Shown here piece after piece: positions 1 to 58,239 of a stretch of 58,239 bases of DNA (the stretch's first letter is position 1; each line of letters begins with the position of its first letter). The translations under genes were made by a program, and so were the position numbers. The DNA is from an uncultured Desulfobacterales bacterium (GTDB lineage Bacteria > Desulfobacterota > Desulfobacteria > Desulfobacterales > JAHEIW01): positions 1 to 58,239 of the forward strand of contig CAMYLV010000015.1 in NCBI GenBank assembly GCA_947259495.1, given 5' to 3'. The notes beneath the pieces were generated by a model. The model searched no databases and was not told the DNA's origin. It saw only the letters and a list, made by a program, of their open reading frames with translations.

Positions 1-428
1 CTGTTGTCGAAAGCCACTTAAAGCGGGATGGTTATATTTCGTATAAATTATAGCGTGTTATGAAGATACACACCTGAAAAACCTCGGTAATCTTACAATT
101 TACAAAAACTTTTTGTTTAAAAACTACCGCAATCATCTCACCGATCGGCCCGGAGCGACATATAATTGACGCGAAATCCATCTTCCCTGTACTGTCTGCA
201 AATGTTCAAATACCGGCGGAAAAGCATAAAGTACAAATAATTACAAGAACTTAACTAAAAAATTAGCTAACGCCGCGACCAGATCCCAAATAAACAATCT
301 ATTATCTCCAATTTACCGTAAAATTTTTAAAATCACTCCACATTTATCCACCCTATTTTTAAGTTCCAGTAGACTTTTTAAGTTTTACTAATTATTATAA
401 AAATTAAATTATTTGTTGAATTTTTTTC
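1..428. other. AT-rich non-coding region upstream of the dcw cluster
   Basis: I find no convincing coding sequence in this stretch. It is A/T-rich with long T and A runs towards its right end. TCCA occurs at 307-310, 337-340 and 347-350, that is, with multiples of a 10-bp step. On the minus strand these read TGGA, the core of the direct repeats in front of mraZ. They could be extra MraZ sites in the opposite orientation, or chance in AT-rich DNA. The gene to the left of the window is not visible. Confidence 0.6.
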
Positions 429-457
429 TTGACACTAACCCAAATATATAATTAAAT
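429..457 (+). promoter_or_regulatory. Probable sigma-70 promoter of the dcw cluster
   Basis: A perfect -35 hexamer TTGACA (429-434) is followed after 17 nt by TTAAAT (452-457), which matches 4 of 6 consensus -10 bases. TATAAT also occurs at 447-452, but the spacing of 12 nt is too short. The predicted transcript would begin around 464, directly in the MraZ-box region, so MraZ could repress by occluding the start region. Confidence 0.65.
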
Positions 458-467
458 TGGTTATACA

Positions 468-492
468 GTGGATTAAAGTGGAATAGGATGGA
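468..492 (+). promoter_or_regulatory. Three direct MraZ boxes (10-bp period)
   Basis: GTGGA (468-472), GTGGA (478-482) and ATGGA (488-492) form three direct TGGA repeats exactly 10 bp apart, one helical turn. MraZ proteins are known to bind tandem TGGG/GTGG-type repeats upstream of their own gene and repress the dcw operon. The third box overlaps the purine-rich ribosome-binding site (AGGA at 485-488) of mraZ. Confidence 0.7.
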
Positions 493-497
493 AAATG

Positions 498-944
498 ATG
501 TTCCGAGGCAGCTCGTTTCATACGATCGACAATAAAGGTCGACTGATCATACCAGCCCGATTTCGGCAGTTTATCAAGTCGAAGGAAGGCGATGGGGTGA
601 TGATCTCCCGTATGGACAACTGCCTGGTGGCGTATCCGTTCAAAGAATGGCGAAATCTGGAAAACAAGATTCTATCGCTGGCGGAAACCAGTGAGAACAT
701 GCGCCGATTCAGGCGGGTGTTCATCGGGGGGGCCTTCGAATGCAGCTGCGATAAACAGGACCGCATTCTCGTCCCGCAAAGCTTAAGACAGTACGCAGAT
801 TTCAATAAGGAAATCGTGCTGGTGGGTGTCCTCGAGCATTTTGAAATCTGGGCCCGCCAGAAGTGGGAACAGGAAAACATTGCATTGGAAAAAGACTTTA
901 AAAAGGAGGAGGTCAGAAACGAAATTGCCAAATTAGGACTCTAA
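498..944 (+). CDS. mraZ: Transcriptional regulator MraZ
   Basis: MraZ is the DNA-binding autorepressor of the division and cell wall cluster, a ring-forming protein built from two SpoVT/AbrB-like halves. Both halves are visible: the first carries DNKGR (residues 11-15) followed by LIIPARFR, the second DKQDR followed by ILVP. These match the DxxxR motif of the family. ATG codons lie at 495 and 498. I chose 498 because family members begin MFRG and it lies 9 nt after AGGA; 495 would add one Met. The length of 148 aa is usual. It is the first gene of the cluster, 4 nt before rsmH, and is probably self-regulated through the boxes at 468-492. Confidence 0.96.
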   Translation: MFRGSSFHTIDNKGRLIIPARFRQFIKSKEGDGVMISRMDNCLVAYPFKEWRNLENKILSLAETSENMRRFRRVFIGGAFECSCDKQDRILVPQSLRQYADFNKEIVLVGVLEHFEIWARQKWEQENIALEKDFKKEEVRNEIAKLGL

Positions 945-948
945 ATCT

Positions 949-1887
949 ATGGCGTATCGACACATCCCTGTAATGCTCAACGAAGCCATCCATTATCTGA
1001 ACTGCCGGCCGGGCAAAACCTACACTGACTGCACTCTGGGTGGATCGGGCCATGCCAAAGCCATATGTGAGCGCATTCAGCCGGATGGGTTGCTGATTGG
1101 AATCGACCAGGATATTGACGCCATCACAAACGCCCAAAAAGCCCTACAATCCTATTCATCGAATATCCGCCTCTTCCACGGCAATTTCCAACATCTGCCC
1201 CGGTTTTTATCACAGGTAAAAATAAATGCCATAGACGGCATTTTGCTCGACCTCGGAGTGTCGCAGCATCAGCTAGAAAACAGCGGCAGAGGATTCAGTT
1301 TCCAGAAAGATGAACCGCTGGATATGCGGATGGACAGACGCTCCGCAACCCATGCCGGTGATCTGATAAACAATTTGGCAGAGGACGCGCTTCGAAAAAT
1401 TTTTAAAACCCTGGGTGAAGAACGCTGGTCTAAACAGATTGCCCGCAGCATTGTTAAAAAGCGCCGGCAGAAAAAAATCCAGACCAGCCGGCAACTGGCC
1501 CAGATTGTTTGCGCCGCGATCCCCCGCTCCAAAACTGCAACGCAGCGCATCCACCCGGCCACACGGGTTTTTATGGCACTGCGAATCGCGGTTAACAGAG
1601 AACTTGAAGTGCTCAGTAGTTTCATGGCCGGGGTGGCTGACTGGCTGAACCCGGAGGGCCGGCTGTGTGTTTTGGCTTTTCATTCGCTGGAAGATCGGAT
1701 TGTCAAGCAACATATCAAAGCGATGGAAAAAGGCTGCATCTGCCCGCCCAAGCTGCCTGAATGTGTTTGCGGCAAAAAGCCGGTGATGCGCTCGTTGACA
1801 AAAAAAGTGGTGCGACCGGGCGATGAGGAAGTAGCATATAATCCCATGGCCCGCAGCACCCGTCTGAGGGCGGCGGAAAAACTTTAG
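949..1887 (+). CDS. rsmH: 16S rRNA (cytosine(1402)-N(4))-methyltransferase RsmH
   Basis: RsmH (MraW) uses S-adenosylmethionine to methylate N4 of C1402 in the 16S rRNA P site. Seen here: the SAM-binding loop TLGGSGHA near residues 24-31, the family block DGILLDLGVSQHQL near 99-112, FAFHSLEDR-type motif (LAFHSLEDRIVK) near 243, and the Cys-rich stretch CICPPKLPECVCGKKP near the C-terminus. The length of 312 aa is normal. It starts 4 nt after the mraZ stop and has no strong Shine-Dalgarno, which suggests translational coupling to mraZ. Position two of the dcw cluster is standard. Confidence 0.97.
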   Translation: MAYRHIPVMLNEAIHYLNCRPGKTYTDCTLGGSGHAKAICERIQPDGLLIGIDQDIDAITNAQKALQSYSSNIRLFHGNFQHLPRFLSQVKINAIDGILLDLGVSQHQLENSGRGFSFQKDEPLDMRMDRRSATHAGDLINNLAEDALRKIFKTLGEERWSKQIARSIVKKRRQKKIQTSRQLAQIVCAAIPRSKTATQRIHPATRVFMALRIAVNRELEVLSSFMAGVADWLNPEGRLCVLAFHSLEDRIVKQHIKAMEKGCICPPKLPECVCGKKPVMRSLTKKVVRPGDEEVAYNPMARSTRLRAAEKL

Positions 1888-1924
1888 CCAAGAGGCTAAA
1901 TCTCAGCTAAAGGCTCGAAGCGCT

Positions 1925-1996
1925 CCACAGATTAAAAATTATCCGCAGATTACACGGATTAGGTTAGCACACAGATAAACGCAGATGAGCACAGAC
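1925..1996. repeat. GCAGATTA-type intergenic repeat
   Basis: This gap is built from imperfect copies of one phrase: CCACAGATTAAAA, CCGCAGATTACACGGATTA, CACAGATAAACGCAGATGAGC. Similar repeats are common between genes of Desulfobacterota (general knowledge). The right end runs into ftsL: its start codon and first four codons (MSTD) are part of the repeat phrase. Confidence 0.7.
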
Positions 1997-2305
1997 AAGA
2001 TAAAAAAACCTGTGAAACGCAGAAAAAAAAAGACACGCAACCCAAAAATACTGGCGGCAAGTCTTGTCATTATGGGTCTTTTTATGGCTGAACTTCTTTT
2101 TTACACCTGGTGCCGCGTTCAATGCATACAGGCTCGATATGAGATTTCCGAACTGGAGGTCAATCAGCAACGGTTGGTGACGCATCAGGATAGCTTGAAA
2201 ATCGAACTGGCGCGCCTCAAATCACCCAAACGGATTGCCAAAATTGCCAAACAGCAGCTCGGGTTGATAGCGCCGACAAGCAAACAGCTGATCATCATTC
2301 CGTGA
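1985..2305 (+). CDS. ftsL: Cell division protein FtsL
   Basis: FtsL is a small bitopic divisome protein that forms a coiled-coil complex with FtsB and FtsQ and helps activate FtsWI. Visible here are a highly basic cytoplasmic N-terminus (residues 4-20, many K and R), one hydrophobic segment (about 24-45), and a heptad-like periplasmic part (about 50-85) ending in RIAKIAKQQLGLIAP, typical of FtsL/DivIC. The length of 106 aa and the position between rsmH and ftsI fit. Sequence conservation of FtsL is low, so the call rests on architecture and synteny. The start lies inside an intergenic repeat and has no clear Shine-Dalgarno. Confidence 0.85.
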   Translation: MSTDKIKKPVKRRKKKTRNPKILAASLVIMGLFMAELLFYTWCRVQCIQARYEISELEVNQQRLVTHQDSLKIELARLKSPKRIAKIAKQQLGLIAPTSKQLIIIP

Positions 2306-2337
2306 CTCAGATAGGTAGAAACAATAAAAATGAATTT

Positions 2338-2393
2338 ACCACGAAAGCACGAAAGAACCGAAACACGAAAAATGCGTAAGATATTTCGTGCTT
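2338..2393. repeat. CACGAAA-type inverted repeat between ftsL and ftsI
   Basis: ACCACGAAAGCACGAAAG plus further CGAAA copies are followed by TTTCGTGCTT, the reverse complement of AAGCACGAAA, giving a potential stem-loop. A second member of the same phrase family lies at 31291-31370. Confidence 0.7.
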
Positions 2394-2440
2394 ATAAAAA
2401 GCCTTACTGTGAAAAACTAAGTGATTAAAACGCTGTAACG

Positions 2441-4168
2441 ATGACTAATAAATACATGAAATTGCGGGTTTTTTTGGTCGGATTGGTTTTCATCGCCCTG
2501 TTTGCGGTTATTGGCGCCAAGGCAGTGCACCTGCAGGTATACCGCAGTCCGTGGTTGGCCGAAATAGCCTCGAGTCAGTATGAAAAATCACTGAAATCAA
2601 TCGGCAAGCGCGGTACCGTGTATGACCGCAATTTAAGAGAGATGGCCGTCACCATCGACGTCACCTCGATTGCCGCACGGCCATCCCGTATAGCGCAACC
2701 CCAGGGCACGGCCAAAAAACTGTCAAAAATATTAAAAACGGATCGCCGCAAAATACTAAAAAAAATCAAGTCCAAAAGTCCGTTTGTCTGGATCAAGCGC
2801 CAGGCCAATCCAAAAGAAACCGCTGCTGTACAAGCTTTAGAACTGGCGGGCATCGAATTCGTACCCGAGCGCAACCGTTTCTACCCCAATAAAACGCTGG
2901 CATCCCAGGCCCTGGGCTTCACGGGCCTTGATGGTTATGGGCTGGAGGGAATTGAATTTTCTTATGATCTCTACCTGCGGGGAACCGACAGCAACCAGAT
3001 GGTTTACAAAGACGCTTTAGGTAAAGTTTTCAATGAGAGGCAAACAGCGGCTGACCTCAACACCGGGCATAATATCATCCTGACCATCGATCGCGCCATT
3101 CAGTATATCGCCGAAAGTGCTCTGGAAGAATCGGTTAACGAATATTCGGCCCGTTCCGGCATGGCAATCGTAATGGAACCCCATACCGGCGCGATTCTGG
3201 CGATGGCGCATGCGCCGTTTTTTAACCCGAACGCCTACATGGATTTTAACAAGGAGCTGTGGCGCAACCGTGCCATCACGGATCCGTTTGAACCGGGCTC
3301 AACCATGAAAATATTCAGCGCTGCAGCGGCCATCGAATCCGGCAATGTTAAAGCGCACGATATCTTTTTCTGTGAAAACGGCGCCTATAAAATAGGCCGC
3401 AATGTCGTCCATGACATCAAAAAGCACGGCTGGCTGTCTTTGCAACAAATTATAAAATATTCCAGCAATATCGGCGCGGTAAAGGTCAGCGAGAAGCTTG
3501 GCCGCAAAAAGCTTTACACGATGTATCGCAAGTTTGGCTTCGGTGTCAAAACCGGGATCGATTCGCCCGGTGAAACCGCCGGCAGCCTGGCACCTTACAA
3601 ACGCTGGACCACCGTAGATACCGCCGCCATTGCATTTGGCTATGGTGTAGCCGTATCGGCCCTGCAGCTGATCACGGCGACTTCCGCTATTGCCAACGAC
3701 GGTGTTTTAATGAAGCCTTATTTTGTGCAGGCCATTACCGATCAAAACCATGAGCTCCTGAAGCAGTTTCAGCCGCAAAAGGCAAGGCGGGTTATCTCTC
3801 GCAAAACCGCCCGCACGGTCAGAGCCATTATGAAGACCGTCATCACCGAAGGCGGCACCGGCGTCAATGCCGCCCTTGAAGGCTATACGGTTTGCGGCAA
3901 AACCGGCACCGCCCGCAAACTGGATGAGAGCGGGACCTATTCAAAAAGCAACTATATCGCCTCTTTTGTCGGATTTACCCCGGCTGAGAAACCCAGGCTG
4001 GCGATTGTGGTTATCATCGATGAACCCCAGGGAAAATATTACGGCGGAACGGTTGCAGCACCGGTATTTCGCAGAATCGCCCGCGAAACCTTAAATTATC
4101 TGAACATTCCGCCTGAAGGCGGCGTAAAACAATTTGCAACTTCCCATAGAATCGAGGCCAGAGGGTGA
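2441..4168 (+). CDS. ftsI: Penicillin-binding protein FtsI (PBP3), septal transpeptidase
   Basis: This is a class B penicillin-binding protein that crosslinks septal peptidoglycan as partner of FtsW. It has a short cytoplasmic N-terminus, one membrane anchor (about residues 7-29) and a PBP dimerisation domain (about 50-210). The transpeptidase domain has the catalytic Ser in STMK (S287), the SxN motif as SSN near 340, and KTGT near 485. No PASTA domains follow. The length of 575 aa is typical. Its stop overlaps the GTG start of murE by 4 nt, so the two are translationally coupled. No clear Shine-Dalgarno precedes the ATG; ATG codons at 2441 and 2456 are both possible. Confidence 0.96.
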   Translation: MTNKYMKLRVFLVGLVFIALFAVIGAKAVHLQVYRSPWLAEIASSQYEKSLKSIGKRGTVYDRNLREMAVTIDVTSIAARPSRIAQPQGTAKKLSKILKTDRRKILKKIKSKSPFVWIKRQANPKETAAVQALELAGIEFVPERNRFYPNKTLASQALGFTGLDGYGLEGIEFSYDLYLRGTDSNQMVYKDALGKVFNERQTAADLNTGHNIILTIDRAIQYIAESALEESVNEYSARSGMAIVMEPHTGAILAMAHAPFFNPNAYMDFNKELWRNRAITDPFEPGSTMKIFSAAAAIESGNVKAHDIFFCENGAYKIGRNVVHDIKKHGWLSLQQIIKYSSNIGAVKVSEKLGRKKLYTMYRKFGFGVKTGIDSPGETAGSLAPYKRWTTVDTAAIAFGYGVAVSALQLITATSAIANDGVLMKPYFVQAITDQNHELLKQFQPQKARRVISRKTARTVRAIMKTVITEGGTGVNAALEGYTVCGKTGTARKLDESGTYSKSNYIASFVGFTPAEKPRLAIVVIIDEPQGKYYGGTVAAPVFRRIARETLNYLNIPPEGGVKQFATSHRIEARG

Positions 4169-5727
4169 AACTGTCGGATCTGCTTAAGGCTGTCAAGCCA
4201 TTATCTGTCGAGCACACGGGTGCTGACAAGGACATCGATCCGCAGATCGAATCGGTTCATTACCGTTCCCGGGAAGTCCAACCCGGCGGGTTGTTTGTGG
4301 CCATTGCCGGGCATTCTGCAGATGGCCATGATTTCATCAAAGATGCGATTGAAAGAGGTGCGGTTGCCATCATCTCGCAAAAGCAGGTCAACAGCGAAAC
4401 GCCCAACGTGCGGGTTGCCGATTCCCGGCAAGCGTTGGCCGACATCGCTGCTCACTTTTATGACAACCCATCGAAGCGGTTGACGGTTATCGGCATTACC
4501 GGCACCAACGGTAAAACCACCACCGCCTATCTGGTAGAAAGCATCCTGCGGCAGGCCGGCTTGACGGTTGGCGTCATCGGGACCATTAATTATCGATATG
4601 CAGACAAAACGTTCGACAACCCGATTACCACGCCCGAATCGCTGGACCTGCAACGAATTTTAAGCGATATGCTGCACTCCGAGGTCAGTCATGTGGTGTT
4701 GGAAGCCTCATCGCACGCCATTGACCTGCAGCGCATCAGACGCTGCTGGTTTGATGTGGCGGTGTTTATCAACCTGAGCCAGGATCATCTCGATTTTCAT
4801 GGCGACATGCAATCTTACTGGCTCAGCAAGCAGCGACTTTTCACCGAATATCTGGTTGCGGGTCCGAAGAGCGCGCAAGCAGTTGCCGTAATTAATTGCA
4901 GCAACGCCAGCGGCAAAGAGCTGGCTCAAATGGTGAACGTTCCGGTCATTACAACCGGTTTAGAGCCAAACAATACTGTTCGTGCCCGGAAAACACATTG
5001 TGGACACAGCAGCATCGAGGGCGAACTGGAGACGCCGGGCGGCAAATTTAATTTTAAATCCCGCTTGGTCGGCAAGCACAACCTTGAAAATATCCTGTGC
5101 GCAGCCGGTGTAGGAGCAGCCCTGGAACTTTCAAACGCGGATTTGAGGTCCGGAATCGAGGCTGTTTCAACCATTCCGGGACGCCTGGAATCCATTGAAA
5201 ACAATGCCGGGCGGTATGTGTACGTGGATTATGCCCATACACCTGATGCGCTGGAAAATGTCATCATGGCACTCAAAGCGGTGATGAAAGACAGGATCAT
5301 CTGTGTGTTTGGCTGCGGCGGTGACAGAGATAAAGAAAAACGACCGCTGATGGGTGAAATCGCTGCACGCCTCTGCGATCTGGCGGTCATCACATCAGAC
5401 AACCCGCGCACAGAAGATCCGATCGCGATCATCAATCACATCCTTGAAGGTGCTCAAAAAGCCAGGGGTCGGCAATACCGACCGGCTGATCTGAGCAACG
5501 GGTTCAAACATAAAGGCCATGTGGTCAAGGCAGACCGCAAACAGGCCATCCAACTGGGAATACAGGTTTCCAATCCCGGCGATACAGTGCTGATTGCCGG
5601 AAAGGGTCATGAAACCTATCAAATACTGGGGTCGACAACCATTGCCTTTGATGACAGACACGAGGCCAGAAATGCGTTATCTGCTGTCAGTGGTCAGTCG
5701 TCAATGGTCAGCAGTCAGTGCTCGTAG
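4165..5727 (+). CDS. murE: UDP-MurNAc-L-Ala-D-Glu:meso-diaminopimelate ligase MurE
   Basis: MurE adds the third residue of the peptidoglycan stem peptide, with ATP, in the cytoplasm. The protein has the Mur ligase ATP loop GTNGKTTTAY near residue 112 and the C-terminal DNPR motif (SDNPRTEDP, near residues 411-419), which marks meso-diaminopimelate rather than lysine specificity. The start is GTG inside the ftsI stop region (4-nt overlap). The last dozen residues (from about SGQSSM) are Ser- and Gln-rich and are encoded by a GTCAGT-type intergenic repeat, so the C-terminus appears extended by repeat DNA. Total length is 520 aa, slightly longer than usual. Confidence 0.96.
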   Translation: MKLSDLLKAVKPLSVEHTGADKDIDPQIESVHYRSREVQPGGLFVAIAGHSADGHDFIKDAIERGAVAIISQKQVNSETPNVRVADSRQALADIAAHFYDNPSKRLTVIGITGTNGKTTTAYLVESILRQAGLTVGVIGTINYRYADKTFDNPITTPESLDLQRILSDMLHSEVSHVVLEASSHAIDLQRIRRCWFDVAVFINLSQDHLDFHGDMQSYWLSKQRLFTEYLVAGPKSAQAVAVINCSNASGKELAQMVNVPVITTGLEPNNTVRARKTHCGHSSIEGELETPGGKFNFKSRLVGKHNLENILCAAGVGAALELSNADLRSGIEAVSTIPGRLESIENNAGRYVYVDYAHTPDALENVIMALKAVMKDRIICVFGCGGDRDKEKRPLMGEIAARLCDLAVITSDNPRTEDPIAIINHILEGAQKARGRQYRPADLSNGFKHKGHVVKADRKQAIQLGIQVSNPGDTVLIAGKGHETYQILGSTTIAFDDRHEARNALSAVSGQSSMVSSQCS

Positions 5728-5841
5728 CGCATCGATGCTCACAAATTTCGAATACGGCCTCTTTAGGTGATCGCAAAACGAAATGTTGCTGAAGCGCTTT
5801 CAGTAGTCAGATAGCAGAGCTCCAGCAACGGACAACGGACA

Positions 5842-7275
5842 ATGGTCGACGGACAAACTTTACCATGGATATTATCTGAAATCCTGCAAGCCACCGGCGG
5901 TGAATTGGTGTGTGGAGACCAAATGCAAGGGTTTGAAAACATCGGCATTGATTCGCGCGGCATATCGCCCCGCGATATGTTTGTGGCTATTGTCGGTGAT
6001 GTTCATGACGGGCATATGTTTGCAAATGATGTGGTTCAACAGGGTGTCGGCGGCCTGATTGTCAACCGTGAAAAAATAACGGACTTGCCGATCGCCGAAT
6101 GGCAGGCCCAGCAGATCGCCTGTGTGGCAGTAGCCGATACCACCCGTGCTCTGGGTGATCTGGCAGCTTTTCACCGTTCACGAACCGATGTGCCCGTAGC
6201 TGCAATTACCGGCTCAAACGGCAAGACCACAACCCGCCAGATGACCGCTCAGGTGGTTGCGCAAAAATACAACACCCTGGCGACCATCAGCAATTATAAC
6301 AATCAGATCGGTGTGCCCCTGACCCTGCTCAGACTGACACGCGAATATGAGCAGGCGGTGGTCGAGCTGGGCACCAACAGCCCCGGCGAAATAGCACGAT
6401 TGGCCCAAATCTGCGCTCCGGATATCGGGGTGATCACCAATATCGGCCCGGCACACCTTGAAGGCCTGGGTTCATTGGATGGCGTCATGCGCGAAAAGGA
6501 ACAGCTGATCAAACATCTTAAAGCCGGAGGCAAAGCCGTTCTGAACGCCGATGACCGCAGAGTATATCAGATGGCACGCCGCACCGACAAGGACGTGCTT
6601 TTATTTGGACTGTCCAAAAACGCCGGGATCCGGGCCAGTGCGGTAACTGAAAAGACCAGCGGCATTTCCTTTAGCCTGCATTTGCCGAACGAGCGCCTGA
6701 CGGTGGACCTGAGCGTACCGGGGCATTTTATGGTTCTCAATGCACTGGCCGCGGCCGCCGTGGGCAACTTACTGAAAGTGCCGGCCCAAGAAATAAAAGC
6801 AGGCCTGGAGGCCTTTCAACCGGCCTGGGGCCGCATGGATATATTCCAAACTGAAAACGGCATCCATATCATCGATGACACCTATAATGCCAATCCGGAA
6901 TCGATGAAAGCCGCCATTACGACCCTGAGGACCTTACGGCGCAATAGCCGCAGCCTGTTTGTCGCCGGAGACATGCTGGAACTGGGCGCCCAGGCTGAAG
7001 CGTTGCACAAACAGGTTGGCGCATGGGCGGCGGCAGCCAATATCGACAAGCTATTGATAAACGGAGAATTTGCAAACGCCGTGGTGGCTGGAGCCATAAA
7101 CGCCAAAATGAAACACGCTGATATATTTACCGGAACCCGGGATGAGCTCCTCGATACACTCAAGCAAACGCTGAAGCCCGGCGATTGGGTTCTCATCAAA
7201 GGATCCCGGGGAGCCCGGATGGACACAGTTGTCAAAGGTCTCAAAAGTTGGGCCGGCGTTAATCCTGAGGATTAA
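5842..7275 (+). CDS. murF: UDP-MurNAc-tripeptide:D-alanyl-D-alanine ligase MurF
   Basis: MurF attaches D-Ala-D-Ala to the UDP-MurNAc-tripeptide, completing the soluble pentapeptide precursor. Seen here: the ATP-binding loop TGSNGKTTTRQ near residue 121, the NYNNQIGVPLTLL block near 151, and IDDTYNANPESMKAA near 339, all typical of MurF. The length of 477 aa is usual. The ATG at 5842 follows a repeat of the phrase CGGACAA rather than a Shine-Dalgarno, so the start is uncertain by a few codons. It lies 114 nt after murE, and the gap is filled by GTCAGT- and GGACAA-type repeats. Confidence 0.95.
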   Translation: MVDGQTLPWILSEILQATGGELVCGDQMQGFENIGIDSRGISPRDMFVAIVGDVHDGHMFANDVVQQGVGGLIVNREKITDLPIAEWQAQQIACVAVADTTRALGDLAAFHRSRTDVPVAAITGSNGKTTTRQMTAQVVAQKYNTLATISNYNNQIGVPLTLLRLTREYEQAVVELGTNSPGEIARLAQICAPDIGVITNIGPAHLEGLGSLDGVMREKEQLIKHLKAGGKAVLNADDRRVYQMARRTDKDVLLFGLSKNAGIRASAVTEKTSGISFSLHLPNERLTVDLSVPGHFMVLNALAAAAVGNLLKVPAQEIKAGLEAFQPAWGRMDIFQTENGIHIIDDTYNANPESMKAAITTLRTLRRNSRSLFVAGDMLELGAQAEALHKQVGAWAAAANIDKLLINGEFANAVVAGAINAKMKHADIFTGTRDELLDTLKQTLKPGDWVLIKGSRGARMDTVVKGLKSWAGVNPED

Positions 7276-7534
7276 CGTTATTAGTTATTGGTTATTGGTT
7301 ATTTGTGATGGGAAGAATTTTCGCGACTTTAAGCCGCTCCCATGAATAACGAATAACTAACCGAGGTAGGCTGCTGCTGCCTGCCCGCCATCGCTGTTGA
7401 CTGTCCCGCTCTCAAGCATATGCAGATTGCGGCGGACGGGCGAGGCGGGCGGGTAGCACTCAAAATAATATTGAAAATTGAAAATTGCAGATTTGTCACA
7501 AAAAGCAAAAAGGTAATTATTAAGACATAAACAA
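7276..7534. repeat. murF-mraY gap with TTATTGG inverted phrase repeat
   Basis: The left part has GTTATTAGTTATTGGTTATTGG and the part near 7345-7363 has the opposing GAATAACGAATAACTAACC, forming inverted arms. Further right come G/C-rich palindromic bits (GGCGGACGGGCGAGGCGGGCGG) and a TTGAAAATTGAAAATTG phrase near 7472-7488. I see no gene. The Shine-Dalgarno of mraY is weak (AAAAGGTAATT, about 7507-7517). Confidence 0.6.
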
Positions 7535-8614
7535 ATGCTCTATCACCTTCTATATCCGCTACACACGACGCTGTCGGTTTTTAACGTATTTCGCTACATT
7601 ACGTTTCGGACCATTTATGCCAGTTTGACGGCGTTTTTTATCTGTTTTCTGCTCGGGCCGTGGATCATTCGTAAACTCAGCGGCCTGCAGGTGCAGCAAT
7701 ACATCCGGGACGACGGCCCTGAAAGCCATTTGTCAAAGGCCGGCACGCCCACCATGGGTGGCTTGTTGATTGTATTTTCAAGCGTGGTGTCAACACTTTT
7801 GTGGAGTGATCTGACCAATTATTTCGTGTGGATTATGCTGTTTGTCATTACCGGCTATGGCCTAGTGGGCTTTGTGGACGACTATCTGATGCAGGTTAAA
7901 AAACGCAGCAAGGGCCTGTCGGTTCGAAAAAAACTCGGGCTGCAATTTGCTCTGGCGCTCATCGTCGGTTTGCTGGTTTACGCCAGCCCGGATTTTTCCA
8001 CCCAGGTCACCATACCGTTTTTAAAGAAGCTCTCACCGGACCTTGGCTGGGGATATATTATATTCGCGGCTTTCGTAATTGTGGCCGCCTCCAATGCCGT
8101 CAACCTGACCGACGGCCTGGACGGCCTGGCCATCGGGCCGGTGATCATTGCCGCCGCCACGTATATGATCTTTGCCTATGTTGCCGGCCACATCAAAATA
8201 TCAGATTACCTGCAGATTAATTACGTGGCCGGAAGCGGCGAAGTGGCTATCATTTGCGGCACCCTGGCCGGCGCCGGCATGGGTTTTTTATGGTTCAACG
8301 CTTACCCGGCACAGATCTTTATGGGAGATGTCGGCTCACTTTCGCTGGGCGCAGCCCTGGGCACCATTGCCGTCATCACCAAGCAGGAAATTCTGCTGAT
8401 GCTGGTCGGCGGCCTTTTTGTGATCGAAGCTTTGTCGGTTATTTTTCAGGTCAGCTTTTTCAAGATGACCAGCGGTCGCCGAATTTTCAGAATGGCCCCG
8501 CTGCACCACCACTTTGAGCTGAAGGGCTGGCCGGAACCGAAAGTCATCGTCCGCTTCTGGATAATTGCAATTGCACTGGCGCTGATAGCGATGAGTACGC
8601 TCAAGCTCAGGTAA
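7535..8614 (+). CDS. mraY: Phospho-N-acetylmuramoyl-pentapeptide transferase MraY
   Basis: MraY is a polytopic inner-membrane enzyme that transfers phospho-MurNAc-pentapeptide to undecaprenyl phosphate, giving lipid I. The catalytic motifs are present: [15 protein letters not shown] near residue 112, [10 protein letters not shown] near 190, a third Asp in GDVGSLSLG near 268, and the MraY-specific [12 protein letters not shown] near 323. About ten hydrophobic segments are evident. The length of 359 aa is typical. Gene order murF-mraY-murD is canonical. Confidence 0.97.
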
Positions 8615-8620
8615 AAACGT

Positions 8621-8710
8621 TTCATTTGTTTGATTAGTTACATTGGTTTAATTGGTTGTCGCTAATCTGATTATCTAACCAATTAAACAAATAAAACCAA
8701 TTGAACCCAT
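8621..8710. repeat. TTGGTTTAATTGG inverted repeat between mraY and murD
   Basis: TTGGTTTAATTGGTT (from 8643) faces AACCAATTAAAC and AAACCAATTG (about 8677-8703), giving an imperfect palindrome with a loop near 8660-8675. It runs almost up to the murD start codon and takes the place of a normal ribosome-binding site. Confidence 0.65.
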
Positions 8711-8715
8711 TAAAT

Positions 8716-10110
8716 ATGAGATTAAAAGATAAAAATATCGTTGTTGTCGGCCTTGGCCGCACCGGACTTGCGGTCGCCCGCTTCCTGCATCAACAGGGTG
8801 CGCGGATAGTGGCCGCCGATATCGCTGATGAGACAGCGCTGGGTGATACGGTCGGAAAGCTGCGCGCTATGAGAATTGATGTCGAGCTGGGATCCCATCG
8901 CAGCTCAATTTTTCAAAAAGCGGATCTTATTGTCGTCAGCCCGGGCGTTTCCCACACCATCGCGCCTATTGCACAGGCCCGATCCCGAGGGGTTGAGGTA
9001 ATTGGTGAGGTTGAGTTGGCCGCAAGATTTATCCAGGCGCCCATTATTGCCGTGACCGGTACAAACGGCAAAACCACAACCACTGAGCTTCTGGGGCAAA
9101 TGTTGCAAAATTCCGGCATCCCGACTTTTGTGGGCGGCAATATCGGCAACCCGCTGATCGAATATGTCAGCAGCGGTCAAAAAGAGCAGCTCGTTGCGGC
9201 GGAAATCAGCAGCTTTCAGCTCGACACCATTGATTGTTTCCGGCCGAAAATCAGCATCCTGCTGAATATTACGGCGGACCATCTGGATCGTTACCCGGAT
9301 TTTGATACCTACGCGGATTCCAAAATCCGAATTTTCAAAAACCAGCAAGCCGGCGACATTGCTGTCCTCTATGGCTCGGACCCACTCATTCGTGCCAAAA
9401 CAGCGAATATTGAATGCCAGCGGCTGTTTTTCCCGTTATTACAGGCAAACGAACAAGGCGCGACCTTAAACGGAAAGCGCATCATCCTGAAACTGGATAA
9501 GTTAAAACCGATGCAACCCGAATTCCGCAATCAGGACATATTGGACATAACAAAAACCGCTCTTATGGGGCGGCATAATTATGAAAACGTGTGCGCCGCC
9601 AGTCTGGCGGCATTGGCGGCCGGCGGGACCGTAGAAGGGATTCAGAACACACTGGACCAATTCAAAGGTCTGGCCCACCGGCTCGAACACGTGGCCACCA
9701 TTAACCGAGTTCGTTTTTACAATGACTCCAAAGCCACCAACGTGGACGGTGTGCTCAGAGCGCTGGACTGCTTTTCAAAGCCGGTTTTACTGCTGATGGG
9801 CGGCCGTGACAAGGGCAGCAACTTCAGTGCGCTCAAAGACCATATGGGCAAACATGTCAAAGAGCTCATTGTTATGGGCGAAGCGGCCGACCCCATCAGA
9901 AAAGCCCTCGGCCAGTTGAAGCCGACAAAGGTCGCGGCTTCGATGCAGCAGGCCGTGGCAACGGCTTTTCAGGATGCAAATCCGGAAGAGGTGGTCCTTT
10001 TATCACCGGGTTGTGCGAGTTTTGACTGGTACAGCAGCTATGCCGAACGGGGAGATGATTTCCGGTGTGCGGTCGAGGAAGTTAAGAAAATGGCGACAGG
10101 AAGAGACTGA
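8716..10110 (+). CDS. murD: UDP-MurNAc-L-alanine:D-glutamate ligase MurD
   Basis: MurD adds D-Glu to UDP-MurNAc-L-Ala in the cytoplasm. The N-terminal Rossmann-like GLGRTGLAVARF (residues about 13-24), the ATP loop TGTNGKTTTTELL near 115, and NDSKATNVDGVLRAL near 335 match the family. I chose ATG 8716. An in-frame TTG at 8701 lies inside the repeat and would add five residues (MNPLN). The 464-aa length is usual. Confidence 0.95.
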   Translation: MRLKDKNIVVVGLGRTGLAVARFLHQQGARIVAADIADETALGDTVGKLRAMRIDVELGSHRSSIFQKADLIVVSPGVSHTIAPIAQARSRGVEVIGEVELAARFIQAPIIAVTGTNGKTTTTELLGQMLQNSGIPTFVGGNIGNPLIEYVSSGQKEQLVAAEISSFQLDTIDCFRPKISILLNITADHLDRYPDFDTYADSKIRIFKNQQAGDIAVLYGSDPLIRAKTANIECQRLFFPLLQANEQGATLNGKRIILKLDKLKPMQPEFRNQDILDITKTALMGRHNYENVCAASLAALAAGGTVEGIQNTLDQFKGLAHRLEHVATINRVRFYNDSKATNVDGVLRALDCFSKPVLLLMGGRDKGSNFSALKDHMGKHVKELIVMGEAADPIRKALGQLKPTKVAASMQQAVATAFQDANPEEVVLLSPGCASFDWYSSYAERGDDFRCAVEEVKKMATGRD

Positions 10111-10137
10111 ATAGGGGAAAGAAAGAAATGATGGCCT

Positions 10138-10221
10138 CACGCAAAGACGCCAAGGCGCTAAGATTAATTGAAAAATTGCAGGACAAAATTTTTCCCTTCG
10201 CGATCTTTGCGGCTTTGCGTG
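10138..10221. repeat. CGCAAAGACGCC-type inverted repeat between murD and ftsW
   Basis: CACGCAAAGACGCCAAGGCG at 10138-10157 faces CTTTGCGGCTTTGCGTG ending at 10221. The two arms are imperfect reverse complements around an AT-rich loop of about 45 nt. Similar CGCAAAG/CTTTGCG repeats are widespread in Desulfobacterota genomes (general knowledge). Confidence 0.7.
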
Positions 10222-10246
10222 CGACACAATTCTAAATTTTCGAACA

Positions 10247-11362
10247 ATGGCTAAAAAACAACACCATACGCAAACCGCTTCTTATGACGTACAGCTCCTT
10301 TTTCCGGTTCTTTTCCTGGTGGGCGCCGGAATCGTAATGGTGTATAGCGCCAGTTCGGCCGTGGCGCTTAAAAAATTCGGCAGCGACTTTTTTTTCTTAA
10401 AAAAACAGGCCCTGTTCGCTTTGGCAGGTGTGATCGTGCTCGTGGCTGGACGACATTTTCCGTATCGGTATTATCGCGTGCTGGCCTATCCGCTGGTCGG
10501 GCTTTCCCTGGGGCTTCTGGCGATTATTCAGTTTACCGATCTGGGGCTGACCGCCGGTGGTTCCACCCGCTGGATGCGGCTGGGCAGTTTTTCGTTTCAG
10601 CCGTCTGAATTTGCCCGCATCGCATTGGTCATCTATCTGGCTTATTCCATGGAAAAAAAAGCAGATCAGATCAAAAATTTTTCAATCGGCTTTTTGCCGC
10701 ATATCCTGGTGTTGGGTGTCTTTGTAGCGCTTATCTTCGTCCAGCCGGATTTTGGCACTGTTTTTATTCTGGGAGCGCTGACCTGGATCATGTTGTTTAT
10801 CGGCGGTGTTCGATTTTCGCAGCTTTTTGCAACGATGCTCGTCGTTTTACCGGGGGCCTATCTTTTGTTAATTAATGCTGAATATCGCGCAAAACGCATT
10901 CTGGGATTCCTCAATCCATGGGAAAACTCAAGCGACGAGGGCTATCAGATCGTGCATTCTCTGATGGCATTCGGGACCGGCGGCCTGTGGGGTACCGGTA
11001 TCGGCAAAGGCTATCAGAAACTTTTTTATCTACCGGAACCGCATACGGATTTTATTTTTTCGGTCATCGGCGAGGAGCTGGGGCTGCTGGGTGTTGTGAT
11101 CATCATCGGGCTTTATGCCTGGATTGTTGTCCGCGGAATCGCCATTGCGCGCAGCGCCCCGGATTTGTTCGGTGCTTATCTGGCGGTGGGTCTGACGATC
11201 GCAATGGGACTTCAAATAGTGGTCAACATGGGCGTGGCCCTCGGGCTGTTGCCCACCAAGGGTCTCACCCTGCCCCTGTTGAGCTACGGGGGAACGTCGC
11301 TCCTGATCAATATGGCCTCCATCGGCATAATGATGAATATCAGCGCGGCACGCAAGTATTAG
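10247..11362 (+). CDS. ftsW: Septal peptidoglycan polymerase FtsW
   Basis: FtsW is a SEDS-family glycosyltransferase that polymerises lipid II at the septum together with FtsI. About ten membrane segments are visible. Family blocks include PSEFARIALVIYLAYSM near 121, PDFGTVF near 168, the large periplasmic loop, EPHTDFIFSVIGEELG near 264, and LPLLSYGGTSLLINMA near the C-terminus. The length of 371 aa is normal. It lies inside the dcw cluster and is followed within 25 nt by murG, so the two are probably co-transcribed. Confidence 0.96.
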   Translation: MAKKQHHTQTASYDVQLLFPVLFLVGAGIVMVYSASSAVALKKFGSDFFFLKKQALFALAGVIVLVAGRHFPYRYYRVLAYPLVGLSLGLLAIIQFTDLGLTAGGSTRWMRLGSFSFQPSEFARIALVIYLAYSMEKKADQIKNFSIGFLPHILVLGVFVALIFVQPDFGTVFILGALTWIMLFIGGVRFSQLFATMLVVLPGAYLLLINAEYRAKRILGFLNPWENSSDEGYQIVHSLMAFGTGGLWGTGIGKGYQKLFYLPEPHTDFIFSVIGEELGLLGVVIIIGLYAWIVVRGIAIARSAPDLFGAYLAVGLTIAMGLQIVVNMGVALGLLPTKGLTLPLLSYGGTSLLINMASIGIMMNISAARKY

Positions 11363-11385
11363 GTTACATGCGAAGGGTTAAAGAA

Positions 11386-12513
11386 ATGGGCGACAATCGA
11401 TCAAGTAATTCCGCAGGCAAAGCCCTTCGCATTGTGATCGCCGGCGGGGGCACCGGCGGCCATTTGTTTCCGGGGCTGGCAATCGCCCAGGAGTTTATGA
11501 AGCGCAATAAAAAAAATACAGTTGTATTTATCAGCACCGGTAATCCGCTGGAGCGCTCGGTCTTGAGCCAGACGGATTTCAGGCTTGAATCCGTTACCGC
11601 CGAGGGCATCAAAGGCCGCGGTATATGGAATCAGGCCAAATCGGCACTGAAAATACCCAAAGGGGTTATCGAAGCATTGCGCATCTTAAAAGTCTACCGG
11701 CCGGATCTCACGGTGGGACTCGGCAGCTATTCGGCGGGCCCTGTGGTGTTGGGCGCATGGCTAATGCGCACCAAAATTGTGCTGCATGAACAAAATATTT
11801 TACCGGGAATTACCAACCGGATTTTAGCGCGGTTTGCCTATCGAATTTACGTGTCGTTTGATGACACCAAAGCACGCTTTGCGCCGCATAAAATAAGGCT
11901 AACAGGCAATCCGGTGCGCAACGAACTTTTAAACAATCATAACGGTGATGGGGCTGCCCCCGGACTCAAAAAATTTTGTGTGCTGATCATCGGCGGAAGT
12001 CAGGGCGCGCACAGCATCAACGCAAGCGTGGTCGAAGCCCTCGGCCATTTAACACAGAAAGAAGGGCTGTACTTTATTCATCAAACCGGCACAGCCGACG
12101 AACAGATGGTCGGCGCAGCCTATCGGCGTGAAAACGTTGCGGCCAAAGTTCAGTCATTTTTCAGGCATATGGGCCCGCTGTACAAACAGGCGGACCTGAT
12201 CATATGCCGGGCGGGCGCCACAACGGTCGCCGAGGTGACGGCTGTGGGAAAGGCGGTCATTTTTATCCCCTTCCCTTTTGCGGCCGATGACCATCAGACA
12301 TTAAATGCCGCCACACTGGCGGACAAGGGTGCCGCTGAAATGGTTCATGAAAAAGATATCGACGCCGGCGCCCTGGCGCAGAAAATCGAATACTATGCAT
12401 CGCACCCGCAAGCCCTCGAGGCAATGGCCATAAAGGCCGGCCGGCTGGGTCATCCCGATGCAGCCAAACGCATCGTGGATGACTGCTATAAAATAATTTT
12501 GGGTAAAGAGTGA
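11386..12513 (+). CDS. murG: UDP-GlcNAc:lipid I GlcNAc transferase MurG
   Basis: MurG is a peripheral inner-membrane GT28 glycosyltransferase that converts lipid I to lipid II. Seen here: the N-terminal glycine loop AGGGTGGHLFPGLAIAQE (about residues 18-35), the second G-loop IIGGSQGAHSIN, and ICRAGATTVAEVTAVGKA near the C-terminal donor site. The open frame runs back into ftsW, so the start must be chosen. ATG 11386 has GAAGGG 8 nt upstream and gives 375 aa. ATG 11368 (six residues longer) is possible but lacks a ribosome site. Confidence 0.95.
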   Translation: MGDNRSSNSAGKALRIVIAGGGTGGHLFPGLAIAQEFMKRNKKNTVVFISTGNPLERSVLSQTDFRLESVTAEGIKGRGIWNQAKSALKIPKGVIEALRILKVYRPDLTVGLGSYSAGPVVLGAWLMRTKIVLHEQNILPGITNRILARFAYRIYVSFDDTKARFAPHKIRLTGNPVRNELLNNHNGDGAAPGLKKFCVLIIGGSQGAHSINASVVEALGHLTQKEGLYFIHQTGTADEQMVGAAYRRENVAAKVQSFFRHMGPLYKQADLIICRAGATTVAEVTAVGKAVIFIPFPFAADDHQTLNAATLADKGAAEMVHEKDIDAGALAQKIEYYASHPQALEAMAIKAGRLGHPDAAKRIVDDCYKIILGKE

Positions 12514-12587
12514 TATACCCTGGCGAAAGCGAACACTTAGTAAGCATGTAATCAACACTCATTGCCCAATAACGAAAACCCAAAATT

Positions 12588-13952
12588 ATGTATTTAAAAA
12601 AATACCACATACATTTTGTAGGCATCGGCGGCATCGGCATGAGCGGTATTGCTGAATTACTGCTGAACCTGGGCTACAAAGTGTCGGGCTCGGACCTGCA
12701 AAGCTCCGATATTACCGCCCGTTTAAAAGAACTGGGCGGCACTATTTATAAGGGGCATGCGTCCGAGAATATCAAAGGAGCCGATGTGGTGGTTGTTTCC
12801 TCGGCCATTGATACGGACAACCCGGAAATCCGGACGGCCAGTCAGGCATCGATTCCGGTCATCCCGCGCGCTGAAATGCTGGCCGAGCTGATGCGTTTAA
12901 AATATAGCATCGCGATTGCCGGCGCTCACGGTAAGACCTCCACCACCTCGATTGTAGCCTCGGTGCTGGCCCAGGGCGGCCTGGACCCTACGGTGGTGAT
13001 CGGCGGCAAATTAAAAAATATCGGCTCCAATGCCGTGCTGGGTCAAGGCGACTTTATCGTAGCCGAAGCAGATGAAAGCGACGGCTCTTTTTTAAAATTT
13101 GCGCCCACCATCGCCGTGGTAACCAATATCGACAAAGAGCACCTGGATTTCTACGCGGATCTGGACGCGATTAAAGCCGTGTTTTTAAACTTCCTGGACC
13201 GCATACCGTTTTACGGCCTGGCGGTATTGTGCCTGGACGATGAGCCGATTCAAGAAGTGATACCCCAGTTGAAAAAACGCTATACCACCTACGGGATGAG
13301 CTCTCAGGCGGACTTTCAGATCCGGGACGTGGAATTCAGTCAGCAAAAAAGCCGCTTTAACGTTTACCACCGCGGCCAGAAAATGGGCATGATCGATCTG
13401 AATTTGCCCGGAATACACAATGTCTATAATGCCACGGCCAGTATTGCTGTCGGTGTGGAGCTCGATGTTGGCTTTGATCAGATTAAAACCGCCCTGGAAA
13501 CCGTTGAAGGGGTTCAGCGGCGATTGGAAATCAAAGGCGAAACCAATGGTGTCACTATCATTGATGACTACGGACACCATCCGACAGAGATCAAAGTCAC
13601 TCTGGAAGCCATTGAAGAAAACTGGCCGGATCGACGCAAGGTGGTCGTGTTTCAACCCCATCGATACAGTCGCACCCAGGCCCTTTTCGATGAATTCAGC
13701 CGGGCATTCTACCAATCCGACGTTCTGGTGGTGATGCCGATATACGCCGCCAGCGAAAAAAAAATCGAGGGTGTGAGCTCCAAAAAACTCTGTGAGGAAA
13801 TCAAAGCCCACGGCCACAAAGAAGTCATATACGCCGATGGGTTTAAAGCGGCTCTTTCCTGTTTGAAGACAACCCTGCAACCGGGTGATGTATTGCTGAC
13901 CCTGGGGGCGGGAGATGTATGGAAGGTCGGCGAAATGTTTCTCAAGAAATAA
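12588..13952 (+). CDS. murC: UDP-MurNAc:L-alanine ligase MurC
   Basis: MurC starts stem-peptide synthesis by ligating L-Ala to UDP-MurNAc. The N-terminal FVGIGGIGMSGIAELL (residues about 7-22), the ATP loop AGAHGKTSTTS near 110, EADESDGSF near 163, and DDYGHHPTEI near 327 are diagnostic of MurC. The length of 454 aa is normal. In many genomes murB follows immediately; here a 169-nt non-coding gap and then ftsQ follow. No convincing ribosome-binding site precedes the ATG. Confidence 0.96.
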   Translation: MYLKKYHIHFVGIGGIGMSGIAELLLNLGYKVSGSDLQSSDITARLKELGGTIYKGHASENIKGADVVVVSSAIDTDNPEIRTASQASIPVIPRAEMLAELMRLKYSIAIAGAHGKTSTTSIVASVLAQGGLDPTVVIGGKLKNIGSNAVLGQGDFIVAEADESDGSFLKFAPTIAVVTNIDKEHLDFYADLDAIKAVFLNFLDRIPFYGLAVLCLDDEPIQEVIPQLKKRYTTYGMSSQADFQIRDVEFSQQKSRFNVYHRGQKMGMIDLNLPGIHNVYNATASIAVGVELDVGFDQIKTALETVEGVQRRLEIKGETNGVTIIDDYGHHPTEIKVTLEAIEENWPDRRKVVVFQPHRYSRTQALFDEFSRAFYQSDVLVVMPIYAASEKKIEGVSSKKLCEEIKAHGHKEVIYADGFKAALSCLKTTLQPGDVLLTLGAGDVWKVGEMFLKK

Positions 13953-14121
13953 AAAAAAGAGCGGCCCGTTGGGCCTTGAGGAGCGCCCTGCACAGCAGGG
14001 CTTGAGGTTGGAGGCGATAACACGCCTGAAACGAAGTGCTCCTGAAGCAAAGCGCTCTTCAAGTTTCCCTGCAGGGGAAACGGTCTTTAAGCGCAGCGAT
14101 CATAACTTAGCGAGGTGATTC
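13953..14121. other. murC-ftsQ gap with a run of small hairpins (murB position)
   Basis: No gene is visible. The gap contains consecutive inverted pairs: GGCCC/GGGCC (13963-13975), GCCCTGC/GCAGGGC (13985-14001), AGGCG/CGCCT (14012-14027) and GTTTCCC/GGGAAAC (14063-14081). There is no long T tract, so they are not classical terminators. In many dcw clusters murB would sit here. Confidence 0.6.
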
Positions 14122-15027
14122 GTGTTCGGTCGCAAAAAGCCACTCAAAAACTACCGTAAAGGCACCAAAAGAAAGCGCCAATTTGCGTTTTTGCGCCGGC
14201 TGGCAATCGGTTTTTACGTCGTCGCCGGTGTTGCCGGATTGTTGGCGACCAGCTGTTTGTTTGTGTTCGTTCACGATGTCATCACACAGTGTGACTATTT
14301 CAAAGCCCATCGCCTGAAAATAGAAGGCGGGCAGCGTCTGAGCCATGCAAAAATCATCGCGTTGGCCAGCATAAAAAAAGGGGAAAATATTCTGTCGGTC
14401 AATCTGGCAATGGCCCGTAGGCGTCTGCTGGCGCATCCCTGGATTGCGAAGGCCGAAGTCCGGCGCGAGATCCCCTCCGGACTTCACATCAGGATTCGGG
14501 AACATGTGCCGCTGGCCATTGTCAAACTGGATCGCAAATACCTCATAAACGAAAAAGGCCAGGTTTTCAAGGAATGGACCGCTGCAGATCCTGCCAATTT
14601 GCCGCTGGTCAGCGGATTAGAGTTAAGCGACATCAGCAGGGGCGTCAAATCAGCGGCCGTTGCCTTGCAGCAGCCGGCTGCCCCTCTGCGGCATTCACAA
14701 TCGAAAGGGTCGCTAAACAGGCCATTTGAGGCTGTGATGCAGGTGCTGCTAATGGGCAAACAGGTGCGCGGTATCCTTTCCAACCGTCAGATCAAGCAAA
14801 TACTGGTGGATCGGGAAATCGGAATTACCCTCAAAGTATTTAAACAAATGCAAACCGTTGTGCTGGGGTATCACAATTACCCGCTAAAATTTCGTATGTT
14901 CACGGATATTCTGACCTATGGCAAACAACAGCGCAGTTTTCCGGAATTCAATCGCATTGATCTCAACAATGTTAACCGCATCGTGGTCAATCCCGTCATT
15001 CAGAGCGGGGACCACAAGGAGGTATGA
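14122..15027 (+). CDS. ftsQ: Cell division protein FtsQ
   Basis: FtsQ is a bitopic divisome scaffold that binds FtsB and FtsL. The sequence shows a basic cytoplasmic tail (KKPLKNYRKGTKRKRQ), one membrane span (about residues 28-52), a POTRA domain (FKAHRLKIEGGQRLS to LHIRIREHVPLAIV, about 58-135), and the beta domain with YLINEKGQVF near 140. I chose the GTG start because GAGGTG lies just upstream at the right distance and the frame gives the normal basic N-terminus. The length of 301 aa is usual. The stop is 1 nt before the ftsA start. Confidence 0.9.
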   Translation: MFGRKKPLKNYRKGTKRKRQFAFLRRLAIGFYVVAGVAGLLATSCLFVFVHDVITQCDYFKAHRLKIEGGQRLSHAKIIALASIKKGENILSVNLAMARRRLLAHPWIAKAEVRREIPSGLHIRIREHVPLAIVKLDRKYLINEKGQVFKEWTAADPANLPLVSGLELSDISRGVKSAAVALQQPAAPLRHSQSKGSLNRPFEAVMQVLLMGKQVRGILSNRQIKQILVDREIGITLKVFKQMQTVVLGYHNYPLKFRMFTDILTYGKQQRSFPEFNRIDLNNVNRIVVNPVIQSGDHKEV

Positions 15028-15028
15028 A

Positions 15029-16249
15029 ATGCAGGGAGATGTAATAGTCGGCCTTGATATCGGAACCACCAAAATTTGTTCGGTTGTCGGCGAAGTATCC
15101 GGAGACTCGGCCAACATCATCGGCATAGGCACCAACCCCTCAGTCGGTTTGCGCAAAGGGGTGGTGGTCAATATCGAATCGACCGTGGAATCCATAAAAA
15201 AGGCTGTGGAAGAAGCAGAACTGATGGCCGGTTGCGAGATTTCTGCGGTCTATGCCGGTATTGCCGGCGGTCACATCACCGGCTTCAACAGCCGCGGAAT
15301 CGTTGCGGTCAAGGGCAATGAAATCGGCGAGCAGGATGTCGACCGGGTTATCGATGCCGCCCGGGCGGTTGCCATACCGATGGACCGTGAGGTGATTCAC
15401 GTTTTGCCGCAAGAATATATGGTCGATGATGAGCGTGGCATCCAAAACCCTGTGGGAATGGCCGGTGTGCGGCTGGAGGCCAAGATTCACATTGTCACCG
15501 GAGCGGTGGCATCGGCCCACAACATCGTTAAATGCGCCAACCGATCCGGCCTGGATGTCTGCGATATTGTTCTGGAATCGTTGGCCTCTGGCGAGGCTGT
15601 GCTGACCGATGAAGAAAAAGAGCTGGGCGTGGCCCTGCTGGATCTTGGCGGCGGCACCACGGATCTGGCTATCTTTTCCCAGAACAACATCAAGCACACC
15701 TTTGTCCTGGCGCTGGGTGGCAACAACCTGACCAATGACATCGCTATTGGGCTGCGCGCACCGCATGCCGAAGCTGAAAAAATCAAAAAGAAATACGGCA
15801 GCTGCGTGGCACAAAATATCAGTGCCGATGAAACCATCGAAGTGCCCGGCATGGGCGGCCGCAAGCCTCGTATGCTATCCCGCCAGATCCTGGGTGAAGT
15901 TCTTGAGCCCCGCATGGAGGAAATTTTTCAGCTGGTGCAGCGGGAAATCGTGCGTTCGGGCATGGAAAACATGATTCCATCCGGTGTCGTCATTACCGGT
16001 GGGACAGCGCTTTTAGAGGGCGTTAATGAAATTGCCGAATCGATTCTCGATCTCCCCTGCCGGATCGGAAAACCACGGGCCATCACCGGTCTGGTAGATG
16101 TCGTCAACAATCCCATGTACGCCACCGGCGTGGGGCTGGTGCTTTACGGTGCGCGCAACCAGGATTCAAGCAAATTCAGAATTCGGGATAAAAATATTTT
16201 TAACCGCATTATGACCCGCATGAAACGCTGGTTCAACGATGTGGTTTAA
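15029..16249 (+). CDS. ftsA: Cell division protein FtsA
   Basis: FtsA is an actin-like ATPase that tethers FtsZ to the membrane. The protein opens with VGLDIGTTKICSVVGEV (phosphate 1 loop), has the SHS2 (1C) domain around residues 85-165, and LLDLGGGTTDLAIF near 205 (phosphate 2). It ends in an amphipathic helix (FNRIMTRMKRWFNDVV) that fits the membrane-targeting sequence. An AAGGAGG site (15016-15022) is 6 nt before the chosen ATG. The longer open frame upstream overlaps ftsQ and has no support. Length is 406 aa. Confidence 0.97.
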   Translation: MQGDVIVGLDIGTTKICSVVGEVSGDSANIIGIGTNPSVGLRKGVVVNIESTVESIKKAVEEAELMAGCEISAVYAGIAGGHITGFNSRGIVAVKGNEIGEQDVDRVIDAARAVAIPMDREVIHVLPQEYMVDDERGIQNPVGMAGVRLEAKIHIVTGAVASAHNIVKCANRSGLDVCDIVLESLASGEAVLTDEEKELGVALLDLGGGTTDLAIFSQNNIKHTFVLALGGNNLTNDIAIGLRAPHAEAEKIKKKYGSCVAQNISADETIEVPGMGGRKPRMLSRQILGEVLEPRMEEIFQLVQREIVRSGMENMIPSGVVITGGTALLEGVNEIAESILDLPCRIGKPRAITGLVDVVNNPMYATGVGLVLYGARNQDSSKFRIRDKNIFNRIMTRMKRWFNDVV

Positions 16250-16355
16250 AATTCGGGATACAGATTTCAAAATTTATTCACAGCCTTTTGCGTCTTGGGC
16301 TTTTACATAAACAACTGGAAACTAACCAAAACCGAATTTTACTAGGAGGAAAACA

Positions 16356-17543
16356 ATGTTTACCTATGTGGACCAAGAAAAATCAGCAAAAATTAAGGTG
16401 ATTGGAGTCGGCGGTGCGGGCGGTAACGCCATCAATAATATGATCGCATCACATTTGCAGGGGGTTAAATTCATTGCTGCCAATACCGACAGCCAGGCTC
16501 TTGAAATGTCCATGGCGCCGGTCAAAATTCAGATGGGCGAACAACTCACCGAAGGGCTTGGTGCCGGCGCAAACCCCCAGATCGGTCGCGACGCCGCTCT
16601 TGAAAGTGAAGAGGCGCTGCGCAATGCGCTGGCCAACAGTCACATGGTATTTATCACCGCCGGCTTCGGAGGCGGCACGGGAACCGGCGCTGCCCCGGTA
16701 ATTGCAGAAATCTGCAAAGATTTAGGTGCCCTGACGGTGGCAGTGGTGACCAAACCGTTTGGGTTTGAGGGCAAAAAGCGAACCATGCTGGCTGAAGATG
16801 GTATCGATAGCCTGAAAAGAGTCGTAGACACGGCCATTAGCATACCCAACGATCGACTGAGAGGTCTGGCACCCAAAAAGGCAAAGCTTACGGATATGTT
16901 TTTGAAAGCCGACGAAATCCTGTTGCATTCGGTCAAAGGCATCACCGATCTGATTATGATGCCCGGACTGGTCAATCTGGATTTTGCGGACGTCAGAACC
17001 ACCATGTCCAAAGCCGGATTGGCCATTATGGGTATCGGGATTTCTTCCGGAGAAAACCGCGCGGTGGAAGCCGCCGAAAGAGCCATGTCGCATCCGTTGC
17101 TGGAAGACCTCCCCATTGGTGGAGCCAAGGGCGTGCTGATGAACATTACCAGCACCAGCGATATGGAATTTGAAGAGGTGGCCGAAGCCTCCGAACGTAT
17201 TCACAACGAAGTCGGTGATGATGCCGACATATTCTGGGGCACCTCTATCGATGACGGCCTCAACGATGAGATGCGCGTTACCGTTATCGCAACCGGCATC
17301 GGTACCGAACAGGAAATTCAGAGACCGGACAAAGCGGTTGAGCTGCCGTTAAGGGGCAAAATCCGGGATATTACACCTGGAGATCTGGAAAGAGACATAA
17401 TTGATTACGAGGAACCCACATTTATCCGCCAGCAAAAGGCCGTGGGAGAATCCGGCGGAGCCGTTTACCGGGGTCACCAGGGTCTGGCAGCGGATGATAC
17501 CGAGCTGGACGTACCGACTTTTTTGAGGCGCAAGGCCGATTAG
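16356..17543 (+). CDS. ftsZ: Cell division GTPase FtsZ
   Basis: FtsZ is the tubulin-like GTPase that forms the Z-ring. Seen here: the N-terminal IGVGGAGGNAINNM (about residues 15-28), the tubulin signature GGGTGTGAAPV near 107, and the T7 loop region NLDFADVRTTM near 206. The C-terminal peptide LDVPTFLRRKAD matches the conserved tail that binds FtsA. A strong ribosome site (AGGAGG) precedes the ATG. The linker between globular domain and tail is short (about 55 residues). Length is 395 aa. It is the last gene of the cluster. Confidence 0.98.
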   Translation: MFTYVDQEKSAKIKVIGVGGAGGNAINNMIASHLQGVKFIAANTDSQALEMSMAPVKIQMGEQLTEGLGAGANPQIGRDAALESEEALRNALANSHMVFITAGFGGGTGTGAAPVIAEICKDLGALTVAVVTKPFGFEGKKRTMLAEDGIDSLKRVVDTAISIPNDRLRGLAPKKAKLTDMFLKADEILLHSVKGITDLIMMPGLVNLDFADVRTTMSKAGLAIMGIGISSGENRAVEAAERAMSHPLLEDLPIGGAKGVLMNITSTSDMEFEEVAEASERIHNEVGDDADIFWGTSIDDGLNDEMRVTVIATGIGTEQEIQRPDKAVELPLRGKIRDITPGDLERDIIDYEEPTFIRQQKAVGESGGAVYRGHQGLAADDTELDVPTFLRRKAD

Positions 17544-17861
17544 GCCTCCAATATCCGTTGTCCGTTGATGGTGAAGGTCAAATGCTGTCAATTGATTTGA
17601 GCGGGAGCTGACGAAAGCTTAAGTTGAGCCGTTGCACCGCCCGGCAATCGGTTTTTCAGCGGCAAACTGGAACCTTTTTTAAAGGCGACAGATTAAACGT
17701 TGACTGTGCGTCAAAATGCCGCATGTTAAGCTTGTTCAATCCTTATGGTCCACATAGGTCGTAACAAAAGCTCCTGGTGTGGGAAAAACCGCAGGCAAGG
17801 TTGTCTCAAATCAATATCGATTTACATCACATGCCACCGGAGACGGACAACGGACACACCC
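17544..17861. other. ftsZ-radical SAM gap
   Basis: No gene is evident. The left end has CCGTTGTCCGTTGATGG (from about 17554) and the right end has the opposing GACGGACAACGGACAC (about 17841-17856). The gap is thus bounded by inverted copies of the same phrase, which also occurs before murF. The radical SAM start codon lies 6 nt after the right arm. Confidence 0.6.
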
Positions 17862-19586
17862 ATGGCATCGAGGCCCCTAAATTCCACAAAGCACCCGCAT
17901 GATGCTGAAATCGGCGCCATCCACAAATCCTGGGACGGACGCGTTCGCTTTGCGCTGGTCTATCCGAATCGATATCATGTGGGCATGTCCAATCTGGGTT
18001 TTCAAAGTGTCTATCGTCTGCTAAATGATTATGAGCATGTCGTTTGTGAGCGTGCATTCCTGCCGGAACCATCCCGCAAACAACCACCCATCATCAAAAC
18101 CCTTGAATCCGGAAAACGCCTTTTAGATACCGATGTTATCGCTTTTTCGCTGTCGTTTGAAAACGATTACCCCCATATTCTTTCAATTCTTGACAATATC
18201 GGTCTGCCCTTGAGAGCCGACCAAAGGGGTGATCGGCATCCGCTATTGATCGCCGGTGGTGTCGCCAGTATTTTAAATCCGGAGCCGATTGCTGCTTTTT
18301 TTGACTGCTTTCTCATCGGTGAAGCCGAAGCTATACTGCCCCGCTTCCTCGACGTATTCGACCCCGCGAACAAACGGCGCGCAATGCTTAAGAAAATTGC
18401 CGGCGAGGTCCCGGGTGCTTATGTCCCGGCATTTTACGGTGTCGATTATCAGCGCGACGGGACCATCGCAGCCTTTAACCCCCTGGAGGCAGTCCCAACG
18501 AGTGTCAACCGTGTTTACCTCAAGGATCTGGCAGACACGGCCAGCTGCAGTGCCATTCTAACCCCTGATACCGCCTTTGACCGGACCCATTTGATCGAGG
18601 TTGCCAGAGGTTGCCCCCACGGCTGCCGCTTCTGCGCGGCCGGATTTGTTTATCGCCCCCCGCGTTTCAGACCGATTTCAGCGCTGGCCGAAAATATAGA
18701 TCAGGGAATCTCACAATCGAACCGCATCGGTCTGGTGGGGGCTGCGGTTTCCGATCTTCCGGGGCTGGCTGATTTGTGCGGTCAATACCTGGATAAAGAC
18801 ATCCGAATATCGTTCAGTTCCCTGCGGGCCGACGGGTTGTCTCCGGAATTGTTGTCGATTCTTAAACACAGCAACGTTAAAACCGCAACAATTGCTCCGG
18901 ACGCCGGCTCCGAGCGCATGCGAAAGGTCATCAATAAGGGCATAACCGAAGATGCGATCCTGGCCGCCGCCGATGCCCTGGTGGCTAACGGCATCCCGAA
19001 CTTAAAATTGTATTTTATGATTGGGCTGCCCACCGAGACCACCGCTGACGTCGAAGCCATCATTCGTTTAAGCAAACAAATCAAGCATCGTTTCTTAAAG
19101 GCCAGCCGATCCCAAAAACGGATCGGTGAAATCACCATCAGTTTAAACTGTTTTGTACCCAAGCCCGTTACCCCTTTTCAATGGGTGGCCATGGCCGAAA
19201 CCGGTGCTTTGAAAAGAAAAATAAAAAAAATTAAAACTGAACTGAAGAAAATCCCCAATCTGCGGGTCCATTCGGACATACCGCGCTGGGCCTATATACA
19301 GGCGCTTTTTTCACGGGGTGATCGCAAAGTCGCCGAAATCCTTTCTCTAGCGCACACCTATAAGGGCAACTGGGCCCGAACCCTCAAAGCCGTGTCCGTC
19401 AACCCGGATTTTTATGTCCTGCGGGAACGTGACCTCAATGAGCGGCTCCCCTGGGATTTTATTGATCAAGGAATTAAAAAGTCCTATTTGCAGCAAGAAT
19501 TCCTGCGCGCCATAAGCGCCCGGCCCTCTCCGGCTTGCCGGGTTGAAACCTGCAATATCTGCGGTATTTGTAATCAAGAGTCGTAA
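17862..19586 (+). CDS. B12-binding-type radical SAM protein
   Basis: The protein has an N-terminal cobalamin-binding-like region (VRFALVYPNRYHVGMSNLG near residue 27, with FSLSFENDYP and LLIAGGVASILNPEP), then a radical SAM domain with the cluster motif CPHGCRFC near residue 250. It ends in a Cys cluster (CRVETCNICGIC). It resembles the large family of B12-binding radical SAM proteins, often annotated TIGR03960-like, whose substrate is unknown. The ATG was chosen because the upstream frame lies in repeat DNA and family members begin near here. No strong ribosome site is visible, so the start is not certain. It is 318 nt after ftsZ and may be a separate unit. Confidence 0.8.
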   Translation: MASRPLNSTKHPHDAEIGAIHKSWDGRVRFALVYPNRYHVGMSNLGFQSVYRLLNDYEHVVCERAFLPEPSRKQPPIIKTLESGKRLLDTDVIAFSLSFENDYPHILSILDNIGLPLRADQRGDRHPLLIAGGVASILNPEPIAAFFDCFLIGEAEAILPRFLDVFDPANKRRAMLKKIAGEVPGAYVPAFYGVDYQRDGTIAAFNPLEAVPTSVNRVYLKDLADTASCSAILTPDTAFDRTHLIEVARGCPHGCRFCAAGFVYRPPRFRPISALAENIDQGISQSNRIGLVGAAVSDLPGLADLCGQYLDKDIRISFSSLRADGLSPELLSILKHSNVKTATIAPDAGSERMRKVINKGITEDAILAAADALVANGIPNLKLYFMIGLPTETTADVEAIIRLSKQIKHRFLKASRSQKRIGEITISLNCFVPKPVTPFQWVAMAETGALKRKIKKIKTELKKIPNLRVHSDIPRWAYIQALFSRGDRKVAEILSLAHTYKGNWARTLKAVSVNPDFYVLRERDLNERLPWDFIDQGIKKSYLQQEFLRAISARPSPACRVETCNICGICNQES

Positions 19587-19641
19587 AACCAGCATTTTTA
19601 TCCGCAGCGTTCACAAATATGGTGACAGGTGTCGGTCAACT

Positions 19642-19896
19642 GGTTCAGAGGTTCAGCGTTCAGAGGTTCAGAGGTTGGCGACCAGAAGGCAGCTGGCTGC
19701 GAGCTGCTCGCTACCGGCTGCTGGTTACTGGCTTCTCTCTTCTAAACTTAGTCCTCAGCACTCAGTCCTTATTTTTTCCGACGCCCGCAACTCGCATCGC
19801 GCAACCCGCAAAACGCAACTCGTAACAAACACCCCGCACCCCGTGACCCAGAAACTTTGAACCCTGAATTCTGAACCTTTGAACCTCGAACCTTGT
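19642..19896. repeat. GGTTCAGAGG / GAACCTTTGAACC intergenic cassette
   Basis: The left arm has tandem copies of GGTTCAGAGG. The middle carries other phrases: GGCAGCTGGCTGCGAGCTGC, CTACCGGCTGCTGGTTACTGGC, and CGCAACTCG/CGCAACCCG copies. The right arm has CTGAACCTTTGAACCTCGAACC, the reverse complement of the left phrase. Cassettes of the same type lie at 22227, 28534, 29099, 32021, 37517, 45010, 49062 and 52835. Confidence 0.8.
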
Positions 19897-20102
19897 TTGA
19901 AACGCCCAGCCCGACCAGCGAGAAAATGGATTATATTGAAAAAAATAGGGAATCTTACTTGAAAATAGTACCCTTAAATGATACTTAAAAGCCTTTTTTG
20001 ATGGAACCGGTTCTGCCCGGGCGTCACGAATATCGAACTTATCGGTCGCTGGTCTGAAATACTTGCGACCTTATATAGCCAATGAAATGGCAAGGAGATG
20101 CG

Positions 20103-22220
20103 ATGATTGCGAGTATTTTTTTCATGCTGGGATTGGGGGTTGTTTGCGCCGGGATTTTAACAGCGGCATCCCGCATCTTTTACGTATACGAAGATCCACG
20201 GATTGCCCGCGTGGAAGCCTGTTTTGCGGGCGCCAATTGCGGCGGATGCGGTTACGCCGGCTGTTCCGCCGCAGCTGTCGCTGTCGTGGCAGGTGAGGCA
20301 GATCCCAGCGTTTGCATCGTTGGTGGTCCGGAATCGGCTACCAAAGCCGCTGAAGTTATGGGAGTGGAGGTTGGCCTGGCCGAGTCCCCCAAATCCTACA
20401 ACCCTTGCAGCGGCGGTGTGCGCGCTGCCGATAAATTTGTCTACCTCGGCGTCAATACCTGCCGGGCCCAGGCGGTTTTATCCGGCGGCCAGCGGGCATG
20501 TGCGGTTGGATGCATTGGACTGGGTGATTGCATTGATGCATGTCAGTTCAATGCCCTGAAAATGGGGCCGCAAGGTTATCCGGTGGTGGTGGCAGAAAAT
20601 TGTGTGGGTTGTGGCGCCTGCGAAACAGTCTGCCCCAAATATGTCATGAAGGTCAAAACCATGTCTGAGCGCCTGATGCACTTTAATTGCAGTAGTGATC
20701 GCCTGGCGCCCTGTCGCCAGACCTGTCCCGCCGAAATCGACATTCCCCAGTATATCGCCCAGATTCGAGAAGGAGACTACGAAGGCGCTGTCAATACCAT
20801 CCGGGAACGAAATCCGTTTCTGTTGTCCTGCGGTCGGGTGTGCCCGCATCCCTGCGAAACGAACTGCCGTCGGGGAATCGAGGATGAACCCGTGTCTATC
20901 AATCAATTGAAGCGCTTTGTCGCTGATTATGAGATGAATTCCGAAGAGCGGCTGCCCATCCCGACGGCCCCTGAGACGCGCAAACGCGTCGCCGTTATCG
21001 GCGGTGGACCGGCTGGATTAACCTGCGCGTATTTCCTCCGGCGGCTGGGCCATCAGGTCAATATTTTTGAAGCCATGCCAAAACTGGGGGGCATGTTGCG
21101 GTATGGTATTCCGGAGTATCGCCTGCCCAAACAGGTTCTGGACTGGGAAATCCAAACTATCCTGGATCTGGGGGTCGATTTTCACACCAATGTGAAATTC
21201 GGCTATGATTTCGACTTAAGTTCACTGGTAGCATCCGGGTTCGATGCCATCTTTCTGGGTATCGGCGCCTGGAAAGATGCCAGCCTGCGCGTAGAGGGAG
21301 AAGATCTCAAAGGCTGCTATACCGGAATTGATTTCCTTTCCCGGCTGGCCGGCGGCGAAAAGCTTCCCATCGGCCAAACGGCAGCGATTATCGGCGGCGG
21401 CAATACGGCCATCGACTGTACCCGCAATCTCATTCGCTTAGGCGCTGAAAAAGTATATATTGTTTATCGTCGTACCCGCGGAGAGATGCCTGCCAACGAG
21501 GTCGAAATCGATGCGGCTGAACACGAAGGGGTCGAATTTGTGTTTCTGGCCGCTCCGGTGAAAGTCATCGGCGATGAAGACAGTCATGCGACCCATCTTG
21601 AATATTTAAAGATGGAGCTCGGAGAACCCGACGCCAGCGGCAGGCGTCGGCCGGTGCCCATCGAAGGTTCCGAAACCCTGCTGCAAACCGACATGGTCAT
21701 TACCGCCATCGGTCAATCCCCCGATGTTTCATTTACCGAGCGCACTCAGAAACGCCTGGCAGATCTGAATACCACCCGCTGGAATACCATCGAAGTAAAT
21801 CCTGAGACGCTGCAATCCAACATCCCGTATTTGTTTGCCGCCGGAGATGCCGCCACCGGCCCGTCTCTGGTGGTATCAGCGATTGGCGGGGGACGACGGG
21901 CCGCCCGCTCCATTCACCAGTATGTTCTGGGACAAAAGATTATGGCTCAGGAAAATGAATTAAACAATGATCTGATCGCCGAAACCCTATTTGATCAGGT
22001 GGACGGGATTGTTAAAAATCCCAGAGCGCCGATGCCGGAGCTGCCGGTTAAAGAACGGATATACTCTTTTATTGAAGTAGATCAAGTACTTACAGAGGAT
22101 TCCGCCTCAGGCGAAAGCAACCGCTGCCTGTCGTGCTGTCTGACGTGTTATGACCCGGACGCGGCTGCAAGCAATGCCGCGCAGCCGAAGGCCAAGCACA
22201 CAAAAAGTGAAGCAGCCTAA
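20103..22220 (+). CDS. rnfB: RnfB ferredoxin subunit fused to GltD-like NAD(P)/FAD oxidoreductase module
   Basis: The N-terminal part is RnfB, the subunit of the ion-translocating ferredoxin:NAD+ oxidoreductase that takes electrons from ferredoxin. It has a membrane anchor (residues 1-25), the cluster motif C40-x5-C46-x2-C49-x4-C54, and two ferredoxin-type 4Fe-4S motifs including CVGCGACETVCP. The C-terminal part (from about 210) resembles the glutamate synthase small subunit/NfnB group: Cys motifs CRQTCPAEIDIPQYI and CGRVCPHPCETNCRRG, the FAD loop GGGPAG at 300-305, and a second Rossmann loop IIGGGNTAID. The start ATG 20103 follows AAGGAG by 5 nt; ATG 20082 is less likely. It is first in the rnf locus, whereas rnfB is commonly last. 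Length is 705 aa. Confidence 0.9.
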   Translation: MIASIFFMLGLGVVCAGILTAASRIFYVYEDPRIARVEACFAGANCGGCGYAGCSAAAVAVVAGEADPSVCIVGGPESATKAAEVMGVEVGLAESPKSYNPCSGGVRAADKFVYLGVNTCRAQAVLSGGQRACAVGCIGLGDCIDACQFNALKMGPQGYPVVVAENCVGCGACETVCPKYVMKVKTMSERLMHFNCSSDRLAPCRQTCPAEIDIPQYIAQIREGDYEGAVNTIRERNPFLLSCGRVCPHPCETNCRRGIEDEPVSINQLKRFVADYEMNSEERLPIPTAPETRKRVAVIGGGPAGLTCAYFLRRLGHQVNIFEAMPKLGGMLRYGIPEYRLPKQVLDWEIQTILDLGVDFHTNVKFGYDFDLSSLVASGFDAIFLGIGAWKDASLRVEGEDLKGCYTGIDFLSRLAGGEKLPIGQTAAIIGGGNTAIDCTRNLIRLGAEKVYIVYRRTRGEMPANEVEIDAAEHEGVEFVFLAAPVKVIGDEDSHATHLEYLKMELGEPDASGRRRPVPIEGSETLLQTDMVITAIGQSPDVSFTERTQKRLADLNTTRWNTIEVNPETLQSNIPYLFAAGDAATGPSLVVSAIGGGRRAARSIHQYVLGQKIMAQENELNNDLIAETLFDQVDGIVKNPRAPMPELPVKERIYSFIEVDQVLTEDSASGESNRCLSCCLTCYDPDAAASNAAQPKAKHTKSEAA

Positions 22221-22226
22221 AAAAGG

Positions 22227-22388
22227 TTTCAGGTGTTAGTCACCCGGTTCAAAGGTTCAGGGTTCAAGGGTTCAGAGGTTAGTGTTGCGAGTTACGGGTT
22301 ATGCATTACAGGTATTGTGCAGACAGCAGCGGGGAGCCAGCAGCCAGATTTCTGACACCTGAATCCGCCTCCGGCGGAACACCTGAAA
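22227..22388. repeat. GGTTCA-type cassette with 10-bp terminal inverted repeat
   Basis: TTTCAGGTGT (22227-22236) and ACACCTGAAA (22379-22388) are perfect inverted ends. Inside are GGTTCAAAGGTTCAGGGTTC copies, a GCGAGTTACGGGTTATGC phrase, and the small palindrome TCCGCCTCCGGCGGA. It lies between the rnfB fusion gene and the next gene of the rnf locus. Confidence 0.75.
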
Positions 22389-22473
22389 CTATAGATACGG
22401 CATAAAAAAGTTCAGTAAAGCTTCCAAAGTAACAGATATCTTACAACATAGCACACGGAACGAGGAGGACCTT

Positions 22474-23220
22474 ATGGGTGGTCTGAATTTTTTAGAAAAG
22501 GTCGACATCTTTAAGGGGTTCAGTCAGGACCAGTTAAAGGCTGCGAGTAAAGGGGGACGGGAAAAGCATTACCTTTATGGAGAAAGATTGTTTGCCGAAG
22601 GTGAAGATGCCGATCGGATCTGGCTGGTAACCGATGGTCAGGTGGACCTAAGATTTGATTTGCCGGGCCGCCCCACTTCAGAACAAAACACCGTCTTTGC
22701 GATCACCGCTCCTCAGACGCTGGGGTGGTCAAGCTTTGTGCCGCCCTTCAAGTATGCGCTTTCCGCCTATAGTGCCACCAAAACCTGCAAAATCCTGCAG
22801 ATTAAAAAAGATCACCTCCTGGAATGTTTCGATAAAGATCCCCGCATGGGACTTATGTTCATGACGAATGTGGCCGCAATTGCCAGCCGGCATTTTGATC
22901 AATTGCAGGAATCCACCTCTGTTGCGCCGGTGTCAAAGGTTAAAATTACCGTTCACATGTCGACCTGCGGAATAGCCGCCGGCGCCCGTCAGGTGATGGG
23001 TGCCCTGGTGGAGGAAATTTCCGGCTCCGATCGGCGGGATATTGAGGTTGCCAGCTCCGGATGTATCGGTCATTGTAAAAATGAACCCAATATTACGGTC
23101 GAAATCGGCAGCAGCGAGCCGGTCATTTATCAAGAAATGACGCCCGACAAAATGCGGCGGGTTTTTAAAGAACATATCCTGGGGGGCGAAGTTCAAGAAG
23201 ACTATATCTTAGGTCATTGA
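22474..23220 (+). CDS. Cyclic-nucleotide-binding-domain protein with C-terminal thioredoxin-like [2Fe-2S] domain
   Basis: Residues about 5-150 form a cNMP-binding (CRP-type) beta-roll with the usual GERLFAEGEDADRIWLV-like block near residue 33. There is no helix-turn-helix after it. Instead, from about 152, follows a thioredoxin-like ferredoxin domain with STCGIAAGARQVM and SGCIGHCKNEPNITVEI. This Cys pattern matches the N-terminal domain of NuoF/HydB-type NADH-oxidising subunits. I infer an electron-transfer or redox-sensing protein that responds to a small ligand; the ligand is unknown. A GAGGAGG site precedes the ATG. Its first domain is paralogous to the next gene. The position inside the rnf locus suggests a role with Rnf. 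Confidence 0.85.
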   Translation: MGGLNFLEKVDIFKGFSQDQLKAASKGGREKHYLYGERLFAEGEDADRIWLVTDGQVDLRFDLPGRPTSEQNTVFAITAPQTLGWSSFVPPFKYALSAYSATKTCKILQIKKDHLLECFDKDPRMGLMFMTNVAAIASRHFDQLQESTSVAPVSKVKITVHMSTCGIAAGARQVMGALVEEISGSDRRDIEVASSGCIGHCKNEPNITVEIGSSEPVIYQEMTPDKMRRVFKEHILGGEVQEDYILGH

Positions 23221-23345
23221 ATATTGAATATCGAATAATGAATATTTTCGGAGGTCGCTGCGCTCCACCATTATAAAGATCAAATTATTTTAGTAAATGA
23301 TACCATTTCTTAAATATTCAATTTTCAATCGACAATATTCAATTG
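23221..23345. repeat. AATATTGAA-type inverted phrase repeat
   Basis: ATATTGAATATCGAATAATG at the left faces AATATTCAATTTTCAATCG and AATATTCAATTG at the right; the arms are reverse-complementary in phrase. The same flavour recurs near 7465-7488 and 43933-43957. Confidence 0.6.
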
Positions 23346-23360
23346 CAAAAGGGGGCTTTT

Positions 23361-23843
23361 ATGGTCAGTCTCGATTTTTTGGAAGATGTTGACGCTTTTG
23401 CCGAACTGGATGACGATCAATTAGCGGCCATACAGGATTGTTGCGAAGTCGCTAAATTTAAACGCGGTGGAGCCATCTTTGCTGCCGGAGAAGCCCCTGA
23501 ATATTTTTGGCTTGTGCTCGAAGGCCAGGTGAACCTGGTCTGGGATATGCCGGAGGGCCCGGCGCTGCCGGAAAACACCATCTCGACCCTGTCGGAGGGG
23601 ATGCCTTTTGGCTGGTCAAGTCTGGTCCCGCCCCATAAATACCGCCTTTCTGCCTATTGCGCTTCTCGAAGCTGCAAAACTGTGCGGATTCCGAGAAACC
23701 GCCTTCTAGAATTGTTCGAAGAGGACGCGCAGTTAGGCTACAAAGTCATGTCCAAGGTGATAATTGTCGTCGGGCAACGCTTTCACCAGCTACAGGATGA
23801 AGTTGCCAGGCGCAGGGGGCATGATATTATCAATCGGTGGTAA
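23361..23843 (+). CDS. Stand-alone cyclic-nucleotide-binding-domain protein
   Basis: The 160-residue protein consists of one cNMP-binding-type beta-roll with a C-terminal helix. Blocks FKRGGAIFAAGEAPEYFWLVLEGQVNL and GWSSLVPPHKYRLSAY match the preceding gene (GWSSFVPPFKYALSAY), so the two arose by duplication. No DNA-binding or other output domain is present, which argues against a transcription factor. The start ATG 23361 follows AAAAGGGGG; an in-frame TTG at 23343 would add six residues. It lies in the rnf locus between rnfB and the cytochrome gene, and could be a regulatory subunit. Function unknown. Confidence 0.8.
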   Translation: MVSLDFLEDVDAFAELDDDQLAAIQDCCEVAKFKRGGAIFAAGEAPEYFWLVLEGQVNLVWDMPEGPALPENTISTLSEGMPFGWSSLVPPHKYRLSAYCASRSCKTVRIPRNRLLELFEEDAQLGYKVMSKVIIVVGQRFHQLQDEVARRRGHDIINRW

Positions 23844-24008
23844 AAAAAGATTTTTATTTTGATCGGGCATAACTATTTAAAAATTTTATAATTAGCTTTG
23901 TTCATACTTTACCAAAAATATCTTGAAAGCCAGACAACATTATGGTAGTCGGTGCATGGTTTTCGGGCGGGAATTTGACAGGCAACGCAAAACAGATATG
24001 GAAACAAA

Positions 24009-24392
24009 ATGTTCTCAAAAAAAGAATTGAAGCTGGCAGGTGCATTGGCCGTATGCTTGTTGGTCATCGGTGTGATCAGTTACGCTGCCTTTCCGTTGCA
24101 GGCACCGCCTGAACCCCTGCGCCTGATGTTCAATGTTGCGGCGGGCAACGTCCTGTTTAATCATAAAATCCACGCCGCTGTGTCGGGCTATGGACTTTCC
24201 TGTGGTGACTGTCACCATACCTTATCTGAGGATGAGTATGCAGATGCCCAATCCTGCAGCGAATGTCACGAGCTGGACGAGGGAGACGAAGAGATGCCCA
24301 AACGCGCCGATGCATTCCATCTGCAGTGTATCAACTGCCACAAGGATTTTGAAGCCGGACCGATTGAGTGCACCGGCTGTCATGCCCTTTAG
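24009..24392 (+). CDS. Tetraheme class III (c3-type) cytochrome c
   Basis: The protein has an uncleaved-looking signal/anchor (about residues 9-28) and four CxxCH heme-binding motifs: CGDCH, CSECH, CINCH and CTGCH. The early NHKIH and the later FHLQC supply His residues that fit distal ligands of cytochrome c3-type folds. Length is 127 aa. It sits directly upstream of rnfC. Rnf-linked multiheme cytochromes are known in methanogens and acetogens/sulfate reducers, where they connect Rnf to a quinone or periplasmic redox pool. I infer the same role here. It should be exported and face the periplasm. Confidence 0.92.
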   Translation: MFSKKELKLAGALAVCLLVIGVISYAAFPLQAPPEPLRLMFNVAAGNVLFNHKIHAAVSGYGLSCGDCHHTLSEDEYADAQSCSECHELDEGDEEMPKRADAFHLQCINCHKDFEAGPIECTGCHAL

Positions 24393-24460
24393 AATGGTAT
24401 TTGAGCGATAATCCTAACACGATCGAGCGCTGTATCTGGCTGACTGAAAAAGGTTGAATC

Positions 24461-25744
24461 ATGATCAAAAAAGCATTTTTGGGTTTATCAACACCGCAAG
24501 TTAATTATGAAACCCTCCCTGCTCACCTTCCGGAAACCGAAAAGCTACCGGTCCCCAGAAGCATTACCCTGCACCACCCAAACAACGCTGCCTATAATAT
24601 ACCGTCGGTACCGGGAATCGGCGATGCGGTCAAGGCCGGTCAAAAATTGGCGCTTTTTCCGGATGAGAAGTCTTATGTCATTTCACCGATCAGCGGCAGG
24701 ATATCCGCCCTCTCTCCGTATACGGGCGATTTCGGAAAAGGCTACATTGCCATCACCATAGCCCGGGATGACACCGAAACGTTGGACGACACGTTCCAAC
24801 AAAAAATTCAAACGCCGTCTTTTGAGCTGCTGTGCGACTATCTGGTTGGCGCCCCGGGAGCCCCTCCCCTGGATGTGCTTGCGAATTCAAACGGCGACAT
24901 CAAAACCATCGTCATCAGAGGTCTGGATCCGGATCCGATGGTCGATACCAACCAGTATATTGCCCAATCCCGCTTGAAGGACCTCAAGAAAGGCATTCAA
25001 ATCTTAAAAGAAGTTACCGCTGTGCAGGACATTATCATATACACCGCCGGTGAATCCGTGCAGGGGTATGGCCACATCGGCGCCCGGGTCGCAGGAGTGA
25101 TAACCCGTTACCCGGCAGCCCTGCCGCACATGGTGATGAAAGATGTTCTGGGACAGGTGGTACCGGCCGGCAAGACCTGCGAAGATCTGGGCGTCTGCTT
25201 TTTCAGTGCCGAGGCGGTGATTTCGATCGGCAGTGCATTCGAATCCGGACGGATCCCGACATCTAAAACATTAACGTTTATTAAAAAGGACGGAACCTAC
25301 AGAATCATTGAAACCTGCATCGGCACACCCATCCGAAATATCCTGGAGGCCTATGGTGAAACGGTAAACGAATTTGACCGCATCATTCTCGGCGGACCCA
25401 TGACCGGATCAGCAGTTTATACGCTGGATCACCCGGTTCAGCCGGACACCGATGCCGTCATCGTGCTGGATCGGGATAAGGCCGCCTATGTTTCCGATTA
25501 TCCCTGCATCAACTGCGGTGAATGCATACGGATATGCCCGGCTAAAATACAGGTAAACATGCTGGTGCGATTTCTGGAAGCAAACCAATATGAAGAGGCC
25601 ACTGACAATTACGATCTGTATTCGTGTATTGAATGCGGCCTTTGCAGCTATGTATGCGTTTCCAAAATCCCGATTTTCCAATACATCAAGTTGGCAAAAT
25701 ACGAGCTGGAGCGCGCTAAAACGCCGGAGGCAGCGAATGCTTGA
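24461..25744 (+). CDS. rnfC: Rnf complex subunit RnfC
   Basis: RnfC is the peripheral NADH/FMN- and iron-sulfur-binding subunit of the Rnf complex. The 427-aa protein has an N-terminal barrel-sandwich-like part, the NuoF-like NADH/FMN domain (about 120-290) and a SLBB-like section. Two 4Fe-4S motifs follow near the C-terminus: CINCGECIRICP and CIECGLCSYVC. The glycine-rich FMN loop is less canonical than in NuoF (YTAGESVQGYG near 190). The stop overlaps the rnfD start by 8 nt. Confidence 0.95.
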   Translation: MIKKAFLGLSTPQVNYETLPAHLPETEKLPVPRSITLHHPNNAAYNIPSVPGIGDAVKAGQKLALFPDEKSYVISPISGRISALSPYTGDFGKGYIAITIARDDTETLDDTFQQKIQTPSFELLCDYLVGAPGAPPLDVLANSNGDIKTIVIRGLDPDPMVDTNQYIAQSRLKDLKKGIQILKEVTAVQDIIIYTAGESVQGYGHIGARVAGVITRYPAALPHMVMKDVLGQVVPAGKTCEDLGVCFFSAEAVISIGSAFESGRIPTSKTLTFIKKDGTYRIIETCIGTPIRNILEAYGETVNEFDRIILGGPMTGSAVYTLDHPVQPDTDAVIVLDRDKAAYVSDYPCINCGECIRICPAKIQVNMLVRFLEANQYEEATDNYDLYSCIECGLCSYVCVSKIPIFQYIKLAKYELERAKTPEAANA

Positions 25745-26732
25745 GAAAAGAGACGTGCTTGAGCAGCAAACACCCCTGAGACAAAAAAAACTGATCGTAT
25801 CTCATGCCCCGTTCTTTCACAGCGGCCGCACTGTAACCGAGCGCAGCTACCACACCATGCTGGCCGCTCTGCCGGCTCTTCTGCTGGGCTTCTACTATTA
25901 TGGCATGCCGGCCTTCGGTGTGGTTTGCCTGTCGATTTCCACAGCCATCCTCTGGGAGCTGGTCGTTAACCTGGTGACCAAAAGAACCATCACCATTGGC
26001 GACGGAAATGCCGCCTGGTTGGGAATGTTGTTTGGCATGCTCGTCCCGGCCACCATGCCCTGGTGGGCGGTGATTACCGGAACGTTTATTGTGATCGTCA
26101 TCGGCAAGCAAATATTTGGGGGTATCGGCAGCAATGCCTTTCATCCGGTGGCGCTGGCACTGGCGATGATGATGCTCTCCTGGCGAAGCCTGTTCGATTT
26201 TGACGCCGCCCTGTTAAATTACGACCTTGAATTTGCGACCATTTATCCATTGGCGGCCGTAAAGTATTTTGGTGCCGCCTCGCTTGATGCATTCAGCTTA
26301 TTGGATCTTCTGATGGGCAAGCAGCTGGGTGGGATCGGCTCGGCCTTTGGTCTGGGACTTTTGATCGGCGGGATTTATCTGATGCTGCGGGGGTTTATCC
26401 GCTGGGAAATATCCCTTACGTTCCTGGCCGGCATTTTTGCGACTGCTTTTGTGTTTAACCTGTTCGACCCGGCTCGATTTGCCCCGCCGGCCTTTCATCT
26501 GTTAACCGGTTACACGTTAATCGGCGCTTTTTTCCTGGCCACCGAGGATTCATCTTCGCCCGTCAATTTCGTTCCCATGCTGATTTACGGCGCCGCCGGC
26601 GGTATGATGACCGTGCTGATCCGTAATATCGGCGCCTGGGTGGATGGGGTTATCTTAGCCATCCTGGTCATCAACCTGATTAGCCCGCTGCTGGATAAAA
26701 TCAGACCCCAGGCACTTGGAAAGGTTGAATAA
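25737..26732 (+). CDS. rnfD: Rnf complex membrane subunit RnfD
   Basis: RnfD is a polytopic inner-membrane subunit that carries covalent FMN and contributes to ion translocation. The protein has about nine hydrophobic segments and the family blocks SHAPFFHSGRTVTERSYHTM near the N-terminus and GGIGSNAFHPVALALAM near 125. The start ATG overlaps the end of rnfC by 8 nt, which indicates translational coupling; the longer open frame upstream lies entirely in rnfC. Length is 331 aa. Confidence 0.95.
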   Translation: MLEKRDVLEQQTPLRQKKLIVSHAPFFHSGRTVTERSYHTMLAALPALLLGFYYYGMPAFGVVCLSISTAILWELVVNLVTKRTITIGDGNAAWLGMLFGMLVPATMPWWAVITGTFIVIVIGKQIFGGIGSNAFHPVALALAMMMLSWRSLFDFDAALLNYDLEFATIYPLAAVKYFGAASLDAFSLLDLLMGKQLGGIGSAFGLGLLIGGIYLMLRGFIRWEISLTFLAGIFATAFVFNLFDPARFAPPAFHLLTGYTLIGAFFLATEDSSSPVNFVPMLIYGAAGGMMTVLIRNIGAWVDGVILAILVINLISPLLDKIRPQALGKVE

Positions 26733-26733
26733 G

Positions 26734-27327
26734 ATGCGTGATATGATAAAAATGCTGCTCGTTCTAACAATTCTGGCCACTTTATCCGGGTGGGTGCTGG
26801 CTGCCATCCGGGACAACACCAAAGACCGCATTGAAAACCAGGTCCTTGAATTTGTAAAGGGACCGGCCATTCGGTCCATCCTGGAAGAGGCGACCAATGA
26901 CCCCATCGTCGATCGGTTTCAGCTGAAAGACGGTGACATGGAGCGCACCTTCTTTGTGGGCGTTATGGATGGGGCGCCGCGCGCCGTCACCTTTGAAACA
27001 TCCGGCAAAGGGTATGGCGGCGATGTAGGGTTGATGGTTGGCATCGATGTCACAGACAACCAGATAATGGGTGTGGGGGTAACCACTCATGGCGAAACAC
27101 CGGGCATGGGCGCCAAAGCCAAAACCGATCCAAGCTTCGTGGCGCAATTCAGAGAACTGCCATTGAAAGGGCCGGTTAAAGTCACCGGCGACGGCGGCAG
27201 CATCAATGCCATCAGCGGCGCCACGATCACATCCCGGGCGGTGTGCTCCGCAACGAATGATGCCTTGCAAATATATGAAAAATTAAAGCCCCAGCTCACT
27301 GAAAAACTTAAAGAATTTAATAAATAG
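26734..27327 (+). CDS. rnfG: Rnf complex subunit RnfG
   Basis: RnfG is a membrane-anchored periplasmic subunit with covalently bound FMN. There is one N-terminal span (about residues 5-24) followed by an FMN-binding domain. The attachment motif SGATITS (INAISGATITSRAV near residue 158) is complete, with Thr as the expected flavinylation site. GHGGDVGLM-type motif appears as GYGGDVGLMVGID. It starts 1 nt after the rnfD stop and is 197 aa long. Confidence 0.95.
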   Translation: MRDMIKMLLVLTILATLSGWVLAAIRDNTKDRIENQVLEFVKGPAIRSILEEATNDPIVDRFQLKDGDMERTFFVGVMDGAPRAVTFETSGKGYGGDVGLMVGIDVTDNQIMGVGVTTHGETPGMGAKAKTDPSFVAQFRELPLKGPVKVTGDGGSINAISGATITSRAVCSATNDALQIYEKLKPQLTEKLKEFNK

Positions 27328-27336
27328 GAGTGATGG

Positions 27337-27942
27337 ATGGCCCGATCAATTGTACAGGAATTTACCAAAGGCTTGTGGGATGAAGTTCCGCCGTTTCGTT
27401 TAGTCCTCGGTCTGTGCCCGGTTCTGGCCGTAACCAAGTCCGTTGAAAACGGAATCGGCATGGGTGTAGCGACCACATTTGTGCTGGTGTGTTCCAATGT
27501 GCTGGTATCGATGCTGCGCAAAGTCATCCCGGCCAAGGTCAGGATCGCCTGCTTTATTATCATTATCGCTACCTTTGTGACCGTTGTGGAACTGGTGATG
27601 CAGGCCTTTGCCTATCCGCTTTTCCTTAAACTGGGAATTTTTATCCCGCTCATTGTCGTCAACTGCATTGTGCTGGGCCGTTCCGAGGCCTTTGCATCTA
27701 AAAACGGTATGTTTAGATCCCTGCTGGACGGGCTGGGGATCGGGATCGGGTTTACCCTGTCTCTGAGCGCCCTGGCGGCTGTGCGCGAACTGCTTGGCAC
27801 CGGTGATTTGACGATCTGGGAAAAACCGATCCAGGTTTTCGGGCCGTCATATCAGCCGTTTTCATTCATGGTCGAAGCGCCCGGCGCTTTTGTCGCTCTG
27901 GGCTTGATGCTCTGTTTGATGAATCTGGTGGGTAAAAAATAG
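27337..27942 (+). CDS. rnfE: Rnf complex membrane subunit RnfE
   Basis: RnfE is a six-helix integral membrane subunit paired with RnfA in the electron-conducting core of Rnf. The N-terminal FTKGLWDEVPPFRLVLGLCP block and IPLIVVNCIVLGRSEAFA (about 107-124) match the RnfE/NqrD family, including the conserved Cys residues thought to bind an intramembrane iron-sulfur centre with RnfA. Ribosome site AGGAGTG precedes the ATG. Length is 201 aa. Confidence 0.96.
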   Translation: MARSIVQEFTKGLWDEVPPFRLVLGLCPVLAVTKSVENGIGMGVATTFVLVCSNVLVSMLRKVIPAKVRIACFIIIIATFVTVVELVMQAFAYPLFLKLGIFIPLIVVNCIVLGRSEAFASKNGMFRSLLDGLGIGIGFTLSLSALAAVRELLGTGDLTIWEKPIQVFGPSYQPFSFMVEAPGAFVALGLMLCLMNLVGKK

Positions 27943-27951
27943 GAGATCCCA

Positions 27952-28527
27952 ATGGGCGATTTAATCGTTCTGGCAATCAGCTGCATCCTGATAAACAATA
28001 TTTTGCTGGCCCAGTTTCTGGGCAACTGCCCGTTTCTGGGAACATCCAAGAAAATGGAAACCGCCGTCGGCATGGCCATGGCAGTTGTATTCGTGCTGGT
28101 GATGGCCGGGGTGATCACCTGGGTTACCAACACCTATTTTCTGCAGAAACTGGGTCTTGAATACCTGCGTACCGTCGCGTTTATCCTGGTGATTGCCTCT
28201 TTGGTGCAGTTTGTCGAAATGTTTCTTAAAAAAAGCATTCCCGCTTTGTATGCCGGTCTGGGTATTTTTTTACCGCTGATCACGACCAACTGTGCCGTCA
28301 TGGGCGTCTGTCTGATCAACATTAATGAAGAGTATAATTTCCTGCAGGCGCTGGTTGCCTCTTTCAGCTATGCCGTCGGATTCGGCCTGGCCTTAATCCT
28401 GTTTGCCGGCGTGCGCGAGCGCATCCTTTTAGCCCGGGTACCCAGGCCGCTGCAGGACACTGCCATCGCCCTGGTTACCGCCGGAATCCTTTCACTTACC
28501 TTTATGGCCTTCAAAGGGATGGTCTAA
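27952..28527 (+). CDS. rnfA: Rnf complex membrane subunit RnfA
   Basis: RnfA is the inverted-topology partner of RnfE, also with six helices. It has the family motifs INNILLAQFLGNCPFLGTS near the N-terminus and LPLITTNCAVMGVCL near 105-119, each with the conserved Cys. Length is 191 aa. It begins 9 nt after rnfE with AGGAG in between. It closes the C-D-G-E-A run; the B subunit is at the start of the locus instead of after A. Confidence 0.96.
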   Translation: MGDLIVLAISCILINNILLAQFLGNCPFLGTSKKMETAVGMAMAVVFVLVMAGVITWVTNTYFLQKLGLEYLRTVAFILVIASLVQFVEMFLKKSIPALYAGLGIFLPLITTNCAVMGVCLININEEYNFLQALVASFSYAVGFGLALILFAGVRERILLARVPRPLQDTAIALVTAGILSLTFMAFKGMV

Positions 28528-28533
28528 CTTCCT

Positions 28534-28600
28534 TGGGTTCAGAGGTTCGGGGTTCTGGGTTCAAAAATGAGGCGTTCAGAGCTTATCGGTTCAAAGGTTC
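28534..28600. repeat. GGTTCAGAGG-type repeat, short copy
   Basis: GGGTTCAGAGGTTCGGGGTTC is followed by GCGTTCAGAG and CGGTTCAAAGGTTC. Only one orientation of the phrase is present. It fills the gap between rnfA and the UspA gene. Confidence 0.65.
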
Positions 28601-28618
28601 TAACTAAGGAAAAAATGC

Positions 28619-29095
28619 ATGTACAACAAAATCATGGTCCCGTTGGATGGTTCTGAACTGGCGGAGTGCGTCATGCCGCATGTTGAAGCAATTACGACCG
28701 GATGTAAAATTACAAACGTGGTGTTTGCCCGCGTGGTTAATCCGGTTCAATTGCCGGCCAGCGTACCGGCCAGAGGTGAATTCGGATTTAGCGAAAAGGA
28801 GCGTCAGCAGCTGCAAGGACAGCACAAGCAAGCTGCCGAAGCTTATTTAAAAAAGATGGTGGCAAGCACCCGCCTTGAAGGCGCGGTGCTCAGCTATGAA
28901 GTTTTGCATGGCAATGTGGCTGATGCCCTCGCTCTTTGGGCTGAAAAAAACGGGGTGGACCTCATCATCATTGCCAGCCATGGACGCTCGGGGATCAGCC
29001 GTTGGGTAATGGGAAGTGTCGCCGACCGGGTTTTGCGTTCCGCCTGCGTTCCGGTTTTAATGGTCCGCGCCCCGGGATGCAATCCCGGCATCTAA
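28619..29095 (+). CDS. Universal stress protein, UspA family
   Basis: This is a single-domain UspA protein of 158 aa. It starts MYNKIMVPLDGSELAEC, and its C-terminal half carries the nucleotide-binding pattern IIASHGRSGISRWVMGSVADRVL, which fits ATP-binding members. UspA proteins are small cytoplasmic stress-response proteins; the target is unknown. AAGGAAAAAATGC precedes the ATG. It is separated from rnfA by a repeat and may or may not be co-transcribed with the rnf locus. Confidence 0.92.
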   Translation: MYNKIMVPLDGSELAECVMPHVEAITTGCKITNVVFARVVNPVQLPASVPARGEFGFSEKERQQLQGQHKQAAEAYLKKMVASTRLEGAVLSYEVLHGNVADALALWAEKNGVDLIIIASHGRSGISRWVMGSVADRVLRSACVPVLMVRAPGCNPGI

Positions 29096-29098
29096 GTC

Positions 29099-29264
29099 AA
29101 GGTTCAACGTTCAAGGGTTCAGAGTTTTGGTTTTCAGTCTTTGATTACTGTTTTCCCGCATCCTTAGATGGCTGTCTTCCCCTCCGATTTGCTTCTGTCA
29201 TCTGTCCACTGACATCTGTCTTCTGTTATCTAACCTCTGAACCTTTGAACCCTGAACCTTGAAA
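29099..29264. repeat. GGTTCA / GAACC intergenic cassette
   Basis: The left arm is AAGGTTCAACGTTCAAGGGTTC. The middle contains CATCTGTCCACTGACATCTG and TCTTCTGTTATCTAACCTC phrases. The right arm is CTGAACCTTTGAACCCTGAACC. The cassette lies between convergent genes (uspA + and the fusion gene -) and reaches the stop codon of the latter. Confidence 0.75.
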
Positions 29265-29266
29265 CC

Positions 29267-31153
29267 TTAAATATCATAGAGGTAGTGACACACATTACAC
29301 CCCCTCGGCGGATCCGGCATCGCTTTCCGGGCGTCCTTCAATACCTTTGAGCGATTCCCGCCTCCCCCTCCAAGCATGCTGTTCATAATGAGGTTATCGT
29401 ATTTTGCAACCCTTTCCTGAAATTTCTTCCGGTAAAACTGACAGCTCTCAGTCTCCCATAAATCCATCAGATCATCGCCCGGGAGTCTACCGTAATGCAC
29501 CGAGGGCATGCTCACTTCTTTGCCTAAAAAGGTCGTCGGCCCGCCGAGCGCCAGGTTAATGCAGGGTGCCACAGTACCATCATACCGGATAAACAGTGAA
29601 TCCCGCGGATCCTGCTCGCAGACGGCCAATTCCTGCGGTGTGAACGCAAAGGCGGTGGTCCGGATGTTTAATTTCTTGGCCAGGCGGCGGGCTTTATCCA
29701 ACGATTTTTGCAACTGACGGATTTCCCTGGTTTCCTCGGAAGCAAAAAGTCCAAATCCTTTTCCCTCTTTGCCACGAATAACATCGCATTGTTTGAAGTT
29801 TACCTGATCCACCCCCAGACGCGCAGCCAGCTGCACAATTTCTTCCATCTGGTGAGCGTTCATGTCCATCAAAACAAAATTGATCATGGTTTTGGGAACG
29901 CTGCCACTGCGCAGCCTGGCAATATTGGCCACATTTTCACAGACCCGATCAAAATTGGATCCAACTCGGATTTCATTGTACATCTCCGCAGTGGCGCCAT
30001 CCATGGAGGTGCATATCCATTTAATACCGGCATCCAGAATCATTTTTAATTTGTCTTCTTTAAGCAGCAGTCCGTTGGATAAAAAGCCGGTTTCACACCC
30101 GGCCTGCGTGGCATCTGCAATCCACTCCGCCAGGTGGGGCTGCAGCAGGGGTTCCCCGCCGCCGGTAAAATCAACCGATTGCACCCGATTTAGATATGGC
30201 CGGATCGCCGCCCAAACCGCCGGGGTCATTATACCGTGGTTTTCTGCTTTCTTGGCGATCTCTCGCCAGGGGCACATGACACACTTTAAATTACAGGCAA
30301 TCGCCGATTCCACCTGGAAGAGGCGCCAGGGTTTCTTTTTCAGCGATTTTTTTTCAATCACCTGCTCCCGGAAGGACGCCAGGCGCCGCTCCACATAGTG
30401 CGGCCAGATAAGAGCCGCCGTTGAATACCATTTACCGGCACGTTCCAGCCAGACTTCGCCCGGGGGACCGGCGGCAGCTTCAAAGACTTTTTGTGCAATA
30501 CGGAAACGGGGTTCACCGCAAATGTCTTTCTGACAGAGTCCCGGACGTTCTTCTTCCCGAAAGGCATGCTCTTCAAAAGCGGTTGCCACCGTACCCGGAT
30601 AAATATTGATAACATCAATACCCTTGGGCTCAAGTTCCAGACGCATGGTGTTGGTCATGACGGCCAGCGCCGACTTGCTGCCGCCATAGACCCCCACGGT
30701 TGGAATCGGCACCCGTCCGGCGCAGGATAAAATATTGACCAGCCGGCCGCTGCCTCTTTTTTGTATCTCCGGCAGCAGGGTTTTAATCAACATCAGGGGC
30801 GAAACGGTATTGACTTCAAAAAGATGGCGAATGTTTTCTTCGGTCGCCTCTTCCATCAGGGCAAAATATCCGACACCGGCATTGTTGACCAGAACATCGA
30901 TATGGCCGAGAGCCGATATCGCTTGCTGCGCCAGCTTTGCAGCCTCACCGGGCCTGGACAGATCGGCGGTAATGGCGAGTGCATTTTTCTTGCGCGGCAA
31001 TTTTGAAATCAGTTCGTTTAAAGCCTTTTCAGATCGAGATGTGAGCACCAGCCGCGCCCCACTGTCAGCCAGCAATTTAACCAGCGCAGAACCAAGGCCG
31101 CCGCTGGCTCCGGTGATCAAAACATGTTTGCCTTCAAAGTCGTATGGCTTCAT
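29267..31153 (-). CDS. Short-chain dehydrogenase fused to radical SAM/SPASM domain
   Basis: Residues 1-250 are a classical short-chain dehydrogenase/reductase: NAD(P) loop GASGGLG (15-21), NNAG (90-93) and the catalytic pair YGGSK (Y156, K160) with Ser upstream. Residues about 275-628 are a radical SAM enzyme: CNLKCVMC (C287, C291, C294), TGGGEP near 333, and a C-terminal SPASM-like region with YDGTVAPCINLA and CNVCHYLY. I do not know a characterised protein with this domain order. The frame is continuous. A plausible role is coupled radical chemistry and carbonyl/alcohol redox on one substrate, but the substrate is unknown. It is divergent from the gene at 31415. Confidence 0.88.
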   Translation of the reverse strand: MKPYDFEGKHVLITGASGGLGSALVKLLADSGARLVLTSRSEKALNELISKLPRKKNALAITADLSRPGEAAKLAQQAISALGHIDVLVNNAGVGYFALMEEATEENIRHLFEVNTVSPLMLIKTLLPEIQKRGSGRLVNILSCAGRVPIPTVGVYGGSKSALAVMTNTMRLELEPKGIDVINIYPGTVATAFEEHAFREEERPGLCQKDICGEPRFRIAQKVFEAAAGPPGEVWLERAGKWYSTAALIWPHYVERRLASFREQVIEKKSLKKKPWRLFQVESAIACNLKCVMCPWREIAKKAENHGIMTPAVWAAIRPYLNRVQSVDFTGGGEPLLQPHLAEWIADATQAGCETGFLSNGLLLKEDKLKMILDAGIKWICTSMDGATAEMYNEIRVGSNFDRVCENVANIARLRSGSVPKTMINFVLMDMNAHQMEEIVQLAARLGVDQVNFKQCDVIRGKEGKGFGLFASEETREIRQLQKSLDKARRLAKKLNIRTTAFAFTPQELAVCEQDPRDSLFIRYDGTVAPCINLALGGPTTFLGKEVSMPSVHYGRLPGDDLMDLWETESCQFYRKKFQERVAKYDNLIMNSMLGGGGGNRSKVLKDARKAMPDPPRGCNVCHYLYDI

Positions 31154-31290
31154 GGTGGTTTGTCCGAATTGATTACCTCTTAAAGTGATAACTATTGGAG
31201 TAGAATACGATAAACATTACCGTTATAAAAGCAAACCTGTTACCCAAAAAACTGATTGATGTGCCGCTTGAGGGCATATATAAAAACATA

Positions 31291-31370
31291 ACCACGAAAA
31301 CACGAAAATTCAGAGGCACGAAATTTAATATATTATTTTTCGTGTTTTCGCTCTTTCATGATTTAGTGGT
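31291..31370. repeat. CACGAAA inverted repeat in a divergent intergenic region
   Basis: CGAAAACACGAAAA (31295-31308) and TTTTCGTGTTTTCG (31337-31350) are a perfect 14-bp inverted pair with a 28-nt AT-rich loop. Outer ACCAC (31291-31295) and GTGGT (31366-31370) extend it imperfectly. It belongs to the same phrase family as 2338-2393. It lies between the divergent fusion gene (-) and the 31415 gene (+). Confidence 0.8.
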
Positions 31371-31414
31371 AAAATTTCTCATAAACATAAAATAGCGGTC
31401 TTTTTTTCTTTCAC

Positions 31415-32014
31415 ATGAAAAACTATCGCATCATATGGAAGCATGAGGTTCGCCAGGCCAACCACATCACAAAGTTACTTCTGGATGATAAAAAAGTAGC
31501 CTTGAACTGGAAAATCATTCTGCTGCCCGTTTATCTGTACAACATTTTGAAATACAGAAAGAATGTGCGCTTTACCCGCAAAAATATGCTTTATACCAAA
31601 CAGCTTGCGTTTGAAGCTGCGAGAAATATTTTCCAGGGCAAGGACCCAGCCTGGGAATACCGCCAAATTGAAATCAAGACCAAAGATGTTCTAAACAAAG
31701 AAAAGAAAGGGTTTTACACCGAAAAAATCAGGCGCCGGCAATTGTCTGAAATTGAGTTGCTCATCCAACATTACCGGGATCTTTTCAGGTCAAAGCAATC
31801 AACATATGCCGGAATAATTAATGAGATATACCCTTCCAAAGGTCAATACCTGACCTTTTTAAGCAACGTTCAAAAAATGGAAGAAAACGTTATTCAGGCG
31901 GCCATTACCACCATGCGCAAAGGGACTAAAAAGGAACGCAGGCAATGGTTTCAAAAAGTAAAAGAGATCACCCAAAAAATCCGCATGGCGGAAGCAAATG
32001 AAATTTACACGTAA
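31415..32014 (+). CDS. Uncharacterised protein, paralog A of a local three-member family
   Basis: I do not recognise a function. The 199-aa protein has a hydrophobic stretch at about 29-45 (LNWKIILLPVYLYNIL), a basic segment with KQLAFEAARNIF, then a helical region with RRRQLSEIELLIQHYRDLF. The same order and motifs occur in the two genes at 33000 and 33750, so the three are homologous. I predict a largely helical, membrane-associated protein with charged C-terminal helices. It is transcribed towards the other two. Such proteins may carry only a numbered family name in databases (possibly NF038143, from memory, unchecked). Confidence 0.75.
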   Translation: MKNYRIIWKHEVRQANHITKLLLDDKKVALNWKIILLPVYLYNILKYRKNVRFTRKNMLYTKQLAFEAARNIFQGKDPAWEYRQIEIKTKDVLNKEKKGFYTEKIRRRQLSEIELLIQHYRDLFRSKQSTYAGIINEIYPSKGQYLTFLSNVQKMEENVIQAAITTMRKGTKKERRQWFQKVKEITQKIRMAEANEIYT

Positions 32015-32020
32015 ATTTCA

Positions 32021-32170
32021 GGTTCAGAGGTTCAAAGGTTCAGGGTTCTGGGTTCAGGTCTCTGAAGGCAGTTGCCAGCCTCGACTAGCGAGCTGCATTG
32101 TATTCCGTTTTTCATCTGTCCTCTGACATCTGACCTCTGTTTTCTGTTATCTAACCTTTGAACCTTGAAC
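32021..32170. repeat. GGTTCAGAGG / AACCTTTGAACC intergenic cassette
   Basis: GGTTCAGAGGTTCAAAGG is the left arm. Middle phrases include CTGTCCTCTGACATCTGACC and TCTGTTTTCTGTTATCTAAC. The right arm is AACCTTTGAACCTTGAAC, ending at the stop codon of the convergent gene. The layout matches 29099-29264 and 49062-49230. Confidence 0.75.
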
Positions 32171-32998
32171 TTACAGCTTCCTGGACAACTGCCCAATATC
32201 AATCGTTTGCTTCCGCTGTATGAGGACCGAACGGTGTTCTAAAAATGCCTGTCCGCCCCATTTTTCCTTGAAGCGTCGGATGCCGGGGTGAACGCCCAGC
32301 CCCAGGTTAATCGCCTGTTTGCCCTCGGTTTGCGCCAGTCGAACCATTTCGTTAAACAGGAAATCGGAGGCACCCGGCACCGCCATCTTTGCAGCTCGAA
32401 AATTAAACTGATAAAACGCATAGCGCGCCGATCCCATATCAACGATGGAAAATGCAACCAGCCGACCCGACTGGCGTGCCTCAAGCAAATGCGCTGTTTT
32501 TGAACGTTTCATATAGGTGGGGACACGCTTAAAGATATGGACCTGCGCAGCGGATAAATCCTGTCGCCCAATAAAATCTTTAATGATTTTTTTGTGCTCG
32601 CTGCCAAACCGGCCGACCTTGATCTTCAGTTCCCTTTCAGCGCGCCGCACCATGTAGGCCACATCCGGATTCAGCGATTTTACGGGCAAATTAAGCCGAT
32701 AATATCGATCCGCCGGCTGGATTTCATTGCCTTCCGGCAGCCCGGACAGGTCACCGGCCACCAGCATGATCGAATGCGGATTGAACCGTTCACAGGCAGC
32801 CGAATAAACCCGTGAGATCTCGGCGGGGTTGTCTGCCAGCGGATATCCGATAAAAATGAGATGGTTTCGATGGAAATAGCAAAGATAGTCCTGAAAATAA
32901 TACGGCTTGGCGCTGGAGACCGCAGTTACATATTCAATAAGATGCTCCGGTACATAGGCGTGTCGATAAATATGATCGTGTTCGTTGGGCTTCAGCAT
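32171..32998 (-). CDS. GNAT/FemAB-like acyltransferase
   Basis: The 275-aa protein looks like a two-lobed acyltransferase of the GNAT superfamily. The C-terminal lobe has LLEARQSGRLVAFSIVD, YAFYQFNF, DFLFNEMVRLAQTEGKQ and INLGLGVHPGIRRFKEKWGG, the last resembling FemAB-like or DUF2156-type aminoacyl/acyl transferases. The acceptor is unknown. Its ATG is 1 nt after the stop of paralog B (TAAG then ATG), so it is translationally coupled to that family. This link is the main hint that paralogs B and C work with an acylation step. Confidence 0.7.
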   Translation of the reverse strand: MLKPNEHDHIYRHAYVPEHLIEYVTAVSSAKPYYFQDYLCYFHRNHLIFIGYPLADNPAEISRVYSAACERFNPHSIMLVAGDLSGLPEGNEIQPADRYYRLNLPVKSLNPDVAYMVRRAERELKIKVGRFGSEHKKIIKDFIGRQDLSAAQVHIFKRVPTYMKRSKTAHLLEARQSGRLVAFSIVDMGSARYAFYQFNFRAAKMAVPGASDFLFNEMVRLAQTEGKQAINLGLGVHPGIRRFKEKWGGQAFLEHRSVLIQRKQTIDIGQLSRKL

Positions 32999-32999
32999 C

Positions 33000-33620
33000 T
33001 TAGGGCTGGGATTCGGGAGAATATAGGTTGTTCATTTCTGCTGCTCGCATGCTTTCTGTGATCGATTCTATTTTGGCGGCCGTTTCAGTATCGGCCTGAC
33101 TGCCAAGGGTCCGGTGTGCGGCACTCATGACCGCCTTTTCAGCCGTTTGCAGCGCTTCTAAAAACGATGAATATTCGGCAGCGGTCTGGTAGGCATGGGT
33201 CACCAGCGAGGCGTATTCCGTGCCGGGCGCATTTAACAGGTGGCTATAATGATCAATCAGCAAATCAATTTCACCCAGCTGCTGCCGTCGAATATCATCT
33301 GAGTAAATACCGCCCGGGATGGAAGCCACCAGTTCTTTCGTCTTAGACTCAATTTGCGCCATAACCGTTTCTTTGGAGGCGTCTCTTTTCTTCATGTCCA
33401 GGGCGGCGTCCAGCGCCAGTTTCTTGGTAAACATCTGGTTTTGGATAAAAATCTCTCTGGAATGCTTCAGTTTCACGTAATTCAGGATAAAGATGACCGG
33501 AATCATGATTTCCCAAACCGTCAGCGGTTTTGGTCTGATTAAAGAAAGCGCCAATCCCCGGGCCATCGAATGCTCCCTGTCGATTATGATCTTAAACTTC
33601 CTGTTATAATCCTCAGTCAA
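33000..33620 (-). CDS. Uncharacterised protein, paralog B of a local three-member family
   Basis: This 206-aa protein shares with paralogs A and C a hydrophobic N-terminal segment (RPKPLTVWEIMIPVIFILNY), a KKLALDAALDM helix, and RRQQLGEIDLLIDHYSHLL. I chose a TTG start at 33620 because AGGAGT lies 5 nt upstream and the family homology begins just after it; the open frame continues upstream without homology. The C-terminus is rich in Ala and Glu and helical. It is in the middle of a three-gene unit, C-B-acyltransferase. Function unknown. Confidence 0.75.
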   Translation of the reverse strand: MTEDYNRKFKIIIDREHSMARGLALSLIRPKPLTVWEIMIPVIFILNYVKLKHSREIFIQNQMFTKKLALDAALDMKKRDASKETVMAQIESKTKELVASIPGGIYSDDIRRQQLGEIDLLIDHYSHLLNAPGTEYASLVTHAYQTAAEYSSFLEALQTAEKAVMSAAHRTLGSQADTETAAKIESITESMRAAEMNNLYSPESQP

Positions 33621-33749
33621 AATTACTCCTGCAACTTTCACTAATAAAACATCGTATTTCGAACGCTTTGCCCTATGCGCTATGCGCCATGCCGTATTCT
33701 GTGTAAAAAACACTGCCCAGCGAAAAAATAGCCATTTCAAAGAAGGAAA

Positions 33750-34331
33750 CTAAAAGACTTCTTCGATAATCTTTCCCCTTCTTTCCTCAAGCTGATTCTG
33801 TTCCGCTAAAATTTTGGCTTTAAGTTTATCGCTTTCACCCGTTTTTGCAAGCAGCTCGCGGTCCACTTCGGCTTCCGCAGCCGTCAATTCGTCAAAAAAA
33901 TCCCGCAGATTTTCCCGGTTTTGATAGGCCGCTTTCATCAAGGCATAAACGCTGTAACCCTCTTCCTTTAGCAGCTTGCCGTAATGGTCGACGAGCAATT
34001 TAATGGCGCCCATCTGAGCCTGCAACAGCCCCGGAGTATATAAATCAAGTGAATTTAACCACGCCCTCGTTTCGTTTTCAGTGTGTTCGAACACATCGAC
34101 TTGATCCTCGCCCTGAGCAAGGGCCTGAGCGGCATCGACGGCCAGTTTTCTTGGAAACATGAAATGGTCGGTATACTTTCGCAGGGCGCTGCCACGTCGC
34201 AGAAAGTCGATGATGAACATCCCCGGAATAATATAATGCCAGACCGTCAGCGGCCGGGTAACGATCACGCCCAGGGTGACTTCCCGGGCCATTTTTTCTT
34301 CCGCCATCAGGATCATTTTATGTTTTTCCAT
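33750..34331 (-). CDS. Uncharacterised protein, paralog C of a local three-member family
   Basis: This 193-aa protein is the third family member: TRPLTVWHYIIPGMFIIDFL near residue 25, FPRKLAVDAAQALAQG near 60, and AQMGAIKLLVDHYGKLL near 108. The C-terminal 40 residues are strongly charged and probably coiled-coil (KLKAKILAEQNQLEERRGK). ATG 34331 follows AAGGA by 9 nt; the longer frame upstream crosses a repeat element and is not supported. It is the first gene of the C-B-acyltransferase unit. A structured repeat (34374-34480) sits just upstream. Function unknown. Confidence 0.75.
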   Translation of the reverse strand: MEKHKMILMAEEKMAREVTLGVIVTRPLTVWHYIIPGMFIIDFLRRGSALRKYTDHFMFPRKLAVDAAQALAQGEDQVDVFEHTENETRAWLNSLDLYTPGLLQAQMGAIKLLVDHYGKLLKEEGYSVYALMKAAYQNRENLRDFFDELTAAEAEVDRELLAKTGESDKLKAKILAEQNQLEERRGKIIEEVF

Positions 34332-34373
34332 GGAGCGGTTTCCTTCGAGTAAGTGATTTTGGGACTCAATCTT

Positions 34374-34480
34374 TATAGAGGTTGTTAAAAAAACGTTGCG
34401 GTAGGCATATGTTTTTTTTCTACAACCACCTATACCGCAATTCCATTTATCTGTAAAATTATTATGGAAGGCGGTGAAAA
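34374..34480. repeat. Two-hairpin repeat element, copy 1
   Basis: AGGTTGTTAAAAAAACG pairs with GTTTTTTTTCTACAACC to give a long first hairpin. A second pairs CCGC-TTCCAT with ATGGAA-CGG. The same two-hairpin arrangement, with compensating base changes, occurs at 56521-56626. Both copies lie 43-130 nt upstream of a minus-strand gene. Confidence 0.7.
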
Positions 34481-34573
34481 TCAGAAGGTCCGACTTGTCA
34501 AATCGGAAAAAATGGTTTGGTGCTTTTGAATAGGCCGTTAATGGTATAGGGTAAATGATTTTGAGGGGAGAAA

Positions 34574-34606
34574 CAAAAAGAAGGCGCTCTAACCAGAGAG
34601 CGCCTT
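34574..34606 (-). terminator. Intrinsic terminator of the yeiH-like gene
   Basis: On the minus strand AAGGCGCTCT (34606-34597) pairs perfectly with AGAGCGCCTT (34590-34581) around a short loop, followed by CTTTTTG. It lies 19 nt after the stop codon at 34626. Confidence 0.9.
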
Positions 34607-34625
34607 CCGTATTAAAATACAATAT

Positions 34626-35948
34626 TTAGTCGGGTAGAATCGGCGGTGTGATAAAAGTGCCCGACCACAGAATCCAGGAAATAAACAAAGTCCAGACGGC
34701 GTTTGCGGTCTGCGATATCCAGTAGGCAATCGCCGGCCGGCCGCCGCCGACCGTAACCAGCTCTTTAAAATCGGTTTCCAGTCCGATGGCCACAAAGCAC
34801 AGGGCAAAAAACCAGCTGCGATAGCTCTTGCAGGCTTTGGAGACGGCCTTGGCCGCTTTTTTGCCCATCGAGGGCTCGATGATGAAGGAGACCACCAGAG
34901 AAGCCACCATAAATCCGACGACGAATTTGGGAAAACGAAACCAGACTTCGCTCAACCCGGGCGCCTCAACGCCCTCTTTTTTCTCCAGCGACATGGTCGC
35001 CCAGATGGCCATCAAAAAGGCCACCAGGCCGATCATTACATTCTGGGCCATCTTGACCATGGCCGCTGCTTCAACTGCCGATTTGCTCGGATTGCCGGCC
35101 TTATCGCGCAGGATCTCCCCGGCGGCAATCACCGCTCCGGTGTTGTCGATAACCCCCCCGAGCCAGGCACCTCCCTGATTCGTGGGCAGATCAAGCCATG
35201 CGGCAATGGGCGGCATCACCAGGATCAAGACCACCGCACAGACCAGGACCCAGGCAACCATGTAGCTGACTTCCTTGGGGTCTCCCTGGACCGCGCCGCC
35301 GGCGGCAATACTGGCTGAAACCCCGCAGATGGCGTTGGCCGTGGCGATAATGCTGCTGAATTTTTCCGATACCTTAAATTTGCGGCAGATCCAGTAGGTC
35401 CCAAACCAGACGGCAGTGGCCACCAGCACGGCCTGCAGCACGCCGAAAACACCGGCTTTAAGGACCACCGAAAACATGATGGTGGCACCCATGCAGACCA
35501 GGCCGATTTTAACAAAAAACTCGGTCTGGCCGGCGGCTTTAAGCACTTTCGGCACTTTGAATATGTTGCTGATGATCAGGCCGAAGGCCAGGGCAAATAA
35601 CACATAGGAGATGCCCCACTTGCTGATAAAGGCCTGTTTGGATATGACCATGGAAACAAAGGTAAGGGCAAAGAGAACAATAAAGCCCGGTATGTAATTC
35701 TTCAAATCATATTTCATGAAAATGCCGCCGATAAACGTTAGAATCCCCATGGTGATGCACAGAGCGATAGATGTCCCCAGGGTCGACCACCCCTTGGGGA
35801 AGGCCGCTGTCAGGCTGGTCCACTTGGCAATCTTGGGGGTAGCCGGCAACACGCCCCATAGCGCCAGCAGCAGGATAAACCAGCCGATGAAACAGGCCCA
35901 CCAATCTTCGTTTTGCAGCACGGGGGTCCTGCTATTTCCGTTGCTCAT
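34626..35948 (-). CDS. YeiH/UPF0324 family putative sulfate exporter
   Basis: This is a polytopic membrane protein with about eleven hydrophobic segments. The blocks GLVCMGATIMFSVVLKAG, ATANAICGVSASIAAGGAVQ and GAWLGGVIDNTGAVIAAGEIL match the YeiH/UPF0324 family, often annotated as putative sulfate exporters without firm proof. I chose ATG 35948 because AGGAGG lies 8 nt upstream; the frame could extend 18 residues. Length is 440 aa, longer than E. coli YeiH (about 350), with an extra N-terminal membrane region. It has its own promoter and terminator, so it is monocistronic. In a sulfate reducer a role with sulfur compounds is plausible but unproven. Confidence 0.85.
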   Translation of the reverse strand: MSNGNSRTPVLQNEDWWACFIGWFILLLALWGVLPATPKIAKWTSLTAAFPKGWSTLGTSIALCITMGILTFIGGIFMKYDLKNYIPGFIVLFALTFVSMVISKQAFISKWGISYVLFALAFGLIISNIFKVPKVLKAAGQTEFFVKIGLVCMGATIMFSVVLKAGVFGVLQAVLVATAVWFGTYWICRKFKVSEKFSSIIATANAICGVSASIAAGGAVQGDPKEVSYMVAWVLVCAVVLILVMPPIAAWLDLPTNQGGAWLGGVIDNTGAVIAAGEILRDKAGNPSKSAVEAAAMVKMAQNVMIGLVAFLMAIWATMSLEKKEGVEAPGLSEVWFRFPKFVVGFMVASLVVSFIIEPSMGKKAAKAVSKACKSYRSWFFALCFVAIGLETDFKELVTVGGGRPAIAYWISQTANAVWTLFISWILWSGTFITPPILPD

Positions 35949-36162
35949 CTTGTTAGCCTCCTTCTTTCTGGGTTTAAATGAATTGCAAACAAACATCCCC
36001 AACTGAGCATCAATACAATTAAACTATTTTTCACTTAAATTGACTCAACCTGAAAATGTCCGGTGCTTCACCTCCTTTCAGACCAATAATTTCAGCGATA
36101 GAAATACTTTTTTCTGTCCTCCTCCTTAAAACTGGTGTTCTGATGCGGAAAACAACCTATAA

Positions 36163-36190
36163 ATTATAAAAAGCATCCTATAAATGCAAG
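36163..36190 (-). promoter_or_regulatory. Probable promoter of the yeiH-like gene
   Basis: On the minus strand CTTGCA/TTGCAT (36190-36184) is followed after 15-16 nt by a perfect TATAAT (36168-36163). The leader to the start codon would be about 205 nt. Confidence 0.55.
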
Positions 36191-36375
36191 GAAAATTATA
36201 TGTTAAGAGGGTCTAAAGGCTATACCCGATATTCGGCATATCGTCGGTAAATTTAATATTATTCAATAATTTCAGTCGATAAATGAAAATTTGCAGCCGT
36301 ACGCATCTTCTGTGAAATTTGGAAATTATTTATTTTATTATAAAATCAAAAGTTTGCGTGATATACGATATATCC

Positions 36376-36404
36376 TTGACACTTGAACGGCTCTCGCCTA
36401 TGAT
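36376..36404 (+). promoter_or_regulatory. Probable promoter of the Ca2+/Na+ antiporter gene
   Basis: Perfect TTGACA (36376-36381), a 17-nt spacer, and TATGAT (36399-36404, 5 of 6 bases). The start codon is about 120 nt downstream. Confidence 0.75.
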
Positions 36405-36531
36405 CCCAGCGCAAAATTTGGTACATTTGATTTCTCTAATGGCTTATTGCTATTGCCGATCGCAGCTCGATCGCGTGTGGCGTCTGATAGCAGCGGTAAA
36501 CGACCAGCGGTTTTGAAAGGAGTCAAAAATT

Positions 36532-37515
36532 ATGTTGCTGTATGTTATGCTCTGTCTGATCGGATTCGTGCTGCTTTACTTCGGTGCCGAGTGGCTCGTT
36601 AAAGGCTCTTCCAGCCTCGCGCGCAGCCTGGGTGTGACACCAATTGTCATCGGTTTAACCGTGGTGGCTTTCGGTACTTCGGCGCCCGAATTAGTGGTCA
36701 GTCTGATTTCCTCCATTAAGGGCAAAAGCATGATTGCGGTCGGCAATGTGGTGGGCAGCAATATCTGCAACATCGCCCTGGTCCTTGGACTGTCGGCGCT
36801 GTTTAATCCGATCAAAAGCGATCCGGCGGTGATCCGGCGCGATATACCGATCATGCTGGGTGTTTCACTTTATTTACTGGTGCTTTCTTTAAACAGCACA
36901 CTGGGCCGCATTGAAGGCGCCACCCTTTTCGCCGGCATTATTGCCTACACCTTCATCAACTACTACCTGGCCAAAAAGGAAACCCGGGATGCGGCCGGCG
37001 GCGAAGTGGCCGCCGCGATCAAGTCTGAATTGGAAGAAATCGGCTATATCGCTTCCAGGCCTAAACAGATTTTGCTGGTGGTCGTCGGTATTGCCGGTGT
37101 GGTGGGCGGCGCGCAGATGGTGGTGGAAAGCGCCGTTTATATTATGACCGAATTGGGGGTCAGTGAAAAATTCATCGGCCTGACCATTGTCGCCTTCGGC
37201 ACCTCCTTGCCCGAGCTGGCCACATCAGTGGTTGCCGCCATGCGGGGCGAAATGGACATCAGTATCGGTAACCTGGTGGGCAGCAACGTCTTCAATATTA
37301 TGAGCGTGCTGGGGGCCGCATCCCTGGTGCGACCGATTCCGATTCCCGGCGGTTTTTTTGAAAGTGGACTGTGGATCGATTATCTGGTGATGCTGTTCAC
37401 CAGTTTCTTGCCCTGGCTGCTGATGCGCCGAACCTATACCGTCGACCGCAAAGGCGGTGCCCTTCTACTGAGCTGCTATGTGGCATATCTGGCGTATCTT
37501 ATCGCTAAAGCTTAA
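36532..37515 (+). CDS. Calcium/sodium antiporter (CaCA family, YrbG-like)
   Basis: This is an inner-membrane cation exchanger of 327 aa with about ten membrane segments in two inverted halves. Each half has the alpha-repeat: VVAFGTSAPELVVSL with GNVVGSNICNIALVLG in the first, and IVAFGTSLPELATSVVAA with GNLVGSNVFNIMSVLG in the second. The acidic residues of the two PEL motifs coordinate the cations. AAAGGAG precedes the ATG. It is preceded by its own promoter and appears monocistronic. Transported ions are inferred from the family. Confidence 0.93.
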   Translation: MLLYVMLCLIGFVLLYFGAEWLVKGSSSLARSLGVTPIVIGLTVVAFGTSAPELVVSLISSIKGKSMIAVGNVVGSNICNIALVLGLSALFNPIKSDPAVIRRDIPIMLGVSLYLLVLSLNSTLGRIEGATLFAGIIAYTFINYYLAKKETRDAAGGEVAAAIKSELEEIGYIASRPKQILLVVVGIAGVVGGAQMVVESAVYIMTELGVSEKFIGLTIVAFGTSLPELATSVVAAMRGEMDISIGNLVGSNVFNIMSVLGAASLVRPIPIPGGFFESGLWIDYLVMLFTSFLPWLLMRRTYTVDRKGGALLLSCYVAYLAYLIAKA

Positions 37516-37516
37516 A

Positions 37517-37628
37517 AGGTTCCACGTTCAGCGTTCAAAGGTTCAAAGGTTAAACAGCAGCCGTAAAAGATGAGTAGTCTGCAAGAATAGGCCCGCAACC
37601 AAAATTATGGACCCAGAACCTCGGAACC
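37517..37628. repeat. GGTTCA / GAACC intergenic cassette
   Basis: The left arm is AAGGTTCCACGTTCAGCGTTC and AAAGGTTCAAAGGTT. The right arm is ACCCAGAACCTCGGAACC. It lies between two convergent genes. Confidence 0.65.
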
Positions 37629-38621
37629 TTATAACCCAGCTTTCCGTATTTTTTTGATGAGTTGTGCCATATCCTGCGGCAGCGGAGATTCAAACAACAT
37701 CCATTCACCGGAGTGCGGATGGGTAAAGCCCAGCCGCCAGGCGTGCAACATCTGGCGCTTTGCCGATTTTAAGACCTGCAGGATCGTTTCGGACTGGTTG
37801 CGGTCTCTGGCAATCGTTTTTTCCAGTTTGCGGGGTCGATAAACCTTATCCCCCACAATTGGATGCTGCATGGCTGCACAATGGACCCGAATCTGGTGGG
37901 TTCGTCCGGTTTTTAACGTCACTGCCAAAAGTGTAAACCCCTGAAATTGATCATCTACCATCCAGTGCGTTTCTGCCGTTCGACCCCCGGGGCTGACAGT
38001 GGACATCCGTTTGCGATCCACCGGATGGCGGCCGATGGGCAGTTTAATCGTCCCGCATGCTGATTTTACGAGCCCGTGGACCAGGGCCAGATATTCTTTT
38101 TGGACCCGGCGGGCTTTAAACTGGCGGGATAAATGGGTGTGTGCGCGGTCGTTTTTGGCAACCACCAGGGTGCCGGAGGTATCTTTGTCCAACCGGTGGA
38201 CGATGCCCGGCCGCAGGCGACCGCCGATGCCCCCCAGATCCGTACAGTGATAAAGCAGGCCATTGACCAGTGTTCCACCGTCATGCCCCGGGGCCGGATG
38301 CACCACCAACCCCGGCTGCTTGTTGACCACCACGATAAAATCGTCTTCATACAGAATATCAAGGGAAATAGGCTCGGCTTTGAGTTCGATTGGAACCGGC
38401 GCAGGGATGACGCCTGAAATCGTATCGCCGGATTTGACCCGGTAGCCGGGCTTTTTCGGTTGACCATTTACGCAAAGATGCTGTTTGCCGATCAACCCGG
38501 CAGCAAAAGTACGCGTATGACCCGCAAGCTGTGAGCACACGAACACATCCAACCGTTGACCTTCATCGGATGGTTTGACCCGAAGCGTAATGGCACCGTT
38601 GGCAGGCATGAATTTGGGCAA
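37629..38621 (-). CDS. RluA/RluD-family 23S rRNA pseudouridine synthase
   Basis: The protein has an N-terminal S4 RNA-binding domain (about residues 18-75) and a pseudouridine synthase catalytic domain with the motif GIVHRLDKDTSGTLVVAK (near 140, catalytic Asp in RLDKDTSG). The lengths of 330 aa and the domain order match RluD, which modifies helix 69 of 23S rRNA. Specificity cannot be fixed from the sequence alone. ALVHG and KTGRTHQIRVH motifs are also present. It is 11 nt downstream of carD on the same strand, so the two are probably co-transcribed. Confidence 0.92.
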   Translation of the reverse strand: MPKFMPANGAITLRVKPSDEGQRLDVFVCSQLAGHTRTFAAGLIGKQHLCVNGQPKKPGYRVKSGDTISGVIPAPVPIELKAEPISLDILYEDDFIVVVNKQPGLVVHPAPGHDGGTLVNGLLYHCTDLGGIGGRLRPGIVHRLDKDTSGTLVVAKNDRAHTHLSRQFKARRVQKEYLALVHGLVKSACGTIKLPIGRHPVDRKRMSTVSPGGRTAETHWMVDDQFQGFTLLAVTLKTGRTHQIRVHCAAMQHPIVGDKVYRPRKLEKTIARDRNQSETILQVLKSAKRQMLHAWRLGFTHPHSGEWMLFESPLPQDMAQLIKKIRKAGL

Positions 38622-38632
38622 GCAAAGGTGGG

Positions 38633-39187
38633 TTAATTTTCGGCTTTATCGACCACAAAAAGAGATTCGATTTCGGTCAGTATGGTTTCTTCGTCCGTTT
38701 TTTTGGCGGTCGAAAGCTCTCTGACCAGCAGAATCTGGGCGGTATCGTAAAGTTTACGCTCACCAAAGGAGAGATCTTTGTTGAGTTTCAACAGGAACAG
38801 ATCCCTGAAAACTTCGGCGACGTCATAGAGCGAGCCGGTTTTAATTTTGTCCATGTACTCGCGGTAGCGGCGATTCCAGTTCTGGTTTTCGGTGTTGGCT
38901 TCTTTTTTGGATTTCATCACCGCATAAACCTTGGCAACCTCTTTTTTGGGAATTACGTCTCTAAGTCCCACCGATTCGACATTGTTGGTGGGTATCATGA
39001 TGGTCATGCCGTTTTCAATGACCTTCATGATATAAAAATCGTGTTTTTCCCCGTTGACGACACGGCTTTCAATCGCCATGATTTCGCCGACGCCATGTGC
39101 CGGATAGACAGCAAGGTCTCCCACCTGAAATGTGCGCATGGGCGCTTTGTCGGATTGTCCGCTCTGTTTGTCTTTTTTTTCTGTCAT
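38633..39187 (-). CDS. CarD/CdnL-type transcriptional regulator
   Basis: CarD/CdnL proteins bind the RNA polymerase beta subunit and stabilise open promoter complexes. The N-terminal beta-barrel domain is visible as FQVGDLAVYPAHGVGEIMAI (about residues 20-39), followed by the IPTNNVESVGLRDVI block and a C-terminal helical domain with the WNRRYREYMDKIKTG and ERKLYDTAQILLVREL motifs. Length is 184 aa. It lies just upstream of the RluD-like gene. The first 18 residues are polar and probably disordered. Confidence 0.92.
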   Translation of the reverse strand: MTEKKDKQSGQSDKAPMRTFQVGDLAVYPAHGVGEIMAIESRVVNGEKHDFYIMKVIENGMTIMIPTNNVESVGLRDVIPKKEVAKVYAVMKSKKEANTENQNWNRRYREYMDKIKTGSLYDVAEVFRDLFLLKLNKDLSFGERKLYDTAQILLVRELSTAKKTDEETILTEIESLFVVDKAEN

Positions 39188-39305
39188 TTTTACACCGCTA
39201 ACCGCTTAATTTAAACAGCAACCTCAATTTGAGGCCGCTTTTGGCAATACTGGCAGATTATATCATTTCTAATAAATTTCATAGCATACCTTTGGTCAAC
39301 AATCA

Positions 39306-39339
39306 ATAGAAAAGGGTTGGCGCCGACAGGCGCCAACCC
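39306..39339 (-). terminator. Intrinsic terminator of hppA
   Basis: A perfect 11-bp stem GGGTTGGCGCC / GGCGCCAACCC (39314-39339) with a GACA-type loop is followed on the minus strand by TTTTCTATT. It lies about 35 nt after the hppA stop codon. Confidence 0.88.
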
Positions 39340-39374
39340 TTTTGGGGTTAGCATGCGTTAAATTCCAGCATATT

Positions 39375-41396
39375 TTACAGTAAAAACGGCACCAACAGCA
39401 ACGCCACAACATTGAGGATCTTAATCATGGGGTTCACAGCGGGTCCGGCGGTATCCTTGTAGGGATCGCCGACGGTATCGCCGGTAACCGCCGCCTTGTG
39501 TGCGTCGCTTCCTTTGCCGCCCAGGTGACCGTCTTCAATGTATTTTTTGGCATTGTCCCAGGCCGCTCCACCGGTGGTCATGGAAATGGCAACAAATACG
39601 CCGGTGATAATACTGCCGATCAGCAGTCCGCCCAGCGCAATTTTGCCCAGCAGAAAACCGACCAGCACCGGTGCGACAACCGGCAGCAGCGCCGGTAGCA
39701 GCATTTCTTTTAAAGCGAACTTGGTGACGATATCCACGCATGCGCCGTAATCCGGTTTGGCCGTGCCTTCCATAATTCCTGGAATTTCACGGAACTGGCG
39801 CCGGACCTCATCCACCACGGCTCCGCCGGCTTTACCGACGGCGTTCATGGCAATCGAGGCAAACAGATAGGGCAGAAGTCCGCCGATAAACAGGCCGATG
39901 ATCACCTTGACATTACTCAGATCAAAACTCAATTCCGCGCCGCCGCCATGTAATCTAAACTCCTGGGTGTAGGCGGCAAACAGCACCAGAGCAGCCAGAC
40001 CGGCGGAACCGATGGCATAGCCTTTGGTGACAGCTTTGGTGGTATTGCCGACCGCATCCAGCGGGTCGGTGACCGCGCGCACGCTTTCATCCATTTCCGC
40101 CATTTCAGCAATACCGCCGGCATTGTCGGTAATCGGACCATAGGCATCGATGGCGATCACCATCCCGGTCATAGAGAGCATGGACATGGCGGCCATGGCA
40201 ATGCCGTAAAGTCCCGCAAAATAGTGGGCAATCCCGATCGCAGCACAGATAGCCAGCACCGGTGCGGCCGTGGACTGCATGCTGACGCCCAGGCCGGCGA
40301 TAATATTGGTGCCGTGTCCGGTCGTCGAGGCATTGGCCACCGCCTTAACCGGTCCGTAAATCCCGGTGTAATATTCCGTGATGATAACGATCAAAACGGT
40401 CAGCACCAGGCCCACCAGGGTGGAATAATAAATCGACAACATCGGAATTTCAGGAATTCCGCCCATTAGCTGCCGGGTGGCAAAGAAAAATGCAATAGCC
40501 GCCAGGATGGCAGAGCCAAACATCCCCTTGTAAAGGGCGCCCATAATATACCCGCCACTGCCCAGTCGAACAAAGAAGACCGCGATCATGGATGCGACGA
40601 TTGAAATGGCGCCCAGCACCAGCGGGAATTCCGTGGCAATGGGAATTTGCGGGAAAATAAGGTTGCCCAGCAGCATGGCCGCAACCGCGGTGACGGCGTA
40701 AGTTTCGAAGAGGTCGGCTGCCATTCCAGCACAGTCGCCCACATTATCGCCGACGTTATCGGCAATGGTCGCCGGGTTGCGGGGGTCGTCTTCGGGAATT
40801 CCGGCTTCGACCTTGCCTACCAGGTCGGCGCCGACATCGGCGCCTTTGGTAAAAATGCCGCCGCCCAGTCGAGCAAAAATCGAAATAAGGCTTCCGCCGA
40901 AACCGAGGGCCACCAAGGCGATGACCGCATCTCTGCTGGCGGTGCCCGTTGAGATCAAAATCGCATAGTAGCCGGCCACAGCCGTCAGCGCCAGACCGGC
41001 AACGATCATCCCGGTCACCGAACCGCCTTTAAAGGCCATGGCCAGCCCTTTGGCCAGACCTCCTTTGGCGGCTTCCGCCGTACGCACGTTGGCAATTACC
41101 GACACGCGCATGCCGATATATCCCGCCATAAAAGAGGCGACGGCTCCGAGCAAGAAACCGATGGCAGTTTTTCCGCCCAGCGTAAAAATAATGATTGCAA
41201 AAATGATCACTCCGGCAATGCCCATGCTTTTCAGCTGTCGATTCAGATAGGCGATGGCGCCTTCCTTAATCGCATTGGCAATTTCCTGCATTTTTTCACT
41301 TCCGGCCGGCGCGCTTTTAACCATAACCGCAATGATGATCGAAAACAGCACCCCTGCGGCCCCCACCAGTGCACAAATTAACGGTAAATAATTCAT
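39375..41396 (-). CDS. hppA: Membrane-bound ion-pumping pyrophosphatase
   Basis: This integral membrane enzyme couples hydrolysis of pyrophosphate to H+ or Na+ transport, useful in sulfate reducers, where sulfate activation makes pyrophosphate. It has about 16 membrane segments and the signature [19 protein letters not shown] (near residue 220). The cation-dependence motif is [10 protein letters not shown] (Lys and Thr), as in K+-independent, proton-pumping enzymes; K+-dependent ones have Ala at these positions. I chose ATG 41396 because GGAGGAGAGG lies just before it; an ATG 12 nt upstream is part of that site. Length is 673 aa. It has its own terminator. Confidence 0.95.
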
Positions 41397-41428
41397 CCTC
41401 TCCTCCATTTAAATGTTAACATTTAGCC

Positions 41429-42001
41429 TTAATTAATAATTTTTTCGTTAAACCGATTCATTCCGGCTTTGGGCCCTTCGGTCAGAATCGTTACCACTGC
41501 ATCCTGCGCCCGATTTAAAATTCCGTCCAAAAGCTTTAATTCATCATCGTAGAAAGGTCCCAGAACATGATCTGAAACACTGCTTAACGTTTCGGAACGG
41601 CCAACACCGATGCGCAGACGCACAAACGCGTCTTCGCCAACAGCCTTGATAATCGATTTTAGGCCCTTGTGTCCGCCATGCCCTCCTTTCTCTTTTATTT
41701 TTAATCTTCCGAAAGCAAGGTCGATGTCGTCGTGAACAACGATCAAATCCTTGCTATTTATTTTAAAATAAGCCGCCAGTTTCTGAACCGGCCACCCGCT
41801 GCGGTTCATAAAAGCCATCGGTTTGGCCAGCATGGCCGCATGGTCTTGGATAGCGCCGCGGCCGTAACGCATCTCAAATTTATTCTTATTAACAGAAATG
41901 CCGAATTCCCCGGCGAGCTTGTCCACCACCATAAACCCGGCATTGTGCCGCGTATTTTCGTATTGGGCCCCGGGGTTGCCCAGCCCGACAATCAGACGCA
42001 T
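41429..42001 (-). CDS. pth: Peptidyl-tRNA hydrolase
   Basis: Pth releases peptides from prematurely dissociated peptidyl-tRNA in the cytoplasm. The N-terminal MRLIVGLGNPGAQYENTRHN contains the catalytic His, followed by KPMAFMNRSG and VVHDDIDLAFGRLKIKEKGG with the conserved Asp. Length is 190 aa. ATG 42001 was chosen because the family starts exactly here. The rplY-pth order on the same strand (rplY first) is common in bacteria. Confidence 0.96.
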   Translation of the reverse strand: MRLIVGLGNPGAQYENTRHNAGFMVVDKLAGEFGISVNKNKFEMRYGRGAIQDHAAMLAKPMAFMNRSGWPVQKLAAYFKINSKDLIVVHDDIDLAFGRLKIKEKGGHGGHKGLKSIIKAVGEDAFVRLRIGVGRSETLSSVSDHVLGPFYDDELKLLDGILNRAQDAVVTILTEGPKAGMNRFNEKIIN

Positions 42002-42124
42002 GTGAATTGGTAACAAGCGATTGTTATCCTCCCGTTCCAGGACCGATCAAACAGCAGACCGCATTGTCTATTCCACAGGCGTCCGCATCGAGCACTGCGG
42101 CAGGCTTTACGGCCCGGCGGGTCA

Positions 42125-42808
42125 CTAATCCCCTTTTGACTCTTCTTCGGCAGGCGCTTCTTCGCCTTCGGCCGCTTCTTCGGCGCCTTCTTCTTCCGCC
42201 TCTTCGCCTTCTGCGAGTTCTTCTTCCGCGACGACCTCTTCTTCAACCTTCGGCGCCAGAATGGTTAAGACCGTGAAATCAATATCCTCCGGTAATTCGA
42301 CATCGGCGGGTAATGCAATTTCGTGGATATGAATCGACCCCCCGATATCAAGCGCGCTGATGTCGACCTCAATTGCTTCCGGAATGGCAGTCGGCAGGCA
42401 AAAGACCTCAATCTCGCGGCGGACGATCTGCAATATGCCGCCATCTTCCACTCCCTGGGAATGGCCTTTTACCGTAACCGGAATCATTGCATTTATCTTG
42501 CGAGCCAGATCGACCTCGTAAAAGTCGACATGCAAAAATTGTCCGGTCACCGGGTGGGTCTGGAATTCTTTGACCATGGCGGAACGGGATGTGGTTTGCC
42601 CGTTTTTTATTTGCAATTTCAGCAAAACCGAACCGATGCTGGATTTTTTGGCAATTTGCTCAAACTCCTTGAAATCAATCGATAACAGAATCGGCTCGGT
42701 TTTCGGTCCGTACAGTACCGCCGGAACCCGCCCCTCGCGGCGCAGGAGCCGTGCAGGACCATTTCCGGTCGTTTTTCTGACCTGTGCTTCTAAATTAATT
42801 TGTTCCAA
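42125..42808 (-). CDS. rplY: 50S ribosomal protein L25 (CTC form)
   Basis: L25/CTC binds 5S rRNA. Residues 1-95 are the L25 domain (RKTTGNGPARLLRREGRVPAVLYGP near 12-32), 96-185 the TL5/CTC C-terminal domain (VPVTVKGHSQGVEDGG). From about 190 follows a low-complexity acidic tail of Glu and Ala with many EE pairs, typical of CTC-type proteins of Desulfobacterota. Total length is 227 aa. It lies between prs and pth, a conserved arrangement. Confidence 0.96.
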   Translation of the reverse strand: MEQINLEAQVRKTTGNGPARLLRREGRVPAVLYGPKTEPILLSIDFKEFEQIAKKSSIGSVLLKLQIKNGQTTSRSAMVKEFQTHPVTGQFLHVDFYEVDLARKINAMIPVTVKGHSQGVEDGGILQIVRREIEVFCLPTAIPEAIEVDISALDIGGSIHIHEIALPADVELPEDIDFTVLTILAPKVEEEVVAEEELAEGEEAEEEGAEEAAEGEEAPAEEESKGD

Positions 42809-42905
42809 TGAATTATCCTCCTTAAATTCGATAGTCGAATTTAATTTAAACCATTAGGTTTTTATCGCATTCATAACTAAGGAACTCAAAATGCCTAAAA
42901 TATAA

Positions 42906-43844
42906 CTAAACGAATAAGGACGTCACCGAATCGCCCCGATAGCTGCGGATGATCGCCTCACCCACCAGCTCTGAAATCGAAATGACGACAATTTTTCCGC
43001 AAGCAACGGCATTTTGATGCAATGGGATGGTGTCGGTGACCACCAGACTTTTCATTTCAGAATCCGTAATCCGACCGATTGCCGGCCCGGAAAGAACGGC
43101 ATGGGCACAACAGGCATGGATTTCTCTGGCTCCATTTTCTTTGAGCGCATGGGCGGCCTCGGTCAGCGTACCGGCCGTATCGGCCATGTCGTCCAGGATA
43201 ACCACCGTCTTATCCTTTACTTCACCGATAACCGCCATGGCCTTGGCCTGGTTGGGCGCAGACCGCCGTTTATCGATAATGGCCAGGTCGGCATCCAGAC
43301 GCTTGGCAAACGCCCGGGCCCTTTCAACCCCGCCGGCATCCGGTGAAACAATAACAAGATTACCATTAAATTTTTCGCCGATATATTCGATTAACAGCGG
43401 AGCGGCAAAGATGTTGTCCACGGGGATGTCGAAAAATCCCTGAATTTGGCCGGCATGCAGGTCCATGGTAATCACGCGATTCGCACCGGCAACGGCCAGC
43501 ATATTCGCAACCAGTTTGGCGCTGATGGGAACCCGCGGCGCGACTTTTTTGTCCTGTCTGGCATAGCCGAAATACGGCACCACTGCGGTGATCCTTTTGG
43601 CCGAAGAACGCTTGATGGCATCAATCATCAACAGTAACTCAACCAGGTGGTCGTTGACCGGCGCACAGGTGGATTGGATGATAAAAACATCCTTTGATCG
43701 AACGTTTTCATCGATTTCAATCTGGATCTCACCGTCACTGAAGGTTTTTACCTGTGCACTCCCTAACGACAGGTTCAAATATTCGCAAATTTTATTTGCC
43801 AGATCAGGGTTCGAATTGCCTGAAAAGATCGAAATACCTTCCAT
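42906..43844 (-). CDS. prs: Ribose-phosphate pyrophosphokinase
   Basis: Prs makes PRPP from ribose-5-phosphate and ATP for nucleotide, His and Trp synthesis. The N-terminal [43 protein letters not shown] and the PRPP loop [14 protein letters not shown] are all present. Length of 312 aa is standard. It lies upstream of rplY and pth and downstream of the tRNA-Gln gene on the same strand; the ispE-tRNA-prs-rplY-pth order is a conserved housekeeping block in this group. Confidence 0.97.
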
Positions 43845-43964
43845 TCGTCTTACCGTTATCCAAGTATGGTATTTAGGTTCTTAGAAGCTATTGCAGGAAT
43901 CCTATCATTTTATCTTCGCGTTTTCTGTGCTATTCAATCGTCAATTTTCAATATTCGATACAAA

Positions 43965-44039
43965 TGGCTGGGGCGGGAGGATTCGAACCTCCGAATGCAG
44001 GGACCAAAACCCTGTGCCTTGCCGCTTGGCCACGCCCCA
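43965..44039 (-). tRNA. tRNA-Gln (anticodon UUG)
   Basis: On the minus strand the acceptor arms TGGGGCG and CGCCCCA pair perfectly. The anticodon arm is CAGGG-TTTTGGT-CCCTG with TTG in positions 34-36, reading CAA/CAG. The T arm GGAGG-TTCGAAT-CCTCC is perfect. The CCA end is encoded in the DNA. It lies between ispE and prs. Confidence 0.97.
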
Positions 44040-44112
44040 AAATTCTGGATGGAAGAATCAGATGCGCTGTAAAACGGTATCTACAAAAAAAATCAACGCC
44101 CGCTTGTATCAT

Positions 44113-44997
44113 TCAAACATCGATCAGTTTGATGCCGGATTCAAGGATCGGTTCCGCAAGAAACAGCTGCATATCTTTTATTTCCTCATCACAGCTCAAT
44201 GTTTGTTTGGCCGATTTTGCCGTAGCGGGATCGTCGAACAGTCCGAAAACTGTCGGACCGCTGCCACTCATCAGCGCACCGATTGCTCCAAGGTTCAGTA
44301 GCTTTTCCTTGAGCATACCAATTTCTGGATATTTTTGAGCCGTAACCCTTTCCAGATCATTGCTTAAATGGCGCGCAGGCTCAAACCGGGTTAGCTTTAA
44401 CTTTAAATGGTTGCTTGTAGGTTTTTTTTCATCTTTTGTCAATGCCAAATTCAGATTTTGATAAATCTCGGCCGTTGAAACGTTAAATCCCGGATATAAC
44501 AATAAAAAATGATAAGGCAAAGCCCCCTCGAAACCGTCCAATTTTTCACCGATACCGGTGACAATCGCCGGTTTTTGAAAAATAAAAAAGGGAACATCAG
44601 CACCGAGAGTCAGGCCCATTTCCATCAGTTGTGCATGGCTAAAAGGGCGGTCATAGACCATATTCAATGCCAGCAGAACGCTGGCGGCGTTACCGCTGCC
44701 ACCGCCCAGGCCCGCAGCTACCGGTATATTCTTGGTCAGGCGAATGTCAATGCCCTGGGCTGATTCCAGCTTCTGTCGAAACAAACTGGCTGCCCGATGT
44801 GCAAGGTTGGTGGCATCGGAGGGAACGCCGGGGTGAGAACACTGTATTTGAATCGTATCTCCTGAGCCGATCTGCAGCGCAATCTCATCAAAAAGGGTCA
44901 CGCGGCACATTAACGAAAACAATTCGTGATACCCATCGGGCCGCTTGCCGCGTACATTCAAAAACAGATTAATTTTGGCAGGTGATAGTATTTTCAT
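44113..44997 (-). CDS. ispE: 4-diphosphocytidyl-2-C-methyl-D-erythritol kinase IspE
   Basis: IspE is a GHMP kinase of the MEP isoprenoid pathway. The start KILSPAKINLFLNVRGKRPDG, the ATP loop PVAAGLGGGSGNAAS (about 89-103), GADVPFFIF and the C-terminal GALMSGSGPTVFGLF are diagnostic. I chose ATG 44997, where family homology starts; the upstream frame is GGTTC-type repeat DNA, and no Shine-Dalgarno is visible. Length is 294 aa. It precedes the tRNA-Gln gene on the same strand. Confidence 0.95.
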   Translation of the reverse strand: MKILSPAKINLFLNVRGKRPDGYHELFSLMCRVTLFDEIALQIGSGDTIQIQCSHPGVPSDATNLAHRAASLFRQKLESAQGIDIRLTKNIPVAAGLGGGSGNAASVLLALNMVYDRPFSHAQLMEMGLTLGADVPFFIFQKPAIVTGIGEKLDGFEGALPYHFLLLYPGFNVSTAEIYQNLNLALTKDEKKPTSNHLKLKLTRFEPARHLSNDLERVTAQKYPEIGMLKEKLLNLGAIGALMSGSGPTVFGLFDDPATAKSAKQTLSCDEEIKDMQLFLAEPILESGIKLIDV

Positions 44998-45009
44998 AAC
45001 GCTACGCAC

Positions 45010-45156
45010 GGGTTCAGAGGTTCTGGGTTCAAGGTTGAACGGTTTTGGGTTCAAGGTTCAAAGGCTGCGCGTTGCGGGTTTCGAGTGGGTTTGCATTCTC
45101 GAGGACGAGGATGAAATTCAGGTTCCCTATCGTACTCGTCCCCCTACTCGTCCTCG
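45010..45156. repeat. GGTTCAGAGG repeat plus GAGGACGAG hairpin
   Basis: The left part has GGGTTCAGAGGTTCTGGG and GGTTCAAGGTTCAAAGG copies. The right part has CGAGGACGAG (45100-45109) facing CTCGTCCTCG (45147-45156), a perfect 10-bp inverted pair. It fills the gap upstream of ispE. Confidence 0.65.
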
Positions 45157-45204
45157 GTTGCTCTCCAATTATGCCTTATTTTAGAAATTGCGTGTTACCG
45201 CGCC

Positions 45205-45636
45205 TTACTGCTTTTCTTTAACATACATAATGCGCAAATCGTAAAGAATATTTTTCAGTAAGTTTTCTTCTTCTTCGCTTAAATTCCCGGCGGTTTTTTC
45301 CTGCAGCATACTGAGTATGTCAATGGTTTGTTTGGCCATCGGTAGGTTTTTGTCTTTTTGGCCGGTGGTGGGGTCCTCAATAGCGCCAAGCTGCAAAAGA
45401 GCTGAAGCATTCAATGATGCCACAAAGGTGGCGAAATTGATTTCCGGAAGCTGAAGTGGTGGTTCCTGTTGATTTTCGGCAGACGCTTCAGTTGGTTTTT
45501 GCGACTCGGATGCTTTTTTTTCTTCTGTCGCCGGTGTTTCTTTTTCTTCCTTTTCTGCGGCCGCAATGTTTTCTTCCGCAAAAATTCGGCGATCCTTTAC
45601 GACAAAATCCCTTTTTTCATCTTTTTCCTCTGCCAT
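45205..45636 (-). CDS. DUF1844-family protein
   Basis: The N-terminal half (residues 1-70) is low-complexity, rich in Glu, Lys and Ala, and probably disordered. The C-terminal half (about 72-143) is the DUF1844 domain: NFATFVASLNASALLQLGAI, NLPMAKQTIDILSMLQEKT and LLKNILYDLRIMYV. DUF1844 is widespread in Desulfobacterota and a few other phyla and has no established function. ATG 45636 follows GGGAGG by 6 nt; the frame upstream has no homology. Length is 143 aa. Confidence 0.9.
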   Translation of the reverse strand: MAEEKDEKRDFVVKDRRIFAEENIAAAEKEEKETPATEEKKASESQKPTEASAENQQEPPLQLPEINFATFVASLNASALLQLGAIEDPTTGQKDKNLPMAKQTIDILSMLQEKTAGNLSEEEENLLKNILYDLRIMYVKEKQ

Positions 45637-45867
45637 CGTTGACCTCCCTGGTGATTTTTTACAGCGGTATAATTCAGACAAACGCCCTGATATTTGAGGC
45701 CATATCATATGAAGCCGGGCAATTTTGTCAAGCATTTAACATCCCCAAAAACAGTTTGATCAGCAGGTAACATAGCAAAATGTGAAGCAGGTTTCAAGAA
45801 ACGAAGATTATACCATATTGCGCAATTGTCCATTGACGCCATAATCTAAAAAGGTTAACCAAAACCC

Positions 45868-47757
45868 ATGATCCGAGTAGAAAATCTCAGTAAAAATTAC
45901 GGCGAACTAAGCCTATTTTCAGAAATCAGCTTTGCCCTCAATCACAGGGAGCGTCTCGGTGTCGTGGGTCGCAACGGCCACGGCAAAACCACCCTGTTCC
46001 GCATGATTCTGGGAAAAGAAAATCCCGATGCAGGCAGCATCGTTGTTCCCAAAAGCTATCGCATCGGATACGTCAGTCAGAATCTGGAATTTGGCCACCC
46101 AACAATTATAGCCGAGGCCATTTCGGCACTGCCGGTGATTGAAGAAGCGCAGCACTGGAAAGCGGAAAAAATTCTGGCCGGCCTGGGATTTAACCAGACG
46201 GAATTTCAAAAACCTTCGAAAGCGTTTTCAGGGGGATATCAGATACGCCTTAACCTTGCCAAGGCATTAATATCCGAACCGGACCTTTTGCTGCTCGATG
46301 AGCCCACCAATTTTTTGGATATTACCTCTATTCGCTGGATCGAGCGCTTCCTGCAACAATGGTCGCATGAAGTCATGCTCATCACCCATGACCGTAGTTT
46401 CATGGACAGAGTGGTCACCCACACCATGGGAATTCATCGCCAGAAAGTGCGTAAAATCGAGGGGGATACGGCAAAATATTACGCTCAAATCGCTTCGGAT
46501 GAAGCGGTTTATGAGAAGACCCGCATGAAAGACGCCCGGCGCCGCAAAGAAATTGAGCAATTTATCACGCGTTTTAGGGCCAAAGCCCGGCAGGCAAATC
46601 TGGTTCAATCCCGAAGGAAGACCCTGCAGAAAATGGAAAAAAAAGAAAAACTCGAAAAATTAAGGATTCTGGATTTTTCCTTCAACAGCAGTCCTTTCGA
46701 GGCCAGGAACCTGTTCAATGCCCGCAACATCATTTTTTCCTATGACAAGCAAAAGACTTTAATTCGCGATTTTAACATCAACGTGGCCACCGGGGAACGC
46801 ATTTGCGTAGTGGGGCCAAACGGTAAAGGCAAATCAACCCTGTTAAGACTGCTGGCAGGTCATCTGTTGCCCGACTCAGGCCGGATAAAATATCATCCGG
46901 ATGTTAAAAAAGGTTATTTCGAACAGGGCAGTGTTAAAACGCTGGTTGATAGCCGGACCGTGTTGGATGAAATCAGCCTTTCAAATCCGGATGGTGATCG
47001 ACAGCGCGCCCGCAATGCTTGCGGGGCGATGATGTTTTCAGGAGACGATGCCTTAAAAAAAATCAGTGTCCTTTCCGGTGGTGAAAAAAGCCGCGTGATG
47101 CTGGGCAAGCTTCTGGTGTCACCGACAAATCTGTTGCTGCTGGACGAGCCCACCAATCATCTCGACATGGAATCCTGCGACGCCCTGCTCGCGGCCATCG
47201 ACAATTTCGATGGCACCGTCATTATGGTGACCCACAACGAGATGTTTCTGCACGCCCTGGCGCAGCGCTTAATTGTATTTCAAAATGACCATCTGGATGT
47301 TTTTGACGGGCGTTATCAGCGGTTTTTAGACAAAGGCGGCTGGCAGGATGACCGCAGAACAAACAGCGAATTGCAGCCGGCTGATCCCAAAGCAGTCACC
47401 TCTCCAAAACGGACCAAAAAGGGGTTGCGCCGCCAGAGATCCGCCATTATTTCTGAGCGCTCCCGGGTCCTGCGACCGCTCCAGGAGCAGGCAACAACGA
47501 TGGAAAGCGAAATTGAAAAAAATGAATCCGAACTCAGCCGCCTGAACCAATCCATGCAGCAGGCCTCCCAGACTCAGAACGGAACCCGGATCACTGAAAT
47601 TTCCCGTGCCATTCATTCCTGTCAGCAAGCCATCGATCGCTTATTTGAACAGCTGCACGACTTAACGCGTGAGCTGGAAACCCGTAAGGCCGAATTTGAA
47701 ACCCGCCTTCAAAACCTCGATTCAGAAACAGAATCACCCTCACCTTCCGATCAATAA
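45868..47757 (+). CDS. ABC-F family ATPase
   Basis: This is a cytoplasmic, soluble tandem ABC ATPase. The first domain has Walker A VGRNGHGKTT and signature FSGGYQIRL. The second has GPNGKGKST and LSGGEKSRV; both have LLLLDEPTN-type Walker B. A basic linker lies between them (about 205-285), and a charged coiled-coil tail follows from about 520. Lengths (629 aa) and tail fit the Uup or YheS-like groups. ABC-F proteins act on the ribosome in translation or antibiotic protection; the subtype is not certain. It stands alone on the + strand between - strand genes. Confidence 0.92.
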   Translation: MIRVENLSKNYGELSLFSEISFALNHRERLGVVGRNGHGKTTLFRMILGKENPDAGSIVVPKSYRIGYVSQNLEFGHPTIIAEAISALPVIEEAQHWKAEKILAGLGFNQTEFQKPSKAFSGGYQIRLNLAKALISEPDLLLLDEPTNFLDITSIRWIERFLQQWSHEVMLITHDRSFMDRVVTHTMGIHRQKVRKIEGDTAKYYAQIASDEAVYEKTRMKDARRRKEIEQFITRFRAKARQANLVQSRRKTLQKMEKKEKLEKLRILDFSFNSSPFEARNLFNARNIIFSYDKQKTLIRDFNINVATGERICVVGPNGKGKSTLLRLLAGHLLPDSGRIKYHPDVKKGYFEQGSVKTLVDSRTVLDEISLSNPDGDRQRARNACGAMMFSGDDALKKISVLSGGEKSRVMLGKLLVSPTNLLLLDEPTNHLDMESCDALLAAIDNFDGTVIMVTHNEMFLHALAQRLIVFQNDHLDVFDGRYQRFLDKGGWQDDRRTNSELQPADPKAVTSPKRTKKGLRRQRSAIISERSRVLRPLQEQATTMESEIEKNESELSRLNQSMQQASQTQNGTRITEISRAIHSCQQAIDRLFEQLHDLTRELETRKAEFETRLQNLDSETESPSPSDQ

Positions 47758-47766
47758 TCCACAACT

Positions 47767-49041
47767 TCAACGAATCTGTTTTTCCCTCCAGCGCGTGATG
47801 AAATAATAGCACACCCCGGCAACCAGCAATGACGGCATGGATCCGCCAAGGGGGTATTTCAGGAGCGTGATCAGCTCGTAAACCAGAAAACCAATTGCCC
47901 AGCACAATAAGGCAACAGCATTAAAGCCCTTTGTATACCAGTACTGGCCTTGCGGCCGATAAATATCTTCGATGCTCAGCTGACGCTTTCGGATCAAAAA
48001 ATAGTCGGTCAGGACCACCCCAAACAGCGGCACAAACATTGCGCCGATCAGGAAGAGAAAATTTTCGTACTGCTCCATTGGAAAAACCAGCGCCACCGCT
48101 ATTGAAATAATGCCCGCCGCCCAGACGATGGTTCGCGAGCTGAACCGTTGAGATATATTCAGTGTTGAGCAGGCTGCAGAGTAGACATCCGGAAAGCCGG
48201 AGGTGATGGTTGAAAATACCACCATGGCCAGAGCCGGCACCGCTAAGCCAATTTTGCCCATGAGCTGCAGAATTAATGCGCCGGGGTCGCTTGCGCCGGT
48301 CACCAGGGTTGCCGTCAGACCCAGCGTATACATCCATGATGAAATCAGAAAATAGCCCAGCCAGGTATTCCAGAATGCCGGAGCGGTTCTTCTGGAAAAC
48401 CGCGCGTAATCTGCCACCAGCGGCATCCACGAAATCGGCATGGCAATAACCAGATCCAGGCCGATCATGAACGGCATTTTCCCGGGTTTGATCTCAAAAA
48501 CACCGCTGCCAAATTCTTTGACGGATACGCCACTCATCAACAAGATCACCAGCAACAGCCCGATAACCGTCAATTTTTGCAGGATGCGCCAGATGGATTT
48601 GCCCGTCTGCTGCGCCCACAGCAGGGTTCCCAGGCCTATGGCGATAATCCAGAAATGATTGGACGCCAGAATCCCCCCCATGGCGTTGCCCAGCATAGCG
48701 CCGGCACGACCGCCAATGATCAGCATGATCGAAGCCCACCCGATTAATTGGATGATGTTCAAAACTGCCGCCAGGTTTGATCCGCGGATGCCAAATGAAG
48801 GCCGAACGGAAACCATCGACATAATGCCGTATTCCGACCCGATGATCCCCCCCATTGCCATAACGGTATTGCCGATAAGGTGACCCAGCAAAATGGCCAG
48901 AATGCCCAGCCATAGCCCCATGGGTGCCAAAAAACCACCGGCCCAGATTTCGGCCAGCGAAATAGCCACACCGGCCCACAGCAGAAAATAGTCCAGGCCG
49001 CTGAGATTACGTTTTTTGCCGCTGATCGGCTTTATATCCAT
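47767..49041 (-). CDS. cytX: CytX-type NCS1 transporter, probable hydroxymethylpyrimidine importer
   Basis: This is a nucleobase:cation symporter-1 family membrane protein with about twelve hydrophobic segments. N-terminal FLLWAGVAISLAEIWAGG and PSFGIRGSNLAAVLNIIQLIGW match CytX, predicted to import the thiamine precursor hydroxymethylpyrimidine. The prediction is strongly supported by the TPP riboswitch and terminator upstream. I chose ATG 49041, 7 nt after GAGGTG; a GTG 9 nt upstream is part of that site. Length is 424 aa. Confidence 0.92.
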   Translation of the reverse strand: MDIKPISGKKRNLSGLDYFLLWAGVAISLAEIWAGGFLAPMGLWLGILAILLGHLIGNTVMAMGGIIGSEYGIMSMVSVRPSFGIRGSNLAAVLNIIQLIGWASIMLIIGGRAGAMLGNAMGGILASNHFWIIAIGLGTLLWAQQTGKSIWRILQKLTVIGLLLVILLMSGVSVKEFGSGVFEIKPGKMPFMIGLDLVIAMPISWMPLVADYARFSRRTAPAFWNTWLGYFLISSWMYTLGLTATLVTGASDPGALILQLMGKIGLAVPALAMVVFSTITSGFPDVYSAACSTLNISQRFSSRTIVWAAGIISIAVALVFPMEQYENFLFLIGAMFVPLFGVVLTDYFLIRKRQLSIEDIYRPQGQYWYTKGFNAVALLCWAIGFLVYELITLLKYPLGGSMPSLLVAGVCYYFITRWREKQIR

Positions 49042-49061
49042 TTTTCTCACCTCGTAAATTT

Positions 49062-49230
49062 AGGTGTCCGTCACCTGGTTCAGAGGTTGGCGGCCAGACG
49101 GCACCAGCTGCAAGCTGCTGGCTACCGGCTGCTGGTTACTGGCTCCTTCTGAACTATTGTTTTCTATGCTCTGTCTTCTGACATCTGGCCTCTGTCATCT
49201 GAACACTGGAACCTAGAACCCTGAACCTTT
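49062..49230. repeat. GGTTCAGAGG / GAACC cassette inside the cytX leader
   Basis: The phrases CTGGTTCAGAGGTTGG, GCTGCAAGCTGCTGGCTACC, CTTCTGACATCTGGCCTCTG and GAACCCTGAACC follow the same order as in 19642-19896. The cassette lies between the riboswitch terminator and the cytX start, so it is transcribed when the riboswitch is open. Confidence 0.75.
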
Positions 49231-49235
49231 AAAAT

Positions 49236-49265
49236 AAAAAAGGCCGTCCGGTAAAGGGACAGCCT
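49236..49265 (-). terminator. Riboswitch-controlled intrinsic terminator before cytX
   Basis: On the minus strand AGGCTGTCC (49265-49257) pairs with GGACGGCCT (49249-49241), one G-T wobble, followed by TTTTTTATTTT. It begins about 10 nt after the TPP aptamer, the usual place for a ligand-dependent transcription terminator. Confidence 0.9.
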
Positions 49266-49274
49266 GGGCAAGAA

Positions 49275-49374
49275 TGTTTCCTACACCGGCATTATCCGGA
49301 TCAGGTTCAACGGTCGGACTCATGCCAACCTGCCAGAGTCCCTCTCAGCCCAGTCTCTCCGGGCTCCCGAAAAT
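49275..49374 (-). promoter_or_regulatory. TPP (thiamine pyrophosphate) riboswitch
   Basis: The minus strand carries the THI-box hallmarks in order: GGGAGCCC, GGGCTGAGAGG, an extra variable stem, TTGAACCTGATCCGGATAAT and GCCGGTGTAGGAAAC. The conserved CTGAGA and ACCTGATC(T/C)GGATAATGCC cores are exact. P1 can form between TTTC and GAAA at the ends. When TPP binds, the terminator just downstream should form and switch cytX off. Confidence 0.97.
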
Positions 49375-49403
49375 TATGATTCAACGACTAAGTCTACCTG
49401 GTA

Positions 49404-49432
49404 TAAATAGAATTCTCATCTGAACCTGTCAA
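49404..49432 (-). promoter_or_regulatory. Probable promoter of the TPP riboswitch-cytX unit
   Basis: On the minus strand TTGACA (49432-49427) is perfect. After 17 nt follows TATTTA (49409-49404), a weak -10. Transcription would begin about 25 nt before the aptamer. Confidence 0.6.
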
Positions 49433-49486
49433 GCTATTTCGTGGACGCATGTTTGTTTTCATAATGGACTATGCTATATAACCTGA

Positions 49487-49697
49487 ATCTTGATCTTGCA
49501 TGAAAATTAATGCGAAACTTATATTCATTCTATAAGGATGAATATCATCTTAACTCATTAATTTTCACCCGATGGGCGAGCCGGAGGTTTCCATCGGTCC
49601 GCCTCAGGCGGATTATTAAGGCCGAAGCATAGTTCACTATAGCTTCGCCCTTAAATGCCTTGCATATGAAAGCCGCCAACTCGTGCAAGATCAAGAT
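49487..49697 (+). other. Structured leader region upstream of the ECF-like operon
   Basis: A 14-bp perfect inverted pair encloses the region: ATCTTGATCTTGCA (49487-49500) and TGCAAGATCAAGAT (49684-49697). Inside, TGAAAATTAATG (49501-49512) pairs with CATTAATTTTCA (49557-49568), itself enclosing ATATTCAT/ATGAATAT. CCGATGG/CCATCGG, TCCGCC/GGCGGA and CGAAGCATAG/CTATAGCTTCG hairpins follow. I know no riboswitch class with this layout. It may be a leader RNA or a composite of palindromic repeats. Confidence 0.6.
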
Positions 49698-49757
49698 AAT
49701 TTCTTGCATCAAAATTAAAGAGAGATTTTAATTCATTTTAAAGGTTGAAAGGGTTTG

Positions 49758-50210
49758 ATGCGAATATATAATCTAGATGGCTTGCTGAAAAAATACGGCG
49801 AACAATTTCTCATTCTGGAATTTAATCATCTGTTTGTCTCGTCTTCTATCCGCGAAGAAGTCTGGTTGCACCAGCGCAAAAATGATTTGGCCTTAATCGA
49901 CCGTATTATTCAGGAGGCAGCCGAATTCAATATGAATGAAGTAGACGCCGATAGGGATTTCGAGACTTACTCCGGCGGACAAAAAGCAATCCTGGCCTGC
50001 CTTCTGACGCTGGCGCTGATTCGCACCCGGAAAACTGGCGGCCTGAAATTATTGCAGAATAATATTCTGAACTCCGTAAGCGACGAAAACCGACTAAAAT
50101 TGATGCAAATATTCGAAAAAGTACGCGCAAGTCATGATGTCAGGCTGTTCACGCAAAAAGATGACCACCTGATAGAGATCTTTACAGGCAATGATCATTC
50201 CCAAAAATAA
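49758..50210 (+). CDS. Signature-only half of a split ECF-type ABC ATPase
   Basis: The 150-aa protein aligns by eye with the part of an ECF/CbiO-type ATPase from the Q-loop onward. LEFNHLFVSSSIREEV (20-35) resembles the FQNPDDQLFSxTVxEDV block, YSGGQKAIL (71-79) is a good ABC signature, and LLQNNILNSVSDENR (98-112) occupies the place of LLLDEPTxGLDxxxR. Walker A is absent because the N-terminal lobe is missing. Walker B is replaced (QNN for DEP), and the H-loop His is Gln (FTQ, 131-133). I chose ATG 49758 (GAAAGG 5 nt upstream); TTG 49755 adds one residue. It overlaps the next gene by 20 nt. Confidence 0.75.
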   Translation: MRIYNLDGLLKKYGEQFLILEFNHLFVSSSIREEVWLHQRKNDLALIDRIIQEAAEFNMNEVDADRDFETYSGGQKAILACLLTLALIRTRKTGGLKLLQNNILNSVSDENRLKLMQIFEKVRASHDVRLFTQKDDHLIEIFTGNDHSQK

Positions 50211-50721
50211 GTATAAGCTGCAAAATCGAAACCTGCTCTTTGATGTCGTCGATGATTTCGATTTTAACAGCAGAAACGCCTGCCATTATTTCAGGGGGGG
50301 CAACGGCTTTGGCAAGACATCTTTTCTGGAGAAAGTTATCATTCCGGCCCTCAACGCCGCTAAGCGGGATTATTTATATATCGGTCAGGATATTCGGACT
50401 CAGCTCTATACTCTGAAGGCCCTTCTCTCGATCCAGGGGCATAAGGTTTCCGAAACCGATGAATATGAACTGTTGCGGCTATGGGTTCACCAGAGCCAAT
50501 CTGCGCGCATCTTCATCCTGGATGAGTTTGATAAATATTTTCCGGATTACAGCTTTATCTTTGACTGGACCGAATCCTTCATCCAGAACTACATCATCGT
50601 TACCCATCAACGTCTTGAGCCGGTTGGTATCGTCGCTAAAAGTTTAAAGGCTACCCACGTGAGGTTTGAACTGATCGACTTAGACGGGCATGTTAAAAAT
50701 GTGCGGGTAAGGAAAGAATAA
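50191..50721 (+). CDS. Walker A/B-only half of a split ECF-type ABC ATPase
   Basis: The 176-aa protein has a good Walker A GGNGFGKTS (36-44), a Q-loop-like Gln (Q66, YIGQD), a Walker B with catalytic Glu IFILDEF (107-113) and an H-loop IIVTHQ (His 139). It lacks any LSGGQ signature; the corresponding helical region is shortened to LLRLWVHQSQSA. These are exactly the elements missing from the upstream protein, so the two should form a heterodimer with one composite ATP site. The start overlaps the upstream gene, suggesting translational coupling. It lies 1 nt before the T component gene. Confidence 0.78.
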   Translation: MIIPKNKYKLQNRNLLFDVVDDFDFNSRNACHYFRGGNGFGKTSFLEKVIIPALNAAKRDYLYIGQDIRTQLYTLKALLSIQGHKVSETDEYELLRLWVHQSQSARIFILDEFDKYFPDYSFIFDWTESFIQNYIIVTHQRLEPVGIVAKSLKATHVRFELIDLDGHVKNVRVRKE

Positions 50722-50722
50722 C

Positions 50723-51328
50723 ATGACCATGGTGAAGCTTGGCACGGTGCTGGTGCTGATATGCTCATTTTTCTGGCTGTTTGTTTTCGGCCCATTTTAT
50801 GACAACATCGCCATTCAGCTGGCTGTGTTTGTGTTCGTCATGGCCTGGCACATCATACGCTTTTCGTTCCGCGAAACGATTTCACTGCTGAAGTTCTGTT
50901 TTCCGTTTGTGCTGAGTCTGTTTATTTTTGGCCTGATCTTTCATTTCACGCGCTTATTCGGCAGAGTGGATTGGCTGCAGGACACGCTGATTAAATGTCT
51001 TGTGTTCCCCAGCTCATTGATTTTTTTAAAAATCATGTTGGCGACGATTACCTACTTGGACATCCTTAACCTTCCGATTTCAATGAAAAAACGAATTGGC
51101 CTGATTACCATGAAATCTGCCTTTCAAAAAGGAGAAAAAATATTGCGCCGGTTTTCCTGGTATCTGAACACCTATTCCGGGTTGCAATCCACCGGCAGAA
51201 TACGGTCTGAATTAAGGAAATATGCCTGCCTGATTATCGCCCTTTATTTGTATCTTTATGAAGAAATCGAAAACTCGAACCGCTTGTTGAAAAACCGGTA
51301 TCAGCATTTATATGAGGTCAATAAATGA
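50723..51328 (+). CDS. Putative reduced ECF transporter T component
   Basis: The 201-aa protein has four to five hydrophobic segments in residues 1-120, then a more hydrophilic C-terminal part with TGRIRSELRKYACLIIALYLYLYEEI and ENSNRLLKNRY. This ending resembles the second coupling helix of EcfT/CbiQ proteins (typically EARGY), with KNR in place of ARG. The protein is shorter than normal T components (about 250-280 aa). The call rests mainly on context: it lies between two ATPase-like genes and an S component. The stop overlaps the next start by 4 nt. Identity as EcfT is moderately sure. Confidence 0.6.
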   Translation: MTMVKLGTVLVLICSFFWLFVFGPFYDNIAIQLAVFVFVMAWHIIRFSFRETISLLKFCFPFVLSLFIFGLIFHFTRLFGRVDWLQDTLIKCLVFPSSLIFLKIMLATITYLDILNLPISMKKRIGLITMKSAFQKGEKILRRFSWYLNTYSGLQSTGRIRSELRKYACLIIALYLYLYEEIENSNRLLKNRYQHLYEVNK

Positions 51329-51819
51329 AAAATATTAAAATTGCCTTCATCGCGCTAACAGTTGTGGTTGCACTGATCACCCTGTTTATCAGGATCCCAC
51401 TGCCCAGTAGAGGCTATTTTAATTTTGGCGATGTTGCGGTTGTGTTCTCCGGACTGGTACTGGGTAGCCTGGCGCAACGAAGAAATTTTTGGTGGGGCGC
51501 CGGTGCCGGGGGCATCGGCTCGGCCCTGGCGGATATTATCGGCGGATTCGGCCTGTTTGCACCTATTACTTTAATTGCCAAGGGCGTTGAAGGCGGACTG
51601 TGTGCGCTGGCATCCGGCCGGCGCAATTTTGCCCGCTGGGTCTTAATTGTAATGGGCGGCGCGGCGATGGTCGCGTGCTACTTTATCGCCGAAGCTTTTA
51701 TGCCGAACATCGGTCTTCAGGGAGCCGTATCGGAAATCATTCCCAATCTTATCCAGGCCGGCGGCGGAATTGCCGGCGGCGTCCTGGCGTTTACGGCCTA
51801 TAAAAAGATAATCAAATGA
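51325..51819 (+). CDS. ECF transporter S component (substrate-binding, unknown substrate)
   Basis: The 164-aa protein has about five to six membrane segments. FNFGDVAVVFSGLVLGS (near 33-49), GAGAGGIGSALADIIGGFGLFAPITLIAKGVEGGL (about 59-93) match the ECF S-component family that includes vitamin-precursor binders (PF07155/PF12822-like). S components bind the vitamin and dock on the T and A subunits. The substrate is not evident. The divergent, TPP-controlled cytX hints at thiamine-related compounds, but no TPP riboswitch precedes this operon. It starts in the T stop (ATGA overlap). Confidence 0.78.
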   Translation: MKNIKIAFIALTVVVALITLFIRIPLPSRGYFNFGDVAVVFSGLVLGSLAQRRNFWWGAGAGGIGSALADIIGGFGLFAPITLIAKGVEGGLCALASGRRNFARWVLIVMGGAAMVACYFIAEAFMPNIGLQGAVSEIIPNLIQAGGGIAGGVLAFTAYKKIIK

Positions 51820-51938
51820 AAATTAATAAGATAAAATGATATTTATCCGTTTCCTTTAAAAGTATCTATTATGCAACCCTAAAAATTGAGTAATCTTCTG
51901 TTGAACTGTAATATCAACCTCTTATTAATTTTCATGCA
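51816..51938. repeat. Inverted repeat between the S component and EamA genes
   Basis: ATGAAAATTAATAAG (51816-51830, overlapping the last codons of the S gene) and CTTATTAATTTTCAT (51921-51935) are perfect 15-bp inverted arms. The right arm extended, ATTAATTTTCATGCA (51924-51938), is also the exact reverse complement of TGCATGAAAATTAAT at 49497-49511 before the operon. Confidence 0.75.
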
Positions 51939-51956
51939 AATCAAAGAGGTAGATTG

Positions 51957-52826
51957 ATGGCCATTACCCTGGCGCTGTTTTCCTCGCTTCTTATCAGCGG
52001 AACCACCATCATTATGAAAAAAGGCATCGAGCGGACAAATCCGACTTCCGCTATGCTGGTGGTAACCCTGGTGGGGACTTTGATTTTGGTGGGGCTTTCT
52101 CTGCCTCAGATTCAACTCGATCATCTAAAATCAAAGGCATTTCTATTATTTATTCTGGCGGGCATATTTTCTCCGGCCCTGGTGCGCTGGCTTTATTTTA
52201 TAAGCCTGGATCGCATCGGTCCGTCGATGTCATCGTCCATCCTATCAACCGGACCTGTGTTCACAGCGGTTATCGCCACCGTATTCCTGAAAGAAAAAGC
52301 AACGTTAAATATCGCCCTGGGAATCATTTTGATAATAGGCGGGATCATTACCTTTGAAAGAGACATTCACATCGACGGCAAATTGACCGTCCGTCGCAAG
52401 CAGGATTTGATATTTGCTTTGTTGGCCGCTTTCCTGGTGGGATTGGCTATTGTCATCCGCAAGATGGGATTAAATATTCTGGACGAACCGCTGTTTGGGG
52501 TAACCGTCGGATTTACAACATCGCTGGTATTCTACACAATCATGTGTCTGGCATTTAAGGGCATGCGCGCAGCGATTTCTTTGAACCGCAAAAATACGCT
52601 GTATCTGTGCGGGGCCGGAGTGTTTTTAACGGCCGGCTGGTTGACGCTGTTCTATGCGCTGTCCTACGGTGATGCAATCATTGTCGCGCCACTGGCCAGT
52701 CTTCATCCGGTGATGGTGTTGGGGTGGAGCTACCTGTTCTTCAAAGATATGGAAAAAATCACCTTTAAAACCGTACTCGGTATCATCCTGGTATTGATCG
52801 GCGTGCTGCTGATCACCTTGCGATAG
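51957..52826 (+). CDS. EamA/DMT family membrane transporter
   Basis: This is a drug/metabolite transporter superfamily protein with two EamA repeats and about ten membrane segments. WLYFISLDRIGPSMSSSIL (near 80-98) and FTAVIATVFLKEKATL near 103 are typical of the first repeat, APLASLHPVMVLGWSYLFFKDMEK of the second. The substrate is unknown. ATG 51957 follows AGAGGTAG; an in-frame TTG just upstream is less likely. Length is 289 aa. It is 137 nt after the S component gene on the same strand. Confidence 0.9.
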   Translation: MAITLALFSSLLISGTTIIMKKGIERTNPTSAMLVVTLVGTLILVGLSLPQIQLDHLKSKAFLLFILAGIFSPALVRWLYFISLDRIGPSMSSSILSTGPVFTAVIATVFLKEKATLNIALGIILIIGGIITFERDIHIDGKLTVRRKQDLIFALLAAFLVGLAIVIRKMGLNILDEPLFGVTVGFTTSLVFYTIMCLAFKGMRAAISLNRKNTLYLCGAGVFLTAGWLTLFYALSYGDAIIVAPLASLHPVMVLGWSYLFFKDMEKITFKTVLGIILVLIGVLLITLR

Positions 52827-52834
52827 TAAATAGG

Positions 52835-52950
52835 TTTTCAGGTGCCAAAATAAAGGACTGAGTTCGGAGGACTGAGGACTGGGTTCAGAGGATGTATGAT
52901 GGAGGACAGATAACAGAGGACCTGGATTTAAGGTTGAGGGGTTCAAAATA
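52835..52950. repeat. Degenerate GGTTCAGAGG-type cassette
   Basis: Phrases TTTTCAGGTGCC, GGACTGAGGACTGGGTTCAG, GGAGGACAGATAACAGAGGAC and TAAGGTTGAGGGGTTC occur. It is a weaker copy with only one phrase orientation visible, in the 512-nt gap between the EamA gene and gdhA. Confidence 0.5.
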
Positions 52951-52991
52951 CTTGGGTTTCAATTGTCCCGCCTTAGCCTTCAGTGCTATTG

Positions 52992-53031
52992 TATTTTCAA
53001 ATCGTAAATGAGAGCTTTTTTTGTTGGGCAA
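52992..53031. repeat. Solo arm of the 53196 palindrome
   Basis: TATTTTCAAATCGTAAATGA, then GAGCTTTTTTTGTTGGGCAAG, repeat the left arm at 53195-53235 with few differences, 204 bp away. No right arm follows. I see no gene between 53032 and 53195. Confidence 0.7.
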
Positions 53032-53195
53032 GAATATATGAAAGCTAAACTGGTTTCAAAAGCTTTAGATTTTGTTCGCTGGTCCCGCTATCATGACCGA
53101 TTTTACATTTTAACTTATATTTATGTTCGACAAAATTGAGGAGTATAATAGCGCTTAGAAAACAATGAGAGAAAGATTATTTTTTTAGAAGAAAT

Positions 53196-53339
53196 ATTTT
53201 CAAATCGTAAATGAGGGCTTTTTTCGCTGGGCAAGGCCGCACAAGGGTTTTAGCTCGAGGCGTACTTGAAGTACGTCGAGGGCTGAAACCCGCGGAGAAC
53301 ACAGGCCAGCGGAAAAAGAGCCATTTAGGGTTTGAAAAT
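53196..53339. repeat. 144-bp imperfect palindrome at the 3' end of gdhA
   Basis: The left arm (53196-53230) and right arm (53306-53339) are imperfect reverse complements: ATTTTCAAA..TAAATG..GGCTTTTT.CGCTGG against CCAGCG.AAAAAG.GCCATTTA..TTTGAAAAT. Within the loop a second hairpin pairs GGGTTT..AGC with GCTGAAACCC and encloses CGTACTTGAAGTACG. The right arm ends at the gdhA stop codon, so it may also serve as terminator. Confidence 0.78.
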
Positions 53340-54688
53340 CATACCAAACCTTGGTCGAGCATGGCGTCCACCACCTTAACAAAGCCGGCGATGTTGGCCC
53401 CGTTCACATAATTACCGGGGGTGCCATATTGTTCGGCAGCTTCCAGTGAGGTCTGGTGGATGCTCTTCATGATCATCTTCAACCGGTTGTCCACTTCTTC
53501 GCGGGTCCAGCCCAGGCGCATGCTATTCTGGGTCATTTCCAGACCGGAAACCGATACACCACCGGCGTTGGCGGCTTTGCCGGGTCCGTAGAGTAGTTTT
53601 TCCTGTAAGAAAATATCGACCCCATCGGGTTCGGTGGGCATGTTGGCGCCTTCACTGACAAGGACAACACCGTTATTGACCAGATTTTGCGCATCCTTGG
53701 CGTTTATCTCATTTTGAGTGGCGCTGGGAAAAGCACAAGCGGCCTTGTGATCCCAGAGCGGGTTATGATCCAAGGCCGGATCTACAGGGGTATGAACCGC
53801 TTCTGAATACTTGTCGGCATACTCTTTAATTCGGCCTCTTCGAACGTTTTTAAGCATCTTGACAAATTCCAGCTTTTTGGGATCGATGCCGCTTTCGTCG
53901 TAAATGTAACCGGAGGAATCCGAAAGGGTGACCACCTTGGCCCCCAACTCGATCAATTTTTCGGTAGTAAACTGCGCCACATTGCCGGCGCCGGAGACCA
54001 GACAGGTTTTGCCCTTCAGGTCATCGTCGCGCGTGGCTATCATTTCGGCCGCAAAATAAACCGAGCCGTAACCGGTGGCCTCGGGGCGGATCAGACTGCC
54101 GCCCCAGTTGAGCCCTTTTCCGGTTAAGACGCCGGTAAATTCATTGCGCAATTTTTTGTACATACCGAACAGATAACCGATCTCCCTGGCACCGACGCCA
54201 ATATCCCCGGCGGGCACATCGGTGTCGGGCCCGATATGGCGGAATAACTCACTCATAAAACCGTGGCAAAAACGCATCACTTCATTGTCAGATTTGCCCT
54301 TGGGGTCAAAATCAGACCCGCCCTTACCGCCCCCCATAGGCAGCGTGGTCAATGCATTTTTAAAAACCTGTTCAAAGGCCAGAAACTTAAGAATACCCAG
54401 ATTAACCGACGGGTGAAACCGCAGCCCGCCTTTGTATGGGCCCAGCGCACTGTTCATTTCAACCCTAAAGCCCCGGTTGACCTGAATTTCCCCCTGGTCA
54501 TCCATCCAGGGGACACGGAAAATAATGATCCGCTCGGCCTCAACAAGTCTCTGCGGTATCTTGGACTGGCGGTAAATCGGGTTCTGTTCCAGGACCGGCT
54601 TTACCGATTCCATAACTTCACTGACCGCCTGATGAAATTCATTTTCCTGCGGATCCCTGTTTTTAACCACATCTAGTATATCTGACAT
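53339..54688 (-). CDS. gdhA: Glutamate dehydrogenase, hexameric NADP-type
   Basis: GdhA interconverts glutamate and 2-oxoglutarate plus ammonium. The 449-aa protein has the substrate region GPYKGGLRFHPSVNLGILKFLAFEQ (near 85-109), the catalytic block LPMGGGKGGSDFDPKGKSD (near 122-140) and the dinucleotide fold VSGAGNVAQFTTEKLIELGA. This size and the K-S-D context match bacterial class I hexameric, usually NADP-dependent enzymes. A GGAGGGG site precedes the ATG. It lies between a palindrome (downstream) and the GGDEF gene (upstream), with which it shares the strand and a 116-nt gap. Cofactor choice is inferred. Confidence 0.95.
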   Translation of the reverse strand: MSDILDVVKNRDPQENEFHQAVSEVMESVKPVLEQNPIYRQSKIPQRLVEAERIIIFRVPWMDDQGEIQVNRGFRVEMNSALGPYKGGLRFHPSVNLGILKFLAFEQVFKNALTTLPMGGGKGGSDFDPKGKSDNEVMRFCHGFMSELFRHIGPDTDVPAGDIGVGAREIGYLFGMYKKLRNEFTGVLTGKGLNWGGSLIRPEATGYGSVYFAAEMIATRDDDLKGKTCLVSGAGNVAQFTTEKLIELGAKVVTLSDSSGYIYDESGIDPKKLEFVKMLKNVRRGRIKEYADKYSEAVHTPVDPALDHNPLWDHKAACAFPSATQNEINAKDAQNLVNNGVVLVSEGANMPTEPDGVDIFLQEKLLYGPGKAANAGGVSVSGLEMTQNSMRLGWTREEVDNRLKMIMKSIHQTSLEAAEQYGTPGNYVNGANIAGFVKVVDAMLDQGLV

Positions 54689-54804
54689 ATCCCCTCCATC
54701 ACTGAAAGTTAGGTCAAAATGGTATTTAGGTGCTCATTAATGGACATTCAGATTTTTTGCAAGCTTTTATATGGTTGGTGTAATTATGGATGCGCACAAA
54801 AGCT

Positions 54805-56391
54805 TTACTTCTGATTTGCCTGTGGATTGTTTTCCCTTACCAGCTGAATATCCCGGGAGTATTTTACGACCCGGTTGCGACCGGCCCTTTTGGCTGCATA
54901 CATGGCCGCGTCTGCTTTTTTGATAAGATCTTCTATATCCGTACCATCGAATGGATAAGTGGCGATTCCCAGGCTGATGGTGATGGGGGGGAGATCCTCG
55001 ATTTGCATTTCTGACATTTTTTGTCTCAAGCGCTCGGATAGATTATGCGCGGCGTCTTTGGCCGCCTCTGGTATCATGAGGACAAACTCTTCACCACCAT
55101 ACCTGGCGACCACATCTACATCCCTGATATTTTGCTGCAGAAATTTGCCGACGGCCTTCAGCACACGGTCACCGGCATCGTGGCCATAGGTGTCATTTAT
55201 ATTTTTGAAACGGTCCAGATCGGCGATCACAACCGATAAAATATTATCGTAGCGCTCAGCCCGATGCAACTCCTCCTGCAGTTTGCCCATAAAATAACGG
55301 CGCACAAAGAGACCGGTTAACGAATCGGTAACTGCCATGTCCCAGAGCTGGGCCTTATTAATGGCCACGGCAGCCTGATCGGCCACGGCTTTCAGCATTT
55401 CAACATCTTCATCGGTAAAATCTTTACCATGGCGCTTGTTGGTCAAATTGATGACACCGATGACATCACTGTAGACAACCATGGGAATACAAGCAATCGA
55501 ATGAACATAGGATTTCTCGGAATCTATGAAAACTTCATCGTCTTTAATATTGTTTGCAACAATGGGTTTGGCGGTCACGTAAACCCGGCCGGCAAGGCCT
55601 TCACCCGGTTTGAAACTGCGGCAGGAAATTTCATTATTATTGACTTTTTCCTGAAAGGCCGTGTCCTCCATTCCGGCCAGAACACGGATATTGAGCTGGT
55701 CTGTCTCCATATCGTAAAGCATAAGGGAACCTTTCTCGGCAAAGGTCACCTCAATGGCCTTGCTCAGGATATACTGCAGAAGGTTCTTTAGATCACTGAT
55801 ATAGTTCATGGCCTTGCCGATGCTGTATAGAAGAGACAGGTTTTGGAGGGTTTTGTCCAGATCTTCTTTTTCTTTGCGACTCTTCTCATAAAGGCGACAT
55901 GTATTAATGCACACGACAGCATGAGCTGAGAGTTGTTCCATAAAATATCGATCCGCATCATCGAAAGGTTGATCGTTTTTCCGGTTCCCGATAGTCACCA
56001 GGCCGGTCAGTTCATCCCCCATGCCCAGCGGAAGCCACAATTGAGATTGAAGCCCGGCAAGGTTATGTTTTTGGAAATCCTCTGAAAACAAAGGCTTTCC
56101 TGAATCGTCGCTGACCCCAAAGGGTTCACCATTTAAAATAGATTTCCACAGGCGGGTTTTGCTTTTTGAGATCTGAAAATTGATATCACCGAGACCGATG
56201 CTGGAGACCAGTGAAAGTTTCTTATCGATTTTATGATAGTTAAAAATGGCCAGCTCACGAATTGAAAATTTTTCCTTCACCACATCGCCAAAAACCGAAT
56301 ACAATTCCTCGATGTCCAATATGTTACTCAGCCGGCGGCAGGAATTTAGAATCGCGGTTAATTCATGCGTTTGAAAATCGCTTGCGACCAT
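54805..56391 (-). CDS. GAF-GAF-GGDEF diguanylate cyclase
   Basis: The protein makes cyclic di-GMP. It has two GAF-type sensor domains (about residues 15-165 and 190-345) joined by a short coiled-coil, then a GGDEF domain (about 355-515) with the active-site motif ARYGGEEFVLM. The inhibitory I-site RDVD lies five residues before GGEEF, so product feedback is likely. There is no membrane segment, so a cytoplasmic sensor is inferred; ligands are unknown. ATG 56391 follows AAGGAG by 3 nt (short but the only good site). The open frame upstream has 50 residues without homology. Length is 528 aa. Confidence 0.9.
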   Translation of the reverse strand: MVASDFQTHELTAILNSCRRLSNILDIEELYSVFGDVVKEKFSIRELAIFNYHKIDKKLSLVSSIGLGDINFQISKSKTRLWKSILNGEPFGVSDDSGKPLFSEDFQKHNLAGLQSQLWLPLGMGDELTGLVTIGNRKNDQPFDDADRYFMEQLSAHAVVCINTCRLYEKSRKEKEDLDKTLQNLSLLYSIGKAMNYISDLKNLLQYILSKAIEVTFAEKGSLMLYDMETDQLNIRVLAGMEDTAFQEKVNNNEISCRSFKPGEGLAGRVYVTAKPIVANNIKDDEVFIDSEKSYVHSIACIPMVVYSDVIGVINLTNKRHGKDFTDEDVEMLKAVADQAAVAINKAQLWDMAVTDSLTGLFVRRYFMGKLQEELHRAERYDNILSVVIADLDRFKNINDTYGHDAGDRVLKAVGKFLQQNIRDVDVVARYGGEEFVLMIPEAAKDAAHNLSERLRQKMSEMQIEDLPPITISLGIATYPFDGTDIEDLIKKADAAMYAAKRAGRNRVVKYSRDIQLVRENNPQANQK

Positions 56392-56453
56392 ATGCTCCTT
56401 ATTATGTCTGCTATATAATTGTCGTTTCGAAATTATGCAGACATTATCTGATA

Positions 56454-56482
56454 ATTTTATCGCTTTTATCCCAAGATTGCAA
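56454..56482 (-). promoter_or_regulatory. Probable promoter of the diguanylate cyclase gene
   Basis: On the minus strand TTGCAA (56482-56477), a 17-nt spacer, and TAAAAT (56459-56454, 5 of 6 bases). The transcript would start about 60 nt before the start codon. Confidence 0.5.
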
Positions 56483-56520
56483 ATATTTGTAGCCGGCAGC
56501 CCGAGAGCTGAAGTGTCCAT

Positions 56521-56626
56521 TATAGGGGTTGTCAAAAACACGTTGTGGTATTCAAACGTTTTTTTCTACAACCCCTTATGCCGCACTTCCGTATTCCGGA
56601 ACATTATTATGGAAAACGGTAAAATT
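56521..56626. repeat. Two-hairpin repeat element, copy 2
   Basis: AGGGGTTGTCAAAAACACG pairs with CGTTTTTTTCTACAACCCCT, and CCGC-CTTCCGT pairs with ATGGAAAACGG. Most of the sequence aligns with 34374-34480, and the differences keep the pairing (for example AGGGG/CCCCT). It lies 130 nt upstream of the diguanylate cyclase start. Confidence 0.7.
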
Positions 56627-56707
56627 GTGTTAAAGCGGATAAAAAAAACAGCCGCCAGCGGTGCAAAAAAGGTTGATTTCTGCACCGACTGTTGCGGCTG
56701 CCCATAA
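56609..56707 (+). CDS. Possible small Cys-rich peptide (speculative)
   Basis: A 32-codon frame begins in the conserved end of the repeat element and encodes MENGKIVLKRIKKTAASG followed by a Cys-rich end FCTDCCGCP. It has a basic front and four Cys in the last eight residues. No convincing ribosome site precedes it. In copy 1 of the element the corresponding ATG begins a 21-codon frame (MEGGENQKVRLVK...). It could be a small peptide or chance; function unknown. Confidence 0.25.
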   Translation: MENGKIVLKRIKKTAASGAKKVDFCTDCCGCP

Positions 56708-56778
56708 TTGAATTTTTTTTGAATATTCCGGTCGTCTGGATCAAACCGGTAAAAACAAGCGCATGCAAATCAGGTTCC

Positions 56779-57279
56779 CTAGTGTACCCTTCTGTCCCCC
56801 GGTCCCCCCGTAATGGGGCTTGTATCCAGCAACAGCGCAACCTGATTTTGCGGTTTAAATTTTATGGAGAAAAAGCGCAGGCTTGAGAAATACACACCTA
56901 CTTTTTCACCTTCGGGGTTCACGATAACAGCCCCCCGCGGCTCCTCGGGAGTGGCGGTATAATTATACCAGATACGAGATGTCGCTACTTTAAAATCCTC
57001 GGTATCCGTTTCCAGTTGGCGCCATATTCGGGATTGCAGCTCCAATTTCTGGTCGAGCCCCACAATGGCAAACACCCGCATGCCGATTGTGTACTGATAA
57101 AAATTATAGTCAGGCTCAATCTGGTTGGTTTCAAAGGACTGGGTAACATTCTCATCCCAGTGAATCCGCCCAAAATTTTGAGAACAGCCAGCAACCCATA
57201 CCAGCATCAACAGGCCTAAGCTGAACATGATGATTTTTTTTGCAGTCGTTTTCTGAAGATATAAGTATCTGATTTTCAT
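56779..57279 (-). CDS. Putative lipoprotein, paralog 1 of a tandem pair
   Basis: The protein has a type II signal peptide: basic start, hydrophobic IIMFSLGLLMLVWVAGC with lipobox VAGC (Cys about residue 32). The mature part shares with the next gene the blocks NFGRIHWDENVTQSFETNQIEPDYNFYQY, FAIVGLDQKLELQSRIWRQ and VIVNPEGEKVGVYFSSL. I recognise no known function. ATG 57279 follows GAGG by 6 nt; an ATG 12 nt upstream is possible. Length is 166 aa. It is predicted to sit in the inner or outer membrane, facing the periplasm. Confidence 0.8.
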   Translation of the reverse strand: MKIRYLYLQKTTAKKIIMFSLGLLMLVWVAGCSQNFGRIHWDENVTQSFETNQIEPDYNFYQYTIGMRVFAIVGLDQKLELQSRIWRQLETDTEDFKVATSRIWYNYTATPEEPRGAVIVNPEGEKVGVYFSSLRFFSIKFKPQNQVALLLDTSPITGGPGDRRVH

Positions 57280-57291
57280 TATAAACCTCAT

Positions 57292-57525
57292 TTCCGGCCG
57301 GCCGTTAGGCGGCCGCCGAATGCGTTGTCAATTTGGAATAAAAAATAAGCACGAAAACCAATGCAACAATATGCAATCGAGCATATAATTAAAGGATAAT
57401 GCTACGGGTTGGGTTGTCAACCGCAGCTTCGAGGATACCCATTTGGATCGGTTGTTGATGCAGGTTACATCGTTGAACAAACCGGCCAAAACGGTTTAAT
57501 TAATGCCTGGTTGACGATCTTATCG
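57292..57525. other. Gap between the two lipoprotein genes
   Basis: No gene is seen. Near 57294-57317 lies a G/C-rich palindromic cluster (CCGGCCGGCCGTTAGGCGGC). The rest is AT-rich with no clear promoter. Confidence 0.5.
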
Positions 57526-58011
57526 TTACGGACCGCCTAAAAAGGGAGTTTCGGGCATGACCACAATGCGCCTATCATCTTCAAAACGTATAGCGGCCCA
57601 CCAGAGGCCCGAGTACCAGATGCCAACCTTTTTACCTTCCGGATTCAGAATATATGCTCCCTGGGTAAAATTCCTTTGATGGGCGTAACGAATGTCTTCC
57701 CATGTCCAGAAGATCATTTTTCGGAATTTTTCGGTATCTTGATCGACTTCACGCCAGACCCGCGATCGCATGTGATAGGTGCGATCGATGCCAACAATGG
57801 CATATGGCATATTGGTTCTGCCGTAATAGTAGTATTTGTAATCGGGCTCTACCTGATAGGTCTGAAAGGCCCGGCTAACTTCGGCGTTGTGTTTCAGGCG
57901 GCCATAGTTTTCAAAGCAACCGCTGATCAGCACAGATACAAGCAACAATCCAGTCTTAAAACAAAATTGCGAAAATCGGCTGTCAATATTTTGGGGTTGT
58001 GGTTGATTCAT
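57526..58011 (-). CDS. Putative lipoprotein, paralog 2 of a tandem pair
   Basis: This 161-aa protein has a signal sequence with the lipobox LISGC (Cys about residue 32). The mature part has NYGRLKHNAEVSRAFQTYQV, EPDYKYYYYGR, YAIVGIDRTYHMRSRVWREV and ILNPEGKKVGIWYSGLWWAAI, clearly homologous to paralog 1. Aromatic residues are frequent. Function unknown; I do not recall a named domain. It is separated from paralog 1 by 246 nt and preceded by a candidate promoter. Confidence 0.8.
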   Translation of the reverse strand: MNQPQPQNIDSRFSQFCFKTGLLLVSVLISGCFENYGRLKHNAEVSRAFQTYQVEPDYKYYYYGRTNMPYAIVGIDRTYHMRSRVWREVDQDTEKFRKMIFWTWEDIRYAHQRNFTQGAYILNPEGKKVGIWYSGLWWAAIRFEDDRRIVVMPETPFLGGP

Positions 58012-58097
58012 TTAAACTCTATGTGAACCCATCCGAGTCGTAAGAGGATGAGAAAGTTTGCGATTTGTTATTTTTTGTTAAAATGGCTTACGGTTAA

Positions 58098-58125
58098 ACG
58101 ATAATACCACTCTGTGGCATGTCAA
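58098..58125 (-). promoter_or_regulatory. Candidate promoter of lipoprotein paralog 2
   Basis: On the minus strand TTGACA (58125-58120) is followed after 16 nt by TATCGT (58103-58098), 4 of 6 bases. A palindrome CCACTCTGTGG lies in the spacer and may be an operator. Confidence 0.45.
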
Positions 58126-58157
58126 TCTGAGGATTGGAAAACCCGTTTAAGCCGGAA

Positions 58158-58191
58158 ATGAAAAAGGGGCTGGCAATTGCCAAACCCCTTT
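58158..58191 (-). terminator. Intrinsic terminator for a gene beyond the right edge
   Basis: On the minus strand AAAGGGG and CCCCTTT pair around a TGGCAATTGCCA palindrome (58171-58182) and a T run follows (CCCCTTTTTCA). The gene it ends lies outside the window. Confidence 0.75.
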
Positions 58192-58239
58192 AAAAATGGC
58201 GGGGATCCGCCGCAGGTGGAAACCCTCGACCTTCCCGCA

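Follow-up and report, generated by a model that had tools for sequence, protein, structure and literature searches.

ABC dimers hold each ATP through the Walker A, Walker B and H-loop elements of one subunit, with the partner's signature as the cap, and whether ABC motors need both of the resulting sites is a long-standing question, pursued mostly in full-size proteins. That question is raised by a locus in a window of 58,239 nucleotides (the whole stretch of DNA analysed here) from an uncultured Desulfobacterales bacterium, where two very small adjacent genes encode ATPase-like proteins that keep complementary halves of the ABC motif set. Are these two proteins a motor with a single ATP site, the remains of an ordinary pair, or something other than an ABC pair altogether?

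The cassette and its divided motifs

The two proteins, P1 and P2, are encoded by the first genes of a four-gene cassette, P1-P2-T-S, that occupies positions 49758-51819 of the forward strand. The initial annotation gave their coordinates, lengths, intact frames and 20-nt overlap (50191-50210) correctly; P2 and T lie 1 nt apart, and T and S overlap by 4 nt. The features of the locus are as follows.

47767-49050, minus strand: CytX, putative HMP permease (TIGR02358, 339.5 bits against a cut-off of 309.85)
49261-49380, minus strand: TPP riboswitch, divergent, leader of cytX (Rfam RF00059, 60.3 bits)
49758-50210, plus strand: P1, signature-only mini-ATPase, 150 aa, conserved in 7/7 loci
49968-49982, plus strand: P1 ABC signature, Y71-SGGQ75; TYSGGQ invariant in 7/7
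50049-50063, plus strand: P1 ruined Walker B, LLQNN (98-102), aligned to the Rad50 Walker B
50154-50159, plus strand: P1 Q133-K134, H-loop position, without His at either residue in 7/7
50191-50721, plus strand: P2, Walker A/B-bearing mini-ATPase without a working signature, 176 aa, conserved in 7/7 loci
50296-50319, plus strand: P2 Walker A, GGNGFGKT (36-43); GxNGxGKT in 7/7
50386-50388, plus strand: P2 Q-loop Gln, Q66 in GQDIRTQLY, aligned with canonical FQDADDQLF
50446-50460, plus strand: P2 degenerate signature, VSETD (86-90); no SGG in 7/7
50509-50526, plus strand: P2 Walker B, IFILDE (107-112), with catalytic Glu E112; D111-E112 invariant in 7/7
50605-50607, plus strand: P2 H-loop His, H139, invariant in 7/7
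50723-51328, plus strand: T-like membrane protein, 201 aa, between P2 and S, recognised by hydrophobicity and operon position
51325-51819, plus strand: S component, 164 aa (ECF-ribofla_trS, PF07155, E 5.3e-20)

P1 had been described as joining a good signature to a missing Walker A, a ruined Walker B and a glutamine in place of the H-loop histidine. The YSGGQ signature, the absence of GxxxxGK[S/T] and the LLQNN sequence are all as claimed, and both Asn of LLQNN align with the D and E of the Rad50 Walker B; the H-loop residue, however, is Q133 only when the region is aligned by eye (FTQKD on ITHD), and becomes K134 in the Rad50 alignment. A mis-called start of P1 is ruled out by the absence of any P-loop in the 900 nt upstream, read in the three same-strand frames at all seven loci described below; open in-frame codons upstream of P1 number just 3 at three of these loci and 12, 20, 31 and 190 at the other four. 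A programmed frameshift that would fuse P1 to P2 is likewise unsupported, because the two genes overlap by 20 nt in the window and by 14 nt in genomes G001 and G002 but are separated by 3-4 nt in G309 and G003.

For P2, the reported Walker A, Walker B with its Glu and H-loop His are present, but the signature, said to be missing, is better called degenerate than absent. In a forced full-length profile alignment VSETD (86-90) sits on the LSGGE of canonical ECF ATPases, and the P2 signature thus looks wrecked, not deleted; the confident local match to these ATPases spans 50 columns, from column 92 on, and the placement of VSETD comes from the forced alignment. The same alignment sets GQDIRTQLY on the canonical FQDADDQLF. 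Q66 and D111 are 45 residues apart, a span that we take to be about 30 residues shorter than in a canonical domain.

The proposal that T- and S-like genes follow in the same operon is upheld by a known domain family for S, whereas the T label derives from hydrophobicity and position in the operon. None of the seven T proteins matched CbiQ or passed the cut-off of any other Pfam family, and a search of the PDB with T returned no T-component match. Each has 2-4 hydrophobic segments, and they share 61-85% identity with the T of the window.

Three other proteins of the window were noted for their domain make-up. A 712-aa protein at 20082-22220 (plus strand) combines an RnfB-like Fe-S part with one that is a GltD-like NADPH oxidoreductase (PF04060, PF14691, PF07992), and the genes downstream of it resemble an Rnf cluster by eye. 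At 22474-23220 (plus strand) lies a cyclic-nucleotide-binding domain protein whose C-terminal part looks by eye like a thioredoxin-type 2Fe-2S domain, and at 29267-31153 (minus strand) a 628-aa protein in which a short-chain dehydrogenase (adh_short) is fused to a radical SAM domain.

Distribution of the split cassette and a fused counterpart

P1, P2 and T occur in the same order and with intact frames in 7 species of four families (the window and genomes G001, G002, G003, G309, G120 and G314). S follows T on the same contig at six of the 7 loci (in G314 the contig ends within it), and the S of G002 is on a different contig from P1-P2-T. The stop codons flagged for T in G002 and G314 are, by the frame lists, T's own ends. 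The complementary losses are found at 7/7 loci, with identity to the proteins of the window falling as low as 43-45%. Every P1 retains TYSGGQ but has no P-loop, no Walker B DE and no H-loop His, its Walker B position reading LLLNN, LLLSN or LLLIN in the relatives with the second N invariant in 7/7; every P2 keeps GxNGxGKT, Q66, D111-E112 and H139. Among the five closer species the dN/dS of P1 and P2 is 0.10-0.27, computed from the 8 of 10 species pairs for P1 and 6 of 10 for P2 that were not saturated, and these figures are rough, dS being mostly close to 1 or higher.

A search with P2 recovered 4 of 58 relatives, which are the four genomes of the genus, 5 of 291 genomes of the class, one of four in the family of G314 (G314 itself) and one of 297 in the phylum, the window's own. 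The T of the split cassette was found in 9 of 389 genomes of the order, seven times strongly and twice marginally (loci L025 and L026 in G342 and G180, at E 1e-4 and 5e-4; both are excluded from all counts). A scan of genome contigs gave 177 pattern matches, 3 of which are the relatives G002, G003 and G309, and a search of viral contigs gave no match.

A profile of S led to a second form. It matched 13 of 241 genomes of the class, every one labelled as the same order or nearer; four of these carry split cassettes and nine carry fused loci, in which S is adjoined by a T-like protein (T') and a single protein of 425-476 aa with both a P-loop and a signature. A T' profile, through which the T' of G084 was recognised, matched 8 of 147 class genomes, which comprise five of the nine already found and three with additional loci, and gave one weak partial match over 168 genomes of the phylum. 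In total there are 12 fused ATPases of 425-485 aa, selected by the presence of both motifs, one per locus beside T'/S (that of L072 has a masked N-terminal stretch). Each lies beside a T-like gene and 11 have S adjoining, a count that leaves out G109. G004, in the window's own family, has the fused form, and the window's genus has the split one.

The division of motifs within the fused chain is that of P1 and P2. In 12/12 the N-half has the signature LSGGE and reads ASP, CSP or SSP instead of DEP at the Walker B position, and no His was seen at its aligned H-loop position in any of the 12. The sole P-loop and the His are in the C-half in 12/12, together with a clean LDEP or MDEP, and (S/T/R)LLxxK is found there at the signature position. 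This fused double ATPase beside a PF07155 S, in the same order of bacteria, thus resembles the split pair in its signature-only first half, its Walker A/B-only second half and the T-like and S genes downstream. It differs in being a single chain with a larger C-half, and in a T' that cannot be aligned with the split T, hhalign detecting no homology between them.

ABC_tran matches the C-half in the three fused proteins tested (E 1.9e-7 to 1e-9), and a fused protein compared with the PDB matched 85 sequences at E 0.001, the best 60 of these 85 being all ABC proteins or midasin, with CbiO (1.1e-7) and EcfA (1e-5) among the matches. The searches made returned no family name for the fused double ATPase. 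A fused-ATPase profile matched none of 345 phylum genomes at E 1e-30, in a draw that held no known carrier and with 5 candidates per genome scored among the matches listed, which makes this negative uninformative. A more divergent subtype is present at L067 (5971-7248) and L068 (5902-7239), where the fused ATPases have 28% identity to that of L071, an H-loop region one residue longer (SHHARWW) and divergent T-like proteins beside them.

Relationship to canonical ECF ATPases

Family HMMs of Pfam and NCBIfam gave nothing over cut-off for P1, P2 or T. P1 and P2 were placed by profile comparison (hhalign with reversed controls), the canonical set being 12 ATPase frames beside CbiQ genes in related genomes, one of which (L065) was included on its signature alone, its P-loop pattern being negative. 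P1 matched the fused N-half at 74% (E 2.8e-5), the canonical ECF ATPases at 58% (E 9.7e-5) and the fused C-half at 0.5%; P2 matched the C-half at 94.6% (E 6.9e-8), the canonical set at 93.1% (E 3.1e-7) and the N-half at 0.4%. In the reverse direction the N-half found P1 at 53.5% and the C-half found P2 at 75.2%, and against the whole fused alignment P1 and P2 reached 52.7% and 93.8%. The 16 reversed controls stayed at or below 11.3%, those of P1 and P2 at or below 2.4%. By eye, P1 NHLFVSSSIREEV resembles the canonical region DDQLFSPTVLEDV, where the tool's alignment is gapped.

These comparisons bear on how the split and fused forms are related. It is quite possible, though we hold it at somewhat under an even chance, that one-site motors arose twice, by convergent loss of one site: T and T' cannot be aligned, the matches of P1 and P2 to canonical ECF ATPases are about equal in strength to those with the fused halves, and in a tree of S proteins those of the two kinds are set apart by long branches. 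That tree has 14 rows, long branches and a midpoint root, leaves out L086 and lacks 4 of the 11 fused S proteins, which the search pattern missed. Against two origins, both forms share the order signature-half, ATP-half, T, S, in the genomes drawn every strong match of either kind bears the label of the same order or a closer rank, and none is strong in the 297 and 168 phylum genomes except the window's own. We note that the shared A-T-S order and the common bacterial order favour a single origin only mildly.

A different doubt concerns P2 itself, which might be a P-loop NTPase outside the ABC class (STAND/AAA-like), with P1 a separate signature-bearing regulator and no ABC sandwich between them. 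The Pfam matches of P2 are indeed mostly of generic P-loop type, NACHT appearing in 7/7 members, the best single match being nSTAND_NTPase5 (E 1.9e-5), and ABC_tran, found in 2/7 members at 0.055, scoring below NACHT, nSTAND and AAA. On its own, P2 has weak PDB matches (at best E 0.013, led by ABC-F and ORC1), and its low-confidence structure model matches nucleotide kinases in Foldseek. We nevertheless consider this reading improbable, given the profile matches of P2 to canonical ECF ATPases and to the fused C-half with near-null reversed controls, the forced alignment of GQDIRTQLY and VSETD with canonical motifs, and the ABC_tran matches that fall in the C-half of the fused proteins. The best NCBIfam match of P2 is also an ABC ATPase, of CcmA type (E 1.4e-4, far under cut-off). 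The placement of P2 in the ABC class derives from profile comparison and context, as distinct from a fold match.

Structure prediction, which the initial annotation had suggested for the heterodimer, was applied to the single chains. AlphaFold on 4-row alignments gave models of low confidence (mean pLDDT 54.4 and pTM 0.53 for P1; 48.3 and 0.48 for P2), too weak for the P1/P2 interface to be within reach of these single chains, and Foldseek returned no fold match at E 0.001 for either. Ranks 1-13 for the weak P1 model are ABC proteins by title, ECF complexes included, and chain B of a folate ECF transporter, presumably an ATPase judging by its length, leads them (prob 0.82, E 0.074).

Decay of an ECF ATPase pair, leaving P1 and P2 as its remnants while another module in the cell serves T and S, is very improbable. 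Both proteins are shorter than the 12 canonical frames (242-332 aa), and the window's genome also carries two CbiQ-type ECF genes, yet the intact P1 and P2 frames, the complementary losses in 7/7 species, the dN/dS of 0.10-0.27, the invariance of the P1 signature and P2 catalytic residues, and the same losses in 12/12 fused relatives all argue that the split cassette is not in decay. The initial annotation had asked whether the complementary losses are conserved in homologous pairs elsewhere, as they are at all seven split loci, and held that full-length homologues together with frameshifts at this locus would mark a pseudogene; the fuller homologues proved to be fused proteins with the same losses, and no frameshift was seen.

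A proposed one-site motor among ABC transporters

We suggest that P1-P2-T-S is probably an ECF-like importer driven by P1 and P2 as an obligate heterodimer that has a single composite ATP site. The heterodimer, its single-site chemistry and the role of T are what we infer; what is observed is the motif distribution, its conservation, the selection on P1 and P2, the gene order and the S family. The single composite site made from complementary halves, as originally proposed, is strongly supported as regards motif retention (7/7 split, 12/12 fused, purifying selection), and at the level of sequence would work as follows. P2 would bind nucleotide through K42, D111/E112, Q66 and H139, and P1 would cap it with its signature S72-G73-G74-Q75. 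The mirror-image site would be gone from both sides, P1 being without the Walker A lobe, Walker B acids and switch His, and P2 without a working signature and much of the helical subdomain. A single ATP per closure would then drive the S-component cycle, where canonical ECF modules use two, and protein contacts would replace the second nucleotide.

The substrate may be thiamine-related, thiamine or HMP, a reading from gene context that we rate slightly better than even. Thiamine-type neighbours occur at 4/7 split loci. In the window and in G002 a TPP riboswitch and a divergent PF02133 permease lie next to P1, the window's permease passing the CytX cut-off and that of G002 being classed by Pfam only. 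In G001, the only locus with a same-strand upstream TPP riboswitch, the riboswitch leads an upstream operon of ATPase, permease and NMT1/THI5-type binding protein (thiXYZ-like) on the same strand, which runs into P1-P2-T-S after 81 nt; in NCBIfam the binding protein matched the SsuA model alone, below cut-off. G314 has a divergent CytX above cut-off, with no riboswitch match at cytX and an LpxD-like frame between cytX and P1, and this intervening gene lowers the odds a little. No thiamine-type neighbour was seen in the DNA examined around the remaining three split loci, and no riboswitch at the 12 fused loci.

More broadly, it seems fairly probable that the split and fused forms represent an ABC importer family hard-wired to one ATP site by reciprocal domain shedding, with a motor of about 326 residues in the split form. 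If this is true, P1 and P2 together may rank among the smallest ABC motors known, and the ECF cycle, in which the S component topples, can do without a second ATP site. One site has seemingly been removed by reciprocal deletion of whole subdomains and the result retained across several families. The P1-P2 pair would hence offer, for direct testing, a naturally occurring one-site ECF motor that is also a minimal ABC dimer. Among the literature titles and abstract openings searched, with preprints and most subscription papers outside that scope, one-site or split ECF ATPases are not described.

Known systems resemble the cassette in part. With ECF transporters (EcfA-EcfA'-T-S; BioMNY, CbiMQO) it shares a PF07155 S component of a known family, an adjoining membrane protein and the operon arrangement; its ATPases match the canonical ones by profile, with no family HMM over cut-off. 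It differs from them in ATPases of 150 and 176 aa, in a T that is hydrophobic and rightly placed with no EcfT/CbiQ match, and in having, by motif and in 7/7, one complete ATP site with the other stripped, the full ABC_tran motif set (Walker A, Q-loop, signature, Walker B, D-loop, H-loop) being divided between P1 and P2 instead of held in one domain. PMC10368641 describes a canonical ECF module, trapped in the closed state by a Walker B mutation, with ATP at both sites.

Heterodimeric ABC ATPases with a degenerate site, of which we take BmrCD to be an example, are likewise asymmetric pairs with one catalytic composite site, and by motif P1-P2 too would combine one catalytic with one non-catalytic site. 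According to PMC7756269, in the cases that it discusses, the nucleotide-binding domains of such exporters remain similar and the dead site usually keeps ATP as a hinge. Here, in contrast, the Walker A region is wholly missing from one partner: P1 is without a P-loop in 7/7, and the second site should therefore bind no ATP, so that the cycle, with no place in P1 for a hinge ATP, would run on one nucleotide. The heads of Rad50/SMC proteins offer a third likeness, the best PDB sequence match of P1 being the signature-to-H-loop segment of Rad50 (E 0.004), the signature-bearing part of that protein. In Rad50, which does not act in transport, a Walker A part belongs to the same chain as well.
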